Assembly: GCF_010550675.1 (NCBI RefSeq) | Contig: NZ_JAAGOA010000001.1 | Span: 124,001-188,000 of the forward strand | Length of the DNA stretch: 64,000 bases | Source of the DNA: Phytoactinopolyspora halotolerans | GTDB lineage: Bacteria; Actinomycetota; Actinomycetes; Jiangellales; Jiangellaceae | Direction of reading: 5' to 3' | Part shown: positions 1 to 64,000 of the stretch, one piece after another | How positions within the stretch are numbered: the first letter of the stretch is position 1 | How the letters are laid out: every line of letters starts with the position of its first letter | Made by a program: the position numbers and the translations under genes | Notes under the pieces: model-generated | Databases searched by the model: none | Told to the model about the DNA's origin: nothing | Seen by the model: only the letters and a program-made list of their open reading frames with translations

Positions 1-381
1 CCGTTCGGATTCGAGCTGCACCTGGCGGGCGCGGCGCTGGCCGTCCTGATTCTGGCCGTGATGGCCGTCGGCATCGGCGCGCTGTCGTACAGCCTGGCGC
101 TGGCGTCGAAGGATCAGGACTGGCTGTTCTGGACGATCCAGCAGACTCTGTTGTTCCCGTTCCTGCTGCTCGCCGGGATCCTGCTGCCGCTGGACAACGG
201 GCCGGGCTGGCTTCGGACGCTGGGCGACATCAACCCGCTGACGTATGTCGTGGACGCCTGCCGGCTGCTGTTCAACGGCGAGATCGCCGCGGCAGGCGTC
301 CTCCAGGGCGCAGGCGCCGCGGCCTTCCTCGCGGCCCTCGGACTGCTGGTCGGCATCCGCAGCATGCGCCACTCCACCTGA
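1..381 (+). CDS. ABC-2 type transporter permease, C-terminal part (cut by window edge)
   Basis: The reading frame is open from the first base and ends at TGA 379-381, so only about 126 C-terminal residues are present. Three hydrophobic stretches are visible. The first is at residues 8-30, the second (FWTIQQTLLFPFLLLAGILL) follows a short charged loop, and the third is an Ala/Gly/Leu-rich segment near the end. The segment ending in NPLTYVVDACRLLFNG resembles the last extracellular loop of DrrB/NodJ-like exporter permeases. The protein would pair with an ATPase encoded upstream, outside this window, to export a drug, lipid or polysaccharide. The substrate cannot be inferred. Confidence 0.8.
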   Translation, partial: PFGFELHLAGAALAVLILAVMAVGIGALSYSLALASKDQDWLFWTIQQTLLFPFLLLAGILLPLDNGPGWLRTLGDINPLTYVVDACRLLFNGEIAAAGVLQGAGAAAFLAALGLLVGIRSMRHST

Positions 382-393
382 CACGCGCCCCGG

Positions 394-487
394 CCTAAAT
401 GATCATGTGAAGTGGGTTTTCTCGTGCCTCAACAGGTCTGCAGACATGGTAGAGCACGAGAAGACCTACCAAACATGATCATTTAGG
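394..487. repeat. 94-bp palindromic repeat element, copy 1
   Basis: Perfect 15-bp terminal inverted repeats CCTAAATGATCATGT bound a 94-bp element. The inner arms continue to pair imperfectly (GGGTTTTCTCGTGC against GCACGAGAAGACCT). A second 94-bp copy lies at 11878-11971 in the opposite orientation and a diverged relative lies at 29145-29228. No flanking target-site duplication is evident. The element sits between the permease stop and the next gene and could fold into a long transcript hairpin. It is either a MITE-like element or a bacterial interspersed palindrome. Confidence 0.85.
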
Positions 488-537
488 CGGGGTGTCGGGG
501 GTGGCAACCGAAATCGGGGGGAAGGCGTCGAAGTGAT

Positions 538-2529
538 ATGCGGAAATACACCGGCATTCTTCTCGGATGTGGCGTCGCTGCCAGTGCGCTGGTCGCGGTC
601 AACGTGCTGCCCGCCGACGAAGCAGCGGCGTCCGGCCTGGTCTCCTTCGGGGACTGCTCGGACGCGCTCGACCACCTGAAACGCGAGGCGGACGAGCGCA
701 TCGGCCCCTGGGGGCTACACGACTCGTGGTACGGCGTCGATGTCCTCGAGGAGGAAGGTGCCGCAGAAGATCGGGCGGTCGCCGCGGACGGCGACGACAG
801 CGCGGCCGGCTCCGACGACTCGGGTGGATCTTCGTATTCCACCACCAACGTTCAGGAGAAGGGTGTCGACGAGCCGGACATCGTGAAGACCGACGGTCGC
901 CGGATAGTCACGACGGTCGGTTCCGAACTCCGGGTCATCGATACCAGCGGCGATCAGCCGCAGGAGATCGGCAGTCTGCAGCTCAGTGACGATTACGCGG
1001 ATGCCGAGTTGCTCCTGGCGGGCGATCGCGCCGTGGTCTTCGTCCGCGGCTGGATGCCCATGGCCGCCGACGCCGCGTACTCGGACATGGGTTGGGAACG
1101 ATCCACCACGACCGTCCACCTGGTGGATCTGTCGGATCCCGCCAGCCCTTCCATCGCCTCCACGCTGGAGATCGACGGCGACTACCTCGATGCACGGATG
1201 GTCGACGGCACGGTGCGCCTGGTCACCAGTTCCCAACCCGGGCTGGTCTTTCCGATGGACGAGAAGGACTGGAACCGCGACGAGGACGAGTTGATCGAAC
1301 GGAACCGGGACATCGTCGCCGACTCGACCATCGAGGACTGGCTGCCGTCCTACCGGCTGGACGCCGGCGGGGAGGAGTCCAGCGGACTGCTGGTGCAGTG
1401 CGGCGATCTGAACCGGCCGCCGGAGTTCGCCGGCTTCTCGGTGATCAGCGTGCTCACCCTCGGATTGGACGAGCTGACCGACGGCGACGCGGTGGCCGTG
1501 CTCAGCAGCGGCGAGACCGTTTACGCCAGCGCCGATCAGCTGTACGTGGCCACCGCGAACTGGGGTACGCCGGATGAGGTCGCGCCGATGGACGACGCTG
1601 CTGTCGACATCGCGCCGGGTTGGCCAATGGTGGAAAGCACGGGTATCCACTCGTTCGACATCGGCGGTGACGAACCGGCCCGCTACCGAGCCTCCGGTGA
1701 GGTAGACGGGGGCATCATCGGACCGTACGCGATGTCGGAGCACGAGGGCGTCCTGCGTGTGGCGACGACGACGCGCGTGGGCGACGACCGTCGTAGCGAG
1801 AGCCAGCTGATCACGCTGACCGAGCAGGGAGACGAGCTGGTACAGGCCGGAGAGGTGGGCGGCCTCGGCAAGGGCGAGGACATCTACGCTGTCCGGTACT
1901 TCGGCGACACCGCCTACGTGGTCACCTTCCGGCAGATCGACCCGCTGTATGTACTCGACCTTTCCGATCCGGCGAACCCGTCGGTGGAGGGCGAGCTGAA
2001 GATCACCGGCTACTCCTCCTATCTGCACGGCGTCGACGACGGGCGGTTGCTGGGCGTCGGCCAGGAGGCGACGTCGGAGGGCCAAGCCGTCGGCACGCAG
2101 GTCTCGCTGTTCGACGTCAGCGATCCGTCGGATCCGCGCAAGCTCGACGGTCACGTGGTCGAGGGGGCATGGAGCGACGTCGAGGTCAATCCGCATGCCT
2201 TCCTGTTCTGGCCTGAGACCAGCCAGGTGGTGGTGCCGATCTCCGGTTTCGAGACCGTGGAAGACGACGGCGCCGGATACGTGATGGAACCGGGCGGGGC
2301 GCTGGTGGTGACCCTCGACGGCGACACGGTCACCGAGCAGGGCATCATCCGGCACGGCGGCCAGAGGCAGGCAACGGATGCGGAATTCGAGGAGTACCTG
2401 TGGGAGCCGGTTCTGCGCTCGATGGTCATCGGCGACTCCCTCTACACGCTGTGGTACGACGGGCTGCAGGTGAACGATCTCGACGACCTCAGCCTGCGTA
2501 GTTGGACTCAGCTGGATCCAGCCTGGTGA
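538..2529 (+). CDS. Secreted beta-propeller domain protein (Pfam Beta_propel, PF09826 type)
   Basis: This is a 663-residue protein with an N-terminal hydrophobic segment (about residues 5-22) followed by an Ala-rich cleavage-like region, so it is probably exported. An acidic/Ser-Gly linker around residues 75-103 leads to the family hallmark TNVQEKGVDEPDIVKTDG, which begins the Beta_propel domain. Repeated blades follow with recurrent motifs of the LVDLSDPASPS and LYVLDLSDPANPS kind. The family is widespread in actinobacteria and archaea; its biochemical role is unknown to me. The start is ATG 538, preceded by a GGGGGGAAGG-type ribosome site. A strong hairpin terminator follows at 2539-2578, so the gene is probably monocistronic. 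Confidence 0.85.
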   Translation: MRKYTGILLGCGVAASALVAVNVLPADEAAASGLVSFGDCSDALDHLKREADERIGPWGLHDSWYGVDVLEEEGAAEDRAVAADGDDSAAGSDDSGGSSYSTTNVQEKGVDEPDIVKTDGRRIVTTVGSELRVIDTSGDQPQEIGSLQLSDDYADAELLLAGDRAVVFVRGWMPMAADAAYSDMGWERSTTTVHLVDLSDPASPSIASTLEIDGDYLDARMVDGTVRLVTSSQPGLVFPMDEKDWNRDEDELIERNRDIVADSTIEDWLPSYRLDAGGEESSGLLVQCGDLNRPPEFAGFSVISVLTLGLDELTDGDAVAVLSSGETVYASADQLYVATANWGTPDEVAPMDDAAVDIAPGWPMVESTGIHSFDIGGDEPARYRASGEVDGGIIGPYAMSEHEGVLRVATTTRVGDDRRSESQLITLTEQGDELVQAGEVGGLGKGEDIYAVRYFGDTAYVVTFRQIDPLYVLDLSDPANPSVEGELKITGYSSYLHGVDDGRLLGVGQEATSEGQAVGTQVSLFDVSDPSDPRKLDGHVVEGAWSDVEVNPHAFLFWPETSQVVVPISGFETVEDDGAGYVMEPGGALVVTLDGDTVTEQGIIRHGGQRQATDAEFEEYLWEPVLRSMVIGDSLYTLWYDGLQVNDLDDLSLRSWTQLDPAW

Positions 2530-2538
2530 ACGAACCAT

Positions 2539-2578
2539 CGCTCGGGCGGCGGCGCGGATTGCAGCAGCCGCCCGAGCG
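2539..2578 (+). terminator. Strong hairpin terminator after the beta-propeller gene
   Basis: A perfect 12-bp stem, CGCTCGGGCGGC paired with GCCGCCCGAGCG, has a 16-base loop and begins 10 bases after the stop codon. There is no long U tract, which is common for actinobacterial hairpin terminators. Confidence 0.75.
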
Positions 2579-2719
2579 GTTCGACCCCGAACAGCGCCGT
2601 GACGTGTCCGGCGGCGCTGAGCCGCCAGGGTCCCGGTTCGAGCCCATCGGCATGCGGCGATACTGGAAGGACGACCATTCCGGACCGCACGCACCGCGAC
2701 CGCCGAGAGAAGGACACGC

Positions 2720-3979
2720 ATGAGCCAACGACCGACCAACTGGGCCGGGAATCTGACGTTCCACGTGGAACATGTCCAGCGTCCGGCGTCGATTGAGGAG
2801 CTCCGCAAGCTGGTAGCGCGCAGCAGCCGGATGCGTGTGCTGGGCAGCGGCCACTCGTTCAACTCGATCGCGGACACGGACGGGGACCTGGTCTCGCTGT
2901 CCGACCTGCCCGGGGACGTGGCTGTTAACGCTCACACTGCGTCTGTGACCGTACCGGCCGGCGTGCGATACGGCGAACTGAGCCAGCAACTGCACGCCGC
3001 CGGCTACGCGCTACACAACCTCGGTTCGCTCCCGCACATCTCGGTCGCCGGCTCCTGCGCAACCGCGACGCACGGTTCCGGGCCCACCAACGGCAACCTC
3101 GCCACCGCCGTCTCGTCCGTCGACATCGTCACCACGGACGGCGACCTGGTCACCGTGGGCGCCGACGACGACGGATTCAGCGGCACGGTAGTGGCATTGG
3201 GCGCACTCGGTGTCGTGGTGGGAATGACACTGTCCATCGAGCCGACCTACCAGGTCCAGCAGATCGTCTACGACGACCTGCCAGTCGACGCTCTAGACGA
3301 CCACCTCGACGAGATCCTCTCCGGTGCCTACAGCGTGAGCCTGTTCACCCGTTGGCAAGCATCGAGCATCGATCACATCTGGGTGAAGCACCGGACCGAC
3401 CATGACGAATGGTCCGGTGGTCCCTCCTGGTTCGGCGCCACGCGAGCCGAAGAGCAGCGACATCCATTGCCGGGCATGCCGCCGGAGTACTGCACGCAGC
3501 AGCTGGGCGTGGCGGGACCATGGCACGAGCGCCTGCCGCACTTCCGGCTGGATTTCACTCCCAGCGCCGGCGAGGAGCTGCAGTCTGAGTATTTTGTCGC
3601 CCGCTCCGACGCGCTCGCTGCCATCCGGGCATTGGACCGGATCCGGCAACGGTTCGCTCCGGTGCTCCAGGTCTCGGAGATCCGCACCATCGCTGCCGAC
3701 GGCATCTGGCTCAGCCCTTGCTATCAGCGCGATATGGTCGGCTTCCACTTCACCTGGATCAAGGATGCGGCTGCCGTACAGGCGGTGTTGCCTGAGATCG
3801 AGCACGCACTCGCCGAGTTCGACGTCGTCCCGCATTGGGGCAAGGTGTTCACGATGCCGCCTGAGGCCGTGCGCTCGCGGTACCCGCGCCTCGACGACTT
3901 CCGGGACCTCGCCCGCTCGTACGATCCCGCCGGCGTCTTCCGCAACGAGTTCGTCGACCGCTACATCTTCTCCGACTGA
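2720..3979 (+). CDS. Alditol oxidase (FAD-dependent, AldO/xylitol oxidase type)
   Basis: This 419-residue enzyme matches Streptomyces coelicolor AldO closely in length and, from memory, along its whole sequence. AldO oxidises the C1 hydroxyl of alditols such as xylitol or sorbitol with O2, giving the aldose and H2O2. The N-terminal FAD-binding domain contains RVLGSGHSFNS; His45 corresponds to the His that covalently binds FAD in AldO. The SLPHISVAGS and ATHGSG segments form the flavin pocket. The C-terminal cap ends with the HWGKVF motif, which contains the active-site Lys region. No signal peptide is seen, so it is cytoplasmic. The start ATG 2720 is preceded by GAGAAGGA. The first codons carry a 14-bp palindrome at 2758-2771. 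Confidence 0.87.
   Translation: MSQRPTNWAGNLTFHVEHVQRPASIEELRKLVARSSRMRVLGSGHSFNSIADTDGDLVSLSDLPGDVAVNAHTASVTVPAGVRYGELSQQLHAAGYALHNLGSLPHISVAGSCATATHGSGPTNGNLATAVSSVDIVTTDGDLVTVGADDDGFSGTVVALGALGVVVGMTLSIEPTYQVQQIVYDDLPVDALDDHLDEILSGAYSVSLFTRWQASSIDHIWVKHRTDHDEWSGGPSWFGATRAEEQRHPLPGMPPEYCTQQLGVAGPWHERLPHFRLDFTPSAGEELQSEYFVARSDALAAIRALDRIRQRFAPVLQVSEIRTIAADGIWLSPCYQRDMVGFHFTWIKDAAAVQAVLPEIEHALAEFDVVPHWGKVFTMPPEAVRSRYPRLDDFRDLARSYDPAGVFRNEFVDRYIFSD
2758..2771. promoter_or_regulatory. Possible parS-like palindrome inside the alditol oxidase gene
   Basis: GTTCCACGTGGAAC is a perfect 14-bp palindrome that differs from the three parS sites near parAB (GTTTCACGTGAAAC) by one symmetric base pair. 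The C/G version is the form known from Pseudomonas parS. It may be an accessory ParB site or chance within coding sequence; no other copy was found in the window. Confidence 0.3.
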
Positions 3980-4075
3980 CCTCGCGCGCCCTGGTCAATC
4001 ACCTCGCGTGTGTGGCACACGACGCAGCGGCGTCTGGACAGTCGTCGTGCGAAGACCGGGGATGAAGTGCGTACA

Positions 4076-4111
4076 CTGGACGCAGAGACGCGTACGTCGT
4101 ACGCTATTGTT
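4076..4111 (+). promoter_or_regulatory. Leaderless promoter with overlapping palindromic operator
   Basis: A -35-like CTGGAC (4076-4081) and a -10 TACGCT (4100-4105) are 18 bases apart. The -10 ends six bases before ATG 4112, so the transcript would start at or beside the start codon, and there is no ribosome site. A perfect inverted repeat with 7-bp arms, GCGTACG-T-CGTACGC (4090-4104), overlaps the -10. This is the layout expected for a TetR- or MarR-type repressor operator. The repressor is not identified. Confidence 0.5.
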
Positions 4112-4915
4112 ATGGCGATTCTTGTCACCGGCGCGACAGGCAGCGTGGGCCGGCGCGTCGTCGATCAGCTCCTGGCGGCCGGAGCCGACGACGTCCGAGC
4201 CCTCACCACCAACCCCACCAAGGCCGCACTTCCGGCCTCAGTGCACGTGGTTGAGGGATATGTCGGCCGACCGGAGAGCCTGCCACCTGCCCTCCACGGC
4301 GTGGACCGGATGTACCTGGCCCCAGCACCGGAGACGGCGGCCGCGGCCGCCGCGCTCGCCGCCCAGGCGGGCGTGCGGCATATCGTCGACCTGTCCGGGC
4401 CGGAAGAGAGCTGGTGGTACTCGGTCGCCAAAGCGGTCGAGGAGTCGGGTGCGAGCTGGACCCATCTCTGGCCAGGTGAGTTCATGGAGAACAGCACTGT
4501 CTGGGCCGAGCAGGTCCGCAGAACCGGAATGGTCCGCGATGCCTACCCGGATGCCGCCAATGCGCCGATCGCCATGGACGACGTGGCGAGAATCGCCGCC
4601 ACCTGCCTCCTCGGCGAGAACCATGAAGGACAGTCGTACCTGCTCACAGGTCCGGAGACGCTCAGCCGTCGAGAGCTGATCGACCGGATCGCCGCCGCGC
4701 TCGGGCGGGACGTCCCCGTTCTCCGGGTCGGCCGTGATGAGGCGGTCGAGCAGCTGACACCCGCAATGGGTGAGTACGCGGCGTGGTACGTCGACGGCAC
4801 AGCCGAGCTGGCCACGAGTCCGCAGCCCGTCTCGGCCACGTTCGAGAACGTCATGGGTCGTCCCGGTACCACTTTCGCCGAGTGGGTCGCCGCGCATGTC
4901 GACGAATTTCGCTGA
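4112..4915 (+). CDS. NmrA-like NAD(P)-binding oxidoreductase
   Basis: This is a 267-residue atypical short-chain dehydrogenase. The Rossmann glycine motif TGATGSVG lies right after the start (residues 6-13). The catalytic Tyr/Lys pair typical of classical SDRs is not in an obvious YxxxK context, which is common in the NmrA subfamily. Such proteins act as quinone or flavin-linked reductases or redox sensors. The frame is open from 4010, but ATG 4112 is chosen because it places the Rossmann strand at the N-terminus and matches a leaderless promoter. It is convergent with dnaB, with only 12 bases between the stop codons. Confidence 0.75.
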   Translation: MAILVTGATGSVGRRVVDQLLAAGADDVRALTTNPTKAALPASVHVVEGYVGRPESLPPALHGVDRMYLAPAPETAAAAAALAAQAGVRHIVDLSGPEESWWYSVAKAVEESGASWTHLWPGEFMENSTVWAEQVRRTGMVRDAYPDAANAPIAMDDVARIAATCLLGENHEGQSYLLTGPETLSRRELIDRIAAALGRDVPVLRVGRDEAVEQLTPAMGEYAAWYVDGTAELATSPQPVSATFENVMGRPGTTFAEWVAAHVDEFR

Positions 4916-4927
4916 CGCCCTGCAGCG

Positions 4928-7783
4928 CTACTGAGCCATATCGACGAACCGGCTGTAGTGGCCCTGGAAGGCGACGGTGATGGTTGCCGTCGGACCGTTA
5001 CGGTGCTTGGCGACGATGAAGTCCGCCTCCCCGGCTCGGGGAGACTCCTTCTCGTACGCGTCCTCCCGGTGGAGCAGGATGACCATGTCGGCATCCTGCT
5101 CCAAGCTGCCCGACTCGCGAAGGTCGGACAACATGGGCTTCTTGTCCGTTCTCTGCTCTGGGCCACGGTTCAGCTGACAGATCGCCACGACGGGAACCTC
5201 TAGCTCCTTGGCCAGCAGCTTCAGCGACCGGGAGAACTCCGAGACCTCTTGCTGCCGGCTCTCCACCTTCTTCCCGCTCGTCATCAGCTGGAGATAGTCG
5301 ACGATGACCAGCCGCAGATCGTGGCGTTGCTTGAGCCGCCGGCACTTGGCTCGGATCTCCATCATGGTCATGTTCGGCGAGTCGTCGATGAACAACGGGG
5401 CACTCGAGACCTCGCCGGTGCAGCGCGCGATCCGGTTCCAGTCGTCGTCACTCATCTGACCGGCTCGCATATGGTGCAGCGGGACCTTCCCCTCGGCCGA
5501 GAGCAACCGCATCGTGATCTCGTTCCGGCTCATCTCCAGCGAGAAGATCACCGATGTGAGCTGGTTCTTGATCGACGCCGCACGGGCGATATCCAACCCG
5601 ATCGTCGAGTTATGTGTGGGTATGCATGACGGCCCCGCAAGGTATAGGTGATCGTCCGCATCGACCTGGACACACCGAACCGGCACCGACTGAATCGGCC
5701 GGACGTCGACGATGGTCCGCGCCGAAGGCCCTTCACCCAACCGCTGACGTTCCAGCTTTCGACGCAACCGAAAGACCGGATCACGGGGGGTAAAGGTGAC
5801 GCAGTACGACGTAGACGACGCCTCAGACCGCCCCTTGACCCTCTTCGTCGTCATGCGGCTCCGGTAGCCAAGAGAATGCACCAGCTCACGCACATCCTCA
5901 GCGAGCCTTCTGTTCGTTACCGCGAACTGTACAACGCCCCCGCGGTCGATATATCCGTCAGTGTCAAGCAAGCCAGCCAACAATGCGCGACGTTGAGCGA
6001 CAGATGCCCGGAGATATTCCGTCGGTATTCGCTTGTCTCCCATTACGCCGAGCGTCTTCAAGATCCCCGTCACGCTGCCGTGACGAAGATGGCACGACTG
6101 ACAACGCCGAAGCCCTGAAGACCGCCGACCACAGTCCGGGCAGGAAGGTGGAGGTACCGGTTCTGATACGAGCCGAGCTCGTCCACCGCACGACTTCCCG
6201 CACGTCCGAACCTGAGACGTTGCGGGCACGAAAGTCGTGCCGCACACGACGCAGCTTCGTTCCGCAACCGGCGTCTCGGGCAAGTGAAGTGAGTAGAGCC
6301 GCCTGCCGTGTTCTTCGACGCGCAGGCCCTCGTTTCTGATCTCGTCAGCAATCTCGGGATCGTCGGAGGTGAACCGAGCCTGAGCACTATGCCCGTCGCC
6401 AAGCCAAACTCCTAACGTGTAAGGCGGCAGCAGGAGATCGCGCTCAGGAAGGTCGAACGGTTTCGCAAGTTCCACCGCGTAATCGAGTCGCCGATCTGCA
6501 GAGCTGCAACGAAGGGTCTCTGCGATCTGTTCAGTGGTGACTACAGCTTGGTGCTGAGCGGCCTGTGAACTCCCGATGGGACGGGACACTCGATCGGCGA
6601 GTACCCCCAACGATCTCTCTCTTGAGTAGACCGGAGCGGACCCGAGGTAGGCGCGCTTCGGCCCGGAGACCTTCCGGACCTCCCGGGCTACGGCACCGCA
6701 ATTCGCAACGGCCTGCTGAATGGCGTTACGAAGCTCACCGCCTACCTCCGCGACTAGATCTTTGGTGGTGACGTTCCTGTGATCCTCTGCCTCAGCCATG
6801 TGGGCAGCCGCACAGACGCGCTCTATCGCGTCTTGCGGGTAGTAGCAGCGCGGCTTGCGCCGCTCGGACGCAGCTCGTCGGCTAGCACGTGATGTTATAG
6901 CCCACTGATGTTCGGCGTCGGCGACGATGACCGAGCCGTCGGAGAACTCGACCTCGTAACAAGGACGGCCCTCCATCACCTCCGTTGCCGCGACCACGCG
7001 AGTCGGCTTGCCGTCGGCGCCGATCAACATGTCACCGACCTGGACCTCACCCATGGTGGTCCAGCCGGTGGGAGTCGGCAACGGCGTGTCCAACGCCAGC
7101 GCCTTGCCGACGGCAGGTCGGGCAGCGACGATGATCATCTGTCCGGGATGCAGGCCATTGGTCAGCGTGTCGAGGTCCGCGAAGCCCGTCGGCACCCCGA
7201 CCATCTCCCCGCCGCGCGAGCCGATCGCCTCGATCTCGTCGAGAGCGCCCTCCATGATGTCGGAGAGCGGTGCGTAGTCCTCCGCGGCGCGACGTTCGGT
7301 GACCGAATAGACCTCAGCTTGAGCACGGTCGGCGATCTCATCGGCATCGCCATCCGCCGTGTACCCCATCTGTGTGATCCGGGTACCCGCCTCGACCAGC
7401 CGACGCAGGATCGCCCGCTCGCGAACGATGTTGGCGTAGTAGCCGGCGTTCGCGGCCGACGGCACGGAGGAGACGAGAGTGTGCAGGTAAGGGGCGCCAC
7501 CGACGCGACCGAGTTCACCGCTCTTCTGCAGCGCGGCGGCGACCGTGACGGCATCCGCCGGCTCACCGCGACCATAGAGATCGAGGATGGCTTCGTAGAC
7601 CATCTCATGCGCGGGGCGGTAGAAGTCCACGCCGCGCAAGATCTCGACGACGTCGGCGACCGCGTCCTTGGACAGCAACATGGCGCCGAGAACCGACTGC
7701 TCCGCAGCGACGTCCTGAGGCGGGGTCAGGCCATAGCCCTCGACCGGAGCATCATCACGGTTCGGAAGTTCAGTGACGCTCAC
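4928..7783 (-). CDS. dnaB: Replicative DNA helicase DnaB precursor, interrupted by an intein
   Basis: This is a 951-residue precursor. Residues 1-227 and 726-951 together give a 453-residue DnaB of normal length. The N-terminal domain (about 20-125) binds primase and the C-terminal RecA-like motor carries Walker A and Walker B (VIVDYLQL). The intein (residues 228-725) is inserted inside Walker A, between GK and ST of ARPAVGK|ST, so the helicase cannot bind ATP until splicing occurs. DnaB unwinds DNA at the fork as a hexamer. The start is GTG 7783, preceded by a G-rich ribosome site. DnaA-box-like sequences lie upstream at 7961-8121. dnaB next to rplI-rpsR-ssb-rpsF is a conserved actinobacterial arrangement, here with a MATE and an ABC1-kinase gene in between. 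Confidence 0.95.
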   Translation of the reverse strand: MSVTELPNRDDAPVEGYGLTPPQDVAAEQSVLGAMLLSKDAVADVVEILRGVDFYRPAHEMVYEAILDLYGRGEPADAVTVAAALQKSGELGRVGGAPYLHTLVSSVPSAANAGYYANIVRERAILRRLVEAGTRITQMGYTADGDADEIADRAQAEVYSVTERRAAEDYAPLSDIMEGALDEIEAIGSRGGEMVGVPTGFADLDTLTNGLHPGQMIIVAARPAVGKALALDTPLPTPTGWTTMGEVQVGDMLIGADGKPTRVVAATEVMEGRPCYEVEFSDGSVIVADAEHQWAITSRASRRAASERRKPRCYYPQDAIERVCAAAHMAEAEDHRNVTTKDLVAEVGGELRNAIQQAVANCGAVAREVRKVSGPKRAYLGSAPVYSRERSLGVLADRVSRPIGSSQAAQHQAVVTTEQIAETLRCSSADRRLDYAVELAKPFDLPERDLLLPPYTLGVWLGDGHSAQARFTSDDPEIADEIRNEGLRVEEHGRRLYSLHLPETPVAERSCVVCGTTFVPATSQVRTCGKSCGGRARLVSEPVPPPSCPDCGRRSSGLRRCQSCHLRHGSVTGILKTLGVMGDKRIPTEYLRASVAQRRALLAGLLDTDGYIDRGGVVQFAVTNRRLAEDVRELVHSLGYRSRMTTKRVKGRSEASSTSYCVTFTPRDPVFRLRRKLERQRLGEGPSARTIVDVRPIQSVPVRCVQVDADDHLYLAGPSCIPTHNSTIGLDIARAASIKNQLTSVIFSLEMSRNEITMRLLSAEGKVPLHHMRAGQMSDDDWNRIARCTGEVSSAPLFIDDSPNMTMMEIRAKCRRLKQRHDLRLVIVDYLQLMTSGKKVESRQQEVSEFSRSLKLLAKELEVPVVAICQLNRGPEQRTDKKPMLSDLRESGSLEQDADMVILLHREDAYEKESPRAGEADFIVAKHRNGPTATITVAFQGHYSRFVDMAQ
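5609..7102 (-). mobile_element. Class 3 intein with LAGLIDADG homing endonuclease and two zinc-finger-like modules
   Basis: This 498-residue intein (A1 to N498) starts with Ala instead of Cys/Ser and carries the class 3 WCT triad. The triad is Trp67 after the block B His (EHQW), Cys477 in block F (PVRCVQV), and Thr496 in the terminal PTHN; the +1 extein residue is Ser. Splicing by class 3 inteins begins with attack by the block F Cys. Endonuclease blocks are LGVWLGDGH (about 230-238) and LLAGLLDTDG (374-383). Between them lie two four-Cys modules: C284xxC287 with C301xxxC305, and C321xxC324 with C334xxC337. A helix-turn-helix-like region is near 111-136. All splicing residues look intact. Base composition looks less GC-rich than the flanking helicase, consistent with horizontal spread; I did not compute it. 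Confidence 0.9.
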
Positions 7784-7960
7784 CGAGCACCCCCTTCGCA
7801 GCGATCAACTCATACATCTGTTCTAACAGCTGCCACTGACACTTGCCGTCGGTCGCTGATCGCCGCACTGACCCGTCTCCTCGTACATCGCTCGCCACTG
7901 AGACCGTAGGGCCGTCGCCGCACCAATCCAAGCCCGACACACACAGGCCTGTGCACGGCG

Positions 7961-8121
7961 TGTGGACAGCCGCACGCGAGCCGCAGGTCGGCTGCGGAAA
8001 CGATCATCCCCAGGTGTGGACAACCCTGGGGACAAGGCGCCCGATATGTCCCCGCCCGCCCCCCACACCCCCCACTCACCAGCGCCAACGCCCTCCACCG
8101 CCTGTGGACGAATATCCACAG
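7961..8121. promoter_or_regulatory. DnaA-box-like cluster upstream of dnaB
   Basis: The 405-base gap between dnaB and the MATE gene holds four DnaA-box-like 9-mers. They are TGTGGACAG at 7961, an exact reverse-strand TTGTCCACA (TGTGGACAA) at 8015-8023, TGTGGACGA at 8103, and TATCCACAG at 8113. The last two form an inverted repeat, CCTGTGGA (8101-8108) with TCCACAGG (8115-8122). This suggests DnaA control of dnaB transcription or local DnaA titration. The rest of the gap should also contain the divergent promoters; no ORF there is convincing. Confidence 0.55.
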
Positions 8122-8188
8122 GCAACCATCTCATGATCCGAGACATCATCCACGGCTGTCAGTACCGACACATACCGTCACTACTGCC

Positions 8189-9607
8189 ATGTCCACACCC
8201 GACCCCAGCCCCGTGCCCGGCGGACTCAGGCCGCGCAGGCCACGCCGGCCACGCCGGCCGCGCCGGCCGCGAAGGCCGCAGGCGCTGCGGCGTCATCCGG
8301 CGGACAGCGAAATCCTCCGCCTCGCGCTACCGGCCCTGGGTGCCCTCATCGCCGAGCCGCTCTTCTTGCTCGCCGACTCGGCCATCGTCGGCCGCCTCGG
8401 CACGCCGCAACTGGCCGGCTTGGGCATCGCCGCGACCGTCCTGTCCACGCTCGTCAACGTCTCGATCTTCCTCGCCTACGGCACCACGGCGGCCGTCGCC
8501 CGGATGCTGGGCGCGAACGACCTTCCGGGTGCATTGCGATCGGGCATCGACGGCTGCTGGCTGGCCATCCTGATCGGCGCCGGAACGCTCGCCGTCGGGT
8601 GGCCGCTCACGCCATGGGTGGTCGACTGGTTCGGGCCGGAGCCCGGCGTCGCCGGCCACGCCGAGACATACCTGCGCATCAGTCTCCTCGGCATCCCGTC
8701 CATGCTGCTGGTGCTGGCCGCCACCGGGGTCCTCCGCGGCCTGCAAGACACCCGAACGCCGCTGTACGTGGCGGCGAGCGGAGCCGCCGGGAACGTCGTA
8801 CTCAACATCGTCCTCGTGCACGGCCTGGGTTGGGGCATCGCCGGTTCGGCCATCGGCACCGTCATCGCCCAGACCGCGATGGCCACGGTGTTCATCATGG
8901 TGGTCACCCGGGCCGCACGCCGGCACGCCGTGTCCGTCCGACCGCATTGGCGCGGCGTCCGTCGTTCCTTCGGTGCCGGCGTGCCCCTGCTCATCCGTAC
9001 CGCCGCCATGCGCGTCGCACTGATCTTCACCACCGTCGTCGCCACCAGGCTGGGCACGGCCGAACTGGCCGCGCATCAGGTTGCGTTCACCACGTGGACG
9101 CTGCTCGCGCTGATCCTGGACGCCATCGCCATCGCCGCCCAGGCTCTCGTCGGCCGGTCGCTTGGAGCCGACGACGTGGCGGAAGCCCGCTCGATCACAC
9201 GCCGCATGGTGCAGTGGGGCGTGTTGTGTGGCTTCGGCCTGACCGTGGCCGTGCTCGCGGTCGGTTCCGTCTACGCCCGGATCTTCACCGAGGACCCCGA
9301 GGTACGATCACTGCTCGTCGCCGCGCTGATCGTGGCGGCGGTGCTCCAGCCGCTGGCCGGATGGGTGTTCGTCCTGGACGGTGTGCTGATCGGCGCCGGC
9401 GACGGTCGCTATCTGGCCTGGGCTTCGGTCGTCTCGGTCGTGATCTTCCTGCCCGCGGCGCTCGCCGTGATGCTGCTCGACCTGTCCGGGACCACCGGGA
9501 TCGTAGCGCTGTGGCTGGCCATCGGGGTATGGACGCTCGCCCGCCTGATCACGCTGGAGCTGCGCGAACGCAGCGGCACCTGGGCGGTCACCGGCGCCGT
9601 CCGCTGA
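8189..9607 (+). CDS. MATE family efflux transporter (DinF-like)
   Basis: This is a 472-residue polytopic membrane protein of the MATE fold, two bundles of six helices. These proteins export cationic drugs or metabolites against H+ or Na+. Characteristic segments are LPALGALIAEPLFLLADSAI at the first helix and LRGLQDTRTP after the first bundle; the latter is typical of DinF. The N-terminus before helix 1 is unusual: a 9-bp tandem repeat (about 8229-8282) encodes consecutive Arg-Pro-Arg triplets. ATG 8189 lacks a ribosome site and a TACCGT -10-like hexamer lies 10 bases upstream, so it may be leaderless. A start downstream of the Arg-Pro tract cannot be excluded. Confidence 0.88.
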   Translation: MSTPDPSPVPGGLRPRRPRRPRRPRRPRRPQALRRHPADSEILRLALPALGALIAEPLFLLADSAIVGRLGTPQLAGLGIAATVLSTLVNVSIFLAYGTTAAVARMLGANDLPGALRSGIDGCWLAILIGAGTLAVGWPLTPWVVDWFGPEPGVAGHAETYLRISLLGIPSMLLVLAATGVLRGLQDTRTPLYVAASGAAGNVVLNIVLVHGLGWGIAGSAIGTVIAQTAMATVFIMVVTRAARRHAVSVRPHWRGVRRSFGAGVPLLIRTAAMRVALIFTTVVATRLGTAELAAHQVAFTTWTLLALILDAIAIAAQALVGRSLGADDVAEARSITRRMVQWGVLCGFGLTVAVLAVGSVYARIFTEDPEVRSLLVAALIVAAVLQPLAGWVFVLDGVLIGAGDGRYLAWASVVSVVIFLPAALAVMLLDLSGTTGIVALWLAIGVWTLARLITLELRERSGTWAVTGAVR

Positions 9608-9889
9608 GGCCACCCATGGCGGTCATCGCGGACATCGCCGGATGGAGCCCTCTCTCCCCGGCAATCCTGCATCCCCTTGGATGGAGAAAACCCCGGCACT
9701 CCTGTATGTCGCCGTCGCGGGACACGCACGAGCTGCCACACTGTCGACGGACACAAACACGCTGCGATGATGATGAGCGGTGGCCTGTCGGCGGCATTGC
9801 TGATGCCAGCCCGTCATCACCGCCCTCTCACCCTCGCGGCCCCACCGCCACACCGCCACACCGCCACGCAAACGGGGGACTGCTCGCTC

Positions 9890-11875
9890 ATGCACGTGCT
9901 CGCTCTGCCCACGGTACTGATCTTCGGCTTCGTCATGGCGCTGATCGTGGGCATGGCGGCGCAGCGCCTGCTCGGTATCCGGCTGGGCGCGGTCCGGTTG
10001 CTGCTGGCCGGGATATTCGCACTGATCGTCGGCCCGTTCATCATGATCGGGATTCTCGGTCCGTTCGCGCCCCCGCCCGACGATCCAGACCCGCAGATCG
10101 ACTTCGACGGGACGACGTTCTGGTTCTTCCTGCTCTCGCTCGTCTGCATCGTGCTCGCGTCCATGGCGTTCATCGTCGTCATAGAAGCCTTCGCGCCGCT
10201 CGGCTCGATCCCGCCGGCGCGGGTGTGGGGCCGCGGCCTGCGCGCCCGGTTCAAGCGGGCCCGTCGTTACTGGCAGATCGTCGGCATCGCGGTCCGGCAC
10301 GGCCTGGGTCCTTATATCCGGGGTGGCCGACGCCGCGCTCTGGCCGTACCCAGCGGTCGTGCCCAACTCGGACGTGCGCTCACCGCCACCCTGAACCGAG
10401 GCGGTGTCACGTTCGTCAAGATGGGCCAGATAATGGCAACCCGGCGGGACATGCTGCCGTCCGAGATCGTCGCCGAGCTGGCCAGCCTGCAGGACGACGC
10501 CGAGCCGGTGCCCTGGCCGGAGGTGGAGGCCGTGCTGCGCCACGAGCTCGGTGCACCCGCCACCGAGATCTTCGCCGACATCGATCCGACGCCTCTGGCG
10601 GCCGCGTCGGTGGGCCAGGTGCACGTCGCCCGTCTGCACTCCGGCGACGAGGTCGTGGTGAAGGTGCAGCGGCCAGGGATCCGGCCCGTCGTCGAACGCG
10701 ACCTGGACATCGCCGCCCGGCTCGCCACGCGTTTGGAGAGCGGCACCGACTGGGCACGCGGCATGGGGCTGTCCACCCTGGCCGACGGCCTAGCCGCCGC
10801 GATCCGGGAGGAGCTGGACTATCGCGTCGAGGCCGACAACATCGTCGCCGTCGCCGAGGCGCACCCGGCGGGCACCGGCGTACGGCTTCCCCGCGTCCAC
10901 GCGCAGCTCACCACCGAGCGCGTGCTGGTCATGGAACGGCTGCGGGGCACTCCGTTGAACGCGGCAGGACCGGAGATCGAACGGCTCGGCCTATCTCGGG
11001 CCGACATCGCCCGCTCACTGCTGAGCGTCCTATTCCACCAGATCATCGACGCCGGTGTGTTCCACGCCGACCCACACGGCGGCAATGTGCTGCTACTGGA
11101 CGACGGACGGCTCGGCCTGTTGGACTTCGGCTCGGTCGGGCGGCTCGACGGCTCGCTTCGGGAGGCCCTGCAACGGTTGCTGCTCGGCGTCGACAGTGGT
11201 GATCCGCTCGCGGTCAGCGACGCGCTGCTCGAGCTGGTACCCCGACCGGATGAGATCGACGAACAGCGGCTAGAGCGTGACCTCGGGCGGTTCCTGGCCC
11301 GGCACGTCAGCGGGGCGGGTACGCCGAGTGCGCGCATGTTCGGCGATCTGTTCCGCATCGTCGCCGACCACGGCTTGTCGATCCCACCAGAGGTGGCAGC
11401 GGTCTTCCGGACGCTTGCCACCGCGGAGGGGACGCTCAGCACGGTAGCCCCGGGGTTCAACCTGATCACCGAGACTCGCGCGCTGGCCAGCGACTACATG
11501 GCCGAACAGCTCGGACCGGAACAACTCAAACAGTCCGCAACCGACGAGTTGGCCCGGCTCGTCCCCGTGCTGCGGAGACTCCCGCGCCGGGTCGAGCGGA
11601 TTGCGAACGCCGCCGAACACGGCCGGCTCGGGGTGAATGTACGGTTGCTCGCCGACGAGCGCGATCGGGCGGTCATCACCGGCCTGTTGCACGAAACTCT
11701 GGTGGCCTTCATCGCGGCCACCACCGGCATCATGGCGGTCATCCTGCTCGGTCTAGGCGGCGGCCCGGCGGTCACCACGGACATCGGCCTACACGAGCTC
11801 ATCGGTTACAACCTGCTGGTCATCAGCGCGATCCTCGCGCTCCGTGTCCTCGTCCGAATTTTCCGCCGCTCCTGA
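9890..11875 (+). CDS. ABC1/UbiB-family atypical kinase, membrane anchored
   Basis: This is a 661-residue protein. Two hydrophobic helices at about residues 3-23 and 30-55, and another pair near the C-terminus, bracket the kinase core. Family motifs are present: KxGQ (FVKMGQ), the Ala-rich loop AAASVGQVH replacing the usual glycine loop, the ATP-site Lys in VVVKVQRPG, the catalytic loop FHADPHGGN, and metal-binding LLDFGSVG. UbiB/ABC1 proteins are ATPases that support isoprenoid-quinone or lipid metabolism; the target here is unknown. The frame is open from 9677. ATG 9890 is chosen because a GGGGGAC ribosome site precedes it and it starts at the first membrane helix. A palindromic repeat begins 2 bases after the stop. 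Confidence 0.87.
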   Translation: MHVLALPTVLIFGFVMALIVGMAAQRLLGIRLGAVRLLLAGIFALIVGPFIMIGILGPFAPPPDDPDPQIDFDGTTFWFFLLSLVCIVLASMAFIVVIEAFAPLGSIPPARVWGRGLRARFKRARRYWQIVGIAVRHGLGPYIRGGRRRALAVPSGRAQLGRALTATLNRGGVTFVKMGQIMATRRDMLPSEIVAELASLQDDAEPVPWPEVEAVLRHELGAPATEIFADIDPTPLAAASVGQVHVARLHSGDEVVVKVQRPGIRPVVERDLDIAARLATRLESGTDWARGMGLSTLADGLAAAIREELDYRVEADNIVAVAEAHPAGTGVRLPRVHAQLTTERVLVMERLRGTPLNAAGPEIERLGLSRADIARSLLSVLFHQIIDAGVFHADPHGGNVLLLDDGRLGLLDFGSVGRLDGSLREALQRLLLGVDSGDPLAVSDALLELVPRPDEIDEQRLERDLGRFLARHVSGAGTPSARMFGDLFRIVADHGLSIPPEVAAVFRTLATAEGTLSTVAPGFNLITETRALASDYMAEQLGPEQLKQSATDELARLVPVLRRLPRRVERIANAAEHGRLGVNVRLLADERDRAVITGLLHETLVAFIAATTGIMAVILLGLGGGPAVTTDIGLHELIGYNLLVISAILALRVLVRIFRRS

Positions 11876-11877
11876 CA

Positions 11878-11971
11878 CCTAAATGATCATGTTTGGTAGG
11901 TTTTCTCGTGCACCACCATGCATACAGACCTGGTACGGCACGAGAAAACCTACTTCACATGATCATTTAGG
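11878..11971. repeat. 94-bp palindromic repeat element, copy 2 (inverted relative to copy 1)
   Basis: It has the same 15-bp CCTAAATGATCATGT terminal inverted repeats and the same length as the copy at 394-487, but its internal sequence matches copy 1 only after reverse complementing. Internal arms TAGGTTTTCTCGTGC and GCACGAGAAAACCTA pair almost perfectly. It lies between two convergent genes, where it could end transcription in both directions. Confidence 0.87.
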
Positions 11972-11985
11972 GCGCGGGCGCGGGG

Positions 11986-12432
11986 TCAGGAACCGACGAC
12001 GTTCAGCCGGACGTCGGCGGTGACCTCGGGGTGCAGCCGGACCGTGACCCGGTGCTCACCGATCGTCTTGATCGGCTTGCCGACCTCGATCCGCCGCTTG
12101 TCGACGGCCGGACCACCGGCCGCGGTCACGGCGGAGACGATGTCGGCCGGGGTGATCGCACCGAACAGACGGCCGGTGTCGCCCGCCTTGGCAGACAGCC
12201 GGATCGCAGACTCCTCGAGCTTGGCCTTCACCTCGCGGGCCGTGTCCAGGTCGGCGATCTCGCGGCTGGACCGAGCCCGCCGGATCGCGTCGATCTCCTT
12301 CTGTGCGCCCTTGGTCCACGCCATGGCGTAGCCCTGCGGGATCAGGTAGTTGCGGCCGTAGCCGCCCTTGACCTCGACGACGTCGCCAGCGGCACCGAGG
12401 CCGGAAACCTCCTGAGTCAGGATGAGCTTCAT
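11986..12432 (-). CDS. rplI: 50S ribosomal protein L9
   Basis: This is a 148-residue L9, the elongated two-domain protein bound to domain V of 23S rRNA. The N-terminal signature [20 protein letters not shown], followed by [16 protein letters not shown], is diagnostic. The long helix and C-terminal domain follow. It is the last gene of the rpsF-ssb-rpsR-rplI operon, 15 bases after rpsR. Confidence 0.97.
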
Positions 12433-12447
12433 GTCAACCAGCCTTCC

Positions 12448-12684
12448 TCAGCGCGCCGTCGAGGTGTACGGAAGCAGCGCCACCTCGCGGGCATTCTTGA
12501 TAGCGACGGCAACATCACGCTGGTGACGTGTGCAGTTGCCGCTGACTCGGCGGGCACGGATCTTGCCGCGGTCGGAGATGTACTTCCGCAGCAGGTTCGT
12601 GTCCTTGTAGTCGACGTAGTCGACATCTTCCTTGCAGAATGCGCAAACCTTCTTCTTCGGCTTGCGCACCGGAGGGGTAGCCAT
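12448..12684 (-). CDS. rpsR: 30S ribosomal protein S18 (zinc-binding form)
   Basis: This is a 78-residue S18. It keeps the cysteines CAFCK near the N-terminus and a further Cys in SGNCTRHQR, so it is the C+ (zinc) paralogue rather than the zinc-free form induced under zinc limitation. The motif [18 protein letters not shown] binds S6 and rRNA. It is co-transcribed with ssb and rpsF. The S6:S18 complex is a known autoregulator of this operon in other bacteria. Confidence 0.96.
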
Positions 12685-12771
12685 CGTGGTGCTCTCCTTC
12701 GAAGAGCCCGGTCACCGCCGACGCGGCGGACCGGGATGGGGTGGTCACATGGATGAATCAGATATGGGTGC

Positions 12772-13293
12772 CTAGAACGGCGGCTCTTCGGCCGCGCCAC
12801 CGCCGCCCGCCCAGGGGTCGTTGGGAGCCGGCCCGGTCGGCGCACCCGCCGGAGCGGACGTGGCCCACGGGTCGCTCCCGCCGCCCTGCTGCGGAGCTCC
12901 GCCGCCGAAGCCGCCACCGCCGCCTTGGCGCTGGGTGCGGGTGACCTTCGCCGTGGCGAAGCGCAGGCTCGGGCCGATCTCGTCGACCTCCATCTCCACC
13001 ACCGTGCGCTTCTGACCGTCCTGTGTCTCGAACGATCGCTGCCGCAGCCGGCCCTGGGCCACGACGCGCATGCCGCGCTGCAGCGACTCCGCGATGTTCT
13101 CCGCCGCCTGGCGCCACGCGGAGCAGCGCATGAACAGCGCTTCGCCGTCCTCCCAGGTGTTCGTCTGCCGGTTGAACGTGCGTGGCGTGGACGCGATCGT
13201 GAAGTTCGCGACCGCGGCACCGCTGGGTGTGAAGCGCAGCTCGGGGTCGTCGGTCAGGTTACCGACGATGGTGATGATGGTCTCGCCTGCCAT
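12772..13293 (-). CDS. ssb: Single-stranded DNA-binding protein
   Basis: This is a 173-residue SSB: an OB fold in residues 1-115 ([20 protein letters not shown], with [13 protein letters not shown] and MRVVAQGRL), then a Gly/Gln/Pro-rich flexible tail. The acidic tip is EEPPF, the usual docking peptide for partner proteins (DDDIPF-like). ATG 13293 is used rather than the longer open frame to 13446 because a GGGAG ribosome site precedes it and the OB fold begins there. It lies between rpsF and rpsR in the operon. Confidence 0.95.
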
Positions 13294-13354
13294 GGATGGC
13301 TCCCTATGGTCGGGTTGTTCGTGCGGAGGCCCGCGAGAAGGCCCCAAGCTCGAA

Positions 13355-13645
13355 TCAGTTCGCCTCTGGCCGGACGACCTTGGTGCGCAGCACCGATTCG
13401 GACAGCCCGAGCTGGCGATCGAGCTCGGCGATGGTCTCGGCCTCACAGGTCACGTCGAGCACCGCGTAGATGCCCTCGTTCTTCTTGTTGATCTCGTAGG
13501 CGAGCTTACGGCGGCCCCAGATGTCGACTTTCTCGACCGAGCCACCGGCCTCGCGGACGACGCCGAGGTACTCCTCGAGGGTCGGGGCTACGGTGCGCTC
13601 CTCGGACTCGGGGTCCAGGATCACCATGACCTCGTAATGACGCAT
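13355..13645 (-). CDS. rpsF: 30S ribosomal protein S6
   Basis: This is a 96-residue S6 with the canonical start [12 protein letters not shown] and the [10 protein letters not shown] strand. The start at 13645 is set by a strong AGGAGGTGA ribosome site; the frame also extends upstream to 13678. It is the first gene of the operon. The ribosome site is enclosed in a hairpin (13656-13698), pointing to translational control. Confidence 0.96.
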
Positions 13646-13655
13646 TGCCGGATCA

Positions 13656-13698
13656 CCTCCTGTGGTCTTCACGGCCACGGTCTCTCCGTGGCAGGAGG
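13656..13698 (-). promoter_or_regulatory. Candidate S6:S18-binding leader hairpin (rpsF leader)
   Basis: On the minus strand CCTCCTG pairs with CAGGAGG over 7 bp and so covers the rpsF Shine-Dalgarno. Inside it CCACGG pairs with CCGTGG around an AGAGA loop. An unpaired strand starting with CCG lies between the two helices. The described rpsF leader motif, bound by the S6:S18 complex, likewise has a hairpin with an exposed CCG. Further upstream, a TATGAT -10 candidate lies at 13770-13765 on the minus strand. Confidence 0.55.
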
Positions 13699-13925
13699 GC
13701 TATGACGTCACGGCTAAGGTGCGCGTGCGAACCGCATATGAGTGAACCGCCGTGTGACGGTGCCGATCATAGGCTCACACCTAGCCACGCAACCAAGCCG
13801 CGAGCAAGCGTACCAGTGGAACGGCCAGGATACGAACGAAGCAGAGGAAAAGCAGTCCCTGCCACGTCGGCGTAACAGCGGAGTACATCGCTCGAATGTC
13901 GGTCGCCCGCGATAGCGTCGTGTCC

Positions 13926-14720
13926 ATGGTCGAGTTACGTATCGGAGCACACGTCGCCAAGGACGACCCCATCGCCGGCGCCCAGGCGCGCAAGGCGAAC
14001 GCCGTCCAGTTCTTCCTCGGCGATCCGCAGGGCTGGAAGGCGCCCACGGTGGCCTATCCCGGCGGGGCCGAAGCCCTGCGTAAGGCTGCCGCCGACGCCG
14101 ACATCGACCTCTACGTGCACGCGCCCTACGTACTCAACGTCGCCACTACCAACAACCGCATCCGGATACCGAGCCGCAAGCTCCTGCAACAGCAGGTGGA
14201 CCTCGCCGCCGAGATCGGCGCCAAGGGCTTGGTCATCCACGGCGGTCACGTGCTCAAGGGAGACGATCCCGAGGTCGGCGTCGACAACTGGCGCAAGTGC
14301 GCGGAGCGCCTGGACGCGAAGATCCCGGTCTTCATCGAGAACACCGCCGGCGGCGACGCGGCCATGGCTCGGAAGCTGGATCGCATCGCCCGGGTCTGGG
14401 ACGCCGTCGCCGAGCACGGCCTCGGCTTCTGCCTCGACACCTGCCACGCCTTCGCGGCCGGGCTGGATCTCGCCGACGTCGTGGACAAGATCATGGCCAT
14501 CACGGGCCGCATCGACCTGGTCCATGCGAACGACAGCCGGGACGAGTTCGACTCCGGCGCGGACCGGCACGCCAACCTGGGTGAAGGCACCATCGGCCTG
14601 GCCCCCATCGCCGACGTCGTGCGGGCGGCCGACGCCCCCGTCATCCTGGAGACGCCCGGAGCGAAATCCGGCGAAGGAGACGACCTCACCGCACTACGCG
14701 ATTATCTGCACGGCAGGTAG
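13926..14720 (+). CDS. nfo: Deoxyribonuclease IV (AP endonuclease)
   Basis: This 264-residue TIM-barrel enzyme cuts 5' of abasic sites in base excision repair using a trinuclear zinc site. Metal-ligand motifs appear in order: HAPYVLN, VIHGGH, IENTAGG, LDTCHAF, VHANDSRDE and ILETPG. The start ATG 13926 follows a TAGCGT -10 (13913-13918) by seven bases and has no ribosome site, consistent with a leaderless mRNA. It is divergent from the rpsF operon. femX begins 11 bases after its stop. Confidence 0.9.
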   Translation: MVELRIGAHVAKDDPIAGAQARKANAVQFFLGDPQGWKAPTVAYPGGAEALRKAAADADIDLYVHAPYVLNVATTNNRIRIPSRKLLQQQVDLAAEIGAKGLVIHGGHVLKGDDPEVGVDNWRKCAERLDAKIPVFIENTAGGDAAMARKLDRIARVWDAVAEHGLGFCLDTCHAFAAGLDLADVVDKIMAITGRIDLVHANDSRDEFDSGADRHANLGEGTIGLAPIADVVRAADAPVILETPGAKSGEGDDLTALRDYLHGR

Positions 14721-14731
14721 CCTGATCGTCC

Positions 14732-15871
14732 GTGACATACAGCTCCGAACTCACCGTCCGGCCGATCTCACGCGACGAACACCTCGCCGCGATAGCCGCG
14801 CGACCCTCGGTCAGCTTCCTGCAGACGCCGGCGTGGGCGCAGGTCAAGCGAGACTGGAAGGCGGAGTCCGTCGGCTGGTTCGACGGCGACGAGCTCGTCG
14901 GCTGTGGACTCATCCTCTACCGGCAGGCGCCCAAGCTCCGCCGTTACCTGGCCTACCTCCCGGAGGGCCCCGCCATCGACTGGGAGTCCACCGCCAAGGC
15001 CGGTGACCTGAAGCGCTGGCTGGATCCGCTGGTCGCGCATGTGAAGGCGTTCGGCGCTTTCGGCCTGCGGATGGGGCCTCTCGTCACGACGCGCGTCTGG
15101 AGCAATGCGACGTTGAAGACCGCACTCGCCGACACGTCGGTCACGCGTCTGCGCGAGGTTCCGGCCGATGAGACCACGGAGGTCGGTGCCGCTATCACCC
15201 GGCAGCTCGCCGACGCGGGCTGGCGCGCCCCGGCCGACGAGTCGGGCTTCGGTGCCGGTCAGCCTCGCTACGTGTTCCAGATGTCGTTGCGGGACCGCAC
15301 CGAGGACGACGTCTTGCGCGGTTTCAATCAGCTGTGGCGGCGCAACATCAAGAAGGCGGACAAGTCGGGTGTCGTCGTGAGCCTCGGCACCACCGACGAT
15401 CTTCCGGACTTCTATCGGCTCTACGCCGAGACCGCGCAGCGCGATGGCTTCGCTCCGCGGCCGATGAGCTACTTCACCGGCATGTGGGAGGCGATGACCG
15501 CGGAGGCGCCGGACCGTCTCCGGCTCTACCTCGCCCACCACGAAGGAGACCTGATCGCGGCCACCACCATGGCCAGGGTCGGCGCCCACGCGTGGTACTC
15601 GTACGGGGCGTCGTCGACCGAGAAGCGCGAGTTCCGCGGTTCCAACGCCGTGCAGTGGCGGATGATCCAGGACGCGCTGGAAGACGGTTGTGACATCTAC
15701 GATCTGCGCGGCATCACGGACACACTGGATGAGTCCGATCCGCATGCCGGGCTGATCCGGTTCAAGCTGGGCACCGGGGGGCATGCCGTGGAGTACGTGG
15801 GCGAGTGGGATCTGCCGATCTCCCGTGTCCTGTACCACGCTTTCGATCTGTACATGAAACGCCGGAGCTGA
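14732..15871 (+). CDS. femX: FemX-type peptidoglycan aminoacyltransferase
   Basis: This is a 379-residue FemABX enzyme with two GNAT-like folds. It uses an aminoacyl-tRNA to add the first interpeptide-bridge residue to lipid II. In Streptomyces coelicolor FemX adds the first glycine and is encoded in the same neighbourhood. Visible landmarks are FLQTPAWAQVKRDW near the N-terminus, LWRRNIKKADKSGV at the helical arm region, and ATTMARVGAHAWYSYGAS with the downstream GSNAVQWRMI, typical of the second acyltransferase fold. Translation starts at GTG 14732. The next gene, alanine-racemase-like, begins 7 bases downstream, so the two are probably coupled. Confidence 0.85.
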   Translation: MTYSSELTVRPISRDEHLAAIAARPSVSFLQTPAWAQVKRDWKAESVGWFDGDELVGCGLILYRQAPKLRRYLAYLPEGPAIDWESTAKAGDLKRWLDPLVAHVKAFGAFGLRMGPLVTTRVWSNATLKTALADTSVTRLREVPADETTEVGAAITRQLADAGWRAPADESGFGAGQPRYVFQMSLRDRTEDDVLRGFNQLWRRNIKKADKSGVVVSLGTTDDLPDFYRLYAETAQRDGFAPRPMSYFTGMWEAMTAEAPDRLRLYLAHHEGDLIAATTMARVGAHAWYSYGASSTEKREFRGSNAVQWRMIQDALEDGCDIYDLRGITDTLDESDPHAGLIRFKLGTGGHAVEYVGEWDLPISRVLYHAFDLYMKRRS

Positions 15872-15878
15872 GGACCAC

Positions 15879-16916
15879 ATGGCGCTTACCCTGCACGTCG
15901 ACGCGGCCCGCTGGCGCCAGCACCTGAAGCGCTACGCGGAGCCGGAAGGGACCACGATCGTCCCGGTGGCCAAGGGCAACGGCTACGGATTCGGCAACGC
16001 CACCCTGGCCGCGGAAACGGCTGCGCTCGGAGCCGGCACGCTCGCGGTCGGCACGTATGAAGAGATCGCCGACGTCCGCCCGGATTTCTCCGGCGATCTG
16101 CTGGTGCTCTCACCGTGGCGGCCATGGCTGGACGTGCCCACCGACGACGAACAGGTCATCCACACGGTCTCCCGCGTCGAGGATCTGCGCGCGCTGGCCG
16201 AACGCAGCGATCGGCCGCGCGTCGTCGTGGAGGTCCTGACCAGCATGCGCCGCCACGGCGTCGGCGTGGAGCAGCTCGGCGAGATCGTGGGAGCGGTGGA
16301 CCGTGTCCGGTTCGAGGGGATCGCGCTGCACCTGCCGCTGAACGGTAGCCAGGCCGATCAGGCGCGGCGGCTGGGCACTTTGGCGCTGGACGCCATGCCC
16401 AGCTCGGCCGCCCGTACGCTCTGGGTCAGCCACCTCACCCCTCAGGCCGCGTCCGCCCTGGGGCGAGAGATCAACGCCGAGGTCAGACTGCGCGTCGGAT
16501 CGGCCTTGTGGCTGGGCGACCGGGGTGCGCTGAGTGCGCGCGGCACCGTCCTGGACCTGCACCGGGTGCAGCGCGGAGATCGCTACGGCTACCGGCAACG
16601 GGGCGCGCGACGCAACGGCTGGCTGGTGGTGGTCGGTGGTGGGACCGCACACGGCGTCGCGCTCGAGGCACCGTCGCCGATCACCAGTCTCCGCCAGCGG
16701 CTCGTCACGGCCGCCAAGGGCGGTCTGGAAGCGACCGGCCGCGCCCTCTCCCCCTTCCGCATGGCCGGCAAGCAACGCTGGTTCGCCGAACCGCCGCACA
16801 TGCAATGCTCGATGATCTGGCTCCCGGATGACCTCACACCGCCGTCCCCGGGTGATGAGCTCGATGTGGAGGTCCGCTTCACCACCACGAACTTCGACCG
16901 GATCAGCTGGGAGTAG
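15879..16916 (+). CDS. Alanine-racemase-like fold-type III PLP enzyme
   Basis: This is a 345-residue protein. The PLP-binding motif VPVAKGNGYGFG (Lys near residue 31) and the (beta/alpha)8-barrel pattern place it with the alanine racemase N-terminal domain. The C-terminal domain is shorter and diverged compared with classical Alr (about 370-390 residues). GDRYGYRQR is the likely counterpart of the segment carrying the catalytic Tyr. Genes of this type sit beside femX in related actinobacteria. It may make D-alanine, or be a specialised racemase or partner in bridge synthesis; activity is not assured. A short GC-rich hairpin at 16921-16936 separates it from the convergent Lrp gene. Confidence 0.7.
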   Translation: MALTLHVDAARWRQHLKRYAEPEGTTIVPVAKGNGYGFGNATLAAETAALGAGTLAVGTYEEIADVRPDFSGDLLVLSPWRPWLDVPTDDEQVIHTVSRVEDLRALAERSDRPRVVVEVLTSMRRHGVGVEQLGEIVGAVDRVRFEGIALHLPLNGSQADQARRLGTLALDAMPSSAARTLWVSHLTPQAASALGREINAEVRLRVGSALWLGDRGALSARGTVLDLHRVQRGDRYGYRQRGARRNGWLVVVGGGTAHGVALEAPSPITSLRQRLVTAAKGGLEATGRALSPFRMAGKQRWFAEPPHMQCSMIWLPDDLTPPSPGDELDVEVRFTTTNFDRISWE

Positions 16917-16944
16917 GCGTAGGCCGGGGAGGGCCTCGCTCCAC

Positions 16945-17967
16945 TCAGCCGATCCGCAGCGGCACGGTGCGCACGTACCGTTGCGAGTCGTCGAAGACGT
17001 GTCCCATGAGCTTCATCGTCCGCAGCACCAGAACGCGATCCTTGACCGTCAAGCTCGGCAGCTCCCGATTCAGCCGCTCCTCCACCCGGAACAGGTCGGC
17101 CGCGGAGCGCAACCAGACCGAGAGCTGCGCATTGGACGAGCCGGCCAGGGCGGTGATCAGGCGCAATTCCGGAACCCGGTCGCCGAGCCGCTGCTGGGCC
17201 GCGCTCAGTTCCCGCGGATCCACCATGCCGCGGAGAAACGCCGCGCTCGGCAGCCCCAGCCGTGGCCGGGCGACGTCACACCGCAACCGGATCACGCCAT
17301 CCCGCAGCAGTCGCCGCAACCGGCGCGCCACGGCCGGTGCGCTGAGGCCGACGGCGGCGCCCAACTCCTGCTGGCTCGCCCGGCCGTTCATGCAGAGCTT
17401 GGCGATGATCTGCTGATCGACCTCGGTACGCGGCCGCCGCCCCGCGGACACGGTGCCCCCGATCGCATTCAGCTCCCGTAGCCGCGCCTGCTGGTCCGCG
17501 GTCAACGCGCGCGCGTGCCACCGATGCGTCTCGAACAGCAGGTCGGGCACGATGTGCACGGCGTATTCGAGGATCCCCGGAATACCACCCAGCCGGGTCA
17601 ACAGGTAGTCCGGAAGCCGTGGCCCGCCGCTCAGCACGATCATCAGCTGTGCGGACCCGGCCGTGTGGTGGATGCTGAGCACTTCGGGATGGTCGGTGAG
17701 AATCCGGGCGACCTCGGTGACCGCCCCGTTGGCACATCTGAGGTCGACATACGCCGAGAGCAGCTCGGTGACCGTGTGCCGGCCGGGCACCACCGTGATG
17801 CGAGCGACGCCGTCGTCCAGCAACCGTTGCCACCGCCTGGCCAGGGTCGTCGGTTCCGCGTTGAGGACATGCCCCAGATCGGTCCAGGACACCCGGGGAG
17901 CCAGCTGGAGCGCGTTCGTGATCTCCAGGTCAAGTTCACCGATGACGTTCGAATCCTGCATTCTCAT
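16945..17967 (-). CDS. Two-domain Lrp/AsnC family transcriptional regulator
   Basis: This regulator of about 340 residues is roughly twice the usual Lrp length and consists of two consecutive HTH plus RAM-like units. HTH 1 is near residues 14-50 (LAPRVSWTDLGHVLNAEPTT) and HTH 2 near 183-225 (GRASQQELGAAVGLSAPAVA). Lrp proteins sense amino acids or small metabolites. It is divergent from the AbgT transporter gene across about 120 bases, which suggests it controls the transporter-amidohydrolase pair. Three in-frame starts are possible: GTG 17973, ATG 17967 and ATG 17961. ATG 17967 has the best-placed GAAG ribosome site. Confidence 0.85.
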   Translation of the reverse strand: MRMQDSNVIGELDLEITNALQLAPRVSWTDLGHVLNAEPTTLARRWQRLLDDGVARITVVPGRHTVTELLSAYVDLRCANGAVTEVARILTDHPEVLSIHHTAGSAQLMIVLSGGPRLPDYLLTRLGGIPGILEYAVHIVPDLLFETHRWHARALTADQQARLRELNAIGGTVSAGRRPRTEVDQQIIAKLCMNGRASQQELGAAVGLSAPAVARRLRRLLRDGVIRLRCDVARPRLGLPSAAFLRGMVDPRELSAAQQRLGDRVPELRLITALAGSSNAQLSVWLRSAADLFRVEERLNRELPSLTVKDRVLVLRTMKLMGHVFDDSQRYVRTVPLRIG

Positions 17968-18088
17968 CCGCACTTCTGGCGATTCTCAGCGTCAGCGCCT
18001 CGAATATACACGCCGTCCGTAGGGTCGCCGTTCAACGCCAGCCGGCTCTCACCGCGCCGGCACGCCACAGCTGCGAAAGAGGTGACCA

Positions 18089-19795
18089 ATGACCACGGAA
18101 GCACCTCCGACGGCCACGACTCCGGGCCGGGGCGCACGGCTGCTCGACGGCATCGAGCGGGTCGGAAATCGGCTCCCCGATCCGTTCTCACTGTTCCTCC
18201 TGCTCTTCGGCGTCGTCGCCGTGGCATCGAGCATCATGGCCGCACTCGATCTGGTCGTCGAGGTTCCCGACGCCGAGGAGCCCACGCCCATCAGAGGGTT
18301 CTTCACCGCGGACGGCTTCACCTGGCTGACCACCAATCTGGTCGACAACTTCATCGGGTTCCCGCCCCTCGGGGTCGTGCTGACCATCCTGCTCGCCGTC
18401 GGCGTGGCGCAGCGGACCGGACTTCTCGCGGCGATGGTGCGACGGGCGTTCGGGCGTGCACCGCGATGGGCGCTGCCGTACGTGGTCGGTGTCATCTCGG
18501 TCGCCGGGAACATCATGAGCGACGCGGCCATGGTGGCACTGCCGCCGCTCGCGGCGATGGTCTTCGCCGCGGCCGGCCGGCATCCGGTGGCCGGGCTGCT
18601 CGGCTCGTTCGCCGCCGTCACCGCCGGCTACAGCTGCAGCCCGTTCATCACCAGCGCCGACGCGCTGCTCAGCGGCATCACCACATCGGCAGCCGAGTCA
18701 CTCGGCAATCCCGGTACCGCCGTCACTCCGGTATCGAACTACTTCCTGATGGCCACCATCGCCCTCCTCCTCGGCGCCGTCACCGGCTTCCTGATCGATC
18801 GAGTCCTGGAGCCGTCGCTCATACGTAAGCAGGTGCCCAGAACGACGACGGCCGACAACCCGGAGAGTGCCGCCGCTCCAGCGGACGGCCGCGGCCACCG
18901 GAACCGGAACGGCGATCGGGAATGGAATGACGACCGGGACCGGGACGACCGCGACAACGATCACGACGACACCGGCAACGGGAACGACGCCGCTGCGCTG
19001 TCCGACGGGTCCGATCTCGGCCACACCGAACTCACCGACGACGAGCGGAGCGGCCTGCGCTGGGCCGGGGTCGCCTTCCTGGCGACCGCATTCGGCGTGC
19101 TGGCGTTGACCCTGCCCTCCGGGGCACCGATGCGGGCCGAGGACGGCAGCTTCCTGCCCTCCTCACCGCTCCTCGATTCGGTGGTCTTTCTCGTCTTCTT
19201 ATCCCTGATTGTGCCGGCGATCGTCTACGGCATCCGGGTGCGCACCGTGCGGGGAGGTTCGAGCCTGGCGACCATGATGACCGGCGCCGTCAAGGACATG
19301 TCCGGATTCGTGGTGGTGGCGTTCGTGATGGCGCAGTTCCTCGCACTGTTCAACTGGAGCGGGCTCTCGTCGTGGCTAGCCGTCACCGGCGCCGACCTTC
19401 TGCAGCGCGCGCACTTCACCGGGTTCGGCGCGATCGTCGCCTTCGTCCTGCTCGCGGCGGTCATCAACGTCTTCGTGATCTCCGGCTCGGCGCAGTGGGC
19501 GCTGTTCGCCGCCGTGTTCGTCCCGATGTTCGCGCTGCTCGGCTACGAACCCGGCTTCATTCAGGCGGCGTTCCGGATCGGCGACTCGTCGACCAACGGC
19601 CTCAGCCCGTTGAACCCGTACATGGTGATCATCCTCGGGTTCTTGCGCGCCTACGAGCCGCGAGCCGGCCTCGGTACAGTCATCTCCCGAGCGCTCCCGT
19701 TCAGCCTCGTGTTCCTGATCCTGTGGATCGCCGTCCTGGCGGTGTTCTTCGTCACCGGCACGCCGGTAGGCCCGGGAATGGGTATCCACCTGTGA
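18089..19795 (+). CDS. AbgT family transporter (p-aminobenzoyl-glutamate / antimetabolite type)
   Basis: This is a 568-residue polytopic protein. AbgT members import p-aminobenzoyl-glutamate or export sulfonamides. Signature regions are LPDPFSLFLLLFGVV in helix 1, GNIMSDAAMVALPPLAAMVF and TAGYSCSPFITSADALLSGI in the first half, and SGSAQWALFAAVFVPMF plus STNGLSPLNPYMVIILGFL in the second. A cytoplasmic linker around residues 265-300 is a striking Asp/Asn/Arg/Gly low-complexity tract. ATG 18089 has a GAGGTGA ribosome site. The amidohydrolase gene follows after 37 bases, so they are probably one operon. Confidence 0.88.
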   Translation: MTTEAPPTATTPGRGARLLDGIERVGNRLPDPFSLFLLLFGVVAVASSIMAALDLVVEVPDAEEPTPIRGFFTADGFTWLTTNLVDNFIGFPPLGVVLTILLAVGVAQRTGLLAAMVRRAFGRAPRWALPYVVGVISVAGNIMSDAAMVALPPLAAMVFAAAGRHPVAGLLGSFAAVTAGYSCSPFITSADALLSGITTSAAESLGNPGTAVTPVSNYFLMATIALLLGAVTGFLIDRVLEPSLIRKQVPRTTTADNPESAAAPADGRGHRNRNGDREWNDDRDRDDRDNDHDDTGNGNDAAALSDGSDLGHTELTDDERSGLRWAGVAFLATAFGVLALTLPSGAPMRAEDGSFLPSSPLLDSVVFLVFLSLIVPAIVYGIRVRTVRGGSSLATMMTGAVKDMSGFVVVAFVMAQFLALFNWSGLSSWLAVTGADLLQRAHFTGFGAIVAFVLLAAVINVFVISGSAQWALFAAVFVPMFALLGYEPGFIQAAFRIGDSSTNGLSPLNPYMVIILGFLRAYEPRAGLGTVISRALPFSLVFLILWIAVLAVFFVTGTPVGPGMGIHL

Positions 19796-19832
19796 GCTCC
19801 AGCATGATTCGTCGACGTCGAAGAGAGAGCTG

Positions 19833-21098
19833 ATGACCGGCAACGTCTCTGCCATCACCACCCCGACCGCATACGTGCACGCCCGTCTCATCGACGGCAC
19901 CGGGCAGTCCCCGATCGACGATGCGACGGTGGTCGTCGAGGACGACACCATTACCTACGCCGGACCCGCACCCGGTGCGCCGGAGCTCCCACCGGCCCAC
20001 CGCATGGTCGACCTGGCGGGGCGGACGCTGCTGCCCGGGTTCATCGACAGCCACGTGCACCTCGGGTACCAGGACGCGTCGAAGCTGGTGCTGAACAACC
20101 TCGACATCCATCGGAGCCTGTGGGCATTCGAGGTGGCCGAGCGTGCCCAGCGCACCCTCGACGCCGGCGTCACCAGCGTTCGTGACCTCGGCGGCCTGGA
20201 CGCGGGCTTCCGTTCCGCGCAGGCGCGCGGCCTGCTGCGGGCTCCCCGGCTACAGGTGGCCGTGCGGATCATGAGCCACACCGGAGGACATGCGGACTTC
20301 CGGCTGCCCACCGGCGTGAACCTGCACGAACTCCCCGGATCCGCGGCGGAGATCGTGGACACCGTCGCCGAAGCACGCATCGGTGCTCGCCGGCTGATGC
20401 GGGACGGCGCCGACGTCATCAAGGTCTGCGCCACCGGCGGCGTTTCCAGTCCCTCCGACACGCCGGACGACGAGGGCCTCACCGTGGAGGAGATCGCGGC
20501 GATCGCCGACGAGGCGGGCCGGCACGGCGGTCGTCCCGTTGCCGCCCACGCGCAGGGTGCGGCCGGCATCCGCAACGCGGTACGCGGCGGCGTCTCCAGC
20601 ATCGAGCACGGATACCTGGTGGACGATCAGGGAATCGACCTGATGCTGGAGCGTGGTACGTACCTGGTGCCGACGCTCTCCACGTTCGTCGGATACCACG
20701 AACGCAAGCATCTGCTGCCGATCGAGGCCTACAACGCCAAGCGAGCGATGGAGGAGCGGGCGTTCGCGTGCGTCTCGGAGGCGATCCGCCGCGGCGTACG
20801 AGTGGCCATGGGAACGGATGCGGGGATCTCCGTCCACGGCACCAACCTCACTGAGCTGGCACAACTGGTGGAGGTGGGCATGACACCGATGGCCGCGATC
20901 AGCGCCGGCACGTTGCACGCTGCCACCCTGCTCGGAGTCGCGGATCGGCTCGGCACGGTCCAAGCCGGGATGCTGGCCGACCTGGTCGCGTGCGATGGCG
21001 ATCCGCTTCAGGACATCGGTGTGCTCGCCGATCCGGCCAACGTCGCACTCGTGGTGCAGAACGGTCAGGTGGTCAAGGGCGCGTTGGGAGCGCCATAA
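19833..21098 (+). CDS. Metal-dependent amidohydrolase, imidodipeptidase/prolidase-like
   Basis: This 421-residue amidohydrolase-superfamily enzyme has a binuclear-metal barrel. Ligands visible in order are HxH in FIDSHVHLG, the bridging Lys in DVIKVCATGG, His in VAAHAQG, His in SIEHGY, and Asp in MGTDAG. This set is typical of the subfamily that includes Xaa-Arg/Lys and Xaa-Pro dipeptidases. Combined with the upstream AbgT transporter, it probably hydrolyses the imported aminoacyl or p-aminobenzoyl-glutamate conjugate; the substrate is an inference. No signal peptide is seen. Confidence 0.85.
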   Translation: MTGNVSAITTPTAYVHARLIDGTGQSPIDDATVVVEDDTITYAGPAPGAPELPPAHRMVDLAGRTLLPGFIDSHVHLGYQDASKLVLNNLDIHRSLWAFEVAERAQRTLDAGVTSVRDLGGLDAGFRSAQARGLLRAPRLQVAVRIMSHTGGHADFRLPTGVNLHELPGSAAEIVDTVAEARIGARRLMRDGADVIKVCATGGVSSPSDTPDDEGLTVEEIAAIADEAGRHGGRPVAAHAQGAAGIRNAVRGGVSSIEHGYLVDDQGIDLMLERGTYLVPTLSTFVGYHERKHLLPIEAYNAKRAMEERAFACVSEAIRRGVRVAMGTDAGISVHGTNLTELAQLVEVGMTPMAAISAGTLHAATLLGVADRLGTVQAGMLADLVACDGDPLQDIGVLADPANVALVVQNGQVVKGALGAP

Positions 21099-21443
21099 CC
21101 GCGGTACGCCGAACTGCGTGGTTCGGTCCGACGTCATCCGGGTACAACAGGTACAACCGTGCAGATCCCGCAGGAACAGCGGAGGTGTAGTCGATGCTCC
21201 GGAGCCGGTCGGAGTCGACGCCGCCGAACCGGTCGGAGTCGATACCGTGGTGGACGCCGGTTGAGCGTTCACAGCCGGCGCGGAACTCCGCGCGGCCGCG
21301 GGACGTCTCGTGAGAAGAAGGTCACGCAATGACGCGGGCCACCGGCAAGCGGATCTTTAAGCGAATTCACAGCCACCGCACAGACACGGTTAACGAGGGG
21401 ACGCGATGATTGTCCGTGACGTCCTGGATAAGGGAGAGGCACG
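21099..21443. other. Intergenic stretch with a 24-bp tandem repeat; no firm gene
   Basis: About 345 bases. Two near-identical 24-bp units centred on CCGGTCGGAGTCGA lie at about 21199-21246. A 26-codon frame at 21329-21409 begins with ATG behind GAGAAGAAGG and encodes a basic peptide (MTRATGKRIFKRIHSHRTDT...). It is too short to support by content alone. The region must also hold the promoter of the following gene. Confidence 0.4.
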
Positions 21444-21923
21444 ATGACACATGCGGACCTGCCGCAGTTCGACCCGATCAAGGCTGCCTGGAACACCGTG
21501 GCGACCTATTCGAACTACGACGAGGCGCAGGACGCGGTGAACCGGCTCAACGCCGAGGGATTTCCGATCGAGCATCTGGACATCATCGGTTCCGATCTCA
21601 GGCTCGTCGAACGTGTCACCGGACCGGCGAACAAGCTGCGCGCGGCCGCGAACGGAGCGTTCAGCGGAGCAGGCATGGGCGCGGTGCTCGGCCTGGTGAT
21701 GGGGTTGTTCTCGCCCGGATTCACCTGGTTGGCGATGACGGTTGTGGGAGCCGTCATCGGGACGATCTGGGGCGCCGGGTTCGGCTTCGCCGCGCATGCG
21801 TTCGGCGGCGGCCGGAAGACCTTCACCTCGACGCGTGGTCTGGTCGCCACGCACTACGACCTCGTGGCCCGCGGTGGTCGCACGGAGCAAGCCCGTATCC
21901 TGCTCGCCGGCACCAACCCCTAA
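21444..21923 (+). CDS. General stress protein 17M-like (YflT domain) membrane protein
   Basis: This is a 159-residue protein. The N-terminal YflT-like alpha/beta domain (AVNRLNAEGFPIEHLDIIGSD) is followed by a Gly/Ala-rich hydrophobic hairpin (AFSGAGMGAVLGLVMGLFS and VVGAVIGTIWGAGFGFAAHA). A short C-terminal beta segment then repeats the domain edge. Members are general-stress proteins of unknown biochemistry in Bacillus and actinobacteria. The start ATG 21444 has a GGGAGAGG ribosome site. It is convergent with the glycosyltransferase pair, 24 bases away. Confidence 0.75.
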   Translation: MTHADLPQFDPIKAAWNTVATYSNYDEAQDAVNRLNAEGFPIEHLDIIGSDLRLVERVTGPANKLRAAANGAFSGAGMGAVLGLVMGLFSPGFTWLAMTVVGAVIGTIWGAGFGFAAHAFGGGRKTFTSTRGLVATHYDLVARGGRTEQARILLAGTNP

Positions 21924-21947
21924 CCACGATCCCGCCAGAGGTTTGTG

Positions 21948-23144
21948 TCAGCCGGCCCAGCGGCCGGTCAGGTACGTGACGGCCCAGACACCCATCAGCG
22001 GAGCACTGATCAGGACGTACGTCCACAACACCCAGCGACGACGGGCGGCCAGCACACCGATCCCGACCCACAGCGGCCACCAGAGCAGGGTGGCCCGGGG
22101 CACCGAGAAGAACCAGTACGACGTGGCGAACGCGGTCACCTGAAGCCCGACCCAGGTCGCCTCGCCCCAGCGCCGCCACCACAGCAAGGCGGCCGTGAGC
22201 GCCAGCCCGACCACCAACGCCACCAACTCGGCGCCGAACATCCAGGCGAAACCCGGCGATTGCGTGCCGCCGAACGCGGCCTGCCAGGTGTTACTCCACG
22301 CATCCCACGGCCAGGTGAATTCCCGATTCCACTCCTGTTCTTGCGCACGCAACCAGGCGAGCCAGTCGCCGGTGAGATTCCGTAGGTACAGCATCCAACC
22401 CGCGAGCGGCAGCGCCGGGAGGAACAGCCAGCCGAAGCCGGACCAGCTCCACCGCCGCCGATCGCTCGTCTCGAACCTCGTCACCAGCCACTGCACGCAC
22501 AGGGCCGCCGCGAGAAAGATCCCACTCACCCGCACCGTGCAGGCGAGCGCGGTGAGCGCACCCGCCGCCAGCCAGTTGCCCCGTCGTGCAGCCAGCCACG
22601 CGGGGAACGCACACGCCAGAAACAGCGCTTCGGTGTACGGCGCGGCGAGGAACACCGCCGCCGGGGAGCATACCCATGCCACGACGGTCAGCCGGCCTGC
22701 GGCAGCACCGCCCTCAAGAGCACCGAGCCGGCCGAGGGCGACCGCCGCTACCGCCCCCGCCGCCAGGGACACCAAGAGCCCGGTGGTGACGTGCGCGAGA
22801 CCCAGTTGGCTGCCGAGCCACAGCAGGGCGGGCAGGCCGGGGAAGAAGGCCACGTTCGGAACGCCGGTGGGTTCGCCCCCGTACCCGTGCGTGGCGATGC
22901 CGCTGAAGTGGACGAAGTCCCACCGCTGCCACCGCTCCAGCCAAGGTATGACGTCGTTGCCGTCCGTCACGAACAGCCACCCGGCGGCCACGGCCAGGAT
23001 CCACATCGACACCCGGCTGAGCAACCACACACCGATGGCGTCCCGTCCGACGGGGCCCAGCAACTGCTCCAGTCGATCCCGGGGCCCGCGCTCCGGTGTC
23101 GTACCACCGGCCAGATGCCGCTGGCGAGGACGGTCCACGCTCAT
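21948..23144 (-). CDS. Polytopic GT-C mannosyltransferase-like protein (PIG-V type)
   Basis: This 398-residue membrane protein has about ten hydrophobic helices. The first extracellular loop contains RWDFVHFSGIATHGY, followed by VAFFPGLPALL. This is the WD...IA..GY...AFFP pattern of PIG-V-like GT-C enzymes, which use polyprenyl-phosphate sugars. The acceptor is unknown; glycolipid or protein O-mannosylation are options. Its ATG overlaps the stop of the upstream GT87 gene by four bases, so translation is coupled. Confidence 0.75.
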   Translation of the reverse strand: MSVDRPRQRHLAGGTTPERGPRDRLEQLLGPVGRDAIGVWLLSRVSMWILAVAAGWLFVTDGNDVIPWLERWQRWDFVHFSGIATHGYGGEPTGVPNVAFFPGLPALLWLGSQLGLAHVTTGLLVSLAAGAVAAVALGRLGALEGGAAAGRLTVVAWVCSPAAVFLAAPYTEALFLACAFPAWLAARRGNWLAAGALTALACTVRVSGIFLAAALCVQWLVTRFETSDRRRWSWSGFGWLFLPALPLAGWMLYLRNLTGDWLAWLRAQEQEWNREFTWPWDAWSNTWQAAFGGTQSPGFAWMFGAELVALVVGLALTAALLWWRRWGEATWVGLQVTAFATSYWFFSVPRATLLWWPLWVGIGVLAARRRWVLWTYVLISAPLMGVWAVTYLTGRWAG

Positions 23145-24523
23145 GCCGCGGTCAGCCCTCCACTCGGGATCGAAGCCCGCACCGGGTCATGCTCAGGCCG
23201 CAGGATGTCGCGGCAGACCAAGGCGCAGAGCCACACCAGCGCGCCGACGCGGAGCAGGATCGACCAGGCATAGACGTCGCCGGAGATTACCGGGTTCTCC
23301 GGATCGAAGAAACCGGCCAGGTACAGCCAGACCGCAGCAAAGTACAGCACCTCGGCCACCTGCCAAATGACCAGCTCGCGCCACCGCGGCCGAGCCAGCA
23401 CCGCCAGCGGCAACAACCACAGCGTGTACTGCGGCGACCACACCTTATTGACGAGCAGGAACGCGGCCACCGCGAGGAACGCGAGCTGGGTCATCCGCGG
23501 CGGTTCCGCCGCCAGCATCGCGATCACCACGACCACACCGAGCATGATCAGCCCGGCGCCGAGCACCAGCCGGTCGATGTCGTTCCGCAGCAGGTCGGGC
23601 GCCAGCAGCTGAAGGGCATACCAGATGGAGCCGAAGTCGGCGCCCCGGTCGATGTTGAACGTGAAGAAGTAGCGCCATCCGTCGCCTGCCCACAGGGCGA
23701 CCGGTACATTGACGACCGCCCAGGTCGTCGCCGCCGCCACGGTCGCCAGCACAAACCGGCGGAACGCCACCGCCCGCTCCGGAGCACGCAGCGCGACGAG
23801 AAAGAACACGCCGAGCAGCAGCACCGGATAGATCTTGACGGCTACGCCGGCGCCGATCAGCACGCCGGCCCAGCCGGGTCTCTCTCTGGTCCAGGCCAGG
23901 ATCGCGACACTGGTCAACGCGACGGCCAGCAGGTCCCAATTGATCGCAGCGCTGAACAGCAACAACGGTGACGCCGCGACGAGAAGCGCATCCCAGGGCC
24001 GGCTCGGCGCCGTCCGCCCCGTGGCGACGATCGTCACCAGTGCCGCTACCGCCATCAACACGGCCGTGATCTCGTAGAACCGGACCGATTCGGCGATCGC
24101 CCGATCCGGCGGGTCCGGATTCACCATGCCCTGCAGCGCCTGAGCGCCGTACGCCGTCGTCTGCATCACCCCACCGGTGAGCACCGGGTACTCCAGCAGC
24201 GTGTCGCGGTATACGACGTCGCCATCCGCCAGGCCTCGTTCCCGGTAGAGGAAGGGCACGTCCGAATAACACAACGACGTCCAGACCGCCCGGTCCTCTC
24301 GCGACTCCCAGGACCGGTCGTGACACGGCTTGTCGGCGAGCACTCCGAGCGCGAGCGCCACGCACCCGACGGCGAGCGCGATGCGCAACGGATTCCACCA
24401 CCGGCGCCCCGGGACGGCACGCCGCCCAGCGGGTCCACCGACCCATTCGCTGGCGGCGGCCGCAACCGGATCATCCCGACTCGGCAGGACTGGCGACGAC
24501 GTCACCCGCCTATGGTGCCGCAA
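23141..24523 (-). CDS. Glycosyltransferase family 87-type polytopic membrane protein
   Basis: This is a 460-residue protein with about eleven membrane helices. The first extracellular loop has VPFLYRERGLADGDVVYRD and LEYPVLTGG, and the late segment VNKVWSPQYTLWLLPL is typical of GT87 mannosyltransferases (mycobacterial alpha-mannosyltransferase relatives). It lies directly downstream of the penicillin-binding protein gene. The same PBP-GT87 pairing occurs in Mycobacterium (ponA1-Rv0051). The start is uncertain: TTG 24523 gives the longest protein, and GTG 24505 is an alternative with little loss. Confidence 0.78.
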   Translation of the reverse strand: MRHHRRVTSSPVLPSRDDPVAAAASEWVGGPAGRRAVPGRRWWNPLRIALAVGCVALALGVLADKPCHDRSWESREDRAVWTSLCYSDVPFLYRERGLADGDVVYRDTLLEYPVLTGGVMQTTAYGAQALQGMVNPDPPDRAIAESVRFYEITAVLMAVAALVTIVATGRTAPSRPWDALLVAASPLLLFSAAINWDLLAVALTSVAILAWTRERPGWAGVLIGAGVAVKIYPVLLLGVFFLVALRAPERAVAFRRFVLATVAAATTWAVVNVPVALWAGDGWRYFFTFNIDRGADFGSIWYALQLLAPDLLRNDIDRLVLGAGLIMLGVVVVIAMLAAEPPRMTQLAFLAVAAFLLVNKVWSPQYTLWLLPLAVLARPRWRELVIWQVAEVLYFAAVWLYLAGFFDPENPVISGDVYAWSILLRVGALVWLCALVCRDILRPEHDPVRASIPSGGLTAA

Positions 24524-24612
24524 CGGCTCCGTCGGCGCTCAGCCGGGCGTGACCGCGCCGCCATACCCGGCCCCCGCGACCCGCCCGCACGGCCGGAGCG
24601 ATGCACCGCCCG

Positions 24613-27117
24613 TCAGTTCCACCCCTCGTCGCCGCCCTCGTCGCCGTCGTCACCGCCACCGTCGTTGCCGTTCTGATTGCCGTTCGGGCTGCCGTCGCCA
24701 CCGTCCGTGCCGTCATCACCGGACTCGTCGCCACCGTCGTCGCCGGACTCGTCACCGCCCCACGGACCGCCGTCGTCACCGGACTCATCGCCGCCGTCCG
24801 TACCGTCGCCACCGTCGTCGCCGGACTCGTCACCGCCCCACGGACCGCCGTCGTCACCGGACTCATCGCCACCGTCCGTACCGTCACCGCCGTCACCGCT
24901 GTCCCCGCCGTCGCCGCCGTCGTCACCGGACTCGTCGCCACCGTCCGTACCGTCGCCGCCGTCGTCACCGGACTCGTCGCCGTTCTGGTTACCGTTGGCG
25001 TTGCCGTTGTCACCGTTGCCGGTCTCATCACCGTGGTCGGGATCTGGGCGACGGGTGGGCTCGGGGATGTCCGGAGACGGGGTCTCGGTCGGCTCCGGCT
25101 CCTCCGGGTCGGTGCGCTCGGGGAACTCGATGACCTCCTCCCCGTCCAACGCGGCCTTCATGAACGCCGTCCAGACCCGGGCGGGATAACCGCCGGCGCG
25201 GAATTTCTCCTGCCCCCCGACGCCGTCGAGCGACTTGGTTCCCGCGGTCTCTCCTTCACCGTTGATGAACGACACCGCGGTAGCCAGCTGGGGCGTGAAG
25301 CCGGCGTACCAGGCGGTGAGATCCTCATGTGTCCCGGTCTTGCCGGCGGACGGGCGGTCCAGCTCCTGCGCCGCCTTCCCGGTGCCGTTGTCGCCCTCCA
25401 CCACCTGCGTCATCGCGTACGTCACGTCCGCCACGACGTCCGGTTCGAAGACCATCTTCGGCTCCGGATCGACCGAGTGCAGCACGTTGCCGCCCCGGTC
25501 GGTCACCTTGCTCACCGTGTACCAGTCGGTGTGCCGGCCGCCAGCGGCCAGCGTCGCGTAGGTCTCCGCCAGCTCGACGGTCGACGCCTTGGCCTGACCG
25601 AGCGTGACCCGCGGGTTGGCTTCCAGATCCTGCGCGTCCTCCGGGAACCCGGCGCGGACCATCGCGTCGACCACCTTGGCGGGTCCCATCTGCATGGCGA
25701 GATCGACGAACGCCGTGTTGATCGACCGTTCCATGGACTGCAGAAGATCGACTTCCTCACCGTAGTCGGCATCGCCCAGGTTTCTCACCGGCGGGCCGAG
25801 CTCCGGGTCGTCGAACGGTGTGTCCCCCCAGAACTCGCTCTCCAGCGTCGCTCCGTCCTCCAGCGCGGCCGCCAGCGTGAACGGCTTCGCCGTCGATCCC
25901 ACCTGCTGCTTTCCGTCCAGGGCGTCGTTGAAGGGATGCTCCACCGCGTCCGGGCCGCCGTACATAGCCACGACGGCGCCGTCGCCGGGTCGCACCGCGG
26001 CCAGGCCGATGCGCACCTCGTCGGCGTTCTCCGTCGGGCGTTCCTCTTCAACGGCCTTGACCGCCGCCTCCTGGGCCTCCTTGTCGAACGTGGTGACAAT
26101 CCGCAACCCGCCGTTCCGGATCTCCGCCTCGTCCAGGCCGGCCGCGAGCAGCTCCTCCTCCACCTGCTGCATCAGGTAACCGTTCGGACCGGAGTACCTG
26201 TTGGTCCGCTGCTCGGGAAGCACCTCCGGCAATTCGGTCTCGGCCGCGGTCTGTGCGTCCAGCGCGCCGATCGCCGTCATGCCGTCCAATACGTACTGGA
26301 AACGCTGCGCGAAGCGCTCCTCGTTGCCCTCGATCGTGGGGTCGTAGCGGTGCGGTGAACGGAGGATGGAGGCGAGAGCGGCGCCCTCGGCCACGCTCAG
26401 CTCACTGACCGGCTTGCCGAAGTAGGACTTCGAGGCCGTCTGCACCCCGTAGAGGTCGCGGCCGAACCAGATCGTGTTGAGGTACGAGGCGAGAATGTCG
26501 TCCTTCTCGCGTTGCTGGTCGATCTTGATCGAGACGAACAGCTCGTTGAGCTTCCGGCTCCAGGTCTGGTCCTGGGTCAGGTAGTAGTTCTTCACGTACT
26601 GCTGGGTGATCGTCGAGCCGCCACCCGAGATCGAGCCGCCTTCGCGCACGAAGTTCAGGCCGGCGCGGGCAATGCCCGCCGGGTCGAAACCGCTGTTGCT
26701 GTAGAAGCTGCGGTCCTCCGCGGCGATCACCGCGTCCCGCACGTGCTGCGGGATCTGCGACAGGTCCACGCTCTCCCGGTTGTACTCGCTGAACCGCCCG
26801 AGCTCGGTCTCCCCGTCACTCCAGTAGACGATGGTCGCCTCGGAACGCGCGAAGTCGTTCGGCCTCGGAATGTCGGTCATCGCGTAGACGATCCCGATGC
26901 CGAGCACGCCCAGGAACATGAAGCCGAGGAAGTAGAGGGCGAGCGCCTTGATGCCCAGGAACTTACGCCAGCGCGACTTGCTCCGGCCGCCGCCCTTGGC
27001 ACGAGCGCCCTTACCGCGCTGTCCGTTGCCGCTGGCCGCATAGCGTCGCCGTGCCTCGGCACGGCCGCCTTGGGGTCTGTGTCCTTCGGGTGCCACTGTC
27101 TCTTCGGTGCCTCGCAT
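24613..27117 (-). CDS. Bifunctional penicillin-binding protein (class A PBP)
   Basis: This is an 834-residue class A PBP: a basic cytoplasmic tail, one membrane helix (about 56-78), and a GT51 transglycosylase with EDRSFYSNSGFDP and GGSTITQQYVKN. The transpeptidase domain has all three motifs: Ser-x-x-Lys in GSTAKPFTL, SxN in SINTAF, and GKTGTHED. After about residue 690 the protein becomes a Glu/Pro then Asp/Gly/Ser-rich acidic tail of roughly 140 residues, encoded by tandem repeats at 24730-24885. Such tails are known for actinobacterial PBPs, but this one is extreme. It polymerises and cross-links peptidoglycan outside the membrane. Confidence 0.93.
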   Translation of the reverse strand: MRGTEETVAPEGHRPQGGRAEARRRYAASGNGQRGKGARAKGGGRSKSRWRKFLGIKALALYFLGFMFLGVLGIGIVYAMTDIPRPNDFARSEATIVYWSDGETELGRFSEYNRESVDLSQIPQHVRDAVIAAEDRSFYSNSGFDPAGIARAGLNFVREGGSISGGGSTITQQYVKNYYLTQDQTWSRKLNELFVSIKIDQQREKDDILASYLNTIWFGRDLYGVQTASKSYFGKPVSELSVAEGAALASILRSPHRYDPTIEGNEERFAQRFQYVLDGMTAIGALDAQTAAETELPEVLPEQRTNRYSGPNGYLMQQVEEELLAAGLDEAEIRNGGLRIVTTFDKEAQEAAVKAVEEERPTENADEVRIGLAAVRPGDGAVVAMYGGPDAVEHPFNDALDGKQQVGSTAKPFTLAAALEDGATLESEFWGDTPFDDPELGPPVRNLGDADYGEEVDLLQSMERSINTAFVDLAMQMGPAKVVDAMVRAGFPEDAQDLEANPRVTLGQAKASTVELAETYATLAAGGRHTDWYTVSKVTDRGGNVLHSVDPEPKMVFEPDVVADVTYAMTQVVEGDNGTGKAAQELDRPSAGKTGTHEDLTAWYAGFTPQLATAVSFINGEGETAGTKSLDGVGGQEKFRAGGYPARVWTAFMKAALDGEEVIEFPERTDPEEPEPTETPSPDIPEPTRRPDPDHGDETGNGDNGNANGNQNGDESGDDGGDGTDGGDESGDDGGDGGDSGDGGDGTDGGDESGDDGGPWGGDESGDDGGDGTDGGDESGDDGGPWGGDESGDDGGDESGDDGTDGGDGSPNGNQNGNDGGGDDGDEGGDEGWN
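24730..24885. repeat. Two 78-bp tandem repeats in the PBP acidic tail
   Basis: Two units (24730-24807 and 24808-24885) differ by about one base. Each encodes a 26-residue Gly/Asp/Glu/Ser block containing GGPWGGDES. Shorter degenerate GDESGDDGG units flank them over about 24640-25010. Slippage or unequal recombination would change tail length between strains. Confidence 0.85.
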
Positions 27118-27251
27118 CGGGGGGTCGGAGCGGGACCGTCGCCGCGCCGTTGCGGCGTCCGGACCAAGGCAGAGCCTACGTCGCTCCCTGCCATTTTGTG
27201 GATCTTGTCGAACAGCACGGCCGATGATGCCCGGCGAGTGACGGCTCGAGA

Positions 27252-27281
27252 TATAGTAGCGATGTATCCGTTCGATACATC
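27252..27281 (+). promoter_or_regulatory. PadR promoter with palindromic PadR box
   Basis: A TATAGT -10 (27252-27257) is followed by the perfect inverted repeat GATGTATC-CGTTC-GATACATC (27261-27281), which covers the expected transcription start. It contains the ATGT...ACAT pattern of PadR-family operators. The PadR gene begins 31 bases downstream, so autorepression is likely. Confidence 0.7.
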
Positions 27282-27311
27282 AAGTTGTCACTGTTGGCAG
27301 GGAGCGTTCTC

Positions 27312-27944
27312 GTGGGAAAACGTGCCGAAGCGTTGGAGCTGGCCGTTCTCGGCTTGCTTCATGACGCCCCGATGCACGGATACGAGCTGCGTAAACGGGT
27401 GAACTCCCTGCTGGGCTGGGGTCGCGCGTTCTCCTACGGCACGCTCTATCCCACGCTCAAGGAGATGGTGCGCCGCGGTCATCTGACCGAGGACGAGGCC
27501 GTTGACGAGGCAACGATGTCACGCGCCAGTCGTCGAGGACGGATCGTCTACAAACTCACGCCGGACGGCAAAGAACGCTTTGCCGAGCTCCTCAATGAAG
27601 CGGGGCCGTCGTCCTGGGACGACGAACAGTTCGGCGTGCACTTCGCCTTCTTCAGCCGGGCGGACGCCGAGACACGCATGCGTATCCTTCTCGGCCGTCG
27701 CTCCCGGCTACAGGAGCGGCTCGAGCAGTTCCGCTCGGCGCTGTCTCGTACCCGGGAGCGGCTCGACGCGTACACGCTCGAGCTGCAACGGCACGGTCTG
27801 GAGTCGGTCGAACGTGAAGTCAGGTGGCTGGACGGGCTCATCAGCGCCGAACAGCGCACCAACGGGCCACAAGATGATCACCCGCGGGGCAGTCGACCCC
27901 GCCTGGGCTCTTCCGGCTCGACGCCGGCGGATCCCAGCGAATGA
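27312..27944 (+). CDS. PadR family transcriptional regulator
   Basis: This is a 210-residue PadR protein of the long subfamily. The winged helix covers residues 3-90 ([21 protein letters not shown] and [19 protein letters not shown]), followed by a helical Vir_act_alpha_C-like dimerisation region with a coiled-coil segment. The C-terminal about 20 residues are disordered. The start is GTG 27312, with GGGAG upstream. A PadR box lies at 27261-27281. The next gene is inositol-1-phosphate synthase, 17 bases later; the same pair occurs in Mycobacterium (Rv0047c-ino1). The regulator may therefore control inositol synthesis, but its ligand is unknown. Confidence 0.9.
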
Positions 27945-27961
27945 GAAAGGAAGAGGAGCTC

Positions 27962-29041
27962 ATGGGCTCGCTTCGTGTAGCTATCGTCGGCGTGGGCAAC
28001 TGCGCCACCTCGCTTGTCCAAGGGATCCATTACTACCGCGATGCCGACGCCGCGACCAAGATCCCCGGCTTGATGCACGTCCAGTTCGGCGACTACCACA
28101 TCAGCGACATCGAGTTCGTCGCCGCGTTCGACGTGGACGCGAAGAAGGTCGGCCAGGATCTCGCTGACGCACTGGTGGCGAGCGAGAACAACACCATCAA
28201 GCTGTGTGACGTTCCGCCGACCGGCGTCAACGTACAGCGCGGCCCGACGCTCGACGGGCTCGGCAAGTACTACCGCGAGACCATCACCGAGTCCGACCAG
28301 GATCCGGTGGACGTGGTGGAGACCCTACGGGCCACCCAGGCGGACGTCCTGGTCTGCTACCTGCCCGTCGGCTCCGAGGAGGCGGCCAAGTACTACGCCC
28401 AGTGCGCCATCGACGCCGGCGTCGCCTTCGTCAACTGCCTCCCGGTCTTCATCGCCGGCACCCAGGAGTGGGCGGACAGGTTCTCCGCGGCCGGTGTGCC
28501 GATCATCGGCGACGACATCAAGTCGCAGATCGGCGCGACGATCACGCACCGCGTGCTGGCGAAGCTCTTCGAAGACCGGGGCGTGACCGTCGACCGCACG
28601 TATCAGCTGAACGTCGGCGGCAACATGGACTTCAAGAACATGCTGGAACGGGACCGGCTGGAGTCCAAGAAGATCTCCAAGACGCAGTCCGTCACCTCCC
28701 AGCTGGCCAACGGTCTCGAAGAGCGCAACGTACACATCGGCCCGTCCGATTACGTGGCGTGGCTCGACGACCGCAAGTGGGCGTTCATCCGGCTGGAGGG
28801 CCGCAACTTCGGGGACGCGCCGGTCAGCCTGGAGTACAAGCTCGAGGTGTGGGACTCCCCGAACTCGGCGGGCATCGTCATCGACGCCATCCGCGCGGCC
28901 AAGATCGCCAAGGACCGCGGCGTGGGTGGTCCGATCCTCTCGGCGTCGTCGTACTTCATGAAGTCGCCGCCGGAGCAGTACTACGACAGCGTCGCCCACG
29001 ACCTGGTCGAGAAGTTCATCGCTGGTGAAGTAGAGCGCTAA
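27962..29041 (+). CDS. ino1: Inositol-3-phosphate (myo-inositol-1-phosphate) synthase
   Basis: This 359-residue enzyme converts glucose-6-phosphate to inositol-3-phosphate using NAD+, the first step toward phosphatidylinositol and mycothiol. Motifs: the Rossmann start [29 protein letters not shown], and [14 protein letters not shown] with [15 protein letters not shown] and WDSPNSAG, all nearly identical to mycobacterial Ino1. ATG 27962 is preferred to the upstream ATG 27941, which overlaps the padR stop, because AGGAAGAGGAG is perfectly spaced before it. A strong hairpin follows the stop. Confidence 0.95.
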
Positions 29042-29056
29042 AGCGGTACCGGTCGG

Positions 29057-29094
29057 GGCCGGGTGGCATCGTCGACGGCGGTGCCGGCCCGGCC
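29057..29094 (+). terminator. Hairpin terminator after ino1
   Basis: GGCCGGG (29057-29063) pairs with CCCGGCC (29088-29094), and inside it GGCA pairs with TGCC. It starts 15 bases after the stop and has no U tract. Confidence 0.65.
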
Positions 29095-29144
29095 TTCCGC
29101 AGCCGGATCCGCCGCACACCGGTGCCGTCTCCGGCTGGACCGGG

Positions 29145-29228
29145 ATGATCATGTCCACTAGGTTCTTCCGCGTGCTACCCCTGGTTTCGCCGGGTGAGCA
29201 GCACAGAGAACCTGGTGGACATGATCGT
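29145..29228. repeat. Diverged third member of the palindromic repeat family
   Basis: This 84-bp imperfect palindrome has left arm ATGATCATGTCCACTAGGTT and right arm pairing almost fully with it (AACCTGGTGGACATGATCGT). It shares with the 94-bp copies the core GATCATGT, the AGGTT(n)TTC block and the CGTGC block at the same relative order, but lacks the CCTAAAT ends. It sits downstream of the ino1 terminator. Confidence 0.65.
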
Positions 29229-29230
29229 TT

Positions 29231-29611
29231 CTTGGGGGTGACCGAGCGTCCGAGGCGGGCTGTGGCAGAGACCGTCGCCAATGTCCTACGTCACAAAGTT
29301 GGGCATTTGGGCCATCTCCACCATCGAACATTCGGCCCACTCGACTACCATTCGATTGTCCGGCATATCGGCCTTCTATTGACAGAACAGGGGCGGGCCA
29401 GCCAGCGTCGTCTACTGTCCCGCGTCCTGTCGCCAAAGAACGGTCGGCGGTGAGAGGGCACCCGCGCGGAAGGAGCTGACGTGAACAAGGCCGGCCCAGG
29501 AACGAGGCCGCCCGGCGGAACGTTAGCGACCCAGCAGCGCAACCCGGACAGGTGGACCTGCGTGAGTACGCATGCCGGCCCCGGGACGCCAGACCAAGGA
29601 GGAACGTTTCG
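29231..29611. other. Upstream region of the conservon; no gene seen
   Basis: About 380 bases. A TTGACA hexamer occurs at 29379-29384 and TACTGT at 29413-29418, but their spacing (28) is too long for one sigma-70-type promoter. Reading frames here are short and lack the third-position GC bias of the neighbours. Confidence 0.4.
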
Positions 29612-32600
29612 ATGACGCGGACCGCGCGAGCAAACCGCGGTGCGAGCAGCACCTCGAATCGAGCACGCGCGGCACACAACGCCAGCGCGAGTGCCGCTCC
29701 AGCCGACGAGGCCGCGTCGGAGGAGGGTTCGCGCACCTCGATGTGGCACTCGCTGCTACACGATCGAAGCGTCCGCTCCCGGGTCGCCGCACTCGTCTTG
29801 GTGCCGCTGGTGGGCACTCTGGTCCTCGGCGCCCTCTTCTTCAAGAATGCCTTGGACGACGCGTCGGCGGCCGGCGAGGTGGAAGAGCTCGCCGAGGTCG
29901 GCGTCGCGGCCACCGAAGTGCTGCACAGGATCCAGGACGAGCGGGACATCACCGCCCTCTACGAGGCGGACGCCACCGGGCAGTCCGCCGTCGGCGAAGC
30001 CCGTAACGCCACCGACGCCGCGCTGTCCGATCTCGAGGGCCGCCTCAATGTGGTCCGCGACGCCGACCCGGCCACCGAGTCGGCCGTTGCGGCGCTGGAG
30101 GCCGAAAGCGACAACCTCGCCACCTACCGGGAGCAGCGGGACAGCGGTGACCCGGAGTTCGACGCCGGTGGCGCCGCGAGCTACCACGACCTTGCCGAGG
30201 CGGTGCGAGGCATCGTGACCGCCTCCAGTTCGGTGGTCAACGACGGCGATACCGCGCGGCTGATCAACCGGCTGGACAACATCAGCCAGGCAGTCGAGTC
30301 CGCGTCGATGGAACGCGGCCTGGTGACCTACAACCTCACCCCGGACGAGGAGCCCACGTCCTCGCTGACCGCGAGCGTCGCGTCCTACCGAGGCGAGCAG
30401 GACCTGCTGGTCGGGCGTTTCCTCGCCGGCTTCAACGACGAGAGCGCCGCCGGCGCCACCTCCAGCGAGCTGGGCGGCGGAGATGAACTCACCGCCGAGA
30501 CCATCACGCAGATCCGCGAAGGCGAGACCGTCGACGCCAGCCACGAACAATGGTTCTCCAGCGCCACCGAACGCCTGGAGATCATGCGCGGCGTCGAGGG
30601 TGAGGCCGCCTCCGCCGTCGTCGACAGTGCGTCGGCGACCAGCAGCAATGCGCGCGCCACCGCCGTGTTCAGCGCCATCGCGGTGCTCATCGTGCTGGCG
30701 CTCACGGTCTTCCTCGCCGTCGTCGTCGCCCGCTCCATCGTCGGACCGCTGCGCCGGCTTCGCGCCGCCGCGCAGCAGACGTCGAGCAAGGATCTGCCCG
30801 AAGCGGTCGAGCGCATCCGCCAGGACGGCCCGGCGGCCGCCCTCAAGTCGACGGAATCCGGCGAGGTCATCAAGGCCGAGGGCAAGGACGAGATCGGTGA
30901 GGTCGCACGGGCGTTCAACGAAGTGCACGCGATGGCCGTCCGGGTGGCCGGAGACCAGGCGTTGTTGCGACAGAACCTGGACACCATCGTGGTCAACCTG
31001 TCCCGCCGGACCCAGTCCCTGGTCGACCGGCAACTCGGCGAGTTGGAGAGCCTGGAGCAGCGGGAACGTGACCCGGATCAGCTCAGCACGCTGTTCCGTA
31101 TCGACCACATGGCGACTCGCGTTCGCCGGCACGCCGAGAGCCTGCTGGTCCTGGCCGGCGTCGAGGAGATGCGGACGCAGACCGCGTCCGCACCGGTCCT
31201 GGACGTCGTCCGTACCGCCGTCGGCGAGGTGGAGCAGTACCCGCGGGTGAAGTTCGGCGTCATGCCGACGGACCTGGTCTCGTCGACCGCTGTCGACGAC
31301 ATCGCGCACATGCTCGCCGAGTTGATCGACAACGCGACCGAGTTCTCTGCGCCCTCCACCCCCGTACGCGTGACCAGCCAGCCGTTGCTCGGTGGCGGCC
31401 TGCGGATCTCGGTGACGGACGCTGGCCTAGGCATTCCAGAAGACCAGCTCCAAGAGCTCAACGCGCGGCTCTCCAACGTCAGCGACATCGACGTGGCCAC
31501 GTCACGGACGCTCGGTCTGTACGTCGTCGCCCGGCTCGCGGCCAAGCACGGTATCGGCGTGCGCCTCGAGGCCGGCTCCGGCGGTGGGACCGTCGCACAG
31601 GTCGATATCCCGGCGAACCTCATCCACTCCCCGCTGGACAACGAGAGCGAACCGGTCAAGGATCCCGCCGAGGACCTGCTGCACACACCCAATCCGTGGC
31701 TGCCGCCGAGCAGTGCCTCCCGACAGTTCGAGCAGCCGCAGCAACAGCCGCCTGCGCCGGCGCCGACGACACCGAGCGCGAGCAGTCAGGGAGCCGGCCA
31801 GCCGCCGGCGGAATCTGCCGGCGGGTACGGCTCGGGGAGCTGGCCCTCGTTCGAACCGTTGTCGTCCTCGTCGACGTCCCCGGCTTCGTCGTCTTCTTCG
31901 GCATCCTCGACCGAACGCGTCACCGAGCCGTTGCCCGGTTACGGCAGCAGCAGCCACGACCTGCCCGACTTCACCGGGGAGAACACGTTCGGCCCGACGA
32001 GCCCGACCGACACCAGTGACTCGCCCATTTTCGAATCGGTCCGCTCGGCATGGTTCAGCGACCAGGGAGCGGACTGGTCCAGCCCGGCCGACGCCGGGTG
32101 GCGACGGGCCGCGGAGGTGCTGCGGTCCGCCGAAGAAGCTGCGAACGCGCGCTGGAACCAGCGCTCTACGGAGCCCCCTGGCCGGCGCGCTCGCCCCAGC
32201 ACGGGCCGTCCGGCCGTCCCCGGGTCCGGGTCCGGATGGGCCGCCGGCACGCCGACGCCGCCGAACGCAGCACCCCCCTCTCCGAGCGCGGCGCCACCGC
32301 CGGCGAGCGTTCCACAGCCGGATACTCCTGGGGCGATGCCGGTCGGTGGTGGCCAGCAGCAGCCGCAGCCAGACTTCGGTGCGCCGCCCGTGCCCGATCC
32401 CGCCACCCAGGCGCCGGCAGCCAGCATGAGCGCGTCCGGACTCCCGGTGCGCCGTCGTGGAGCATCGCTGATACCAGGTTCGATCGATGATCCGGCCGCG
32501 GCTGAGGCGAGCCAGCGACCCTCGCCTCAGCGCAAGAGCGCGGACTCCGTATCATCCACTCTTGCAAGTCTGCAGCGCGGTGTTGGTCGCGGTCGTCAGG

Positions 32601-32656
32601 AGACCGGTGGCTGGGTTCCCAAGCGTCCCAGTGACCCCGAGAGGAGCAAGCAGTGA
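29612..32656 (+). CDS. Conservon sensor kinase with nitrate/nitrite-sensing-type domain (CvnA)
   Basis: This is a 1014-residue membrane histidine kinase. Helix 1 is at about residues 55-76 and helix 2 near 353-380, flanking an extracellular all-helical NIT-like sensor domain. A HAMP-like segment then leads to the kinase region FRIDHMATRVRRHAESLLVLAG, whose His is the likely phosphorylation site. The ATPase has an N box (ELIDNATEF) and a G1 box (VTDAGLGIP). The last about 320 residues are Pro/Ser/Gln-rich and disordered, as in Streptomyces CvnA. ATG 29612 has an AGGAGG site; the frame is open upstream to 29552. It overlaps the roadblock gene by four bases. Confidence 0.88.
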   Translation: MTRTARANRGASSTSNRARAAHNASASAAPADEAASEEGSRTSMWHSLLHDRSVRSRVAALVLVPLVGTLVLGALFFKNALDDASAAGEVEELAEVGVAATEVLHRIQDERDITALYEADATGQSAVGEARNATDAALSDLEGRLNVVRDADPATESAVAALEAESDNLATYREQRDSGDPEFDAGGAASYHDLAEAVRGIVTASSSVVNDGDTARLINRLDNISQAVESASMERGLVTYNLTPDEEPTSSLTASVASYRGEQDLLVGRFLAGFNDESAAGATSSELGGGDELTAETITQIREGETVDASHEQWFSSATERLEIMRGVEGEAASAVVDSASATSSNARATAVFSAIAVLIVLALTVFLAVVVARSIVGPLRRLRAAAQQTSSKDLPEAVERIRQDGPAAALKSTESGEVIKAEGKDEIGEVARAFNEVHAMAVRVAGDQALLRQNLDTIVVNLSRRTQSLVDRQLGELESLEQRERDPDQLSTLFRIDHMATRVRRHAESLLVLAGVEEMRTQTASAPVLDVVRTAVGEVEQYPRVKFGVMPTDLVSSTAVDDIAHMLAELIDNATEFSAPSTPVRVTSQPLLGGGLRISVTDAGLGIPEDQLQELNARLSNVSDIDVATSRTLGLYVVARLAAKHGIGVRLEAGSGGGTVAQVDIPANLIHSPLDNESEPVKDPAEDLLHTPNPWLPPSSASRQFEQPQQQPPAPAPTTPSASSQGAGQPPAESAGGYGSGSWPSFEPLSSSSTSPASSSSSASSTERVTEPLPGYGSSSHDLPDFTGENTFGPTSPTDTSDSPIFESVRSAWFSDQGADWSSPADAGWRRAAEVLRSAEEAANARWNQRSTEPPGRRARPSTGRPAVPGSGSGWAAGTPTPPNAAPPSPSAAPPPASVPQPDTPGAMPVGGGQQQPQPDFGAPPVPDPATQAPAASMSASGLPVRRRGASLIPGSIDDPAAAEASQRPSPQRKSADSVSSTLASLQRGVGRGRQETGGWVPKRPSDPERSKQ

Positions 32657-33048
32657 CGAACTCTACGAACGATGAGCTCAATTGGCTCCTCGATCGTTTC
32701 GTCCAACGCACGACCGGCGTCGCGCACGGTGTGGTGGTGTCCGCCGATGGTCTGCATCTCGCCGGCTCCTCGGGACTCCCCCAGGAGCGCGGAGAGCAAC
32801 TCGCCGCCGTCGTGTCCGGCCTCGCGAGCTTGACCGTGGGTGCCTCGATGATCCTCAACGCCGGGGAAGTCCAGCAGACGTTGGTGGAGATGGCCGACGG
32901 CTTCTTGCTGGTCATGGCGGTCGGATCCGGTGCGCATCTCGCGGTGCTCGCCGCGGCCGGCTGCGATCTCGGTCAGGTGGGTTACGAGATGGCGTTGCTG
33001 GTGGAACGGGTCGGTGCGGCACTCAACCCTGCCGCTCGCGTGGGGTGA
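32653..33048 (+). CDS. Roadblock/LC7 domain protein (CvnB)
   Basis: This is a 131-residue Roadblock/LC7 protein of the MglB-like type (LNWLLDRFVQRTTGVAHGVVVSADGL, then VEMADGFLLVMAVGSGAHLAVLA). It is expected to dimerise and act on the small GTPase encoded two genes downstream. The start GTG 32653 overlaps the kinase stop, implying coupled translation. Confidence 0.9.
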   Translation: MTNSTNDELNWLLDRFVQRTTGVAHGVVVSADGLHLAGSSGLPQERGEQLAAVVSGLASLTVGASMILNAGEVQQTLVEMADGFLLVMAVGSGAHLAVLAAAGCDLGQVGYEMALLVERVGAALNPAARVG

Positions 33049-33111
33049 CGCGGGGTGAGGGATAGCTCGGGGAGCCGGCCGACGTGAGTGCACGAGAACA
33101 CGGGGAAGACC

Positions 33112-33474
33112 ATGCCGATACCTGACTCTGGCCGCATACGCCCCTATCTTGCGACCCGCGGCCGAACCCGTCCTGTCCAGGACATCGCCATCGAGGCATT
33201 GGTCTCCACCACCGACGCCGGGCGTAACCATGGCATCGACCCGGAACCGGAGCGTGACCGTATTCTGCGGCTGTGCCACGCGCCGCGATCCGTCGCCGAG
33301 ATTGCCTCCCTCGTCTCCACGCCGCTGGGCGTTGCTAGGGTGCTTGTCGCCGATCTTGAGGCAGAGGGCCTCACCCGCGTCGCGGATCCGCACGCGGCAT
33401 TCCATGGGTCGGTGGAACCGGCTCGCGATCTGAGTGTGCTGGAAAGGGTGAGGGATGGCCTCCGTCGACTCTGA
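33112..33474 (+). CDS. DUF742 protein (CvnC)
   Basis: This is a protein of about 120 residues with the DUF742 signature RIRPYLATRGRTRP at the N-terminus, followed by a winged-helix-like region (CHAPRSVAEIASLVSTPLGVARVLVADL). ATG 33112 has a close GGGGAAG site; GTG 33088 is an in-frame alternative. It overlaps the GTPase gene by 20 bases. It is the third member of the conservon; its molecular role is not established. Confidence 0.87.
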   Translation: MPIPDSGRIRPYLATRGRTRPVQDIAIEALVSTTDAGRNHGIDPEPERDRILRLCHAPRSVAEIASLVSTPLGVARVLVADLEAEGLTRVADPHAAFHGSVEPARDLSVLERVRDGLRRL

Positions 33475-34057
33475 GATGTCCAGGGGGACACAGGCGTCTC
33501 AGGACGCCCTGTCAGTCAAGATCGTCGTCGCGGGCGGATTCGGCGTCGGCAAGACGACGTTCGTCGGTTCGGTCAGCGAGATCGAGCCGTTGCGGACCGA
33601 GGCCCTCATGACGGACGCGTCGACCAACGTCGACGACCTGTCGATGCTGCCGGAGAAGCGCACCACCACGGTGGCCATGGACTTCGGCCGGATCACCCTC
33701 GCCGAAGACCTGGTGCTGTACCTGTTCGGCACGCCGGGACAGAACCGCTTCTGGTTCATGTGGGACGACATCACCCGTGGTGCCATCGGTGCCGTGGTCC
33801 TGGTGGACACCCGGCGACTGGCCGACTGCTTCGGCGCCGTGGACTACGTCGAGCAGCGCGGGATTCCGTTCTTGATCGCCCTCAACGCCTTCGACGGCGT
33901 GCAGCAGCACACAGCCGAAGAGGTCCGGGAAGCGCTGCAGCTCGGCCCCGAGGTACCGTTCCTGGTGACCGACGCGCGCGACCGTGAGTCGGTCAAGACG
34001 GTGCTGGTGACACTCGTCGAGCACGCTATGAGCATGGTGCAACAGCAGCACACCTGA
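33455..34057 (+). CDS. Conservon small GTPase / ATP-GTP-binding protein (CvnD)
   Basis: This is a 200-residue Ras-like GTPase. The P-loop is GGFGVGKTTF (about residues 27-36), the switch II-like motif is FGTPGQNRFWFMWDD, and the base-recognition segment is LNAFDG in place of NKxD. It ends the kinase-roadblock-DUF742-GTPase set, which in Streptomyces conservons is thought to work like a membrane-associated G-protein system for development and secondary metabolism. There is no lipid anchor or membrane helix. Confidence 0.9.
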   Translation: MASVDSEMSRGTQASQDALSVKIVVAGGFGVGKTTFVGSVSEIEPLRTEALMTDASTNVDDLSMLPEKRTTTVAMDFGRITLAEDLVLYLFGTPGQNRFWFMWDDITRGAIGAVVLVDTRRLADCFGAVDYVEQRGIPFLIALNAFDGVQQHTAEEVREALQLGPEVPFLVTDARDRESVKTVLVTLVEHAMSMVQQQHT

Positions 34058-34768
34058 GCGTCGTCGCCAGATACGCGGCGTCGAGCGGCGCCGCTGCCGA
34101 TCAGGATGTGTGGCCGTCGAGCGGCGCTGCCGAGCGCCTGATGTGGACGTCGAGCAAGGCCGACTCGGCGCCTGGCTTGGTGGGTGGGGTCGAGTTCTCC
34201 TCTGCGGCTGGTCCGACGGCGGCGGCACCCGTCGGTGTTACGCCGCGTCGCGCCGTCGTCCAAAGCGCCGCTGCCGGAGAATCTCGATCCCCACTCCCGA
34301 CGCGTCTTCCGTGCGCGACTATCAGAACTCGTGGCACACGACGTCGCATCGGGCCTGCCGCCGCGTGAGTACCGTACGCGACTGTCGGAGTTCTTGGCCC
34401 TCCTCGCACCGGGTCTGCTGCCCCGTTCTTGGCCCACCGTGCACAGCACTATGCTTCCTCGGAGTCGCTGGAAGAGTGCTCCAAGGAGCCATGGTGTCGC
34501 CGGAGGGGTTGCATGGAAGCTTGGTGTCGTCGGCGCACGACCCCAAGGAGGCTTGGTGCTGCTCCGCACTCCGGCTCGCACGCCCCGCCGAGCACCCCAA
34601 GGACCCGGTGGTGGCTCAGATCCCGGCACGGCAGTCGATGAAAAGCGAGTTTGTGGCGTCAGAAGCCACCAATCTCGTCTTCATGCTTGGGACCCCGCCG
34701 AGACTCGGGAGTTCCGGTGTGGCTCGGGCCGGCTCAAGGCGGTAGCAGGCGGCGGCGTGTCCAGGAGT
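34058..34768. repeat. Non-coding stretch made of three short tandem-repeat families
   Basis: Three families of imperfect direct repeats follow one another. GTCGAGC-led units start at 34080, 34116 and 34149 (period 33-36). A unit of about 63 bp starting CGT(G/A)CGCGACT begins at 34310 and 34373. Units of about 31 bp built on CCAAGGAGCCATGG-like palindromes begin at 34481, about 34511 and 34543. A small hairpin (GTGGC 34653-34657 with GCCAC 34665-34669) lies near the cca end. Long open frames run through on both strands but have Arg/Ser/Cys-rich content unlike real proteins. Confidence 0.6.
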
Positions 34769-36232
34769 TCAGCCGGCCGCCTCCGGCTGCTCGGCCCACC
34801 ACTTGAGCAACTCGGCCGTGGCCTCCTCCTCGGAGAGCGGCCCTCGGTCCATGCGGATGTCCAGCATGTGCTTGTAAGCGCGCCCCACCACCGGGCCCGG
34901 GGTCAGACCGAGGATCGCCATGATCTGATTACCGTCGAGGTCGGGCCGGATCTTCTGCAGCTCCTCCTGTTCCGCGAGCTGCTCGATGCGTTCCTCCAGG
35001 CTGTCGTAGGAGCGCTGCAGCGCCTTCGCCTTGCGGGGGTTGCGCGTCGTGCAATCGGAACGGGTCAGCACGTGCAGATGATCGAGCAGGTCGCCCGCGT
35101 CACGGATGTAACGGCGGACCGCCGAGTCGGTCCACTGCCCGGTGCCGTAGCCGTGGAAACGCAGGTGGAGTTCGGTCAGCTTGGACACCGCGTCGACGGT
35201 CGCAGACGGGAAGCGTAGCTTGGTCAACCGCTTGCGGGCCATCTTCGCGCCGACCACGTCATGGTGGTGGAAGCTCACGCCGCCGCCGGGCTCGAACTTG
35301 CGCGTCTTCGGCTTACCGATGTCGTGCAGCAAGGCGGCGAGCCGGATGGTCAGATCGGGGCCACCGTCGGGAAGCCGGTCCTCCAACTCGATCGCCTGCT
35401 CCAGGACGGTCAACGAGTGCTCGTACACGTCCTTGTGCCGATGGTGCTCGTCGATCTCGAGCCGCAGCGCCGGCAGCTCCGGCAGCATCCGGTCGGCGAG
35501 GCCGGTGTCGACCAGGAGGGTCAGCCCCGCACGCGGGTCGTCGGACAGCAGCAGTTTGGTGAGTTCGTCCCGGATCCGCTCGGCCGAGATGATGTCCAGT
35601 CGGTCGGCCATCCGACGCATCGCGTCGATCACCTCGGGCGCCACCTGGAAGCCCAGCTGTGCGGCGAACCGGGCCGCCCGCATCATCCGCAGCGGGTCAT
35701 CCGAGAAGGACGTCTCCGGCGTGCCCGGCGTACGGATCACCTTCCGGCCCAGATCGGGCAGCCCACCATGCGGGTCCACGAACTCGCGGCTGGGCAGTCG
35801 CAGCGCCATGGCGTTGATCGTGAAGTCCCGCCGGACGAGATCGTCGGAGATGGTCTCCCCGTATGCCACCTGCGGCTTCCGGCTGGCCCTGTCATACACG
35901 TCAGATCGGTACGTGGTGACCTCGATCTGGAAGCCGGCCTTGCTGGCGCCGATCGTGCCATACGCCTCGCCGACATCCCACACGCTCTCGGCCCAACCGG
36001 ACAGCAGGCGCTTGGTCTGTTCCGGTCGCGCCGATGTGGTGAAGTCCAGATCTTGACCGAGCCGATCCAGCAGTGCGTCCCGGACGGAGCCTCCGACCAG
36101 GGCAAGCTCCTGTCCGGCCGCGGTGAATCTCTCGCCGAGTTCGTCCACTACGGGCGCGATACGCAGGAGCTGGCGGACCGCGTGCCGTTGTGCAGCGGAC
36201 AGAGTCTTGTCGGGATCAAACGAGTCGGTCAC
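34769..36232 (-). CDS. cca: CCA-adding tRNA nucleotidyltransferase
   Basis: This 487-residue class II nucleotidyltransferase adds or repairs the 3' CCA of tRNAs. The catalytic LVGGSVRDALL and DLDFTTSA lie at the N-terminus, the template-recognition segments are DLVRRDFTINAMAL and DPLRMMRAARFAAQLGF, and the C-terminal HD domain has EHHRHKDVYEHSL and LLHDIGKP. It starts at GTG 36232, divergent from the DUF6049 gene. In mycobacteria (pcnA) a NUDIX gene stands between these two genes; it is absent here. Confidence 0.93.
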   Translation of the reverse strand: MTDSFDPDKTLSAAQRHAVRQLLRIAPVVDELGERFTAAGQELALVGGSVRDALLDRLGQDLDFTTSARPEQTKRLLSGWAESVWDVGEAYGTIGASKAGFQIEVTTYRSDVYDRASRKPQVAYGETISDDLVRRDFTINAMALRLPSREFVDPHGGLPDLGRKVIRTPGTPETSFSDDPLRMMRAARFAAQLGFQVAPEVIDAMRRMADRLDIISAERIRDELTKLLLSDDPRAGLTLLVDTGLADRMLPELPALRLEIDEHHRHKDVYEHSLTVLEQAIELEDRLPDGGPDLTIRLAALLHDIGKPKTRKFEPGGGVSFHHHDVVGAKMARKRLTKLRFPSATVDAVSKLTELHLRFHGYGTGQWTDSAVRRYIRDAGDLLDHLHVLTRSDCTTRNPRKAKALQRSYDSLEERIEQLAEQEELQKIRPDLDGNQIMAILGLTPGPVVGRAYKHMLDIRMDRGPLSEEEATAELLKWWAEQPEAAG

Positions 36233-36288
36233 GAGGCTCGAGCGTACGACGTGCCGCGATCAAAGCAGAACCCCGATACCCTGGGTCT

Positions 36289-38553
36289 ATGCTCGGCCGG
36301 ATATTAGTGACCACCGCCGTGCTCGCAGTGGTGACGATGATCTTGCCGGTGCCCGCCACGGCTGCCGATGGACCCCAAGATCAGGATGCGGGCGCGGGAG
36401 TCACCAGTTACCTGCATACCGTCACGCCTTCCGTGCTCGGACCGGACGACGAGCTGACCCTGGCCGGCGTGGTGGAGAACACCGGCGACGAGCCACTGAC
36501 GAACGTCCAGGTGCTTCCGCGGTGGAGCAACGTGCAGCTGGAGACCAGGGAGGAGATCCGCCAGGTCGCCAGCGACACGTCGCTACGCTGGGGCTACCGC
36601 CGCAGCGATCCTTACCAGGTGGTCGCCGAACGTCTGGATCCAGGCGAGCGGCAAGAGTTCCGGCTTACCTTCGACGACACCGAGCAGCTCGGCTTCGGTC
36701 TCGCCGGGGTCTACGTCATCGGTGTCGACGTGCGTGGCACCCTCACCACCGGGGAGCGCACCGATCTCGACACGGTGCGGACCGTCATCCCGTGGATGCC
36801 CGACGGTGAGACGCCGGATCCGGTGCAGGTCTCGCTGATCTGGCCGGTAGAGGCGACACCCTCGCTCACCCCCGACGGCACCCTGGTCAACGACGCTCTC
36901 GCGGGCCGGCTACGCCCTGGTGGCGCCCTGCATTCGGTGGTCGATGCGGCCGGAGACAGCCCGGTGAGCTGGCTGGTCGACCCGGACGTGCTGGACACGG
37001 TCGAGGCGATGTCCGCGGGCGCCGAGGTGGAGAGCGAATCCGCCGACACCTCAACAGATGAAGCATCCGAACTTGCCGGCTCTTGGCGCTCCGCGTTCAA
37101 CGACGCCAGAGGGGACAACACAGCTCTGCTGCTGCCATACGCCAGGCCGGACACCGGCTCACTGGTCGCCGCCGATCCGCCACTGGCGTCTCGCATCACC
37201 AGCGCGGCGGCGGAGTTGACCACCGAAGCCGCTCGTACGATGCGTGACGTCCGGACCGGGGTCGCGTGGCCGGGCGGCGGTGTGGCGGACGACCGGACAC
37301 TGGCCACGCTCGCCGACGCCGGCGTGCGGACCGTCATCCTCTCCGGCAACGCGGTATCTCCCCATCCGGAGCACCCCCTCGCTGAGATCCAGGCCGCCGA
37401 CGCCGCCCTGGACGCGGTCGTCACCGATCCAGGGCTGGACGCCGTGCTGGCCGATGCCTACACCGCTCCGAACGCACAGGCCGGAGCGCTGGAGCTGCAG
37501 CAGCGCTGGGCCGCCGAGACCGCCATGGTGGCGCTCGAGGCGCAGGCCCTGGATCAGTCACCGCAGCCGCTGATCGTCGCTCCCCCGGCACGCTGGACAC
37601 CCGAACCGGCGGTCGCCTCGGCCGTGATCGACACCTGGACGTCGCTGCCGTGGGTGACGCCCACCACCGTGGACGATCTCGACCGGCCCGCCGCCCCGGC
37701 AACCGTCGCCCCTGTGCCGGACGACAGCACGAATGCGCTGCCCGGCGAGAATGCCTCCGCCACCGGGGAGTTGGAGACCGCCGCAGAGGACTACGTCGAA
37801 CTGCTGGCCGACCCGGCGCCAGGGTTGAGCGAGTCGCTTGGACGAGCGACCGTCCGTTCGGCGTCGGAGGGATGGCGGGACGATCCGGCCGCCGGCGCGG
37901 ACTATGCCGGCGAGATCATCGAGGAACTCACCGATCCGTTCGACGAGGTGCACGTGACCGTACCGGAGTCGGTCACCCTCTCCAGCCGCACCGGAGTCTT
38001 CCCGCTCACCGTCAGCAACGACCTCGACCAGCCCGTGACGGTCAAGCTCGATATCCATGCCGCGAACCCGGACCGGCTCCGGGTCGGTGAGGTCGAGGAA
38101 CAGCGGGTCGAAGCGGGCTCCCGGCAGACCATCCAAGTCCAGGCGGAGGCCGTCACCAACGGGAGGGTGCCGATCACGGTTCAGCTCGTCACCAAGGACG
38201 GTTCCCCACTCGGGATCGCCTCCAGGACCGTGGTGAACGCGACCGACTACGGAACGGTCGGGTGGTTCATCATCGGCGGTGCCGTGCTTCTCTTCGGCGG
38301 GTCGGTGCTACGGACGATGCTCCGGCGACGGCGCTCAGAGGACTCGGATGCGGCCGATCCGCCGGACGACAGGCCGGATGCGGCCGGCGACACGGCAGAC
38401 GCGGCCGGCGACACGGTGGACGCGGGCCGGCTCACGGCGAGCACCGACGGGCAACCGGTCGTCGGTTCGACGCAGCGCGTCGTCGGATCCGGCGTACTGC
38501 GCGACGGGCGGCGCCGGCGGATGCCGCCCAGACCTGGGGAGGTCACCCCATGA
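36289..38553 (+). CDS. DUF6049 family exported membrane protein
   Basis: This is a 754-residue protein: a signal peptide (residues 1-25, ending near PATAA), a long extracytoplasmic region with Ig-like segments (HTVTPSVLGPDDELTLAGVVEN; RTGVFPLTVSNDLDQPVTVKL), then one membrane helix (VGWFIIGGAVLLFGGSVL) and a short cytoplasmic tail. The gene always precedes murJ in actinobacteria (Rv3909 in M. tuberculosis); a role in cell-wall synthesis is inferred from that linkage. ATG 36289 lies six bases after a TACCCT -10 (36277-36282), so the mRNA is probably leaderless. The frame is open upstream to 36190. Its stop overlaps the murJ start. Confidence 0.85.
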   Translation: MLGRILVTTAVLAVVTMILPVPATAADGPQDQDAGAGVTSYLHTVTPSVLGPDDELTLAGVVENTGDEPLTNVQVLPRWSNVQLETREEIRQVASDTSLRWGYRRSDPYQVVAERLDPGERQEFRLTFDDTEQLGFGLAGVYVIGVDVRGTLTTGERTDLDTVRTVIPWMPDGETPDPVQVSLIWPVEATPSLTPDGTLVNDALAGRLRPGGALHSVVDAAGDSPVSWLVDPDVLDTVEAMSAGAEVESESADTSTDEASELAGSWRSAFNDARGDNTALLLPYARPDTGSLVAADPPLASRITSAAAELTTEAARTMRDVRTGVAWPGGGVADDRTLATLADAGVRTVILSGNAVSPHPEHPLAEIQAADAALDAVVTDPGLDAVLADAYTAPNAQAGALELQQRWAAETAMVALEAQALDQSPQPLIVAPPARWTPEPAVASAVIDTWTSLPWVTPTTVDDLDRPAAPATVAPVPDDSTNALPGENASATGELETAAEDYVELLADPAPGLSESLGRATVRSASEGWRDDPAAGADYAGEIIEELTDPFDEVHVTVPESVTLSSRTGVFPLTVSNDLDQPVTVKLDIHAANPDRLRVGEVEEQRVEAGSRQTIQVQAEAVTNGRVPITVQLVTKDGSPLGIASRTVVNATDYGTVGWFIIGGAVLLFGGSVLRTMLRRRRSEDSDAADPPDDRPDAAGDTADAAGDTVDAGRLTASTDGQPVVGSTQRVVGSGVLRDGRRRRMPPRPGEVTP

Positions 38554-41500
38554 GCCGGGCACCCGGCACGCCGGCCGCCGACGCAGAGCCGCCCAACCCG
38601 AGGAAGGCGAGCCTGCTCGGGTCGAGCGCGATCATGGCGGCCGGCACCGTCGTCTCGAGGGTGACCGGATTCGGCCGGGCGGCCATCATCGCCGCCGCAC
38701 TCGGGCTGACGCTGACGGCGGACGTGTTCAACGTGCCCAACGTCATCCCGAACATGCTGTACATCCTGGTCGGCGGCGGCATCCTCAACTCGGTGCTGGT
38801 CCCCGTCCTGGTGCGCGCGATCAAGAACGACGCCGACGGGGGTGAGGCATACTCCCAACGACTGTTCAGCCTCGCGGTCACGGTGCTCGCCGCAGCGACG
38901 GCGATCGCGGTGCTGGCGGCCCCGCTGATCCTGCGGGCGATCGTCGACTCCAGGTACCTCGAGCCGGACATGCGACCGTTCTTCGACAATATGGTCACGT
39001 TCGCCCGGTTCTGCCTGCCACAGATCTTCTTCTACGGGCTGTATGTCCTGATCGGCCAGATCCTCAACGCCAAGGGCCGGTTCGGGCCGATGATGTGGTC
39101 GCCGATCCTGAACAACGTCGTGGCGATCGCCGTATTCGGTGTCTACCTCGTCGTCTTCGGCACCAAGTCGCCGGAGACGTTCAGTTCATCGGAGACGCTC
39201 CTGCTGGGCCTCGGTTCCACGGCCGGCGTGGCGGCACAGGCGCTCGTCCTGCTGCCGGTGCTGCGTCAGACCGGCTTCTCGCTGCGGTTCCGTACCGACT
39301 GGAAGGGACAGGGGCTGGCCGAGCCGGTGAAGCTCGGCATGTGGACCTTCGGGTTCGTCATCGTCAACCAGGTCGCGTACGTGTTCTTCGTCAACGTCGC
39401 CACCAGCGCCAGCGCGGCCGGCGACGACGGAGCGGGTTACACCGTATACGCGAACGCGATGCTGATCATGATGGTGCCGCATTCGGTGATCACCGTCTCC
39501 TTGGCCACGGCGCTGCTTCCGCGTCTATCCGACCTCGCGGCCGACGGTTATCTCGACCAGGTCCGGGACAGGCTGGTATCGGCGATCCGCGCCTGCCTGG
39601 CGATCATCATCCCGCTCGGCGCCTTGACGGCGGTGCTGGCCTACCCGCTGACCGCGATGATCTTCGACTACGGTTCCGCCCGCGGGCAGACGGACATGCT
39701 CGCGCGCACCCTCATCGCGCTGATGCCGGGGTTGCTCGCCTTCACGGTGCATTACCTCTCCCTGCGCGGCTTCTACGCCCTGCAAGACACCAAGACGCCG
39801 TTCTTCACCCAGGTGTGGATCGCTGCGATCATGGTGGTCTGGGCGCTGGGCATCACCTTCGTCTCTCCCAGCCCCGACGTCGTGACGATGACCTTGGCCG
39901 CCGGATACAGCGCCGCCTACGTCGCCGGCGCCACGGTCAGCGTCATCCGGCTGCAACAGCGCATCGGTCGCATCGCGCTGGCGCCGCTGGTCCAGCACGT
40001 CGTGCGGATACTGATCCCCACGGCCATCGGCAGCACCGTCGCGTGGCTGGTCTGGCAGGGCTGGTCCCAGCTCGGACTGCTGGATCCGCTGCCGTCGATG
40101 CTGACGCATCTGGGCGACCTCATCGTCGCCGGCACGATCGGATCGCTCGTCATCGTGGCGCTGGCCTACGCGATGCGCATCGCGGAGGTACGGCGTGCGG
40201 TCGCGATGGTGCTGGCCCGCCTCCGCGGAGGTACGGCACGGATGGAGGCCGACACCGCACCCGAGCCGGTCGACGAGCAAGCGCTGGAAGAGACAGCCGA
40301 GCATCCGTCGCCGATCGTCGAGACCGGCACGTTGAGCATCTTCCGTCAGCCGGCCTTCGACCCGGACGTGACCGTCGAGTTCTTCCTCGACGAGACCATG
40401 CACGGTGCCACGATGCACGGGGTGCCCAGCGTCACCAGCACCATGACGGGGCACATGCGCCGTCCCGTCGATCCCAACGCCGGCATCAAGCGCGCACAGC
40501 GGGCGGACCACCTCAGCGTCGACACGCAGCCGGAGCTCCCGCTCAGGCCGGTCACCGGGAACGCCGCCCAGACGTCCGGCCGGGCTCAGCTGCTGGCCGG
40601 CAGGTATCGCGTGGAGCGCCTGCTGGACGATTCCGCCGGCGTTCGCTCGTGGCATGGATTCGATGACGTCCTGCAACGTCCGGTCTTCATTCAGACCCTC
40701 GACGACGGTGATCCCCGTGCCGAGCAGTTCGTCGTCGCGGCCCGTAGGGCTTCCACCATCGAGGATCCGCGGTTCCTGCGGGTTCTCGACATCGGTTCCG
40801 ACGGCGTTTCGTACATGGTGCGCGAGTGGACACCCGGCCGGGACCTCTCCACGCTGCTGGGCGACGGCCCGTTCCACACGCAACACGCTTCGGCGATCGG
40901 CCGAGAGGTGGCCGACGCGTTGGCCACCGCGCACGCCCAACGGCTGTTCCACCGGCACCTGGTGCCGAGCCTGGTGTTCCTGACCGCCGAAGGTTCGATC
41001 AAGATCGCCGGCCTGGAGACCGAGGCGGTCCTGCACGGCCCCGCCGAGGTGTATCTGGATGGCGCAGGCAGCCCCGTCACCGACCCGGTGGCGCTGGACG
41101 CGGCCGGCGTCGGCGGCGTGCTATACGCCTGCCTGACCGCGCACTGGCCGACGAACGTGCCGGACAGCGGTCTGCATCCCGCACCGCGGATGGACGGCAA
41201 GCTGCCGTCGGCGCGGCAGATCCGCCCGGGTATCCCCACCGCATTGGACGTCATCACGGACCGCGCCGTGGGCAACGCTCGCCGGCACCACACCGTGCCG
41301 CTGAGTTCACCGCTCCAGATCGCCGCCGAACTCGGTGCCGGCCCGCGGACCGACGAGTTCGTCGTACCCGCACAGCATCCCGCGCCGTCGGCGGCGCCCA
41401 ACGGCGCCCGCGCCGACGAGGTGAACGGCTCCTATCTGGCGACGATGTCCGGGGCGGGCGTCCCGCCGGGCACATCGAGGCGGGACCGGCGCCGGACGAG

Positions 41501-42155
41501 CCGGCTCAATCGCTTCCTCGGTGTCATCGGTGCGGCGCTGCTGCTCGTCGGAGCCACGCTGCTCGGCCTGCAGCTCATGCTGAGCGCGTTCGACTCCGAC
41601 GACGACAGTCCGTCCGACCGCGTCCTCCCCACCGAGGACGCCACCACCGACCCGTCCACCGGCAGTCCGGAGCCGGACGAGGAGATCGAACCGACTCCGT
41701 TGGAGCTGGCCGCCGCCGACTACTTCGACCCGTTCGGGAGCACACCGGAGAGTCCTACTGCCGTCGGCGACGCCATCGACGGTGATACCGGCACGGCCTG
41801 GCCGACACTGACCTATTACTCCCCGTTGGAGGATCAGAAGGAGGGCGTCGGGTTGTACGTCGACATCGGCGACGAGCAGGGCATCACCGAGATTCAGCTC
41901 ATGGTGCTGAACGCCGGCGCTGACGTCGAATTCCGCGTCGCCGAGGAGGGCGCGTCGGCGCCGCCGGACAATATCGACGACTGGGAGCTGATACACCGTG
42001 CCGAGGATGTCGGCGACGAGCTGACCCATACACTTGATGAGGCCGTCACGAGCCGCTATCTGTTGGTGTGGTTCACCCGGCTGCCACCGTACGAGGGCAA
42101 CTACCGAAGTGGTGTGACCGAGGTGACCGTCTTGGGCACAGAGGGAGGTTCTTAA
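38550..42155 (+). CDS. murJ: MurJ lipid II flippase fused to a pseudokinase and extracellular domain
   Basis: This is a 1201-residue protein. Residues about 20-545 form the MurJ/MviN flippase of about 14 helices (ASLLGSSAIMAAGTVVSRVTG; ALQDTKTPFF). A cytoplasmic protein-kinase-like domain follows from about 680 to 950. It is degenerate: the VAIK Lys is replaced in RPVFIQ, the catalytic loop reads FHRHLVPSLV, and the DFG equivalent is lost. A single helix (about 989-1012) leads to a C-terminal beta-sandwich that recalls carbohydrate-binding domains. The same architecture is known in mycobacterial MviN, where the pseudokinase is phosphorylated by PknB and recruits FhaA. ATG 38550 overlaps the upstream stop and has a GGGGAGG site. 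Confidence 0.93.
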   Translation: MSRAPGTPAADAEPPNPRKASLLGSSAIMAAGTVVSRVTGFGRAAIIAAALGLTLTADVFNVPNVIPNMLYILVGGGILNSVLVPVLVRAIKNDADGGEAYSQRLFSLAVTVLAAATAIAVLAAPLILRAIVDSRYLEPDMRPFFDNMVTFARFCLPQIFFYGLYVLIGQILNAKGRFGPMMWSPILNNVVAIAVFGVYLVVFGTKSPETFSSSETLLLGLGSTAGVAAQALVLLPVLRQTGFSLRFRTDWKGQGLAEPVKLGMWTFGFVIVNQVAYVFFVNVATSASAAGDDGAGYTVYANAMLIMMVPHSVITVSLATALLPRLSDLAADGYLDQVRDRLVSAIRACLAIIIPLGALTAVLAYPLTAMIFDYGSARGQTDMLARTLIALMPGLLAFTVHYLSLRGFYALQDTKTPFFTQVWIAAIMVVWALGITFVSPSPDVVTMTLAAGYSAAYVAGATVSVIRLQQRIGRIALAPLVQHVVRILIPTAIGSTVAWLVWQGWSQLGLLDPLPSMLTHLGDLIVAGTIGSLVIVALAYAMRIAEVRRAVAMVLARLRGGTARMEADTAPEPVDEQALEETAEHPSPIVETGTLSIFRQPAFDPDVTVEFFLDETMHGATMHGVPSVTSTMTGHMRRPVDPNAGIKRAQRADHLSVDTQPELPLRPVTGNAAQTSGRAQLLAGRYRVERLLDDSAGVRSWHGFDDVLQRPVFIQTLDDGDPRAEQFVVAARRASTIEDPRFLRVLDIGSDGVSYMVREWTPGRDLSTLLGDGPFHTQHASAIGREVADALATAHAQRLFHRHLVPSLVFLTAEGSIKIAGLETEAVLHGPAEVYLDGAGSPVTDPVALDAAGVGGVLYACLTAHWPTNVPDSGLHPAPRMDGKLPSARQIRPGIPTALDVITDRAVGNARRHHTVPLSSPLQIAAELGAGPRTDEFVVPAQHPAPSAAPNGARADEVNGSYLATMSGAGVPPGTSRRDRRRTSRLNRFLGVIGAALLLVGATLLGLQLMLSAFDSDDDSPSDRVLPTEDATTDPSTGSPEPDEEIEPTPLELAAADYFDPFGSTPESPTAVGDAIDGDTGTAWPTLTYYSPLEDQKEGVGLYVDIGDEQGITEIQLMVLNAGADVEFRVAEEGASAPPDNIDDWELIHRAEDVGDELTHTLDEAVTSRYLLVWFTRLPPYEGNYRSGVTEVTVLGTEGGS

Positions 42156-42812
42156 GTGACCGGCGACCCCGCCGCGTACCAGGAGTCCGACGACGAACTC
42201 CTGAAGCGCCACACACGCGGCGAGCACGACGCCTTCGGTGAACTGGTCCGCCGGCATCAGGACCGGCTCTGGGCGGTCGCGCTGCGGACCCTGGGGAACC
42301 CGGACGAGGCTGCGGACGCACTGCAGGACGCCCTCGTGAACGCCTTTCGCCGAGCATCCTCCTTCCGCTCCGAATCCGCTGTGACCACCTGGCTGCACCG
42401 CATCGTCGTCAACGCCTGCCTGGACCGGGTCCGGCACACCGCGGCGCGGCCGGCAGACCCCACCCCGTTCGACGGCACCGAGTCACCCGCCGTGACCGCA
42501 GCACTGGACCCGGGTCCGGACCCGGCCGAGCGCACGGCGGTCCGATTGGACGTCGAGACGGCGCTGGCGTCGCTTCCGGACGAGCAACGGGTTCCGCTGG
42601 TGCTCGTGGACATGGAGGGCTACCGCGTGGCTGAGGTGGCCGAGATGCTCGGGCTTCCGGCCGGAACGATCAAGAGCCGCTGCGCCCGGGCGAGGGCCCG
42701 GCTGGTGCCGTTGTTGTCAGCTGAAGAATCTCGCAGCGGCGCAGGGAACCAACCTCGCGGCAGCCACGTCTCACCTGAGACCGCCAACGAGCAAGGAGGT
42801 GAGCGTCGGTGA
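42156..42812 (+). CDS. sigM: ECF RNA polymerase sigma factor SigM
   Basis: This is a 218-residue ECF sigma factor: region 2 (FGELVRRHQDRLWAVALRTLGNPDEAADALQDALVNAFRR) and region 4 (LASLPDEQRVPLVLVDMEGYRVAEVAEMLGLPAGTIKSR), with an Ala/Pro linker and a C-terminal extension. Its place after murJ and before a zinc anti-sigma gene matches SigM of Mycobacterium. The GTG 42156 start directly follows the murJ stop, with GAGGGAGG upstream. The sequence names above are split by the family; regions 2 and 4 are complete. Confidence 0.92.
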   Translation: MTGDPAAYQESDDELLKRHTRGEHDAFGELVRRHQDRLWAVALRTLGNPDEAADALQDALVNAFRRASSFRSESAVTTWLHRIVVNACLDRVRHTAARPADPTPFDGTESPAVTAALDPGPDPAERTAVRLDVETALASLPDEQRVPLVLVDMEGYRVAEVAEMLGLPAGTIKSRCARARARLVPLLSAEESRSGAGNQPRGSHVSPETANEQGGERR

Positions 42813-43627
42813 GCGCTGCCGACCGGCATCCTCCTGAGTACGTCCTGGCTGAACTGGCCGAAGGCGTTCTCGAGGACGGCACGTCCACGGTGTCCGAACA
42901 CGTCCGCGGCTGCCCGTCGTGCCAGTCGGTGCTGGACCAGCTGACCGAAGTGACGCGGCTGTTGCGCACCACGCCGGATCGGGTCCCGATGCCCGCTCAC
43001 GTCACCGCACGTATCGCGGCCGCGCTGAATGAGGAAGCCATTGTGGCCACTGCCGCTCGCGAGCGGGCAGAACAGGAGGCACGGGCGGCCGATGCGGGCG
43101 CGAGTGGCGCCAGTGGCGCCGCCGGCCCGGTCGGGTGGTTCCGGCGCAGGCTGCCGATCGCGGTGGCCGCTGCCGCCGCCACCGCGTTCATCGGGTTCTT
43201 CGGGTACACACTGATCAACGACGATTCGCCGCCCGAGATGGCCACCAGCAGCGGTGCCGCCGATCGGGAGTTCGATACCGACGACCGCGGTGCCGACACC
43301 GACGATGAAGCCGGCGGCGAGGATACGGAGAACGAGGAGAACGCGCCCGGGGACGGACCCGGGGTGGCCGAGCCGGGGCCGCTCGGTGAGAACCTGCTCG
43401 AGCGGACGATCCTGGATGTCTGGAACTCCCGTGAACAGGTACAGCCCGGATGTGGGCAGGGCCTCGCCGATGCCCAGGGCTCCGACCTCGTCGGCAGCAC
43501 GGAATTCGACGGCGATGTCCTCGTCGTGCTGGAGAGCGATCAGCTGACCGGCTGGGTCGTCGGCGACTGTGAATCCAGTGTCGGCGGTGAGACGCCGGAC
43601 GTCGCGGTTCCCCTGCCGCAGGAGTGA
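42809..43627 (+). CDS. Zinc-containing anti-sigma factor for SigM (RsmA-like)
   Basis: This is a 272-residue protein. The N-terminal zinc anti-sigma domain has the HxxxCxxC motif in HVRGCPSC (about residues 31-38). One membrane helix follows (IAVAAAAATAFIGFFGYTL, about 116-135), then an acidic linker and a small extracytoplasmic domain with two cysteines. It should hold SigM inactive at the membrane. GTG 42809 overlaps the sigM stop by four bases. Confidence 0.88.
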   Translation: MSAADRHPPEYVLAELAEGVLEDGTSTVSEHVRGCPSCQSVLDQLTEVTRLLRTTPDRVPMPAHVTARIAAALNEEAIVATAARERAEQEARAADAGASGASGAAGPVGWFRRRLPIAVAAAAATAFIGFFGYTLINDDSPPEMATSSGAADREFDTDDRGADTDDEAGGEDTENEENAPGDGPGVAEPGPLGENLLERTILDVWNSREQVQPGCGQGLADAQGSDLVGSTEFDGDVLVVLESDQLTGWVVGDCESSVGGETPDVAVPLPQE

Positions 43628-43678
43628 CGCGGTTCCGCGCCCTGGTGGCGGAGGAGGCCGCGGCTGAACTAGTAGGGT

Positions 43679-43706
43679 GGGAATTCCGAGAGCCCAGGAT
43701 CCGTTG
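43679..43706 (+). promoter_or_regulatory. SigR/SigH-type promoter of trxBA
   Basis: GGGAAT (43679-43684), an 18-base spacer and GTTG (43703-43706) match the GGGAAT-N18-GTT consensus of the disulfide-stress sigma factor SigR (Streptomyces) / SigH (Mycobacterium) exactly. It lies about 45 bases before trxB. In Streptomyces coelicolor trxBA is a primary SigR target. Confidence 0.85.
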
Positions 43707-43750
43707 GGCCTGGTGGAGTCATCACGAGCATCCTCGAAAGGGCACGAAAC

Positions 43751-44719
43751 GTGACCGACACTCGAAACGTCGTCATCATCGGTTCCGGTCCGGCTGGTTA
43801 CACCGCCGCCGTGTACGCGGCTCGCGCTCGTCTCGAACCTGTCCTGATCGAGGGTGAGGTCAGCTGGGGTGGTGCGTTGATGAACACCACCGAAGTCGAG
43901 AACTACCCGGGTTTCCGGAACGGCATCATGGGCCCCGAACTGATGGAGGAGATGCGGGCCCAGGCCGAGCGGTTCGGTTCGGAGATCGTCACCCGAGACG
44001 CCGTCCACGTGGACCTCTCCGGTCCGGTCAAGGTCGTCAAGGACAGCGAAGGCAACGAGTATCGCGCGCATGCCGTGATCCTCGCCATGGGCTCCGGCTA
44101 CCGTGAGCTGGGCTTGGAGAACGAGAAGCGGCTCTCCGGCCACGGAGTGTCATGGTGTGCCACCTGCGACGGGTTCTTCTTCCGCGACCAGGAGATCGCC
44201 GTCGTCGGCGGCGGTGACTCGGCGGTCGAGGAGGCCACCTTCCTGACCAGGTTCGCCAGCAAGGTCTACCTGATCCACCGCCGTGACCAGCTCCGCGCGT
44301 CGAAGGTGATGCAGGAGCGCGCGTTCGCCGACGAGAAGATCGAGTTCGTCTGGAACACCGAGGTGGCCGACGTCCTCGGCGAGGAGAATGTCACCGGGTT
44401 GCGGCTGCGGGACACGAACACCGGCGAGGAACGGAAGCTGGACGTCTCCGGCCTGTTCGTGGCGATCGGTCACGATCCCCGCTCGGAGCTGGTCAAGGGC
44501 CAGATCGACCTGGACGACGCCGGGTACGTCAAGGTCGAGGCACCCACCACGCGCACGAACGTGACCGGCGTCTTCGCAGCAGGCGACTTGGTCGATCACA
44601 TCTACCGGCAGGCGATCACCGCTGCCGGCACCGGTTGCCAGGCCGCGCTCGACGCGGAGCGCTACCTCAGCGAGCTGAAGGCGACCACGGCTCCGCAGAC
44701 CACCGAAACCGTGAGCTGA
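43751..44719 (+). CDS. trxB: Thioredoxin reductase
   Basis: This is a 322-residue NADPH-thioredoxin reductase. The FAD-binding [15 protein letters not shown] is at the N-terminus, the redox-active CATCDG lies near residue 136, the NADPH motif is [13 protein letters not shown], and the C-terminal FAD segment is [23 protein letters not shown]. It reduces the thioredoxin encoded 64 bases downstream. The start is GTG 43751. Confidence 0.96.
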
Positions 44720-44783
44720 ACTCTCCCACGGATGTCCGCCTTCCACACGGGCATACTGCACCAACCACATTGAGGAGTTATCC

Positions 44784-45107
44784 ATGGGCACCATCCAGCA
44801 TGTCACCGATGCTGACTTCGAAGAGAAGGTCCTGAAGAGCGAGAAGCCGGTGCTGGTCGACTTCTGGGCAGAGTGGTGCCGCCCCTGCCAGATGATCGCT
44901 CCGGTTCTCGAGGAGATCGCCAACTCCCAGGACAAGCTCGAGATCGTCAAGCTCAACATCGACGAGAACCCGGCCACTGCCGCGTCGAACCGGGTGACCT
45001 CGATCCCGGCCCTGCACGTCTACTCTGGTGGAGAGGTCGTGAAGCAGATCATCGGCGCCAAGCCGAAGCAGCTTCTGCTGAACGAGCTCGCCGACTACGT
45101 AGGCTAG
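44784..45107 (+). CDS. trxA: Thioredoxin with WCRPC active site
   Basis: This is a 107-residue thioredoxin fold (VLVDFWAEWCRPCQMIAPVLEEIA, then the cis-Pro loop SIPALHVYSGG). The active site reads WCRPC instead of the usual WCGPC, encoded TGC-CGC-CCC-TGC at about 44878-44889. The middle residues set redox potential, so this may be more oxidising than a standard thioredoxin. A clear ribosome site GAGGAG precedes ATG 44784. It is co-transcribed with trxB. Confidence 0.94.
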   Translation: MGTIQHVTDADFEEKVLKSEKPVLVDFWAEWCRPCQMIAPVLEEIANSQDKLEIVKLNIDENPATAASNRVTSIPALHVYSGGEVVKQIIGAKPKQLLLNELADYVG

Positions 45108-45140
45108 AGGTCCGTCGACTCGGACTGACAGGGTGAGGCA

Positions 45141-46277
45141 ATGACAGCAGTCCGCTACCGGTTGGGCGACACCGGGCCAGCGATCTCCGAGATCCGTACC
45201 AAGCTGACGTTGCTTCGGCTACTTGACGACACGGCGCCCGGTCCAGACGTCTTCGACGAAGACGTGGACCGGGCCATCCGTCAGTTCCAGCAAGAGCGCG
45301 GCCTGACCGTCACTGGAGTCGTCGACGCGACGACGTACCGAGTGCTTGACGAGGCACGATGGCGGCTGGGTGATCGACTGCTGTCATATGTCGTCGCCAA
45401 CCCACAGGTGGGTGACGACGTGATGGCACTACAGCGCCGTCTGTGTGAGCTCGGTTTCGACGTCGGACAGGTGGACGGTGTGTTCGGCTCGCGCACCGGC
45501 GATGCGGTACGCGAGCTCCAGCGCAACGTCGGCTTGAACCCGGACGGAACCTGCGGCCCGAGCACGTTCAAGGCGCTGGGCCGGCTCGCCCCGCTGGTCA
45601 CCGGGGGCCGGCCGGACAGCCTGCGCGCGTCGGAGCTGCTGCGTCGGCAGGGCAAACGGCTGCCGGGGAAGGTCGTAGTGATCGACCCCGGCCACGGTGG
45701 ACACGACGTCGGAAACACCGGGTACGGCCTGGAGGAGGCCACGGTCGTCGAGGACCTGGCGGCCCGGATCGAAGGTCGGCTGGCAGCCACCGGTGTGGAG
45801 GCCTATCTGACCCGCGGCCCCGGTTCCGACGTCGAGCTAGACGAACGCGGCCGCGCGAAGTTCGCCAACGAGACGGGGGCCAACCTCATGGTCTCCCTGC
45901 ACGTCGACGCACACCCGAATCCAGAAGCGTCCGGTGTGGCGACGTTCTACTACGGCGGTGATCGCCCGGGTACGACGAGTGCCATCGGAGAGCAGTTCGC
46001 CGGTCTGATCCAGCGCGAGATCGTGGCCCGTACCGACCTGGTGGACTGCCGCACCCATGCGAAAACGTGGGACCTGCTCCGTCACACCACGATGGCGGCC
46101 GTGCGGGTGGAACTCGGATACATCACGAACGAGCGGGACGCCGCCAGACTGTCGGATCCGGAGTTCCGTGACGTCATCGCCGAGGCCATCGTCGTGGCGG
46201 TACAACGGGTCTACCTGCCGTCGGGCGAGGATGCTCCGACGGGTGTGCTTCATCTTCGGGATCTCGCCCAGGCGTAG
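45141..46277 (+). CDS. cwlM: CwlM-like N-acetylmuramoyl-L-alanine amidase family protein
   Basis: This is a 378-residue protein with two peptidoglycan-binding repeats (about residues 8-70 and 87-150) and an Amidase_3 domain from about 178. Zinc-ligand and catalytic positions look intact: DPGHGGHD, Glu in LEEATVV, SLHVDAH, and VRVELGYITN. There is no signal peptide. In mycobacteria the orthologue beside trxC is cytoplasmic and, when phosphorylated by PknB, activates MurA instead of cutting wall. Whether this copy is a lytic enzyme or a regulator cannot be read from sequence. ATG 45141 has a GGGTGAGG site. Confidence 0.88.
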   Translation: MTAVRYRLGDTGPAISEIRTKLTLLRLLDDTAPGPDVFDEDVDRAIRQFQQERGLTVTGVVDATTYRVLDEARWRLGDRLLSYVVANPQVGDDVMALQRRLCELGFDVGQVDGVFGSRTGDAVRELQRNVGLNPDGTCGPSTFKALGRLAPLVTGGRPDSLRASELLRRQGKRLPGKVVVIDPGHGGHDVGNTGYGLEEATVVEDLAARIEGRLAATGVEAYLTRGPGSDVELDERGRAKFANETGANLMVSLHVDAHPNPEASGVATFYYGGDRPGTTSAIGEQFAGLIQREIVARTDLVDCRTHAKTWDLLRHTTMAAVRVELGYITNERDAARLSDPEFRDVIAEAIVVAVQRVYLPSGEDAPTGVLHLRDLAQA

Positions 46278-47071
46278 TGCGCCGGCTCCCTGCGCTGCCT
46301 CGTTCGGGTTGCGGGGTCCTCCACACGTGCCGTCATACGAGCCCCACTGTGCGCTGTGCCGACAGACGCGGCTGGTGACGTTGGGTGGGCTGGGCAACTC
46401 TTCTCCCTCTCACGCGGTCGGCGGGCGGCTTCCGTGACTGGTGACGTCAACCTGCCGCCGACCGAAGATCGGTCGAAGAGTTCCCCAGCCCGTCTGCGAC
46501 CCCGGTTCGGTCTCGGCTGGGCCAAGCCATCGGGTCGTGTGAACGGTCGTGCGGGGATCAACCGGTCTCGGGTGCCGTGAGTCGCGTCGTGGGGATTTGA
46601 GCCGCTGACGGCGGCAGAAGGCAGCACGGCTCGTGGCACGACTCGCCTGATGGCACTCTGAGCGGTCTGGATGCACACGGCAGGTCACACGGGCCAGGGC
46701 CCGGCGGCTGGTTCTCACACGGCACGGTTGAGGTTCTGGCGGTCGGATTCGATACAGCTGGTGAACGACATGATGTTGAACAGGCGTTCGTCGCGGTTGG
46801 GCAGAGGGTGATCGGTCTTCCTCGGCAAACCGGTGTCGGTGACGGAGACCAAGCCCGTGCCCGGCTAGGGCCGCCGGACTACTGAGGCGGCCTGGTCACG
46901 TGAAACGCGCCGGCAAGCCGCAGGGAACGGACATGCAGTGGCGTCTCAGGATGCGGGTATTCGGGGGTGGCGGGGTGCGAAACCGAGCGTTATAGGGCAT
47001 CGTTAGAGGTTGGCTGACCTGTATCCGGACGGTCCGGGTACGCCGATGATCCAAGAAGGTGGAGGTGTGAC
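46278..47071. other. 794-base gap after cwlM with a long palindrome and a degenerate parS
   Basis: No full gene is seen. A 105-base imperfect palindrome spans 46387-46491; outer arms GGGCTGGGCAACTCTTC and GAAGAGTTCCCCAGCCC pair at 16 of 17 positions, and inner CGGTCGGCGG pairs with CCGCCGACCG. A degenerate parS-like TCACGTGAAAC is at 46896-46906. A short codon-biased frame lies at 46715-46852 on the minus strand (separate entry). The last about 60 bases hold the ribosome site of the aminotransferase. Confidence 0.55.
46715..46852 (-). pseudogene. Short protein-like reading frame, possible remnant gene
   Basis: A 45-residue frame from TTG 46852 to TGA 46715 reads LVSVTDTGLPRKTDHPLPNR, continues with DERLFNIMSFTSCIESDRQN and ends LNRAV. 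Its third codon positions are mostly G or C and its residue mix is that of an ordinary folded protein, unlike the Arg-rich spurious frames around it. A TAG stop lies six bases before the most upstream usable codon, there is no ribosome site, and no family is recognised. It looks like the 3' end of a decayed gene, or a very small gene. Confidence 0.3.
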
Positions 47072-48412
47072 ATGGGGCAGTATCCCGACGCTCAACGGAG
47101 GAATACTGCTGCAGCAGTCTCCTCTACCGGTTCAAAGCTTGACTCGTATGTCGACCGATATGCCACGCGTACGCATGGGATGACGGCTTCGGAGGTCCGC
47201 TCACTCTTCGCCGTCGCCTCCCGCCCCGAGGTGGTCTCGCTCGCCGGCGGCATGCCGAACATCTCCGGTTTGCCGCTGGATGTGGTGGGTTCGCTGTTGA
47301 GCGAACTGATCGAGAAGCGGGGCACGACGGCGCTGCAGTACGGCTCCGGGCAAGGCGATCCTCAGCTGCGCGAACAGATCTGCGACGTGATGCGGCCGGT
47401 CGGTGTCCACGGCCACCCGGACGACGTGACCGTGACGGTCGGATCTCAGCAGGCGCTGGACCTCATCACCCGCATCTTCATCGACCCGGGCGACGTGATC
47501 CTGGCCGAGGCTCCTTCGTATGTCGGCGCTCTGAGTACGTTCCGCTCATACCAGGCCGACGTTGTACACGTAGAGATGGACGACGACGGGCTCGTCCCGG
47601 AGCGGGTACGCCAGGCCATCGCCACCGTGCAGGCGAGCGGACGGACGATCAAGTTCCTCTACACCATCCCGAACTACCACAATCCGGCCGGTGTCACGTT
47701 GACCGCACAGCGGCGACAGGAGATTCTGGGCATCTGCCAGGATGCGGGTGTGCTGATCGTGGAGGACGATCCGTACGGGCTGCTCGGCTTCGACGGCGAT
47801 GTACCCAGGGCCATGCGGGCCGACGACCCGGAGGGTGTCATCTACCTCGGTTCGTTCTCGAAGACCTTCGCACCTGGTTTCCGGGTCGGCTGGACGCTCG
47901 CTCCGCACGCTGTTCGGGAGAAGCTGGTGCTCGCCGCGGAGAGCAGCGTCCTGTGCCCCCCTGCCTTCTCTCAGCTCGCGGTCTCGGAGTACTTGTCCGG
48001 CCACGACTGGAGAGGCCAGGTCAAGGCGTTCCGCGAGCTCTACCGAGAGCGGTGCGATGCCATGCTCGGTGCGCTCGATGATCTGATGCCCGCAGGTGCT
48101 CACTGGACACGTCCGCGCGGCGGATTCTACGTGTGGCTCACCTTGCCGGCCGGCCTGGACACGAAGGCCATGCTGCCGCGCGCGGTCACCAACCGGGTGG
48201 CATACGTACCCGGCACCGCCTTCTATGCGGACGGTTTCGGAAGCCGTTCGATGCGACTGTCGTTCTGTTACCCCACTCCAGACAGGATCCGTGAGGGTGT
48301 GCGACGGCTGGCACAGGTGATCGAGCAGGAGATGGAGCTCCGCGCAGCGTTCGGTGCCGCCGGGGCGTCGCAACGTCCCGGGCTCGATGCGCCTGCTCCC
48401 GACCAGGCCTGA
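47072..48412 (+). CDS. PLP-dependent aminotransferase, class I/II (MocR/2-aminoadipate type)
   Basis: This is a 446-residue fold-type I aminotransferase. Motifs: VSLAGGMPNISGLPLD at the substrate lid, YGSGQGDPQLREQI, VTVGSQQALDLI, IPNYHNPAGVTL (Asn and Tyr contacts to PLP), and GSFSKTFAPGFRVGW with the Schiff-base Lys. There is no N-terminal GntR domain. Such genes sit near parAB in streptomycetes too; the substrate is unknown (2-aminoadipate/kynurenine aminotransferase-like). The start ATG 47072 has GGAGG upstream. Confidence 0.87.
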   Translation: MGQYPDAQRRNTAAAVSSTGSKLDSYVDRYATRTHGMTASEVRSLFAVASRPEVVSLAGGMPNISGLPLDVVGSLLSELIEKRGTTALQYGSGQGDPQLREQICDVMRPVGVHGHPDDVTVTVGSQQALDLITRIFIDPGDVILAEAPSYVGALSTFRSYQADVVHVEMDDDGLVPERVRQAIATVQASGRTIKFLYTIPNYHNPAGVTLTAQRRQEILGICQDAGVLIVEDDPYGLLGFDGDVPRAMRADDPEGVIYLGSFSKTFAPGFRVGWTLAPHAVREKLVLAAESSVLCPPAFSQLAVSEYLSGHDWRGQVKAFRELYRERCDAMLGALDDLMPAGAHWTRPRGGFYVWLTLPAGLDTKAMLPRAVTNRVAYVPGTAFYADGFGSRSMRLSFCYPTPDRIREGVRRLAQVIEQEMELRAAFGAAGASQRPGLDAPAPDQA

Positions 48413-48484
48413 TCCCCGGGCCGGGCTGTCAGGGGCACACAGGGCGGTCATGTCGTGAATGTTCCAGGTAAGGAAGGCGTCCGG

Positions 48485-49444
48485 ATGAGTGATCTCGGTC
48501 ATGTTCTGGTACTCGCAGGGGGACTCTCGCATGAGCGTGACGTCTCGCTGAGGTCCGGACGTCGTGTCGCCGAATCGCTTCGCGAGGTCGGCGTCGACGT
48601 GTCCCAGCGGGATGCCGACGCCGACCTGATCGTTACGCTACGGAACGACCCACCCGCGGCCGTCTTCCCGCTCCTACACGGCGTCCAAGGTGAGGACGGT
48701 GCGATCCAGCAGATCCTTACCCTGCTGGACCTGCCGTACGTGGGATCACCTGCGGGCAGCTGCCGGCAGACCTTCGACAAGCCGATCTCCAAGGGTCTGC
48801 TCGAAAAGGCCGGGCTCAACACGCCGCCCGGTGTGGTGCTCTCCCAGTCCACGTTTCGTGAGCTGGGCGCGGCCGCCCTGCTCGACGCACTCGTCGGCCG
48901 CATCGGACTGCCCCTGGTGGTCAAGCCGTCCCGGGGCGGCTCGGCCCTGGGCTCGTCCTTGGTCAACGACGCCGCCGATCTTCCATCTGCTATGGTCGAG
49001 TGCTTTGCCTATGGTGACTCGGCCATGATCGAACGTAAGATCGAAGGTTCTGAGGTATCCGTCTCCGTGGTGGACACTGGAGACGGGCCGGTAGCGCTGC
49101 CTGCAGTGGAGATCGTGGCGGAGTCCGGCACCTATGACTACCACGCTCGCTACACCGCGGGCACCACCGAGTATTTCGTGCCAGCTCGGCTTCCCTCGGC
49201 AGTCGCTGACGACGTCGCACAGGCGGCTGTGCGTGCACATCGAACGCTCGGGCTCAGGGACGTCTCGCGTACCGACATGATCGTGGACAGTAGCGGCACG
49301 CCATGGCTGCTCGATGTGAATGTCGCTCCGGGTATGACGGAGACCTCGCTGCTACCTCAGTCGGTGCGTGCAGCCGGTATAGGCCTAGGCGAGCTCGCGC
49401 GCGATCTGCTGGCGGCCGCGGTGAAACGGCACGCGGAAGCCTAG
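48485..49444 (+). CDS. D-alanine-D-alanine ligase-like ATP-grasp protein
   Basis: This 319-residue ATP-grasp enzyme is slightly shorter than typical Ddl (about 350-370). Motifs: LAGGLSHERDVSLRSGRR (N-domain), FPLLHGVQGEDGAIQ (HGxxGEDG loop), LPLVVKPSRGGSALGSSLV (ATP Lys), and DMIVDSSGTPWLLDVNVAPGMTETSLLP, where DVN replaces the usual EVNTxPG metal motif but keeps the Asn. It may be a second D-Ala-D-Ala or D-Ala-D-X ligase, or a related dipeptide ligase. ATG 48485 is chosen over 48455 because AGGAAGG precedes it. Confidence 0.8.
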   Translation: MSDLGHVLVLAGGLSHERDVSLRSGRRVAESLREVGVDVSQRDADADLIVTLRNDPPAAVFPLLHGVQGEDGAIQQILTLLDLPYVGSPAGSCRQTFDKPISKGLLEKAGLNTPPGVVLSQSTFRELGAAALLDALVGRIGLPLVVKPSRGGSALGSSLVNDAADLPSAMVECFAYGDSAMIERKIEGSEVSVSVVDTGDGPVALPAVEIVAESGTYDYHARYTAGTTEYFVPARLPSAVADDVAQAAVRAHRTLGLRDVSRTDMIVDSSGTPWLLDVNVAPGMTETSLLPQSVRAAGIGLGELARDLLAAAVKRHAEA

Positions 49445-50067
49445 ATACAACGCGTCGCCCGGATAGCTGGCCACGCTGAACCAGCATGCGCCGAGGTCCA
49501 CTGGGCGAGCAGGTTCATTGAGCGAGCGTCTGAGCGTGTTCGACTCTGCGTAGGCCACTGTCCGGATTAGCCTCCTGGTCACCTCAAAGGGGGCCCACCT
49601 GTCCGACTACCGGTGCTGTTCTCCGGCGGCATGTGCTGGGATCAGTGGCGTGTCCTGCCGCTCGACTTTCCGCCTGCTGTTCGGGTTGATGTCCCGACTT
49701 CGGCGATGAGGCGGGACGTTATCCCGCCTGTGGGCCGCGGTTGACGCCAGCCAACCTGTGGGCTCCAGTCGGTGGCCCCGTCCAACGGCTCCTTCGGGCC
49801 CGTGCTGGACTGTCGCGGCCTTCCGTATCACCAGCGGCGGCCGCAACGGTCCATCGCTGTCCTGGCTGGGTTCCTGTTTCTCGAATCCCATGATCGGTCG
49901 GGCGTGGTTCTGGCACACAGCGGCTCGATCGGGAGTTTCCGGCGTTGCCGCGGTAGTCGCCCCGGGTGTGATCGGGCCTGCCGGAGGGAGTGGCTGACGG
50001 TGCACGGTGCGATTCCGTGGTGCGAGATCCCGTTTCACGTGAAACCGGCGCGGATTCCGGTGACGGC
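49445..50067. other. 623-base gap between the ligase gene and parB
   Basis: It contains the parS site at 50032-50045. On the minus strand a 65-codon frame (GTG 49582 to 49385, partly antisense to the ligase gene) reads VTRRLIRTVAYAESN and later FSVASYPGDALYLGFRVPF. Its residue mix is protein-like but it has no recognised family. Longer frames elsewhere in the gap have spurious-looking composition. It could be the remnant of a gene lost between parB and the ligase. Confidence 0.4.
50032..50045. promoter_or_regulatory. parS centromere site 1
   Basis: GTTTCACGTGAAAC is a perfect 14-bp palindrome identical to the actinobacterial parS core. It lies 22 bases beyond the parB stop codon. ParB loads here, spreads and recruits ParA and SMC. 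Confidence 0.95.
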
Positions 50068-51105
50068 TCAGTCGCCCGGCCTCATGCCGGGGTCGATTGT
50101 CGTCACGATACGTTCCAGGTCGTCAATACTGGCGAACTCGATGGTGACCTTACCCTTGCTACGGCCCAGATCGACCTTCACCCGTGTATCGAGCCGCTCC
50201 GACAGTGCGCTTGCGATGTCATTGAGTCTCGGCGCCACCGGCTTCTGATTGCGCTTCTTCCGTCGCTGCGCCGATTCGCCGTCGCCGTCACCAATGGCGA
50301 CGATCTCTTCGACACTCCGCACACTGAGGCCTTCCGCCACGATCCGTTGTGCGAGCCGCTCCTGCGCGGCACCATCTTCTAGCCCGAGTAGCGCACGCGC
50401 GTGACCGGCCGACAGGATGCCGGCTGCCACCCGACGCTGCACCAGTGGCGGTAGCTTCAATAGGCGCAGCGTATTGGAGATCTGCGGGCGGCTACGTCCG
50501 ATGCGGTCCGCGAGCTCATCATGAGTGCACGAGAAGTCATCCAACAGTTGCTGATAGGCCGCTGCCTCTTCCAACGGGTTGAGCTGGCTTCGATGCAGAT
50601 TCTCCAGCAGCGCATCTCGGAGCATCTCGTCGTCGGACGTCGACCGCACGATCGCGGGGATCGTTTCGAGGCCCACGCTCTGCGACGCCCGCCACCGTCG
50701 CTCGCCCATGACGAGTTCGTAGCGTTCGTCACCGAGATGTCGCACCACGATCGGCTGCAGCAGCCCGATCTCTTTGATCGAGTACGCCAGCTCATCCAAG
50801 GCCTCTTGCTCGAACTCCTGCCGAGGCTGCCGGGGGTTGGGCGTGATTGCATCAACCGGGACTTCGGCGAAAGTCGCACCCTCGACCGGCACCAGGTCAT
50901 CGGGCCCGCTGGCCGCCGCCGCTTCCTCGGTTTCACGTGAAACACGCCCACCCGCAGGTGCCGATCCCCCGTTTCCCCAGGCCGCGACGGTCGAATCTGC
51001 GACGAAGGCTTCGGTCGCAGATGGCGTGCCCGGCCCTTCGTCCGCAGGTGCCGTCGGAATCAGGGCCCCGAGGCCGCGCCCCAGACCTCGCCGTCGTTCG
51101 CTCAT
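50068..51105 (-). CDS. parB: Chromosome partition protein ParB
   Basis: This is a 345-residue ParB CTPase. The N-terminal [17 protein letters not shown] matches the ParA-contact region. The CTP-binding/N-terminal domain has [30 protein letters not shown] and GERRWRAS, then [14 protein letters not shown]. The HTH ([26 protein letters not shown]) binds parS, and the C-terminal dimer domain follows a basic linker. A perfect parS lies inside its own coding sequence (50930-50943). ATG 51105 overlaps the parA stop by four bases. Confidence 0.96.
50930..50943. promoter_or_regulatory. parS site 2 inside parB
   Basis: GTTTCACGTGAAAC lies in the parB coding region and encodes part of [10 protein letters not shown]. 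It is identical to the other two sites. Confidence 0.95.
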
Positions 51106-52235
51106 GCCTGCCCTTCGTCCCCCGTCGATTGGATACCCACACCACGATTGGCGATCTCGCGCGCCGCCTCCAGGTACGAGAGCGCACCACTCGAAGCCGG
51201 GTCGTACGTCATCACCGTCTGACCGTAGCTCGGAGCCTCACTGATCCGGACCGATCGCGGAACCGCAGTGCTCAGTACAGTATCCCCGAAGTATCGCCGG
51301 ACCTCGTCAGCGACCTGTGATGCCAGCCTGGTACGTCCGTCGTACATCGTCAGCGCGATGGTGGAGACGGCCAGCTCTGGATTCAGATGCGCCCGCACCA
51401 GGTCGATGTTCTTGAGTAGCTGGCTCAGCCCTTCAAGTGCGTAGTACTCGCACTGGATCGGAATCAGCACCTCATTGCCGCCCACGAGGGCGTTCACCGT
51501 CAGCAATCCCAGCGACGGAGGGCAATCGATGAACACATAATCATAGTTGCCGGGTTCGTTCTTCACGTGATCCTCGAGAGCGCGCCGCAATCTCGCTTCG
51601 CGGCTCTCCAACGACACAAGTTCGATCTCCGAGCCCGCCAGGTCGATGGTGGCCGGTATACACCAGAGATTCTCGAAGCCCTCGACCTGCTGCACCACGT
51701 CGGCCATCGGCATGCCTTCGATCAGCACGTCGTAGACGCTCGGAATCTCCGCGTGATGATCCACTCCCAGAGCCGTCGACGCATTACCCTGCGGGTCCAG
51801 ATCGATGACGAGCACCTTAAGGCCCCCCATCGCCATCGCCGCGGCCAGATTCACAGCCGTCGTCGTCTTCCCGACGCCGCCCTTCTGGTTCGCGACCACC
51901 AGTATTCTCGGCGAATCCGGCTTCGGCATCGGCATGCGGCTCTTACCGGCGGCGACGAGCGCAGCCGCCGCCTGTTGAGCGATGGGAGTGTCATTGCCGG
52001 CGAACGCGTTCGCCGGCTCTCCATCACTCAGGTCGATCGACGGCCGCTCGTCAATCGACGCACCAAACCGGGTGTTCAGATCCTCAGTGTTCACCGATTC
52101 ATCCTTCGGAGGTCGTGCCGACTCTGGATCTTCCGGTGTCCTGTTCTGCACAAGCCACCCCACTGGTCCGTCCCCCGGCCCTGGCGCCGGCCGTTCGATC
52201 TGTGGCCAACCAAGGCTACGCACCACGGAACACAT
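51102..52235 (-). CDS. parA: Chromosome partition ATPase ParA
   Basis: This is a 377-residue Walker-type ATPase. The deviant Walker A is [20 protein letters not shown], with [34 protein letters not shown] (Walker B) and [17 protein letters not shown]. The first about 100 residues are an actinobacterial-type disordered extension. ATG 52235 is the longest start. GTG 52094, with GAAGGA upstream, would give a 330-residue form and is a realistic alternative. It forms an operon with rsmG upstream and parB downstream. Confidence 0.95.
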
Positions 52236-52270
52236 ACTCTCAGGGCGTCCTTCCCGACAGTTCCGCTACC

Positions 52271-52915
52271 CTATGGGCCGCTCCGACCGTCGTTCATCAC
52301 CACAGCCACAACGGTAGCCGGACTGACTACGTCTCCTCCGACCGATTCCACGGTCCAAGACGACATGCCGTGTCGCCTCAACACCTTGGCTTCGCGTCGA
52401 AGCTCCTCGTACACGGACTCTCCCTTAAGCGCCAACAGTCGCCCGCCGGGCCGGAGGAGTCCCGCACTCCATTCCGCCAACCGTCCCATTTTGGCCACGG
52501 CACGGGCCGTCGTCACGTCGAACGGCACATCCGGCCGGAACTCGCCTCCTCGTCCCCGCACCACGGTGACTCCGGGGAGCCCCAGCCGCTCTACCGTCTC
52601 TTCGAGGAAGTCCACCCGTCGCTGCATCGGCTCAAGAAGCACGACGTCGAGATCCGGGCGCGCGATCGCCAGGGCCACACCAGGCAACCCGGCCCCGGAG
52701 CCGACGTCACACACGCGCTCGCCCTCATCAATGAGGTCACCGACGACGGCACAGTTGAGTACATGTCGTTCCCAGAGGCGGTCCGCTTCCCGCGGCCCCA
52801 CCAACCCTCGTTCGATCCCGGCCGTCCCGAGCCACTCGACATACCGACGGGCTACCTGGAGTCGGGGCCCGAAGACCGTGGCCGCGCCATCCGGCGGCTC
52901 CCATTCGAGTTTCAC
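52271..52915 (-). CDS. rsmG: 16S rRNA (guanine527-N7)-methyltransferase
   Basis: This 214-residue SAM-dependent methyltransferase modifies G527 in the 530 loop; loss gives low-level streptomycin resistance in other bacteria. Motifs: GPREADRLWERHVLNCAVV, the SAM loop VCDVGSGAGLPGVALAIARP, and LLEPMQRRVDFLEE. GTG 52915 is chosen because homologous proteins start there (about 10 residues before VFGPRL). Notably this GTG is the centre of a parS site. The frame is open to GTG 52996, overlapping jag. Confidence 0.9.
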   Translation of the reverse strand: MKLEWEPPDGAATVFGPRLQVARRYVEWLGTAGIERGLVGPREADRLWERHVLNCAVVGDLIDEGERVCDVGSGAGLPGVALAIARPDLDVVLLEPMQRRVDFLEETVERLGLPGVTVVRGRGGEFRPDVPFDVTTARAVAKMGRLAEWSAGLLRPGGRLLALKGESVYEELRREAKVLRRHGMSSWTVESVGGDVVSPATVVAVVMNDGRSGP

Positions 52916-52922
52916 GTGAAAC
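52909..52922. promoter_or_regulatory. parS site 3 overlapping the rsmG start codon
   Basis: GTTTCACGTGAAAC, read on the minus strand, contains the probable GTG start of rsmG (52915-52913) at its centre. ParB binding would therefore sit on the translation start region of rsmG DNA and between jag and rsmG. Confidence 0.95.
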
Positions 52923-52943
52923 CGAGCACGGCTCTTGCCATCA

Positions 52944-53462
52944 TCACGCCGGCAGAACCACCACGTACCGACGAGGCTCCACGCCTTCAGACTCACTGCG
53001 CAAGCCGGCCTCGGCTACCGCGTCGTGCACGACCTTCCGCTCGAACGGCGTCATAGCGCCCAGTGACTCGGGCTCGCCCGTGGAACGCACCGCCTCCACC
53101 GCCCGCTTCGCCAGCTCAACGAGCTCAGAACGCCGCCGGGCACGGAATCCACCGACATCCAGCATCAGTCGGGTCCGCATGCCGGTCTCGCGCCACACCG
53201 CCAACCGAGTCAGCTCCTGGAGCGCCTCCAGCACTTCGCCGTCCGAGCCGATCAACGGGTCCAGGCCATCGCCGACGATCGACACGACCGCACGATCGTT
53301 CTCCACGTCCATGTCAATGTCGCCATCAAGATCGGCGATGTCGAGCAATGCCTCGAGGTAGTCCGCGGCCACGTCACCCTCATGCTCAAGCTGGCTGACG
53401 CTCGGTACCTCGGTGCCATCGCCCTCCGACACCACGGTCCCGCCCGTTTCCCGATCGCTCAC
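52944..53462 (-). CDS. jag: Jag/KhpB RNA-binding protein (KH plus R3H)
   Basis: This is a 172-residue protein: a short acidic N-terminus, a KH-II domain (GLDPLIGSDGEVLEALQELTRLAVWRETG region), then an R3H domain with ERKVVHDAV and EGVEPRRYVVV. It lacks the Jag_N domain found in firmicutes. KhpB-type proteins bind RNA broadly and affect cell division. It lies between yidC and rsmG, the standard order. The start is GTG 53462. Confidence 0.9.
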   Translation of the reverse strand: MSDRETGGTVVSEGDGTEVPSVSQLEHEGDVAADYLEALLDIADLDGDIDMDVENDRAVVSIVGDGLDPLIGSDGEVLEALQELTRLAVWRETGMRTRLMLDVGGFRARRRSELVELAKRAVEAVRSTGEPESLGAMTPFERKVVHDAVAEAGLRSESEGVEPRRYVVVLPA

Positions 53463-53520
53463 AATCGACTCCTCAACAACCTCATCCGTATGCCCGCGCC
53501 CCTAGCGGCGACAGCACGTC

Positions 53521-54462
53521 TCAACGCTTCTTCTTCCGCTCCGCCCGGCTTGTACGCTTCGGCTGCTGGCGCCGGATCTCGCCCGTGGATCCGTTCTGCT
53601 GGCCGGGCTGCACCTCTGGCTCCTCCGGCTCCGCCACCGTCAGACCCTTGCGTCGCGCCTTCTCCGCCTTGCGACGCTGCGCCACCTTCTCCGCTTCGCT
53701 ACCCGGAGCAGGCATGCGGCGAATCACGTATAGCTGCTGACCCATGGTCCAGATGTTCGATGTCAACCAGTACAACACCGTGCCCAGCGGGAAATAGACG
53801 CCGGAGAACAGGAACACCAACGGCAGGACGTACAACAAGATCTTCTGCTGCTGGGCGAACGGTCCCTCCAGGGACTCCTTCGGCATGTTCTTCCGCATGA
53901 TCTGCAGCTGTGTGATGTACTGCGAGGCCACCATGCCGATCACCATGATCGCGGCCATGATGCGCGTATTGAGAACATCCGTCGTCAGAAACGATTCGGC
54001 AAGCTCGGCACCGAAAATCTTCGCGCGGCCGGCCGACTCGAAGAGCTCCTGGTGATCCTGGAACGCACCTCGAGGATGGTCTTTCGCGATGCCGTCCAGC
54101 ACGCGGAACAGCGAGAACAGGAACGGTGCCTGGAGCAGGATCGGAAGGCACGAGGCGAATGGGTTGGTGCCCGTCTCCTTGTAGAGCTTCATCATCTCCT
54201 GCTGGAGACGCTCACGATCGCCCTTGTACTTCTTCTGTAGCTCACGTAGTTGCGGCTGCAACAACTGCATCTTCCGCTGCGACCGGATCTGCCGCACGAA
54301 GAGCGGGATCAACAGAATGCGGATGACGACGACGAGCCCAATGATCGACAACGCCCAGTTCACGCCGTCGTGATCGATCCCGATCAGCTCTGCGAAGAGC
54401 CAGTGCCAGCCGATCATGATCCAGCTGACCAGCCACAGCAACGGCGCGAGAATGGTATCCAC
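53521..54462 (-). CDS. yidC: Membrane protein insertase YidC
   Basis: This is a 313-residue insertase of the Oxa1 superfamily. Five helices are visible, beginning with WLVSWIMIGWHWLFAELIG. The hydrophilic groove Arg is likely in VIRILLIPLFVRQIRSQRKM, and the cytoplasmic helical hairpin is KKYKGDRERLQQEMMKLYKE. The C-terminal about 60 residues are basic, as usual for ribosome contact. There is no large periplasmic domain, as expected for Gram-positives. Confidence 0.95.
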   Translation of the reverse strand: MDTILAPLLWLVSWIMIGWHWLFAELIGIDHDGVNWALSIIGLVVVIRILLIPLFVRQIRSQRKMQLLQPQLRELQKKYKGDRERLQQEMMKLYKETGTNPFASCLPILLQAPFLFSLFRVLDGIAKDHPRGAFQDHQELFESAGRAKIFGAELAESFLTTDVLNTRIMAAIMVIGMVASQYITQLQIMRKNMPKESLEGPFAQQQKILLYVLPLVFLFSGVYFPLGTVLYWLTSNIWTMGQQLYVIRRMPAPGSEAEKVAQRRKAEKARRKGLTVAEPEEPEVQPGQQNGSTGEIRRQQPKRTSRAERKKKR

Positions 54463-54468
54463 TGGTGC

Positions 54469-54822
54469 TCAAGCTCCTATGAGGTCGTGCGAACCGAACT
54501 GTCCGCCCTGAACGTGCCCGGACGTCGGCCGAGCGTTGCCTTCGATCGTCGCAGGCGTGTCGTCCTCGCCGTCCGTGCCGTCGGCACGGCCCCACCATCG
54601 ATAGTTCGCCCGCGTGGGGACCAAGTCGACCCCGCCTTCGCACCAAGGATGACATCGGCCCAATCGACGCAACGCCAGCCACCCGCCTCGCACGGCGCCG
54701 TGCGCCTCGAGAGACCCCAGCGCATAGGCCGAACAGGACGGGTAATACCGGCACGTCTGCCCGTAGAGCGGACTCACCACCAGCCGGTACAGCTTCACGA
54801 TCGATATCAGCAGCCGGGTCAT
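54469..54822 (-). CDS. yidD: Membrane protein insertion efficiency factor YidD
   Basis: This is a 117-residue protein with the core LYRLVVSPLYGQTCRYYPSCSAYAL, then the conserved LRRLGRCHPW. The last about 45 residues are an Asp/Gly-rich tail not needed for the family. Its start codon directly abuts the rnpA stop and its stop is six bases before yidC, so the genes are tightly coupled. Confidence 0.93.
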   Translation of the reverse strand: MTRLLISIVKLYRLVVSPLYGQTCRYYPSCSAYALGSLEAHGAVRGGWLALRRLGRCHPWCEGGVDLVPTRANYRWWGRADGTDGEDDTPATIEGNARPTSGHVQGGQFGSHDLIGA

Positions 54823-55173
54823 CTAACGACTCCGAGCACGCCGCACGGCCGTGCCGAGCGCGCCACGCAGATCTGCGGCCAAGGTCTCCCTCGAGACTCG
54901 ACCGGCATCGGGCAGCGCACGCACCACCACCGTCGAACCATCGGGCAACTCGGTGACCCGGCAGGCGACAAGGTGCCGCAGTCGCCGGCGCACCGTGTTC
55001 CTCACCACGGCGCCTCCTACCGCCCGCCCCACAACGAAGCCGACCTTCGCCGGTCCGTGGTCGTTGGGCACATGTGCGTGCACGACCAGCGAATCCCGAC
55101 GCGCCGCCGCGCCCCGACGGACAGTCGACGTGAAGTCTTGCGACCGTCGAAGCCGGTGCTCAGCCTTCAGCAC
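54823..55173 (-). CDS. rnpA: Ribonuclease P protein component
   Basis: This is a 116-residue protein of RNase P, which with M1-type RNA matures tRNA 5' ends. Signature: AKVGFVVGRAVGGAVVRNTVRRRLRHL (the RNR box). It starts at GTG 55173, 26 bases after rpmH. Confidence 0.95.
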   Translation of the reverse strand: MLKAEHRLRRSQDFTSTVRRGAAARRDSLVVHAHVPNDHGPAKVGFVVGRAVGGAVVRNTVRRRLRHLVACRVTELPDGSTVVVRALPDAGRVSRETLAADLRGALGTAVRRARSR

Positions 55174-55199
55174 CCTCGTATCCAGCGGGCCGTCAACGC

Positions 55200-55334
55200 T
55201 CAGGCCGACAGCTTGGCGCGGCCCTTACGGCGGCGAGCACCCAGAATGGCTCGGCCGGCGCGGGTGCGCATGCGCAGCCGGAAGCCGTGGGTCCTGGCAC
55301 GACGGCGGTTGTTCGGCTGGAAGGTGCGCTTCAC
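55200..55334 (-). CDS. rpmH: 50S ribosomal protein L34
   Basis: This is a 44-residue L34: [20 protein letters not shown], then [23 protein letters not shown] 55334 has CAGGAG eight bases upstream. It is the first gene of the rpmH-rnpA-yidD-yidC-jag-rsmG-parA-parB series that runs away from the origin. Confidence 0.97.
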
Positions 55335-55470
55335 GTCCGGGCTCCTGACGATCGTTGAGACAGGCTGTCTGCTTGCATACGGAATGGATTCGTGTCCGGC
55401 GACCGACACCCACGCGTCGTCGGCATACCAGCCTTGGGCACGCTAAACAGAGTCCTCGCCGGACCAAACA

Positions 55471-55500
55471 ACGGTACGCGCACGCGGCACCCAAGGTCAA
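55471..55500 (-). promoter_or_regulatory. rpmH promoter
   Basis: On the minus strand, -35 TTGACC (55500-55495) and -10 TACCGT (55476-55471) are separated by 18 bases, giving a leader of about 130 bases before rpmH. Confidence 0.65.
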
Positions 55501-55599
55501 ACGCCGCGGTTGGCGTAACGTACGCAAGGCAACCGAACAGCCTCTCACTCGTGCGCCCCGTGGCAGGATAGCGACACGCCGACATACCAGCGCCAAACC

Positions 55600-55777
55600 T
55601 GTGGACATCGGTTGAATGCCGGGCCGCATGTTGTTACCGTCACGTGTTCGACAGCATGCGGGAAGGGGCCATGAAACGATCTTCGTCCGGGGCCTCGATG
55701 CAGCTCAGGTACGGAATCTTGGTACTTTCCACATGTCGCTGGTGTCTTCCACAGGTTGTGGAGGACGATGTGGACAA
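55600..55777 (+). promoter_or_regulatory. dnaA promoter region with DnaA boxes
   Basis: In the 490-base rpmH-dnaA gap, TTGAAT (55612-55617) and TACCGT (55635-55640) are 17 bases apart, a good sigma-70-type promoter for dnaA. A DnaA box TGTGGACAT lies just before it (55600-55608) and an exact TGTGGACAA (reverse TTGTCCACA) at 55769-55777, between promoter and start codon. This suggests autoregulation by DnaA. TTCCACAGG and GTTGTGGAGG near 55747-55763 are weaker matches. Confidence 0.65.
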
Positions 55778-55824
55778 CATGTTACGGGGGCGGCGTCCGT
55801 CGTGTCGCCAGTTTGGAGTATGAC

Positions 55825-57333
55825 GTGACCGAGCAGCCGGCTAGCGACTTCAACGTCGCGTGGGCCAAGGCGCTCGCTGTGTTGGAACACAGTGAGCAGA
55901 TCGGCCCGCAGCAGCGCGCCTTTCTCACGCAAACGAGGCCGGTGACGCTCGTCGAAGGCACTGCCGTGATCGCAGTCCCCAATGACTTCACCCGAGCCCA
56001 GGTGGAGCAGCGCCTGCGGAATCCGCTCGTGGAAGCGCTCAGTGACGTCCTCGGTATGTCGATCTCGCTCGCGATCAGTGTGTCCCCTACGCCCGAGCAT
56101 GTGTCCGAGAGCCGAGTGTCACCGACCCACGCCCCGGACGACCAGCCCTCCGTCGACGCGTTCGAGGGCAATGCCGCACCGCCCCGTCCCCGGCAACCCC
56201 TCCTGGACGACGAGCGGGTGCCGTCGGCTGTACAGCGAAACGAGGCCGCACCCGTTCCGGCGCCGTCCACCGCCGGAACACCCAAAGCGGACGAAGGCCC
56301 GCATCTGAACTCTCGATACACCTTTGACTCGTTCGTCATCGGCTCCAGCAATCGATTCGCGCACGCCGCCGCCGTCGCGGTGGCCGAAGCGCCGGGCAAG
56401 GCGTACAACCCCCTGCTCGTCTACGGGGAGTCCGGACTCGGGAAGACGCACTTGCTGCACGCGATCGGGCACTACGCGCGCGACATGTATCCCGGGACCC
56501 GGGTCCGGTATGTCAGTTCCGAAGAGTTCACCAACGACTTCATCAATTCCATCCGCGACGACAAGGCATCCGCCTTCCAACGCCGCTACCGCGACGTCGA
56601 CGTGCTGCTGATCGACGACATCCAGTTCCTCGAGGGAAAGATCCAGACCCAAGAGGAGTTCTTTCATACGTTCAATACGCTGCACAACGCCAGCAAGCAG
56701 ATCGTCATCACATCGGATCGACCGCCGAAACAGCTCTCCGCCCTCGAGGATCGCCTCCGCAACCGCTTCGAATGGGGTCTGATCTGCGACGTCCAGCCGC
56801 CAGACCTGGAGACGCGGATCGCCATCCTGTCCAAGAAGGCGGCGCAGGACAGCCTGAACGTTCCCTCAGACGTCCTGGAGTACATCGCGAGCCGGGTCGT
56901 CACCAACATCCGCGAGCTCGAGGGCGCGCTCATCCGGGTCACCGCATTCGCCAGTCTGAACCGCCAGCCGGTCGATCAGAACCTCGCCGAGGTCGTCCTG
57001 CGCGATCTCGTCGACATGGATACGGGACCAGAGATCACCGCGGCCACCATCATGGCGCAGACAGCCGGCTACTTCGGTCTCACCATCGACGACCTCCAAG
57101 GCACCAGCCGGAGCCGGGTTCTGGTCACCGCCCGACAGATCGCCATGTACCTCTGTCGTGAACTGACCGACCTCTCGCTGCCGAAGATCGGTCAACAGTT
57201 CGGCGGCCGGGACCACACCACAGTGATGCACGCGCAACGCAAGATCCGGACCCTGATGGCCGAACGGCGCAGCGTCTTCAACCAGGTCACCGAGCTGACC
57301 AACCGGATCAAGCAGCAAGCCCGGCAGGCCTGA
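55825..57333 (+). CDS. dnaA: Chromosomal replication initiator protein DnaA
   Basis: This is a 502-residue DnaA. Domain I (about 1-85) is followed by a Pro/Ala-rich domain II linker. The AAA+ domain begins at [20 protein letters not shown], with Walker [16 protein letters not shown] and Walker [14 protein letters not shown]. Domain IV has the DnaA-box-reading signature [14 protein letters not shown] 55825 is preferred because GGAG lies six bases upstream and domain I starts there; the frame is open to 55756. Confidence 0.96.
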
Positions 57334-57766
57334 GCCATGCACACGACCACGCGAACAGCTCTTTCCACACAGGCTGTGGATAGCTCTGTGGACTGTCCAC
57401 GGGTGCGGTGGACGATCGGTGGACGCCGACTGTGGTCCCGTGGACGACGCTTCACCGTCCACCAGCATCCAGATTTCCGCGCACAACCGGAGTGGATAAT
57501 CAGAGACGGGTTCACCTGCGATGTCTCGAGTTATCCACATTTTCCACCCCCGCTACGGATAAGACGAGTACATCTATGAATCACAAAGAACCACAAACTC
57601 CGGGCCGCCCCGGCCATGCGGGCTGTGCGTACCCAGCCACGAGGAGAGACCATGTGGGTGACGTGTCGGACCTCCGTGCAAGGATGACGGGGCTTGACAC
57701 TGACAGTTCAGACCTGACGTACAGCACATCCGCCGGGTTCGTCCCGCGGGGAGGACGGTGAGACCC
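57334..57766. other. Chromosomal origin of replication (oriC)
   Basis: The dnaA-dnaN gap is dense in DnaA boxes in both orientations. Those seen are TGTGGATAG (57375), TGTGGACTG (57387), CTGTCCACG (57393), GGTGGACGA (57407), GGTGGACGC (57418), CGTGGACGA (57439), CCGTCCACC (57455), AGTGGATAA (57491) and an exact TTATCCACA (57531-57539). A lower-GC stretch around 57555-57600 may be the unwinding region. TTGACA at 57694-57699 is a possible dnaN -35, without a good -10. Confidence 0.9.
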
Positions 57767-58900
57767 GTGAAGTTTCGGCTCGAACGTGACATCTTGGCCG
57801 AGGCGGTCGCCTGGGCGGCTCGCACCCTGCCCAACCGGCCCACGGTTCCGGTATTGGCCGGGCTCCGGCTGGACGCCTCCGATGGAGAAGTCGCCTTCTC
57901 GTCGTTCGATTACGAGGTTTCCGGGAAGGTCTCGGTACCGGCCGAGGTCGCCGATCCTGGGACCGTCCTGGTCTCCGGAAAACTGCTGGCGGACATTGCC
58001 CGCTCGTTGCCGGCCAAGCCGGTGGAGTTCACCGCCGACGGCTCGAAGGTCGTCATCACGTGCGGAAACGCACGGTTTACTCTGGTGACGCTGCCCGTCG
58101 AAGAGTACCCGGAACTGCCCGCGCTGCCGGCCGCATCCGGTACCGTCGACGGGACCGTCTTCGCCGAGGCCATCAGCCAGGTCGCGGTCGCAGCTGGGCG
58201 TGACGACATGCTTCCCACGCTCACCGGCATCCGCATCGAGATCGAGGGTGAGACCGTCACCCTCGGCGCCACCGACCGGTATCGGCTCGCGGTGCGCGAA
58301 CTGACCTGGAATCCGGTCCGCCCCGATCTGTCCGCCGTGGCCCTTGTCCCCGCACGGACTCTGGTCGACGCAGCGAAGACACTCGCCTCGACGGGTGAGG
58401 TCACGCTCGCTCTCGGCAGCGAGACGGACGACAGCCTGATCGGGCTCGCGGCCGGCGGCCGGCACACCACCAGCAGGCTGATCGACGGCGAGTGGGTACC
58501 CAACTATCGCCGGCTGTTCCCCGCCGAGATCGCCACGGTCGCGAAGGTCGAGATCGCCTCGCTGATCGACTCGGTCAAGCGGGTGGCCCTGGTCGCCGAG
58601 CGGAACACGCCGATCAGGCTTGCCTTCGACGACGGCCAGGTGGTCCTCGAGGCAGGCAGCGGCGACGACGCCCAGGCATCGGAAGCGCTGCAGGCGCACG
58701 TGGACGGCCCTGCCATCGCCACCGGGTTCAACCCGAACTACTTGCTGGACGGCTTGCAGGCGCTCGGAACGCCGTTCGTGCACATGTCCTTCACCGACAC
58801 GCCACTCAAGCCCGTGGTCGTCGAGGGGATCGAGAGCCTCGAGGCGGAGCCGAACAGCGGGTACCGCTACCTGGCGATGCCGATCCGGCTCTCCAGCTGA
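57767..58900 (+). CDS. dnaN: DNA polymerase III sliding clamp (beta subunit)
   Basis: This is a 377-residue beta clamp with three repeated domains: N (VKFRLERDILAEAVAWAART), middle (ATDRYRLAVRELTW) and C ending with YRYLAMPIRL. GTG 57767 is preferred over GTG 57758 because GGGGAGG is then well spaced and actinobacterial DnaN starts with this K-[FI]-R sequence. It tethers polymerase to DNA. Confidence 0.96.
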   Translation: MKFRLERDILAEAVAWAARTLPNRPTVPVLAGLRLDASDGEVAFSSFDYEVSGKVSVPAEVADPGTVLVSGKLLADIARSLPAKPVEFTADGSKVVITCGNARFTLVTLPVEEYPELPALPAASGTVDGTVFAEAISQVAVAAGRDDMLPTLTGIRIEIEGETVTLGATDRYRLAVRELTWNPVRPDLSAVALVPARTLVDAAKTLASTGEVTLALGSETDDSLIGLAAGGRHTTSRLIDGEWVPNYRRLFPAEIATVAKVEIASLIDSVKRVALVAERNTPIRLAFDDGQVVLEAGSGDDAQASEALQAHVDGPAIATGFNPNYLLDGLQALGTPFVHMSFTDTPLKPVVVEGIESLEAEPNSGYRYLAMPIRLSS

Positions 58901-58901
58901 C

Positions 58902-58936
58902 GTCTGCCGCCGCGGTCGTTTGCGGGCGCCGCAGAC
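58902..58936 (+). terminator. Hairpin after dnaN
   Basis: GTCTGC (58902-58907) pairs with GCAGAC (58931-58936), with further GC pairing inside. It begins 2 bases after the stop; no U tract. Confidence 0.45.
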
Positions 58937-59069
58937 GAGCGGACGACGCGTCGGTGATGGGCGTGCAGCCGCTGGGTTCCCGGACCGCGGCGTGCGGGTG
59001 TGCGTCACACTGGGGCGGGGTACCTGGCCATCAGTCGTGCGTTGACGGCATGCGTGAAAGAGTGGAGAC

Positions 59070-59987
59070 GTGGAACTAGGTCTTATCGGGCTGGGACGCA
59101 TGGGCGGCAACATGCGAGATCGCCTTCGGGCGTCCGGCCATACGGTGTTCGGCTATGCCCTGGATCCGGAGGGTCGCGACGTCGACAGCCTCGCGGAGAT
59201 GGTCGACCGACTGTCCGCGCCGCGAGCGGTGTGGGTCATGGTGCCGTCCGGAGACCCGACTCGTGACACCATCGCCCAGCTGGCAGAGCTGCTGAGTGCG
59301 GGCGACGTGGTTGTCGAGGGTGGCAATTCTCGGTACACCGACGACGCCGAGCATGCCAGGCTGCTGGCCGAGAACGGGATCGGTTACGTCGATTGCGGCG
59401 TCTCCGGCGGTGTGTGGGGCAAGGAGAACGGTTACGGCCTGATGGTGGGCGGAGACGCCGAGCACGTCGAGCGCCTGTTGCCGATCTTCGACGCGCTGCG
59501 TCCGGAAGGGCCACGGAGCGAAGGTTTCGTGCACGCCGGCGGTGTGGGGGCCGGCCATTACGCGAAGATGGTCCACAACGGGATCGAGTATGGGCTGATG
59601 CAGGCCTACGCCGAAGGCTATGAGCTGCTCGAGGCCGCCGAGGTCGTCGACGATGTGCCGGGAGTGCTCAAAGCGTGGTCACGCGGAACGGTCGTGCGGT
59701 CGTGGCTGCTCGATCTCCTGGTCAGCGCCCTCGAGGACGACCCTGATCTGCAGAAACTCGTCGGCTACGTCGAAGACTCCGGCGAGGGACGGTGGACCGT
59801 GCAGGAGGCGATCGACCACGCGGTACCCGCTCCCGTCATGACCGCCGCGCTGTTCGCTCGGTTCGCCTCGCGTCAGGAGGATTCGCCGGCGATGCGTGCG
59901 GTGGCCGCGTTACGCCAGGAGTTCGGTGGCCATGCCACTCGACAGGCTCCCGGGGAGGCGCCGGGAGCGACCGGTCAAGACGGCTGA
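59070..59987 (+). CDS. gnd: 6-phosphogluconate dehydrogenase, decarboxylating (short GndA type)
   Basis: This is a 305-residue enzyme of the short (about 300-residue) class. The Rossmann motif GLIGLGRMGGNM is at the N-terminus, the substrate loop is CGVSGGVWGKENGYGLMVGG, and the catalytic segment is GHYAKMVHNGIEYGLMQAYAEG with Lys and Asn. It converts 6-phosphogluconate to ribulose-5-phosphate. gnd between dnaN and recF is the Streptomyces order. GTG 59070 starts the frame. Confidence 0.93.
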   Translation: MELGLIGLGRMGGNMRDRLRASGHTVFGYALDPEGRDVDSLAEMVDRLSAPRAVWVMVPSGDPTRDTIAQLAELLSAGDVVVEGGNSRYTDDAEHARLLAENGIGYVDCGVSGGVWGKENGYGLMVGGDAEHVERLLPIFDALRPEGPRSEGFVHAGGVGAGHYAKMVHNGIEYGLMQAYAEGYELLEAAEVVDDVPGVLKAWSRGTVVRSWLLDLLVSALEDDPDLQKLVGYVEDSGEGRWTVQEAIDHAVPAPVMTAALFARFASRQEDSPAMRAVAALRQEFGGHATRQAPGEAPGATGQDG

Positions 59988-59996
59988 ACGCGTCCC

Positions 59997-61172
59997 ATGC
60001 ATGTGACGCACCTGTCGCTCGTCGACTTCCGCTCCTATCCGGCGGTCGAGCTGCCGCTCGACAGTGGCGTGACGGCCTTCATCGGTCCGAACGGGCAGGG
60101 CAAGACGAACCTGGTGGAGGCGGTCGGTTATCTGGCGACGTTGGGCAGCCACCGGGTCTCGAACGACGGTCCGCTGGTGCGGGTCGGCGCGGAACGTTCC
60201 GTCGTGCGCGCCAGCGTCGCACCCAGTACCGACCCGCAGAGCAGGCCCGCGCTGGTGGAGATCGAGATCACACCGGGTAAGACGAATCGAGCCCGGCTGA
60301 ACCGCTCCGCCGTGAAGCGCCCTCGAGACATCCTCGGCACGCTGCGGACGGTGTTGTTCGCGCCCGAAGATCTCGCCTTGGTGAAGGGTGATCCTTCGGA
60401 TCGCCGCCGGTTCATGGATGAGCTCTTGGTTGCGCGGGCGCCGCGGTACGCGGGCGTCCGGTCGGATTACGAGCGTGTGCTGAAGCAACGCAACGCGTTG
60501 CTCAAATCGGCCGGTGCGGCGATGAGAGCGAGCCGGGGCAAGGGCGGCGGATCCGAACCGAATCTCGGGACGCTGGACGTGTGGGACACCCACCTGGCGC
60601 AGGCGGGGGCCGAGCTGCTGGCCGCACGGCTCGAGCTGATCGACGCGATCCGGCCGCTGGTGGCTAAGGCGTACGAGTCCGTCGCGGCCACCGGGTCGGG
60701 CACCAATAACATCGACGCCAGGCTGGACTACAAGTCGTCGCTGGGGCCGGACGTCGAACTGACGCCGGACCGATCGGCGCTGGCCGAGGCGATGGTCGAG
60801 GCGACCGGACGGGCACGCCGGGACGAGATCGAGCGCGGTGTGTCGCTGGTCGGTCCGCATCGGGACGATCTGGTGCTGGGCCTGGGACCGATGCCGGCCA
60901 AGGGATACGCCAGTCATGGCGAGTCGTGGTCGTTCGCGCTGGCGCTGCGGCTGGCGTCATACGAGTTGCTGCGGACCATCGGCAGTGATCCGGTCCTGGT
61001 CCTCGACGACGTCTTCGCCGAACTCGACACGGGGCGTCGGCAGCGGCTCGCGGAGCTGGTGTCGCCGGCCGAGCAGGTGCTCGTGACCGCGGCCGTGGCG
61101 GCCGACGTGCCGGAGACGTTGACCGGTGCGCGGGTGGACGTGCTGGGCGGCGACGTCAGGAGAGTGTCATGA
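59997..61172 (+). CDS. recF: DNA replication and repair protein RecF
   Basis: This is a 391-residue SMC-like ATPase. Walker A is [20 protein letters not shown], the signature segment [12 protein letters not shown] comes in the second half, and Walker B/D-loop is [12 protein letters not shown]. It loads RecA at gaps. ATG 59997 is used; GTG 60003 is in frame. Its stop overlaps the dciA start. Confidence 0.95.
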
Positions 61173-61777
61173 GCGACGACGGTGGCGACCGCCCCGAAGA
61201 CCGGAACGCTGACGGTGTGGACCCTGCTGCTGTGGATCCGGCCGCCCGGGATGCGGGAGGGTGGGATCCGGACGGGGTGGACCTGGCGAAGGCACTGCTG
61301 GCCCGTGCCAAAGCCGGTGGTCGCATCCGGGTGTCACGGCAACGCCCCCGCCTAGGTCGCAAGTCGGCGTCGAACCCGCGCTCGGCCGCCGGAACAGGAT
61401 GGAGCGGGCCGGGTGCCGATGAGCGTGATCCGCAACCGTTGGGCGCCGCCGTGGAGCGGCTCTCCAATGAGCACGGCTGGGACGAAGATCTGTCCGTGCA
61501 CGGTGTGATCGCGCGCTGGGAGGAACTCGTGGGGCCTGAGGTCGCCGAGCATGTGCGGCCGGAGAGCTACGACGACACGGTCTTGACGGTCCGTGCCGAC
61601 TCCACGGCGTGGGCGACGCAGGTCCGGCTGCTGGCGGCGGAACTTGTCCGCAAGATCAATACCGAGATCGGGCACGGGACGTTGACCAGGGTCAATGTGC
61701 TTGGTCCGCAGGCTCGCAGCTGGACGAAGGGGCCGCTGAGCGTGCGCGGACGAGGCCCCCGAGACACCTACGGCTAG
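61169..61777 (+). CDS. DciA family helicase-loader-like protein (DUF721)
   Basis: This is a 202-residue protein. Residues 1-95 are an acidic then basic disordered region. The DUF721/DciA domain spans about 100-185 ([23 protein letters not shown] and [17 protein letters not shown]). DciA proteins interact with DnaB in bacteria lacking DnaC/DnaI, and mycobacterial DciA sits in this same recF-gyrB position. ATG 61169 overlaps the recF stop. Confidence 0.88.

Positions 61778-64000
<2,223 letters not shown>

What the first reader, a model, noticed from the sequence alone, without database searches (positions are those of the whole stretch)
16945..21098. Lrp-AbgT-amidohydrolase: a self-contained uptake and hydrolysis module
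A double-length Lrp regulator diverges from an AbgT transporter that is followed 37 bases later by an imidodipeptidase-like amidohydrolase. In Escherichia coli AbgT works with the peptidase AbgA/AbgB on p-aminobenzoyl-glutamate. Here a non-homologous hydrolase takes that place, which hints at a different conjugated amino acid or dipeptide substrate.
Basis: partly seen in the sequence, partly recalled or inferred. Interest (0 to 1): 0.5.

Follow-up and report, generated by a model that had tools for sequence, protein, structure and literature searches.

The report
Lrp-AbgT-amidohydrolase gene trio
Three neighbouring genes in a soil-type bacterium look like a small portable kit (a sensor, a membrane transporter and a cutting enzyme) for using some amino-acid conjugate; related bacteria carry the same kit, or pair the same transporter family with an unrelated cutting enzyme, but the actual compound is still unknown.

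Summary
At 16945-17961(-) lies a double-length Lrp/AsnC regulator, at 18089-19795(+) an AbgT transporter, and 37 bases later, at 19833-21098(+), a COG1228 (imidodipeptidase/ochratoxinase-type) amidohydrolase. The host is most likely a Phytoactinopolyspora; three of five genomes of the genus carry the trio. The same three families recur together in Nocardiopsis, Streptomonospora and Streptomyces (chromosome and plasmid), in several unrelated surroundings, with one or two hydrolases. Among the best 80 AbgT loci found, the Lrp occurs in 10 and the hydrolase in 9, all in the window's AbgT clade; the other 70 have neither, and 62 of them carry an M20 peptidase. Prauserella halophila keeps the Lrp and AbgT of this clade but has an M20 enzyme: most simply a natural partner swap. 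Another AbgT clade pairs a different double-length Lrp with a CPG2-like M20 peptidase. The substrate stays open: the metal site is intact and the nearest solved fold is an Arg/Lys carboxypeptidase, but a presumed carboxylate-contact His is Gln, and no activity was tested. Direction of transport and regulation are inferred.

The parts
16945..17961 (-). double-length Lrp/AsnC regulator (ORF extends to a GTG at 17973; homology favours the ATG at 17961)
   Evidence: two HTH_AsnC stretches; relatives beside AbgT in 10 of 80 loci
17962..18088 (.). divergent intergenic region (127 bp), presumed control region; no convincing shared operator found
18089..19795 (+). AbgT-family transporter; D191, W470, P488, R496 align to residues 180, 400, 418, 426 of 4r0c
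   Evidence: positions counted on the printed alignment; that 4r0c is YdaH and that these residues are functional is recalled
19833..21098 (+). COG1228 amidohydrolase (imidodipeptidase/ochratoxinase type) with complete binuclear metal site H74, H76, K197, H239, H259, D329
16917..21443 (.). segment between the alanine-racemase-like gene (ends 16916) and the 159-aa gene (starts 21444); in two congeners without the module these two genes are neighbours, the 159-aa gene being in the opposite orientation

Best explanation
A probably horizontally acquired catabolic/salvage module. AbgT imports an amide-linked amino-acid conjugate (an N-acyl amino acid or a dipeptide-like compound), the binuclear-metal amidohydrolase cuts the amide bond inside the cell as a carboxypeptidase-type enzyme (C-terminal amino acid released), and the divergent double-length Lrp senses the released amino acid or the conjugate and switches the two-gene operon. 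Shown: gene content, conservation, presence/absence at one site, family membership, intact metal site. Inferred: inward transport, coupling inside the cell, co-transcription, amino-acid sensing, and the substrate class; the exact substrate is not known.
For: Trio in 14 distinct loci: window, G018, G020, L013-L020 (8), L124, and Streptomyces L007 and L122. Between the three host families no other gene family was shared by the crude gene caller, and within Nocardiopsaceae-type genomes there are three different flank sets. In 2 of 5 genus genomes the neighbours lie together without the module. In the 70 AbgT loci outside the clade, 62 have an M20 hydrolase within 2.5 kb, so AbgT plus amide hydrolase is the rule there. 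Prauserella halophila L012: Lrp and AbgT of this clade with an M20 enzyme; on 44 rows the AU test rejects the hydrolase-linked AbgTs as one clade without it (p 0.00087) and not with it (p 0.345) (groups chosen after a first tree was seen). Recurrence: 5 of 39 other AbgT places have a divergent double Lrp plus CPG2-like M20, with Lrps not in one clade with those here (AU p 3.7e-8, 22 rows against 11). An adjacent gene was scanned at 9 of 10 loci of double Lrps without AbgT (two genes at one locus): M19 dipeptidase (2), oligopeptide ABC ATPase, family-5 and family-1 solute-binding proteins (1, 2), MFS plus M81 peptidase, amidase, and one SUKH protein. Hydrolase model (mean pLDDT 89.8) closest to Cc2672 Arg/Lys carboxypeptidase 3mtw (VIA Z 54.5, rmsd 1.8 over 396), then prolidase 3n2c, Arg carboxypeptidase 3be7, ADH3 (Z 49-53). 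E. coli AbgT imports PABA-Glu (PMC5082436, PMC6002978; passages).
Against: Three Nocardiopsis-type genomes carry an orthologue of the hydrolase without AbgT or Lrp beside it (L125-L127), so the enzyme can serve alone. Two of five genus genomes lack the module. L149 has a related Lrp and an AbgT without a recognised hydrolase in operon, and 11 of 39 AbgT places and 8 of 70 loci have no recognised partner. NCBIfam names AbgT members 'antimetabolite efflux' (TIGR00819). No operator stood out from shuffles at two of three word lengths. AbgT of the Streptomyces loci is distant (42-43%) although Lrp and hydrolase go with it, so that may be a second assembly.
Confidence: 0.66

Rival explanations
1. 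It is a p-aminobenzoyl-glutamate salvage locus after all: AbgT imports PABA-Glu and the amidohydrolase replaces PGH as a glutamate-releasing enzyme.
For: AbgT of E. coli imports PABA-Glu (PMC6002978, PMC5082436, passages); a different AbgT clade pairs with M20 enzymes that match glutamate carboxypeptidase models below cut-off.
Against: No folate or PABA gene in the conserved set; characterised relatives are reported to prefer C-terminal Arg/Lys, Pro or hydrophobic residues, and AnOTA did not act on C-terminal polar or charged residues (PMC11342369 passages); the PABA-Glu transporter model scores far below cut-off (NF008459, 374.1 of 864 bits).
Confidence: 0.12
2. Detoxification/efflux unit: AbgT exports an antimetabolite or the product, and the hydrolase inactivates an amide toxin (as ADH3 does with ochratoxin A).
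For: NCBIfam TIGR00819 describes AbgT members as antimetabolite efflux pumps (score below its cut-off); residues shared with the solved AbgT chains; by sequence the hydrolase is as close to ADH3 as to Cc2672 (1.3e-66 and 1.8e-66); present on a plasmid.
Against: Recognised partners across actinomycete AbgT clades are mostly peptidases, which fits nutrient use better; Lrp regulators usually answer to amino acids (established knowledge).
Confidence: 0.15
3. The hydrolase serves a broader cytoplasmic role (dipeptide or peptidoglycan-peptide turnover) and its position beside AbgT is incidental.
For: Orthologues without AbgT/Lrp beside them in 3 genomes (L125-L127) and 13 weaker relatives without AbgT in the fetched stretch.
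Against: Adjacency in 14 loci, two gene orders, several neighbourhoods.
Confidence: 0.07

Closest known systems
E. coli abgR-abgA-abgB-abgT (PABA-Glu utilisation)
   Same: AbgT-family transporter, divergent regulator, amide hydrolase in the same unit
   Different: Regulator is LysR-type, hydrolase is two M20 subunits; here Lrp and one amidohydrolase-superfamily enzyme
Cc2672 L-Arg/Lys carboxypeptidase and the COG1228 group (Sgx9359b, Sgx9355e, Sgx9260c, ADH3, A. niger ochratoxinase)
   Same: Fold and all six metal-site residues
   Different: Gln241 where ADH3 and Cc2672 have the second His of HxH, which I equate by motif with AnOTA His289, a docked carboxylate contact; P-D/T/E-D-E-G loop after K197 in the downstream and Streptomyces copies; about 31-38% identity; activity unknown
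Actinomycete AbgT plus PM20D2/HmrA-like M20 pairs (Brevibacterium, Arthrobacter, Nocardioides, Corynebacterium and others)
   Same: AbgT 47-54% identical, hydrolase nearby
   Different: M20 hydrolase, no double Lrp in these 62 loci
Second AbgT clade, mostly Nocardiopsaceae-type genomes, with double Lrp and CPG2-like M20
   Same: Divergent double Lrp, AbgT, hydrolase directly behind
   Different: Distant AbgT (36-41% to the better of two queries), Lrps not in one clade with those here, M20 hydrolase

Membership tests
AbgT transporter family (PF03806) | match over the curated cut-off | tested here: met
   470.8 bits against 27
AbgT transporter family (PF03806) | conserved D/W/P/R residues of the solved chains (functional role recalled) | tested here: met
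   D191, W470, P488, R496 align to 180, 400, 418, 426 of 4r0c
AbgT transporter family (PF03806) | transport of a conjugate, and its direction | not testable with these tools
   needs transport assay
NCBIfam p-aminobenzoyl-glutamate transporter (NF008459) / TIGR00819 efflux subfamily | score over curated cut-off | tested here: not met
   374.1 of 864; 425.7 of 753.55 bits
Amidohydrolase superfamily subtype I, COG1228 imidodipeptidase group | HxH, carboxylated Lys, His, His, Asp metal ligands | tested here: met
   H74, H76, K197, H239, H259, D329; ligand list from PMC11342369 passages; carboxylation itself not testable
Amidohydrolase superfamily subtype I, COG1228 imidodipeptidase group | fold | tested here: met
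   3mtw Z 54.5, rmsd 1.8 over 396; the first seven entries Z 51.1-54.5
NCBIfam Xaa-Pro dipeptidase (NF051886) | score over curated cut-off | tested here: not met
   309.1 of 500 bits
Cc2672/AnOTA-type carboxypeptidase | HxH carboxylate contact (AnOTA His287/His289) | tested here: not met
   second position is Gln in all 20 AbgT-linked rows, Gln in 11, Ile in 5 and unresolved in 1 of 17 lone rows; ADH3 and Cc2672 have His. Equation with AnOTA numbering is by motif
Cc2672/AnOTA-type carboxypeptidase | hydrolysis of a C-terminal amino acid amide | not testable with these tools
   needs enzyme assay
E. coli-type abg operon | M20 AbgA/AbgB hydrolase and LysR regulator | tested here: not met
   Pfam of the window genes; in L010 only Lrp, AbgT and hydrolase are hit, no M20 or LysR
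Lrp/AsnC regulators | AsnC-type HTH and RAM ligand domain | tested here: met
   HTH_AsnC 70.9 bits, two stretches; AsnC_trans_reg 28.9 bits against 25
Lrp/AsnC regulators | second ligand-binding half in the double-length form | tested here: inconclusive
   one stretch in the window protein, two in the Streptomyces homologue

The most novel reading that the evidence does not exclude
AbgT is not a folate-salvage or drug-efflux family in actinomycetes but a general importer of amide (or ester) conjugates whose specificity is read out by an exchangeable, clade-specific intracellular hydrolase (COG1228, PM20D2-like M20, CPG2-like M20, M17, esterase), and double-length Lrps have repeatedly been recruited as the matching sensors; the partner enzyme then predicts the transporter's substrate.
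Probability: 0.35. Interest if true: 0.6.

Novelty: new variant of a known kind. Interest (0 to 1): 0.42.

Why it matters
AbgT members are described both as importers (E. coli, PMC5082436) and as antimetabolite efflux pumps (NCBIfam TIGR00819). A set of AbgT clades with different attached hydrolases, including one apparent swap within a clade (Prauserella), gives a natural experiment: assay the hydrolases and the substrate range of the transporter follows. It also suggests a job for double-length Lrps as local switches of uptake-and-hydrolysis units.

Tried and rejected
Substrate from sequence: rejected as undecidable. The nearest fold is the Arg/Lys carboxypeptidase, and the two M20 partners that I searched (L012, L021) are nearest to 'Xaa-Arg dipeptidase' 7yh4 (9.1e-72 and 1.3e-54; that this is PM20D2 is recalled), which would suggest basic dipeptides; but Cc2672's stretch SMDIYN is VPTLST here and VPTFYA in ADH3, ADH3 scores as well by sequence, and Gln241 changes the presumed carboxylate site.

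Shared operator motif in 12 intergenic regions: the best 10- and 12-mers do not exceed 8 first-order Markov resamplings; the best 9-mer does (8 regions against 5-6), but relatedness of the regions can explain that. No sigma-70-type promoter hit, three terminator-like hits of low specificity, none in the 37-base gap; no Rfam hit over 16800-21500.

One clade of all AbgT-linked double Lrps: rejected (AU p 3.7e-8). One clade of hydrolase-linked AbgTs without Prauserella: rejected. A conserved extra gene of the module: none between host families (the gene caller missed or mis-framed some known genes, such as the L007 Lrp).

Literature (open-licence library only): AbgT with amidohydrolase 0 papers; 'AbgT family' with Lrp and peptidase 0; AbgT with AsnC 0; at least two of five double/tandem/fused-Lrp phrases 0, a narrow search; AbgT with actinobacteria, peptidase and transporter 1, on a two-component system by its listing. 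AbgT with p-aminobenzoyl-glutamate gave 50 papers, 20 listed, of which I read passages of two. The primary papers on Cc2672 and relatives are not held.

Rows dropped: trees of hydrolases leave out the 236-aa fragment at L006:12489; the Lrp tree leaves out an 81-aa L014 fragment; the AU test used 44 of the 85 actinomycete AbgT rows; the structure alignment has 29 of the 37 hydrolases of the tree.

Full report
OBSERVATION. The Lrp ORF runs 16945-17973 on the minus strand from a GTG, but the congeneric homologues begin at MQDSNV, which is the ATG at 17961. AbgT is 18089-19795(+), the hydrolase 19833-21098(+), with 37 bases between. Pfam and NCBIfam give Lrp/AsnC, ABG_transport and Amidohydro_1. 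The NCBIfam cut-offs of the best AbgT models and of the Xaa-Pro dipeptidase model are missed, so only family-level names are safe. The window lies in a 7.3-Mb genome. G018, of the same genus, has the contig length and place of Phytoactinopolyspora endophytica EGI 60009, so the host is most likely a Phytoactinopolyspora.

PRESENCE AND ABSENCE. Of 22 genomes searched in the family (the order search returned the same 22), 3 carry a close AbgT (E at most 1e-40), all in the window's genus (3 of 5), and all three have Lrp and hydrolase with it. In the two congeners without it, G017 and G019, the matches to the alanine-racemase-like gene and to the 159-aa gene that flank the module in the window lie 79 and 73 bases apart, but with the 159-aa gene turned round relative to the window. 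G020 has that same turned order: racemase, 159-aa gene, then hydrolase, AbgT, Lrp, then the glycosyltransferase-like gene; the window and G018 have racemase, Lrp, AbgT, hydrolase, 159-aa gene, glycosyltransferase. The simplest reading is one insertion beside the 159-aa gene followed by an inversion of module plus 159-aa gene in the line of the window and G018; loss in G017 and G019 is not excluded. In four other family genomes examined by stretch (G021, G012, G005, G001) there is no module at this place, and in three of them the racemase-like and glycosyltransferase-like genes are neighbours. Within the genus dN/dS is 0.11-0.14 for hydrolase and AbgT and 0.17-0.26 for Lrp, with dS about 0.8-1.2.

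CO-OCCURRENCE. The best 80 of 417 confirmed AbgT loci in genome contigs were scanned with window and E. coli proteins (flanks up to 6 kb, shorter at contig ends). Lrp: 10 of 80 (L011-L020). COG1228 hydrolase: 9 of 80 (L011, L013-L020), in 6 of them two copies, as Lrp, hydrolase 1, AbgT, hydrolase 2. L012, Prauserella halophila, has the Lrp and AbgT but an M20 enzyme. The other 70 have no double Lrp and no such hydrolase; 62 of 70 have an M20 gene like those of L012 and L021 within 2.5 kb and 8 have no recognised partner (L077 also has a short ordinary Lrp frame at 34 bits). Adding G020, G329 (L124), G213 (L122), the S. scopuliridis plasmid NZ_CP109093 (L007; order Lrp, hydrolase, AbgT) and the window gives 14 distinct loci with all three. 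Two further S. scopuliridis plasmids show the same 50.1% hydrolase match (their surroundings were not viewed). A Streptomyces plasmid hydrolase at 52.5% (L006) has no AbgT in its 13-kb stretch. Between the three host families no other gene family was shared; within Nocardiopsaceae-type genomes there are three flank sets (L013/L015; L014/L016/L017/L020; L018/L019/L124), one of which spans Nocardiopsis and Streptomonospora.

In 393 genomes drawn from the class, the hydrolase profile finds 25 genomes at 1e-90 and 10 at 1e-160; of those 10, 7 have AbgT and Lrp beside it and 3 (G282, G337, G196) do not; those three hold only more distant AbgTs elsewhere. In 13 stretches around weaker matches none has AbgT (L128-L140). 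The AbgT profile finds 47 places in 36 of the 393 genomes; a Pfam search of 396 genomes of the phylum at 1e-60 found 9, so the family is not common. Of the 47, 7 are the trio; of the 40 others I fetched 39 (not G383:C1:45240). Best-matching partners within 2.5 kb of those 39 (only partner types that I had queries for can be seen): PM20D2-like M20 8 (one, L154, also with a double Lrp 1 kb downstream); CPG2-like M20 8, of which 5 with a divergent double Lrp; AbgA-like M20 1; M17 aminopeptidase 3; esterase-like gene 6 (its NCBIfam PHA-depolymerase match is below cut-off); Lrp alone 2 (L141 at a contig end; L149, whose 28-bit hydrolase-like hit on the opposite strand I do not count); none recognised 11.

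HISTORY. In the AbgT trees the trio's AbgTs (without Streptomyces) and Prauserella form one supported clade of 13. Without E. coli, and on 44 rows, holding all 14 hydrolase-linked AbgTs together without Prauserella is rejected (p 0.00087), with Prauserella not (p 0.345); the groups were named after seeing the tree, so the p-values are generous. Prauserella's exact place inside the clade is weakly supported (72/48), but the branch that joins it to all members except L015 is 99/97. So the hydrolase was most simply exchanged within a line that kept its Lrp and AbgT; the direction is not settled. In the hydrolase tree the copies downstream of AbgT form one clade (100/99) that includes the window and the three lone copies L125-L127, the Streptomyces copies with L006 are next to it, and the upstream Nocardiopsis copies are a separate paralogue (the programme warns of long branches there). 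The Lrps of the CPG2-type loci are not in one clade with the Lrps here (p 3.7e-8, 22 rows against 11), so the arrangement was probably assembled more than once, given only 11 comparison Lrps. At 9 of 10 loci of double Lrps without AbgT I scanned an adjacent gene (two at L180): M19 dipeptidase twice, an oligopeptide ABC ATPase, a family-5 solute-binding protein, two family-1 binding proteins, an MFS plus M81 pair, an amidase, and once an unrelated SUKH protein (L187 not scanned).

ENZYME. The model (mean pLDDT 89.8) is closest to Cc2672 (3mtw), then prolidase 3feq/3n2c, 9kov, 3mkv, Arg carboxypeptidase 3be7, 2qs8 and ADH3, with small differences in Z. The six metal ligands listed for A. niger ochratoxinase (PMC11342369, passages) are present. 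Of the carboxylate contacts named there from docking, I equate by motif His191 with H153 and His287 with H239, both kept, and His289 with Gln241. Gln is found in all 20 AbgT-linked rows but also in 11 of 17 lone rows, so it marks the wider group, not the module. Hence an amide hydrolase of the carboxypeptidase type is the best guess, with a specificity not covered by the solved relatives.

TRANSPORTER. AbgT matches the two solved chains 4r1i and 4r0c at 1.8e-91 and 2.6e-79 (I recall them as MtrF and YdaH), and four residues that I recall as functional are conserved. Import is inferred from E. coli AbgT (PMC6002978 and PMC5082436, passages) and from the hydrolase partner, which I take to be cytoplasmic (no signal-peptide test was run); export cannot be excluded.

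VERDICT. A real, conserved gene module with signs of mobility, a new variant of the known AbgT-plus-hydrolase arrangement. The wider pattern of exchangeable hydrolases and repeatedly recruited double Lrps is the more interesting part. I found no paper on AbgT with amidohydrolase or AsnC regulators in the held open-licence library.

Noticed in passing
18870-19030: The window's AbgT has a highly charged Asn/Asp/Arg-rich loop insert (about residues 262-305) that the AbgTs of its two congeners lack.
   Followed up: partly
L142, L143, L148, L151, L152: Second AbgT clade: divergent double Lrp, AbgT, CPG2-like M20 peptidase.
   Followed up: partly
L166, L167, L168 and L153, L158-L162: AbgT next to an M17 leucyl-aminopeptidase-like gene (3 loci) or an esterase-like gene (6 loci).
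   Followed up: no
L012:4720-8839: Prauserella halophila has the Lrp and AbgT of this clade with an M20 peptidase in place of the amidohydrolase.
   Followed up: yes
L014:7632-9065: The downstream hydrolase of Nocardiopsis eucommiae reads out of frame in its C-terminal part (assembly error or decay).
   Followed up: no
   Followed up: no
L009:5107-9858: In congener G020 the trio plus the 159-aa gene is inverted relative to the window's order.
   Followed up: partly
24613-27117: A penicillin-binding-protein-like ORF with a long Gly/Asp-rich repetitive C-terminal tail (named from reading the translation, not searched).
   Followed up: no
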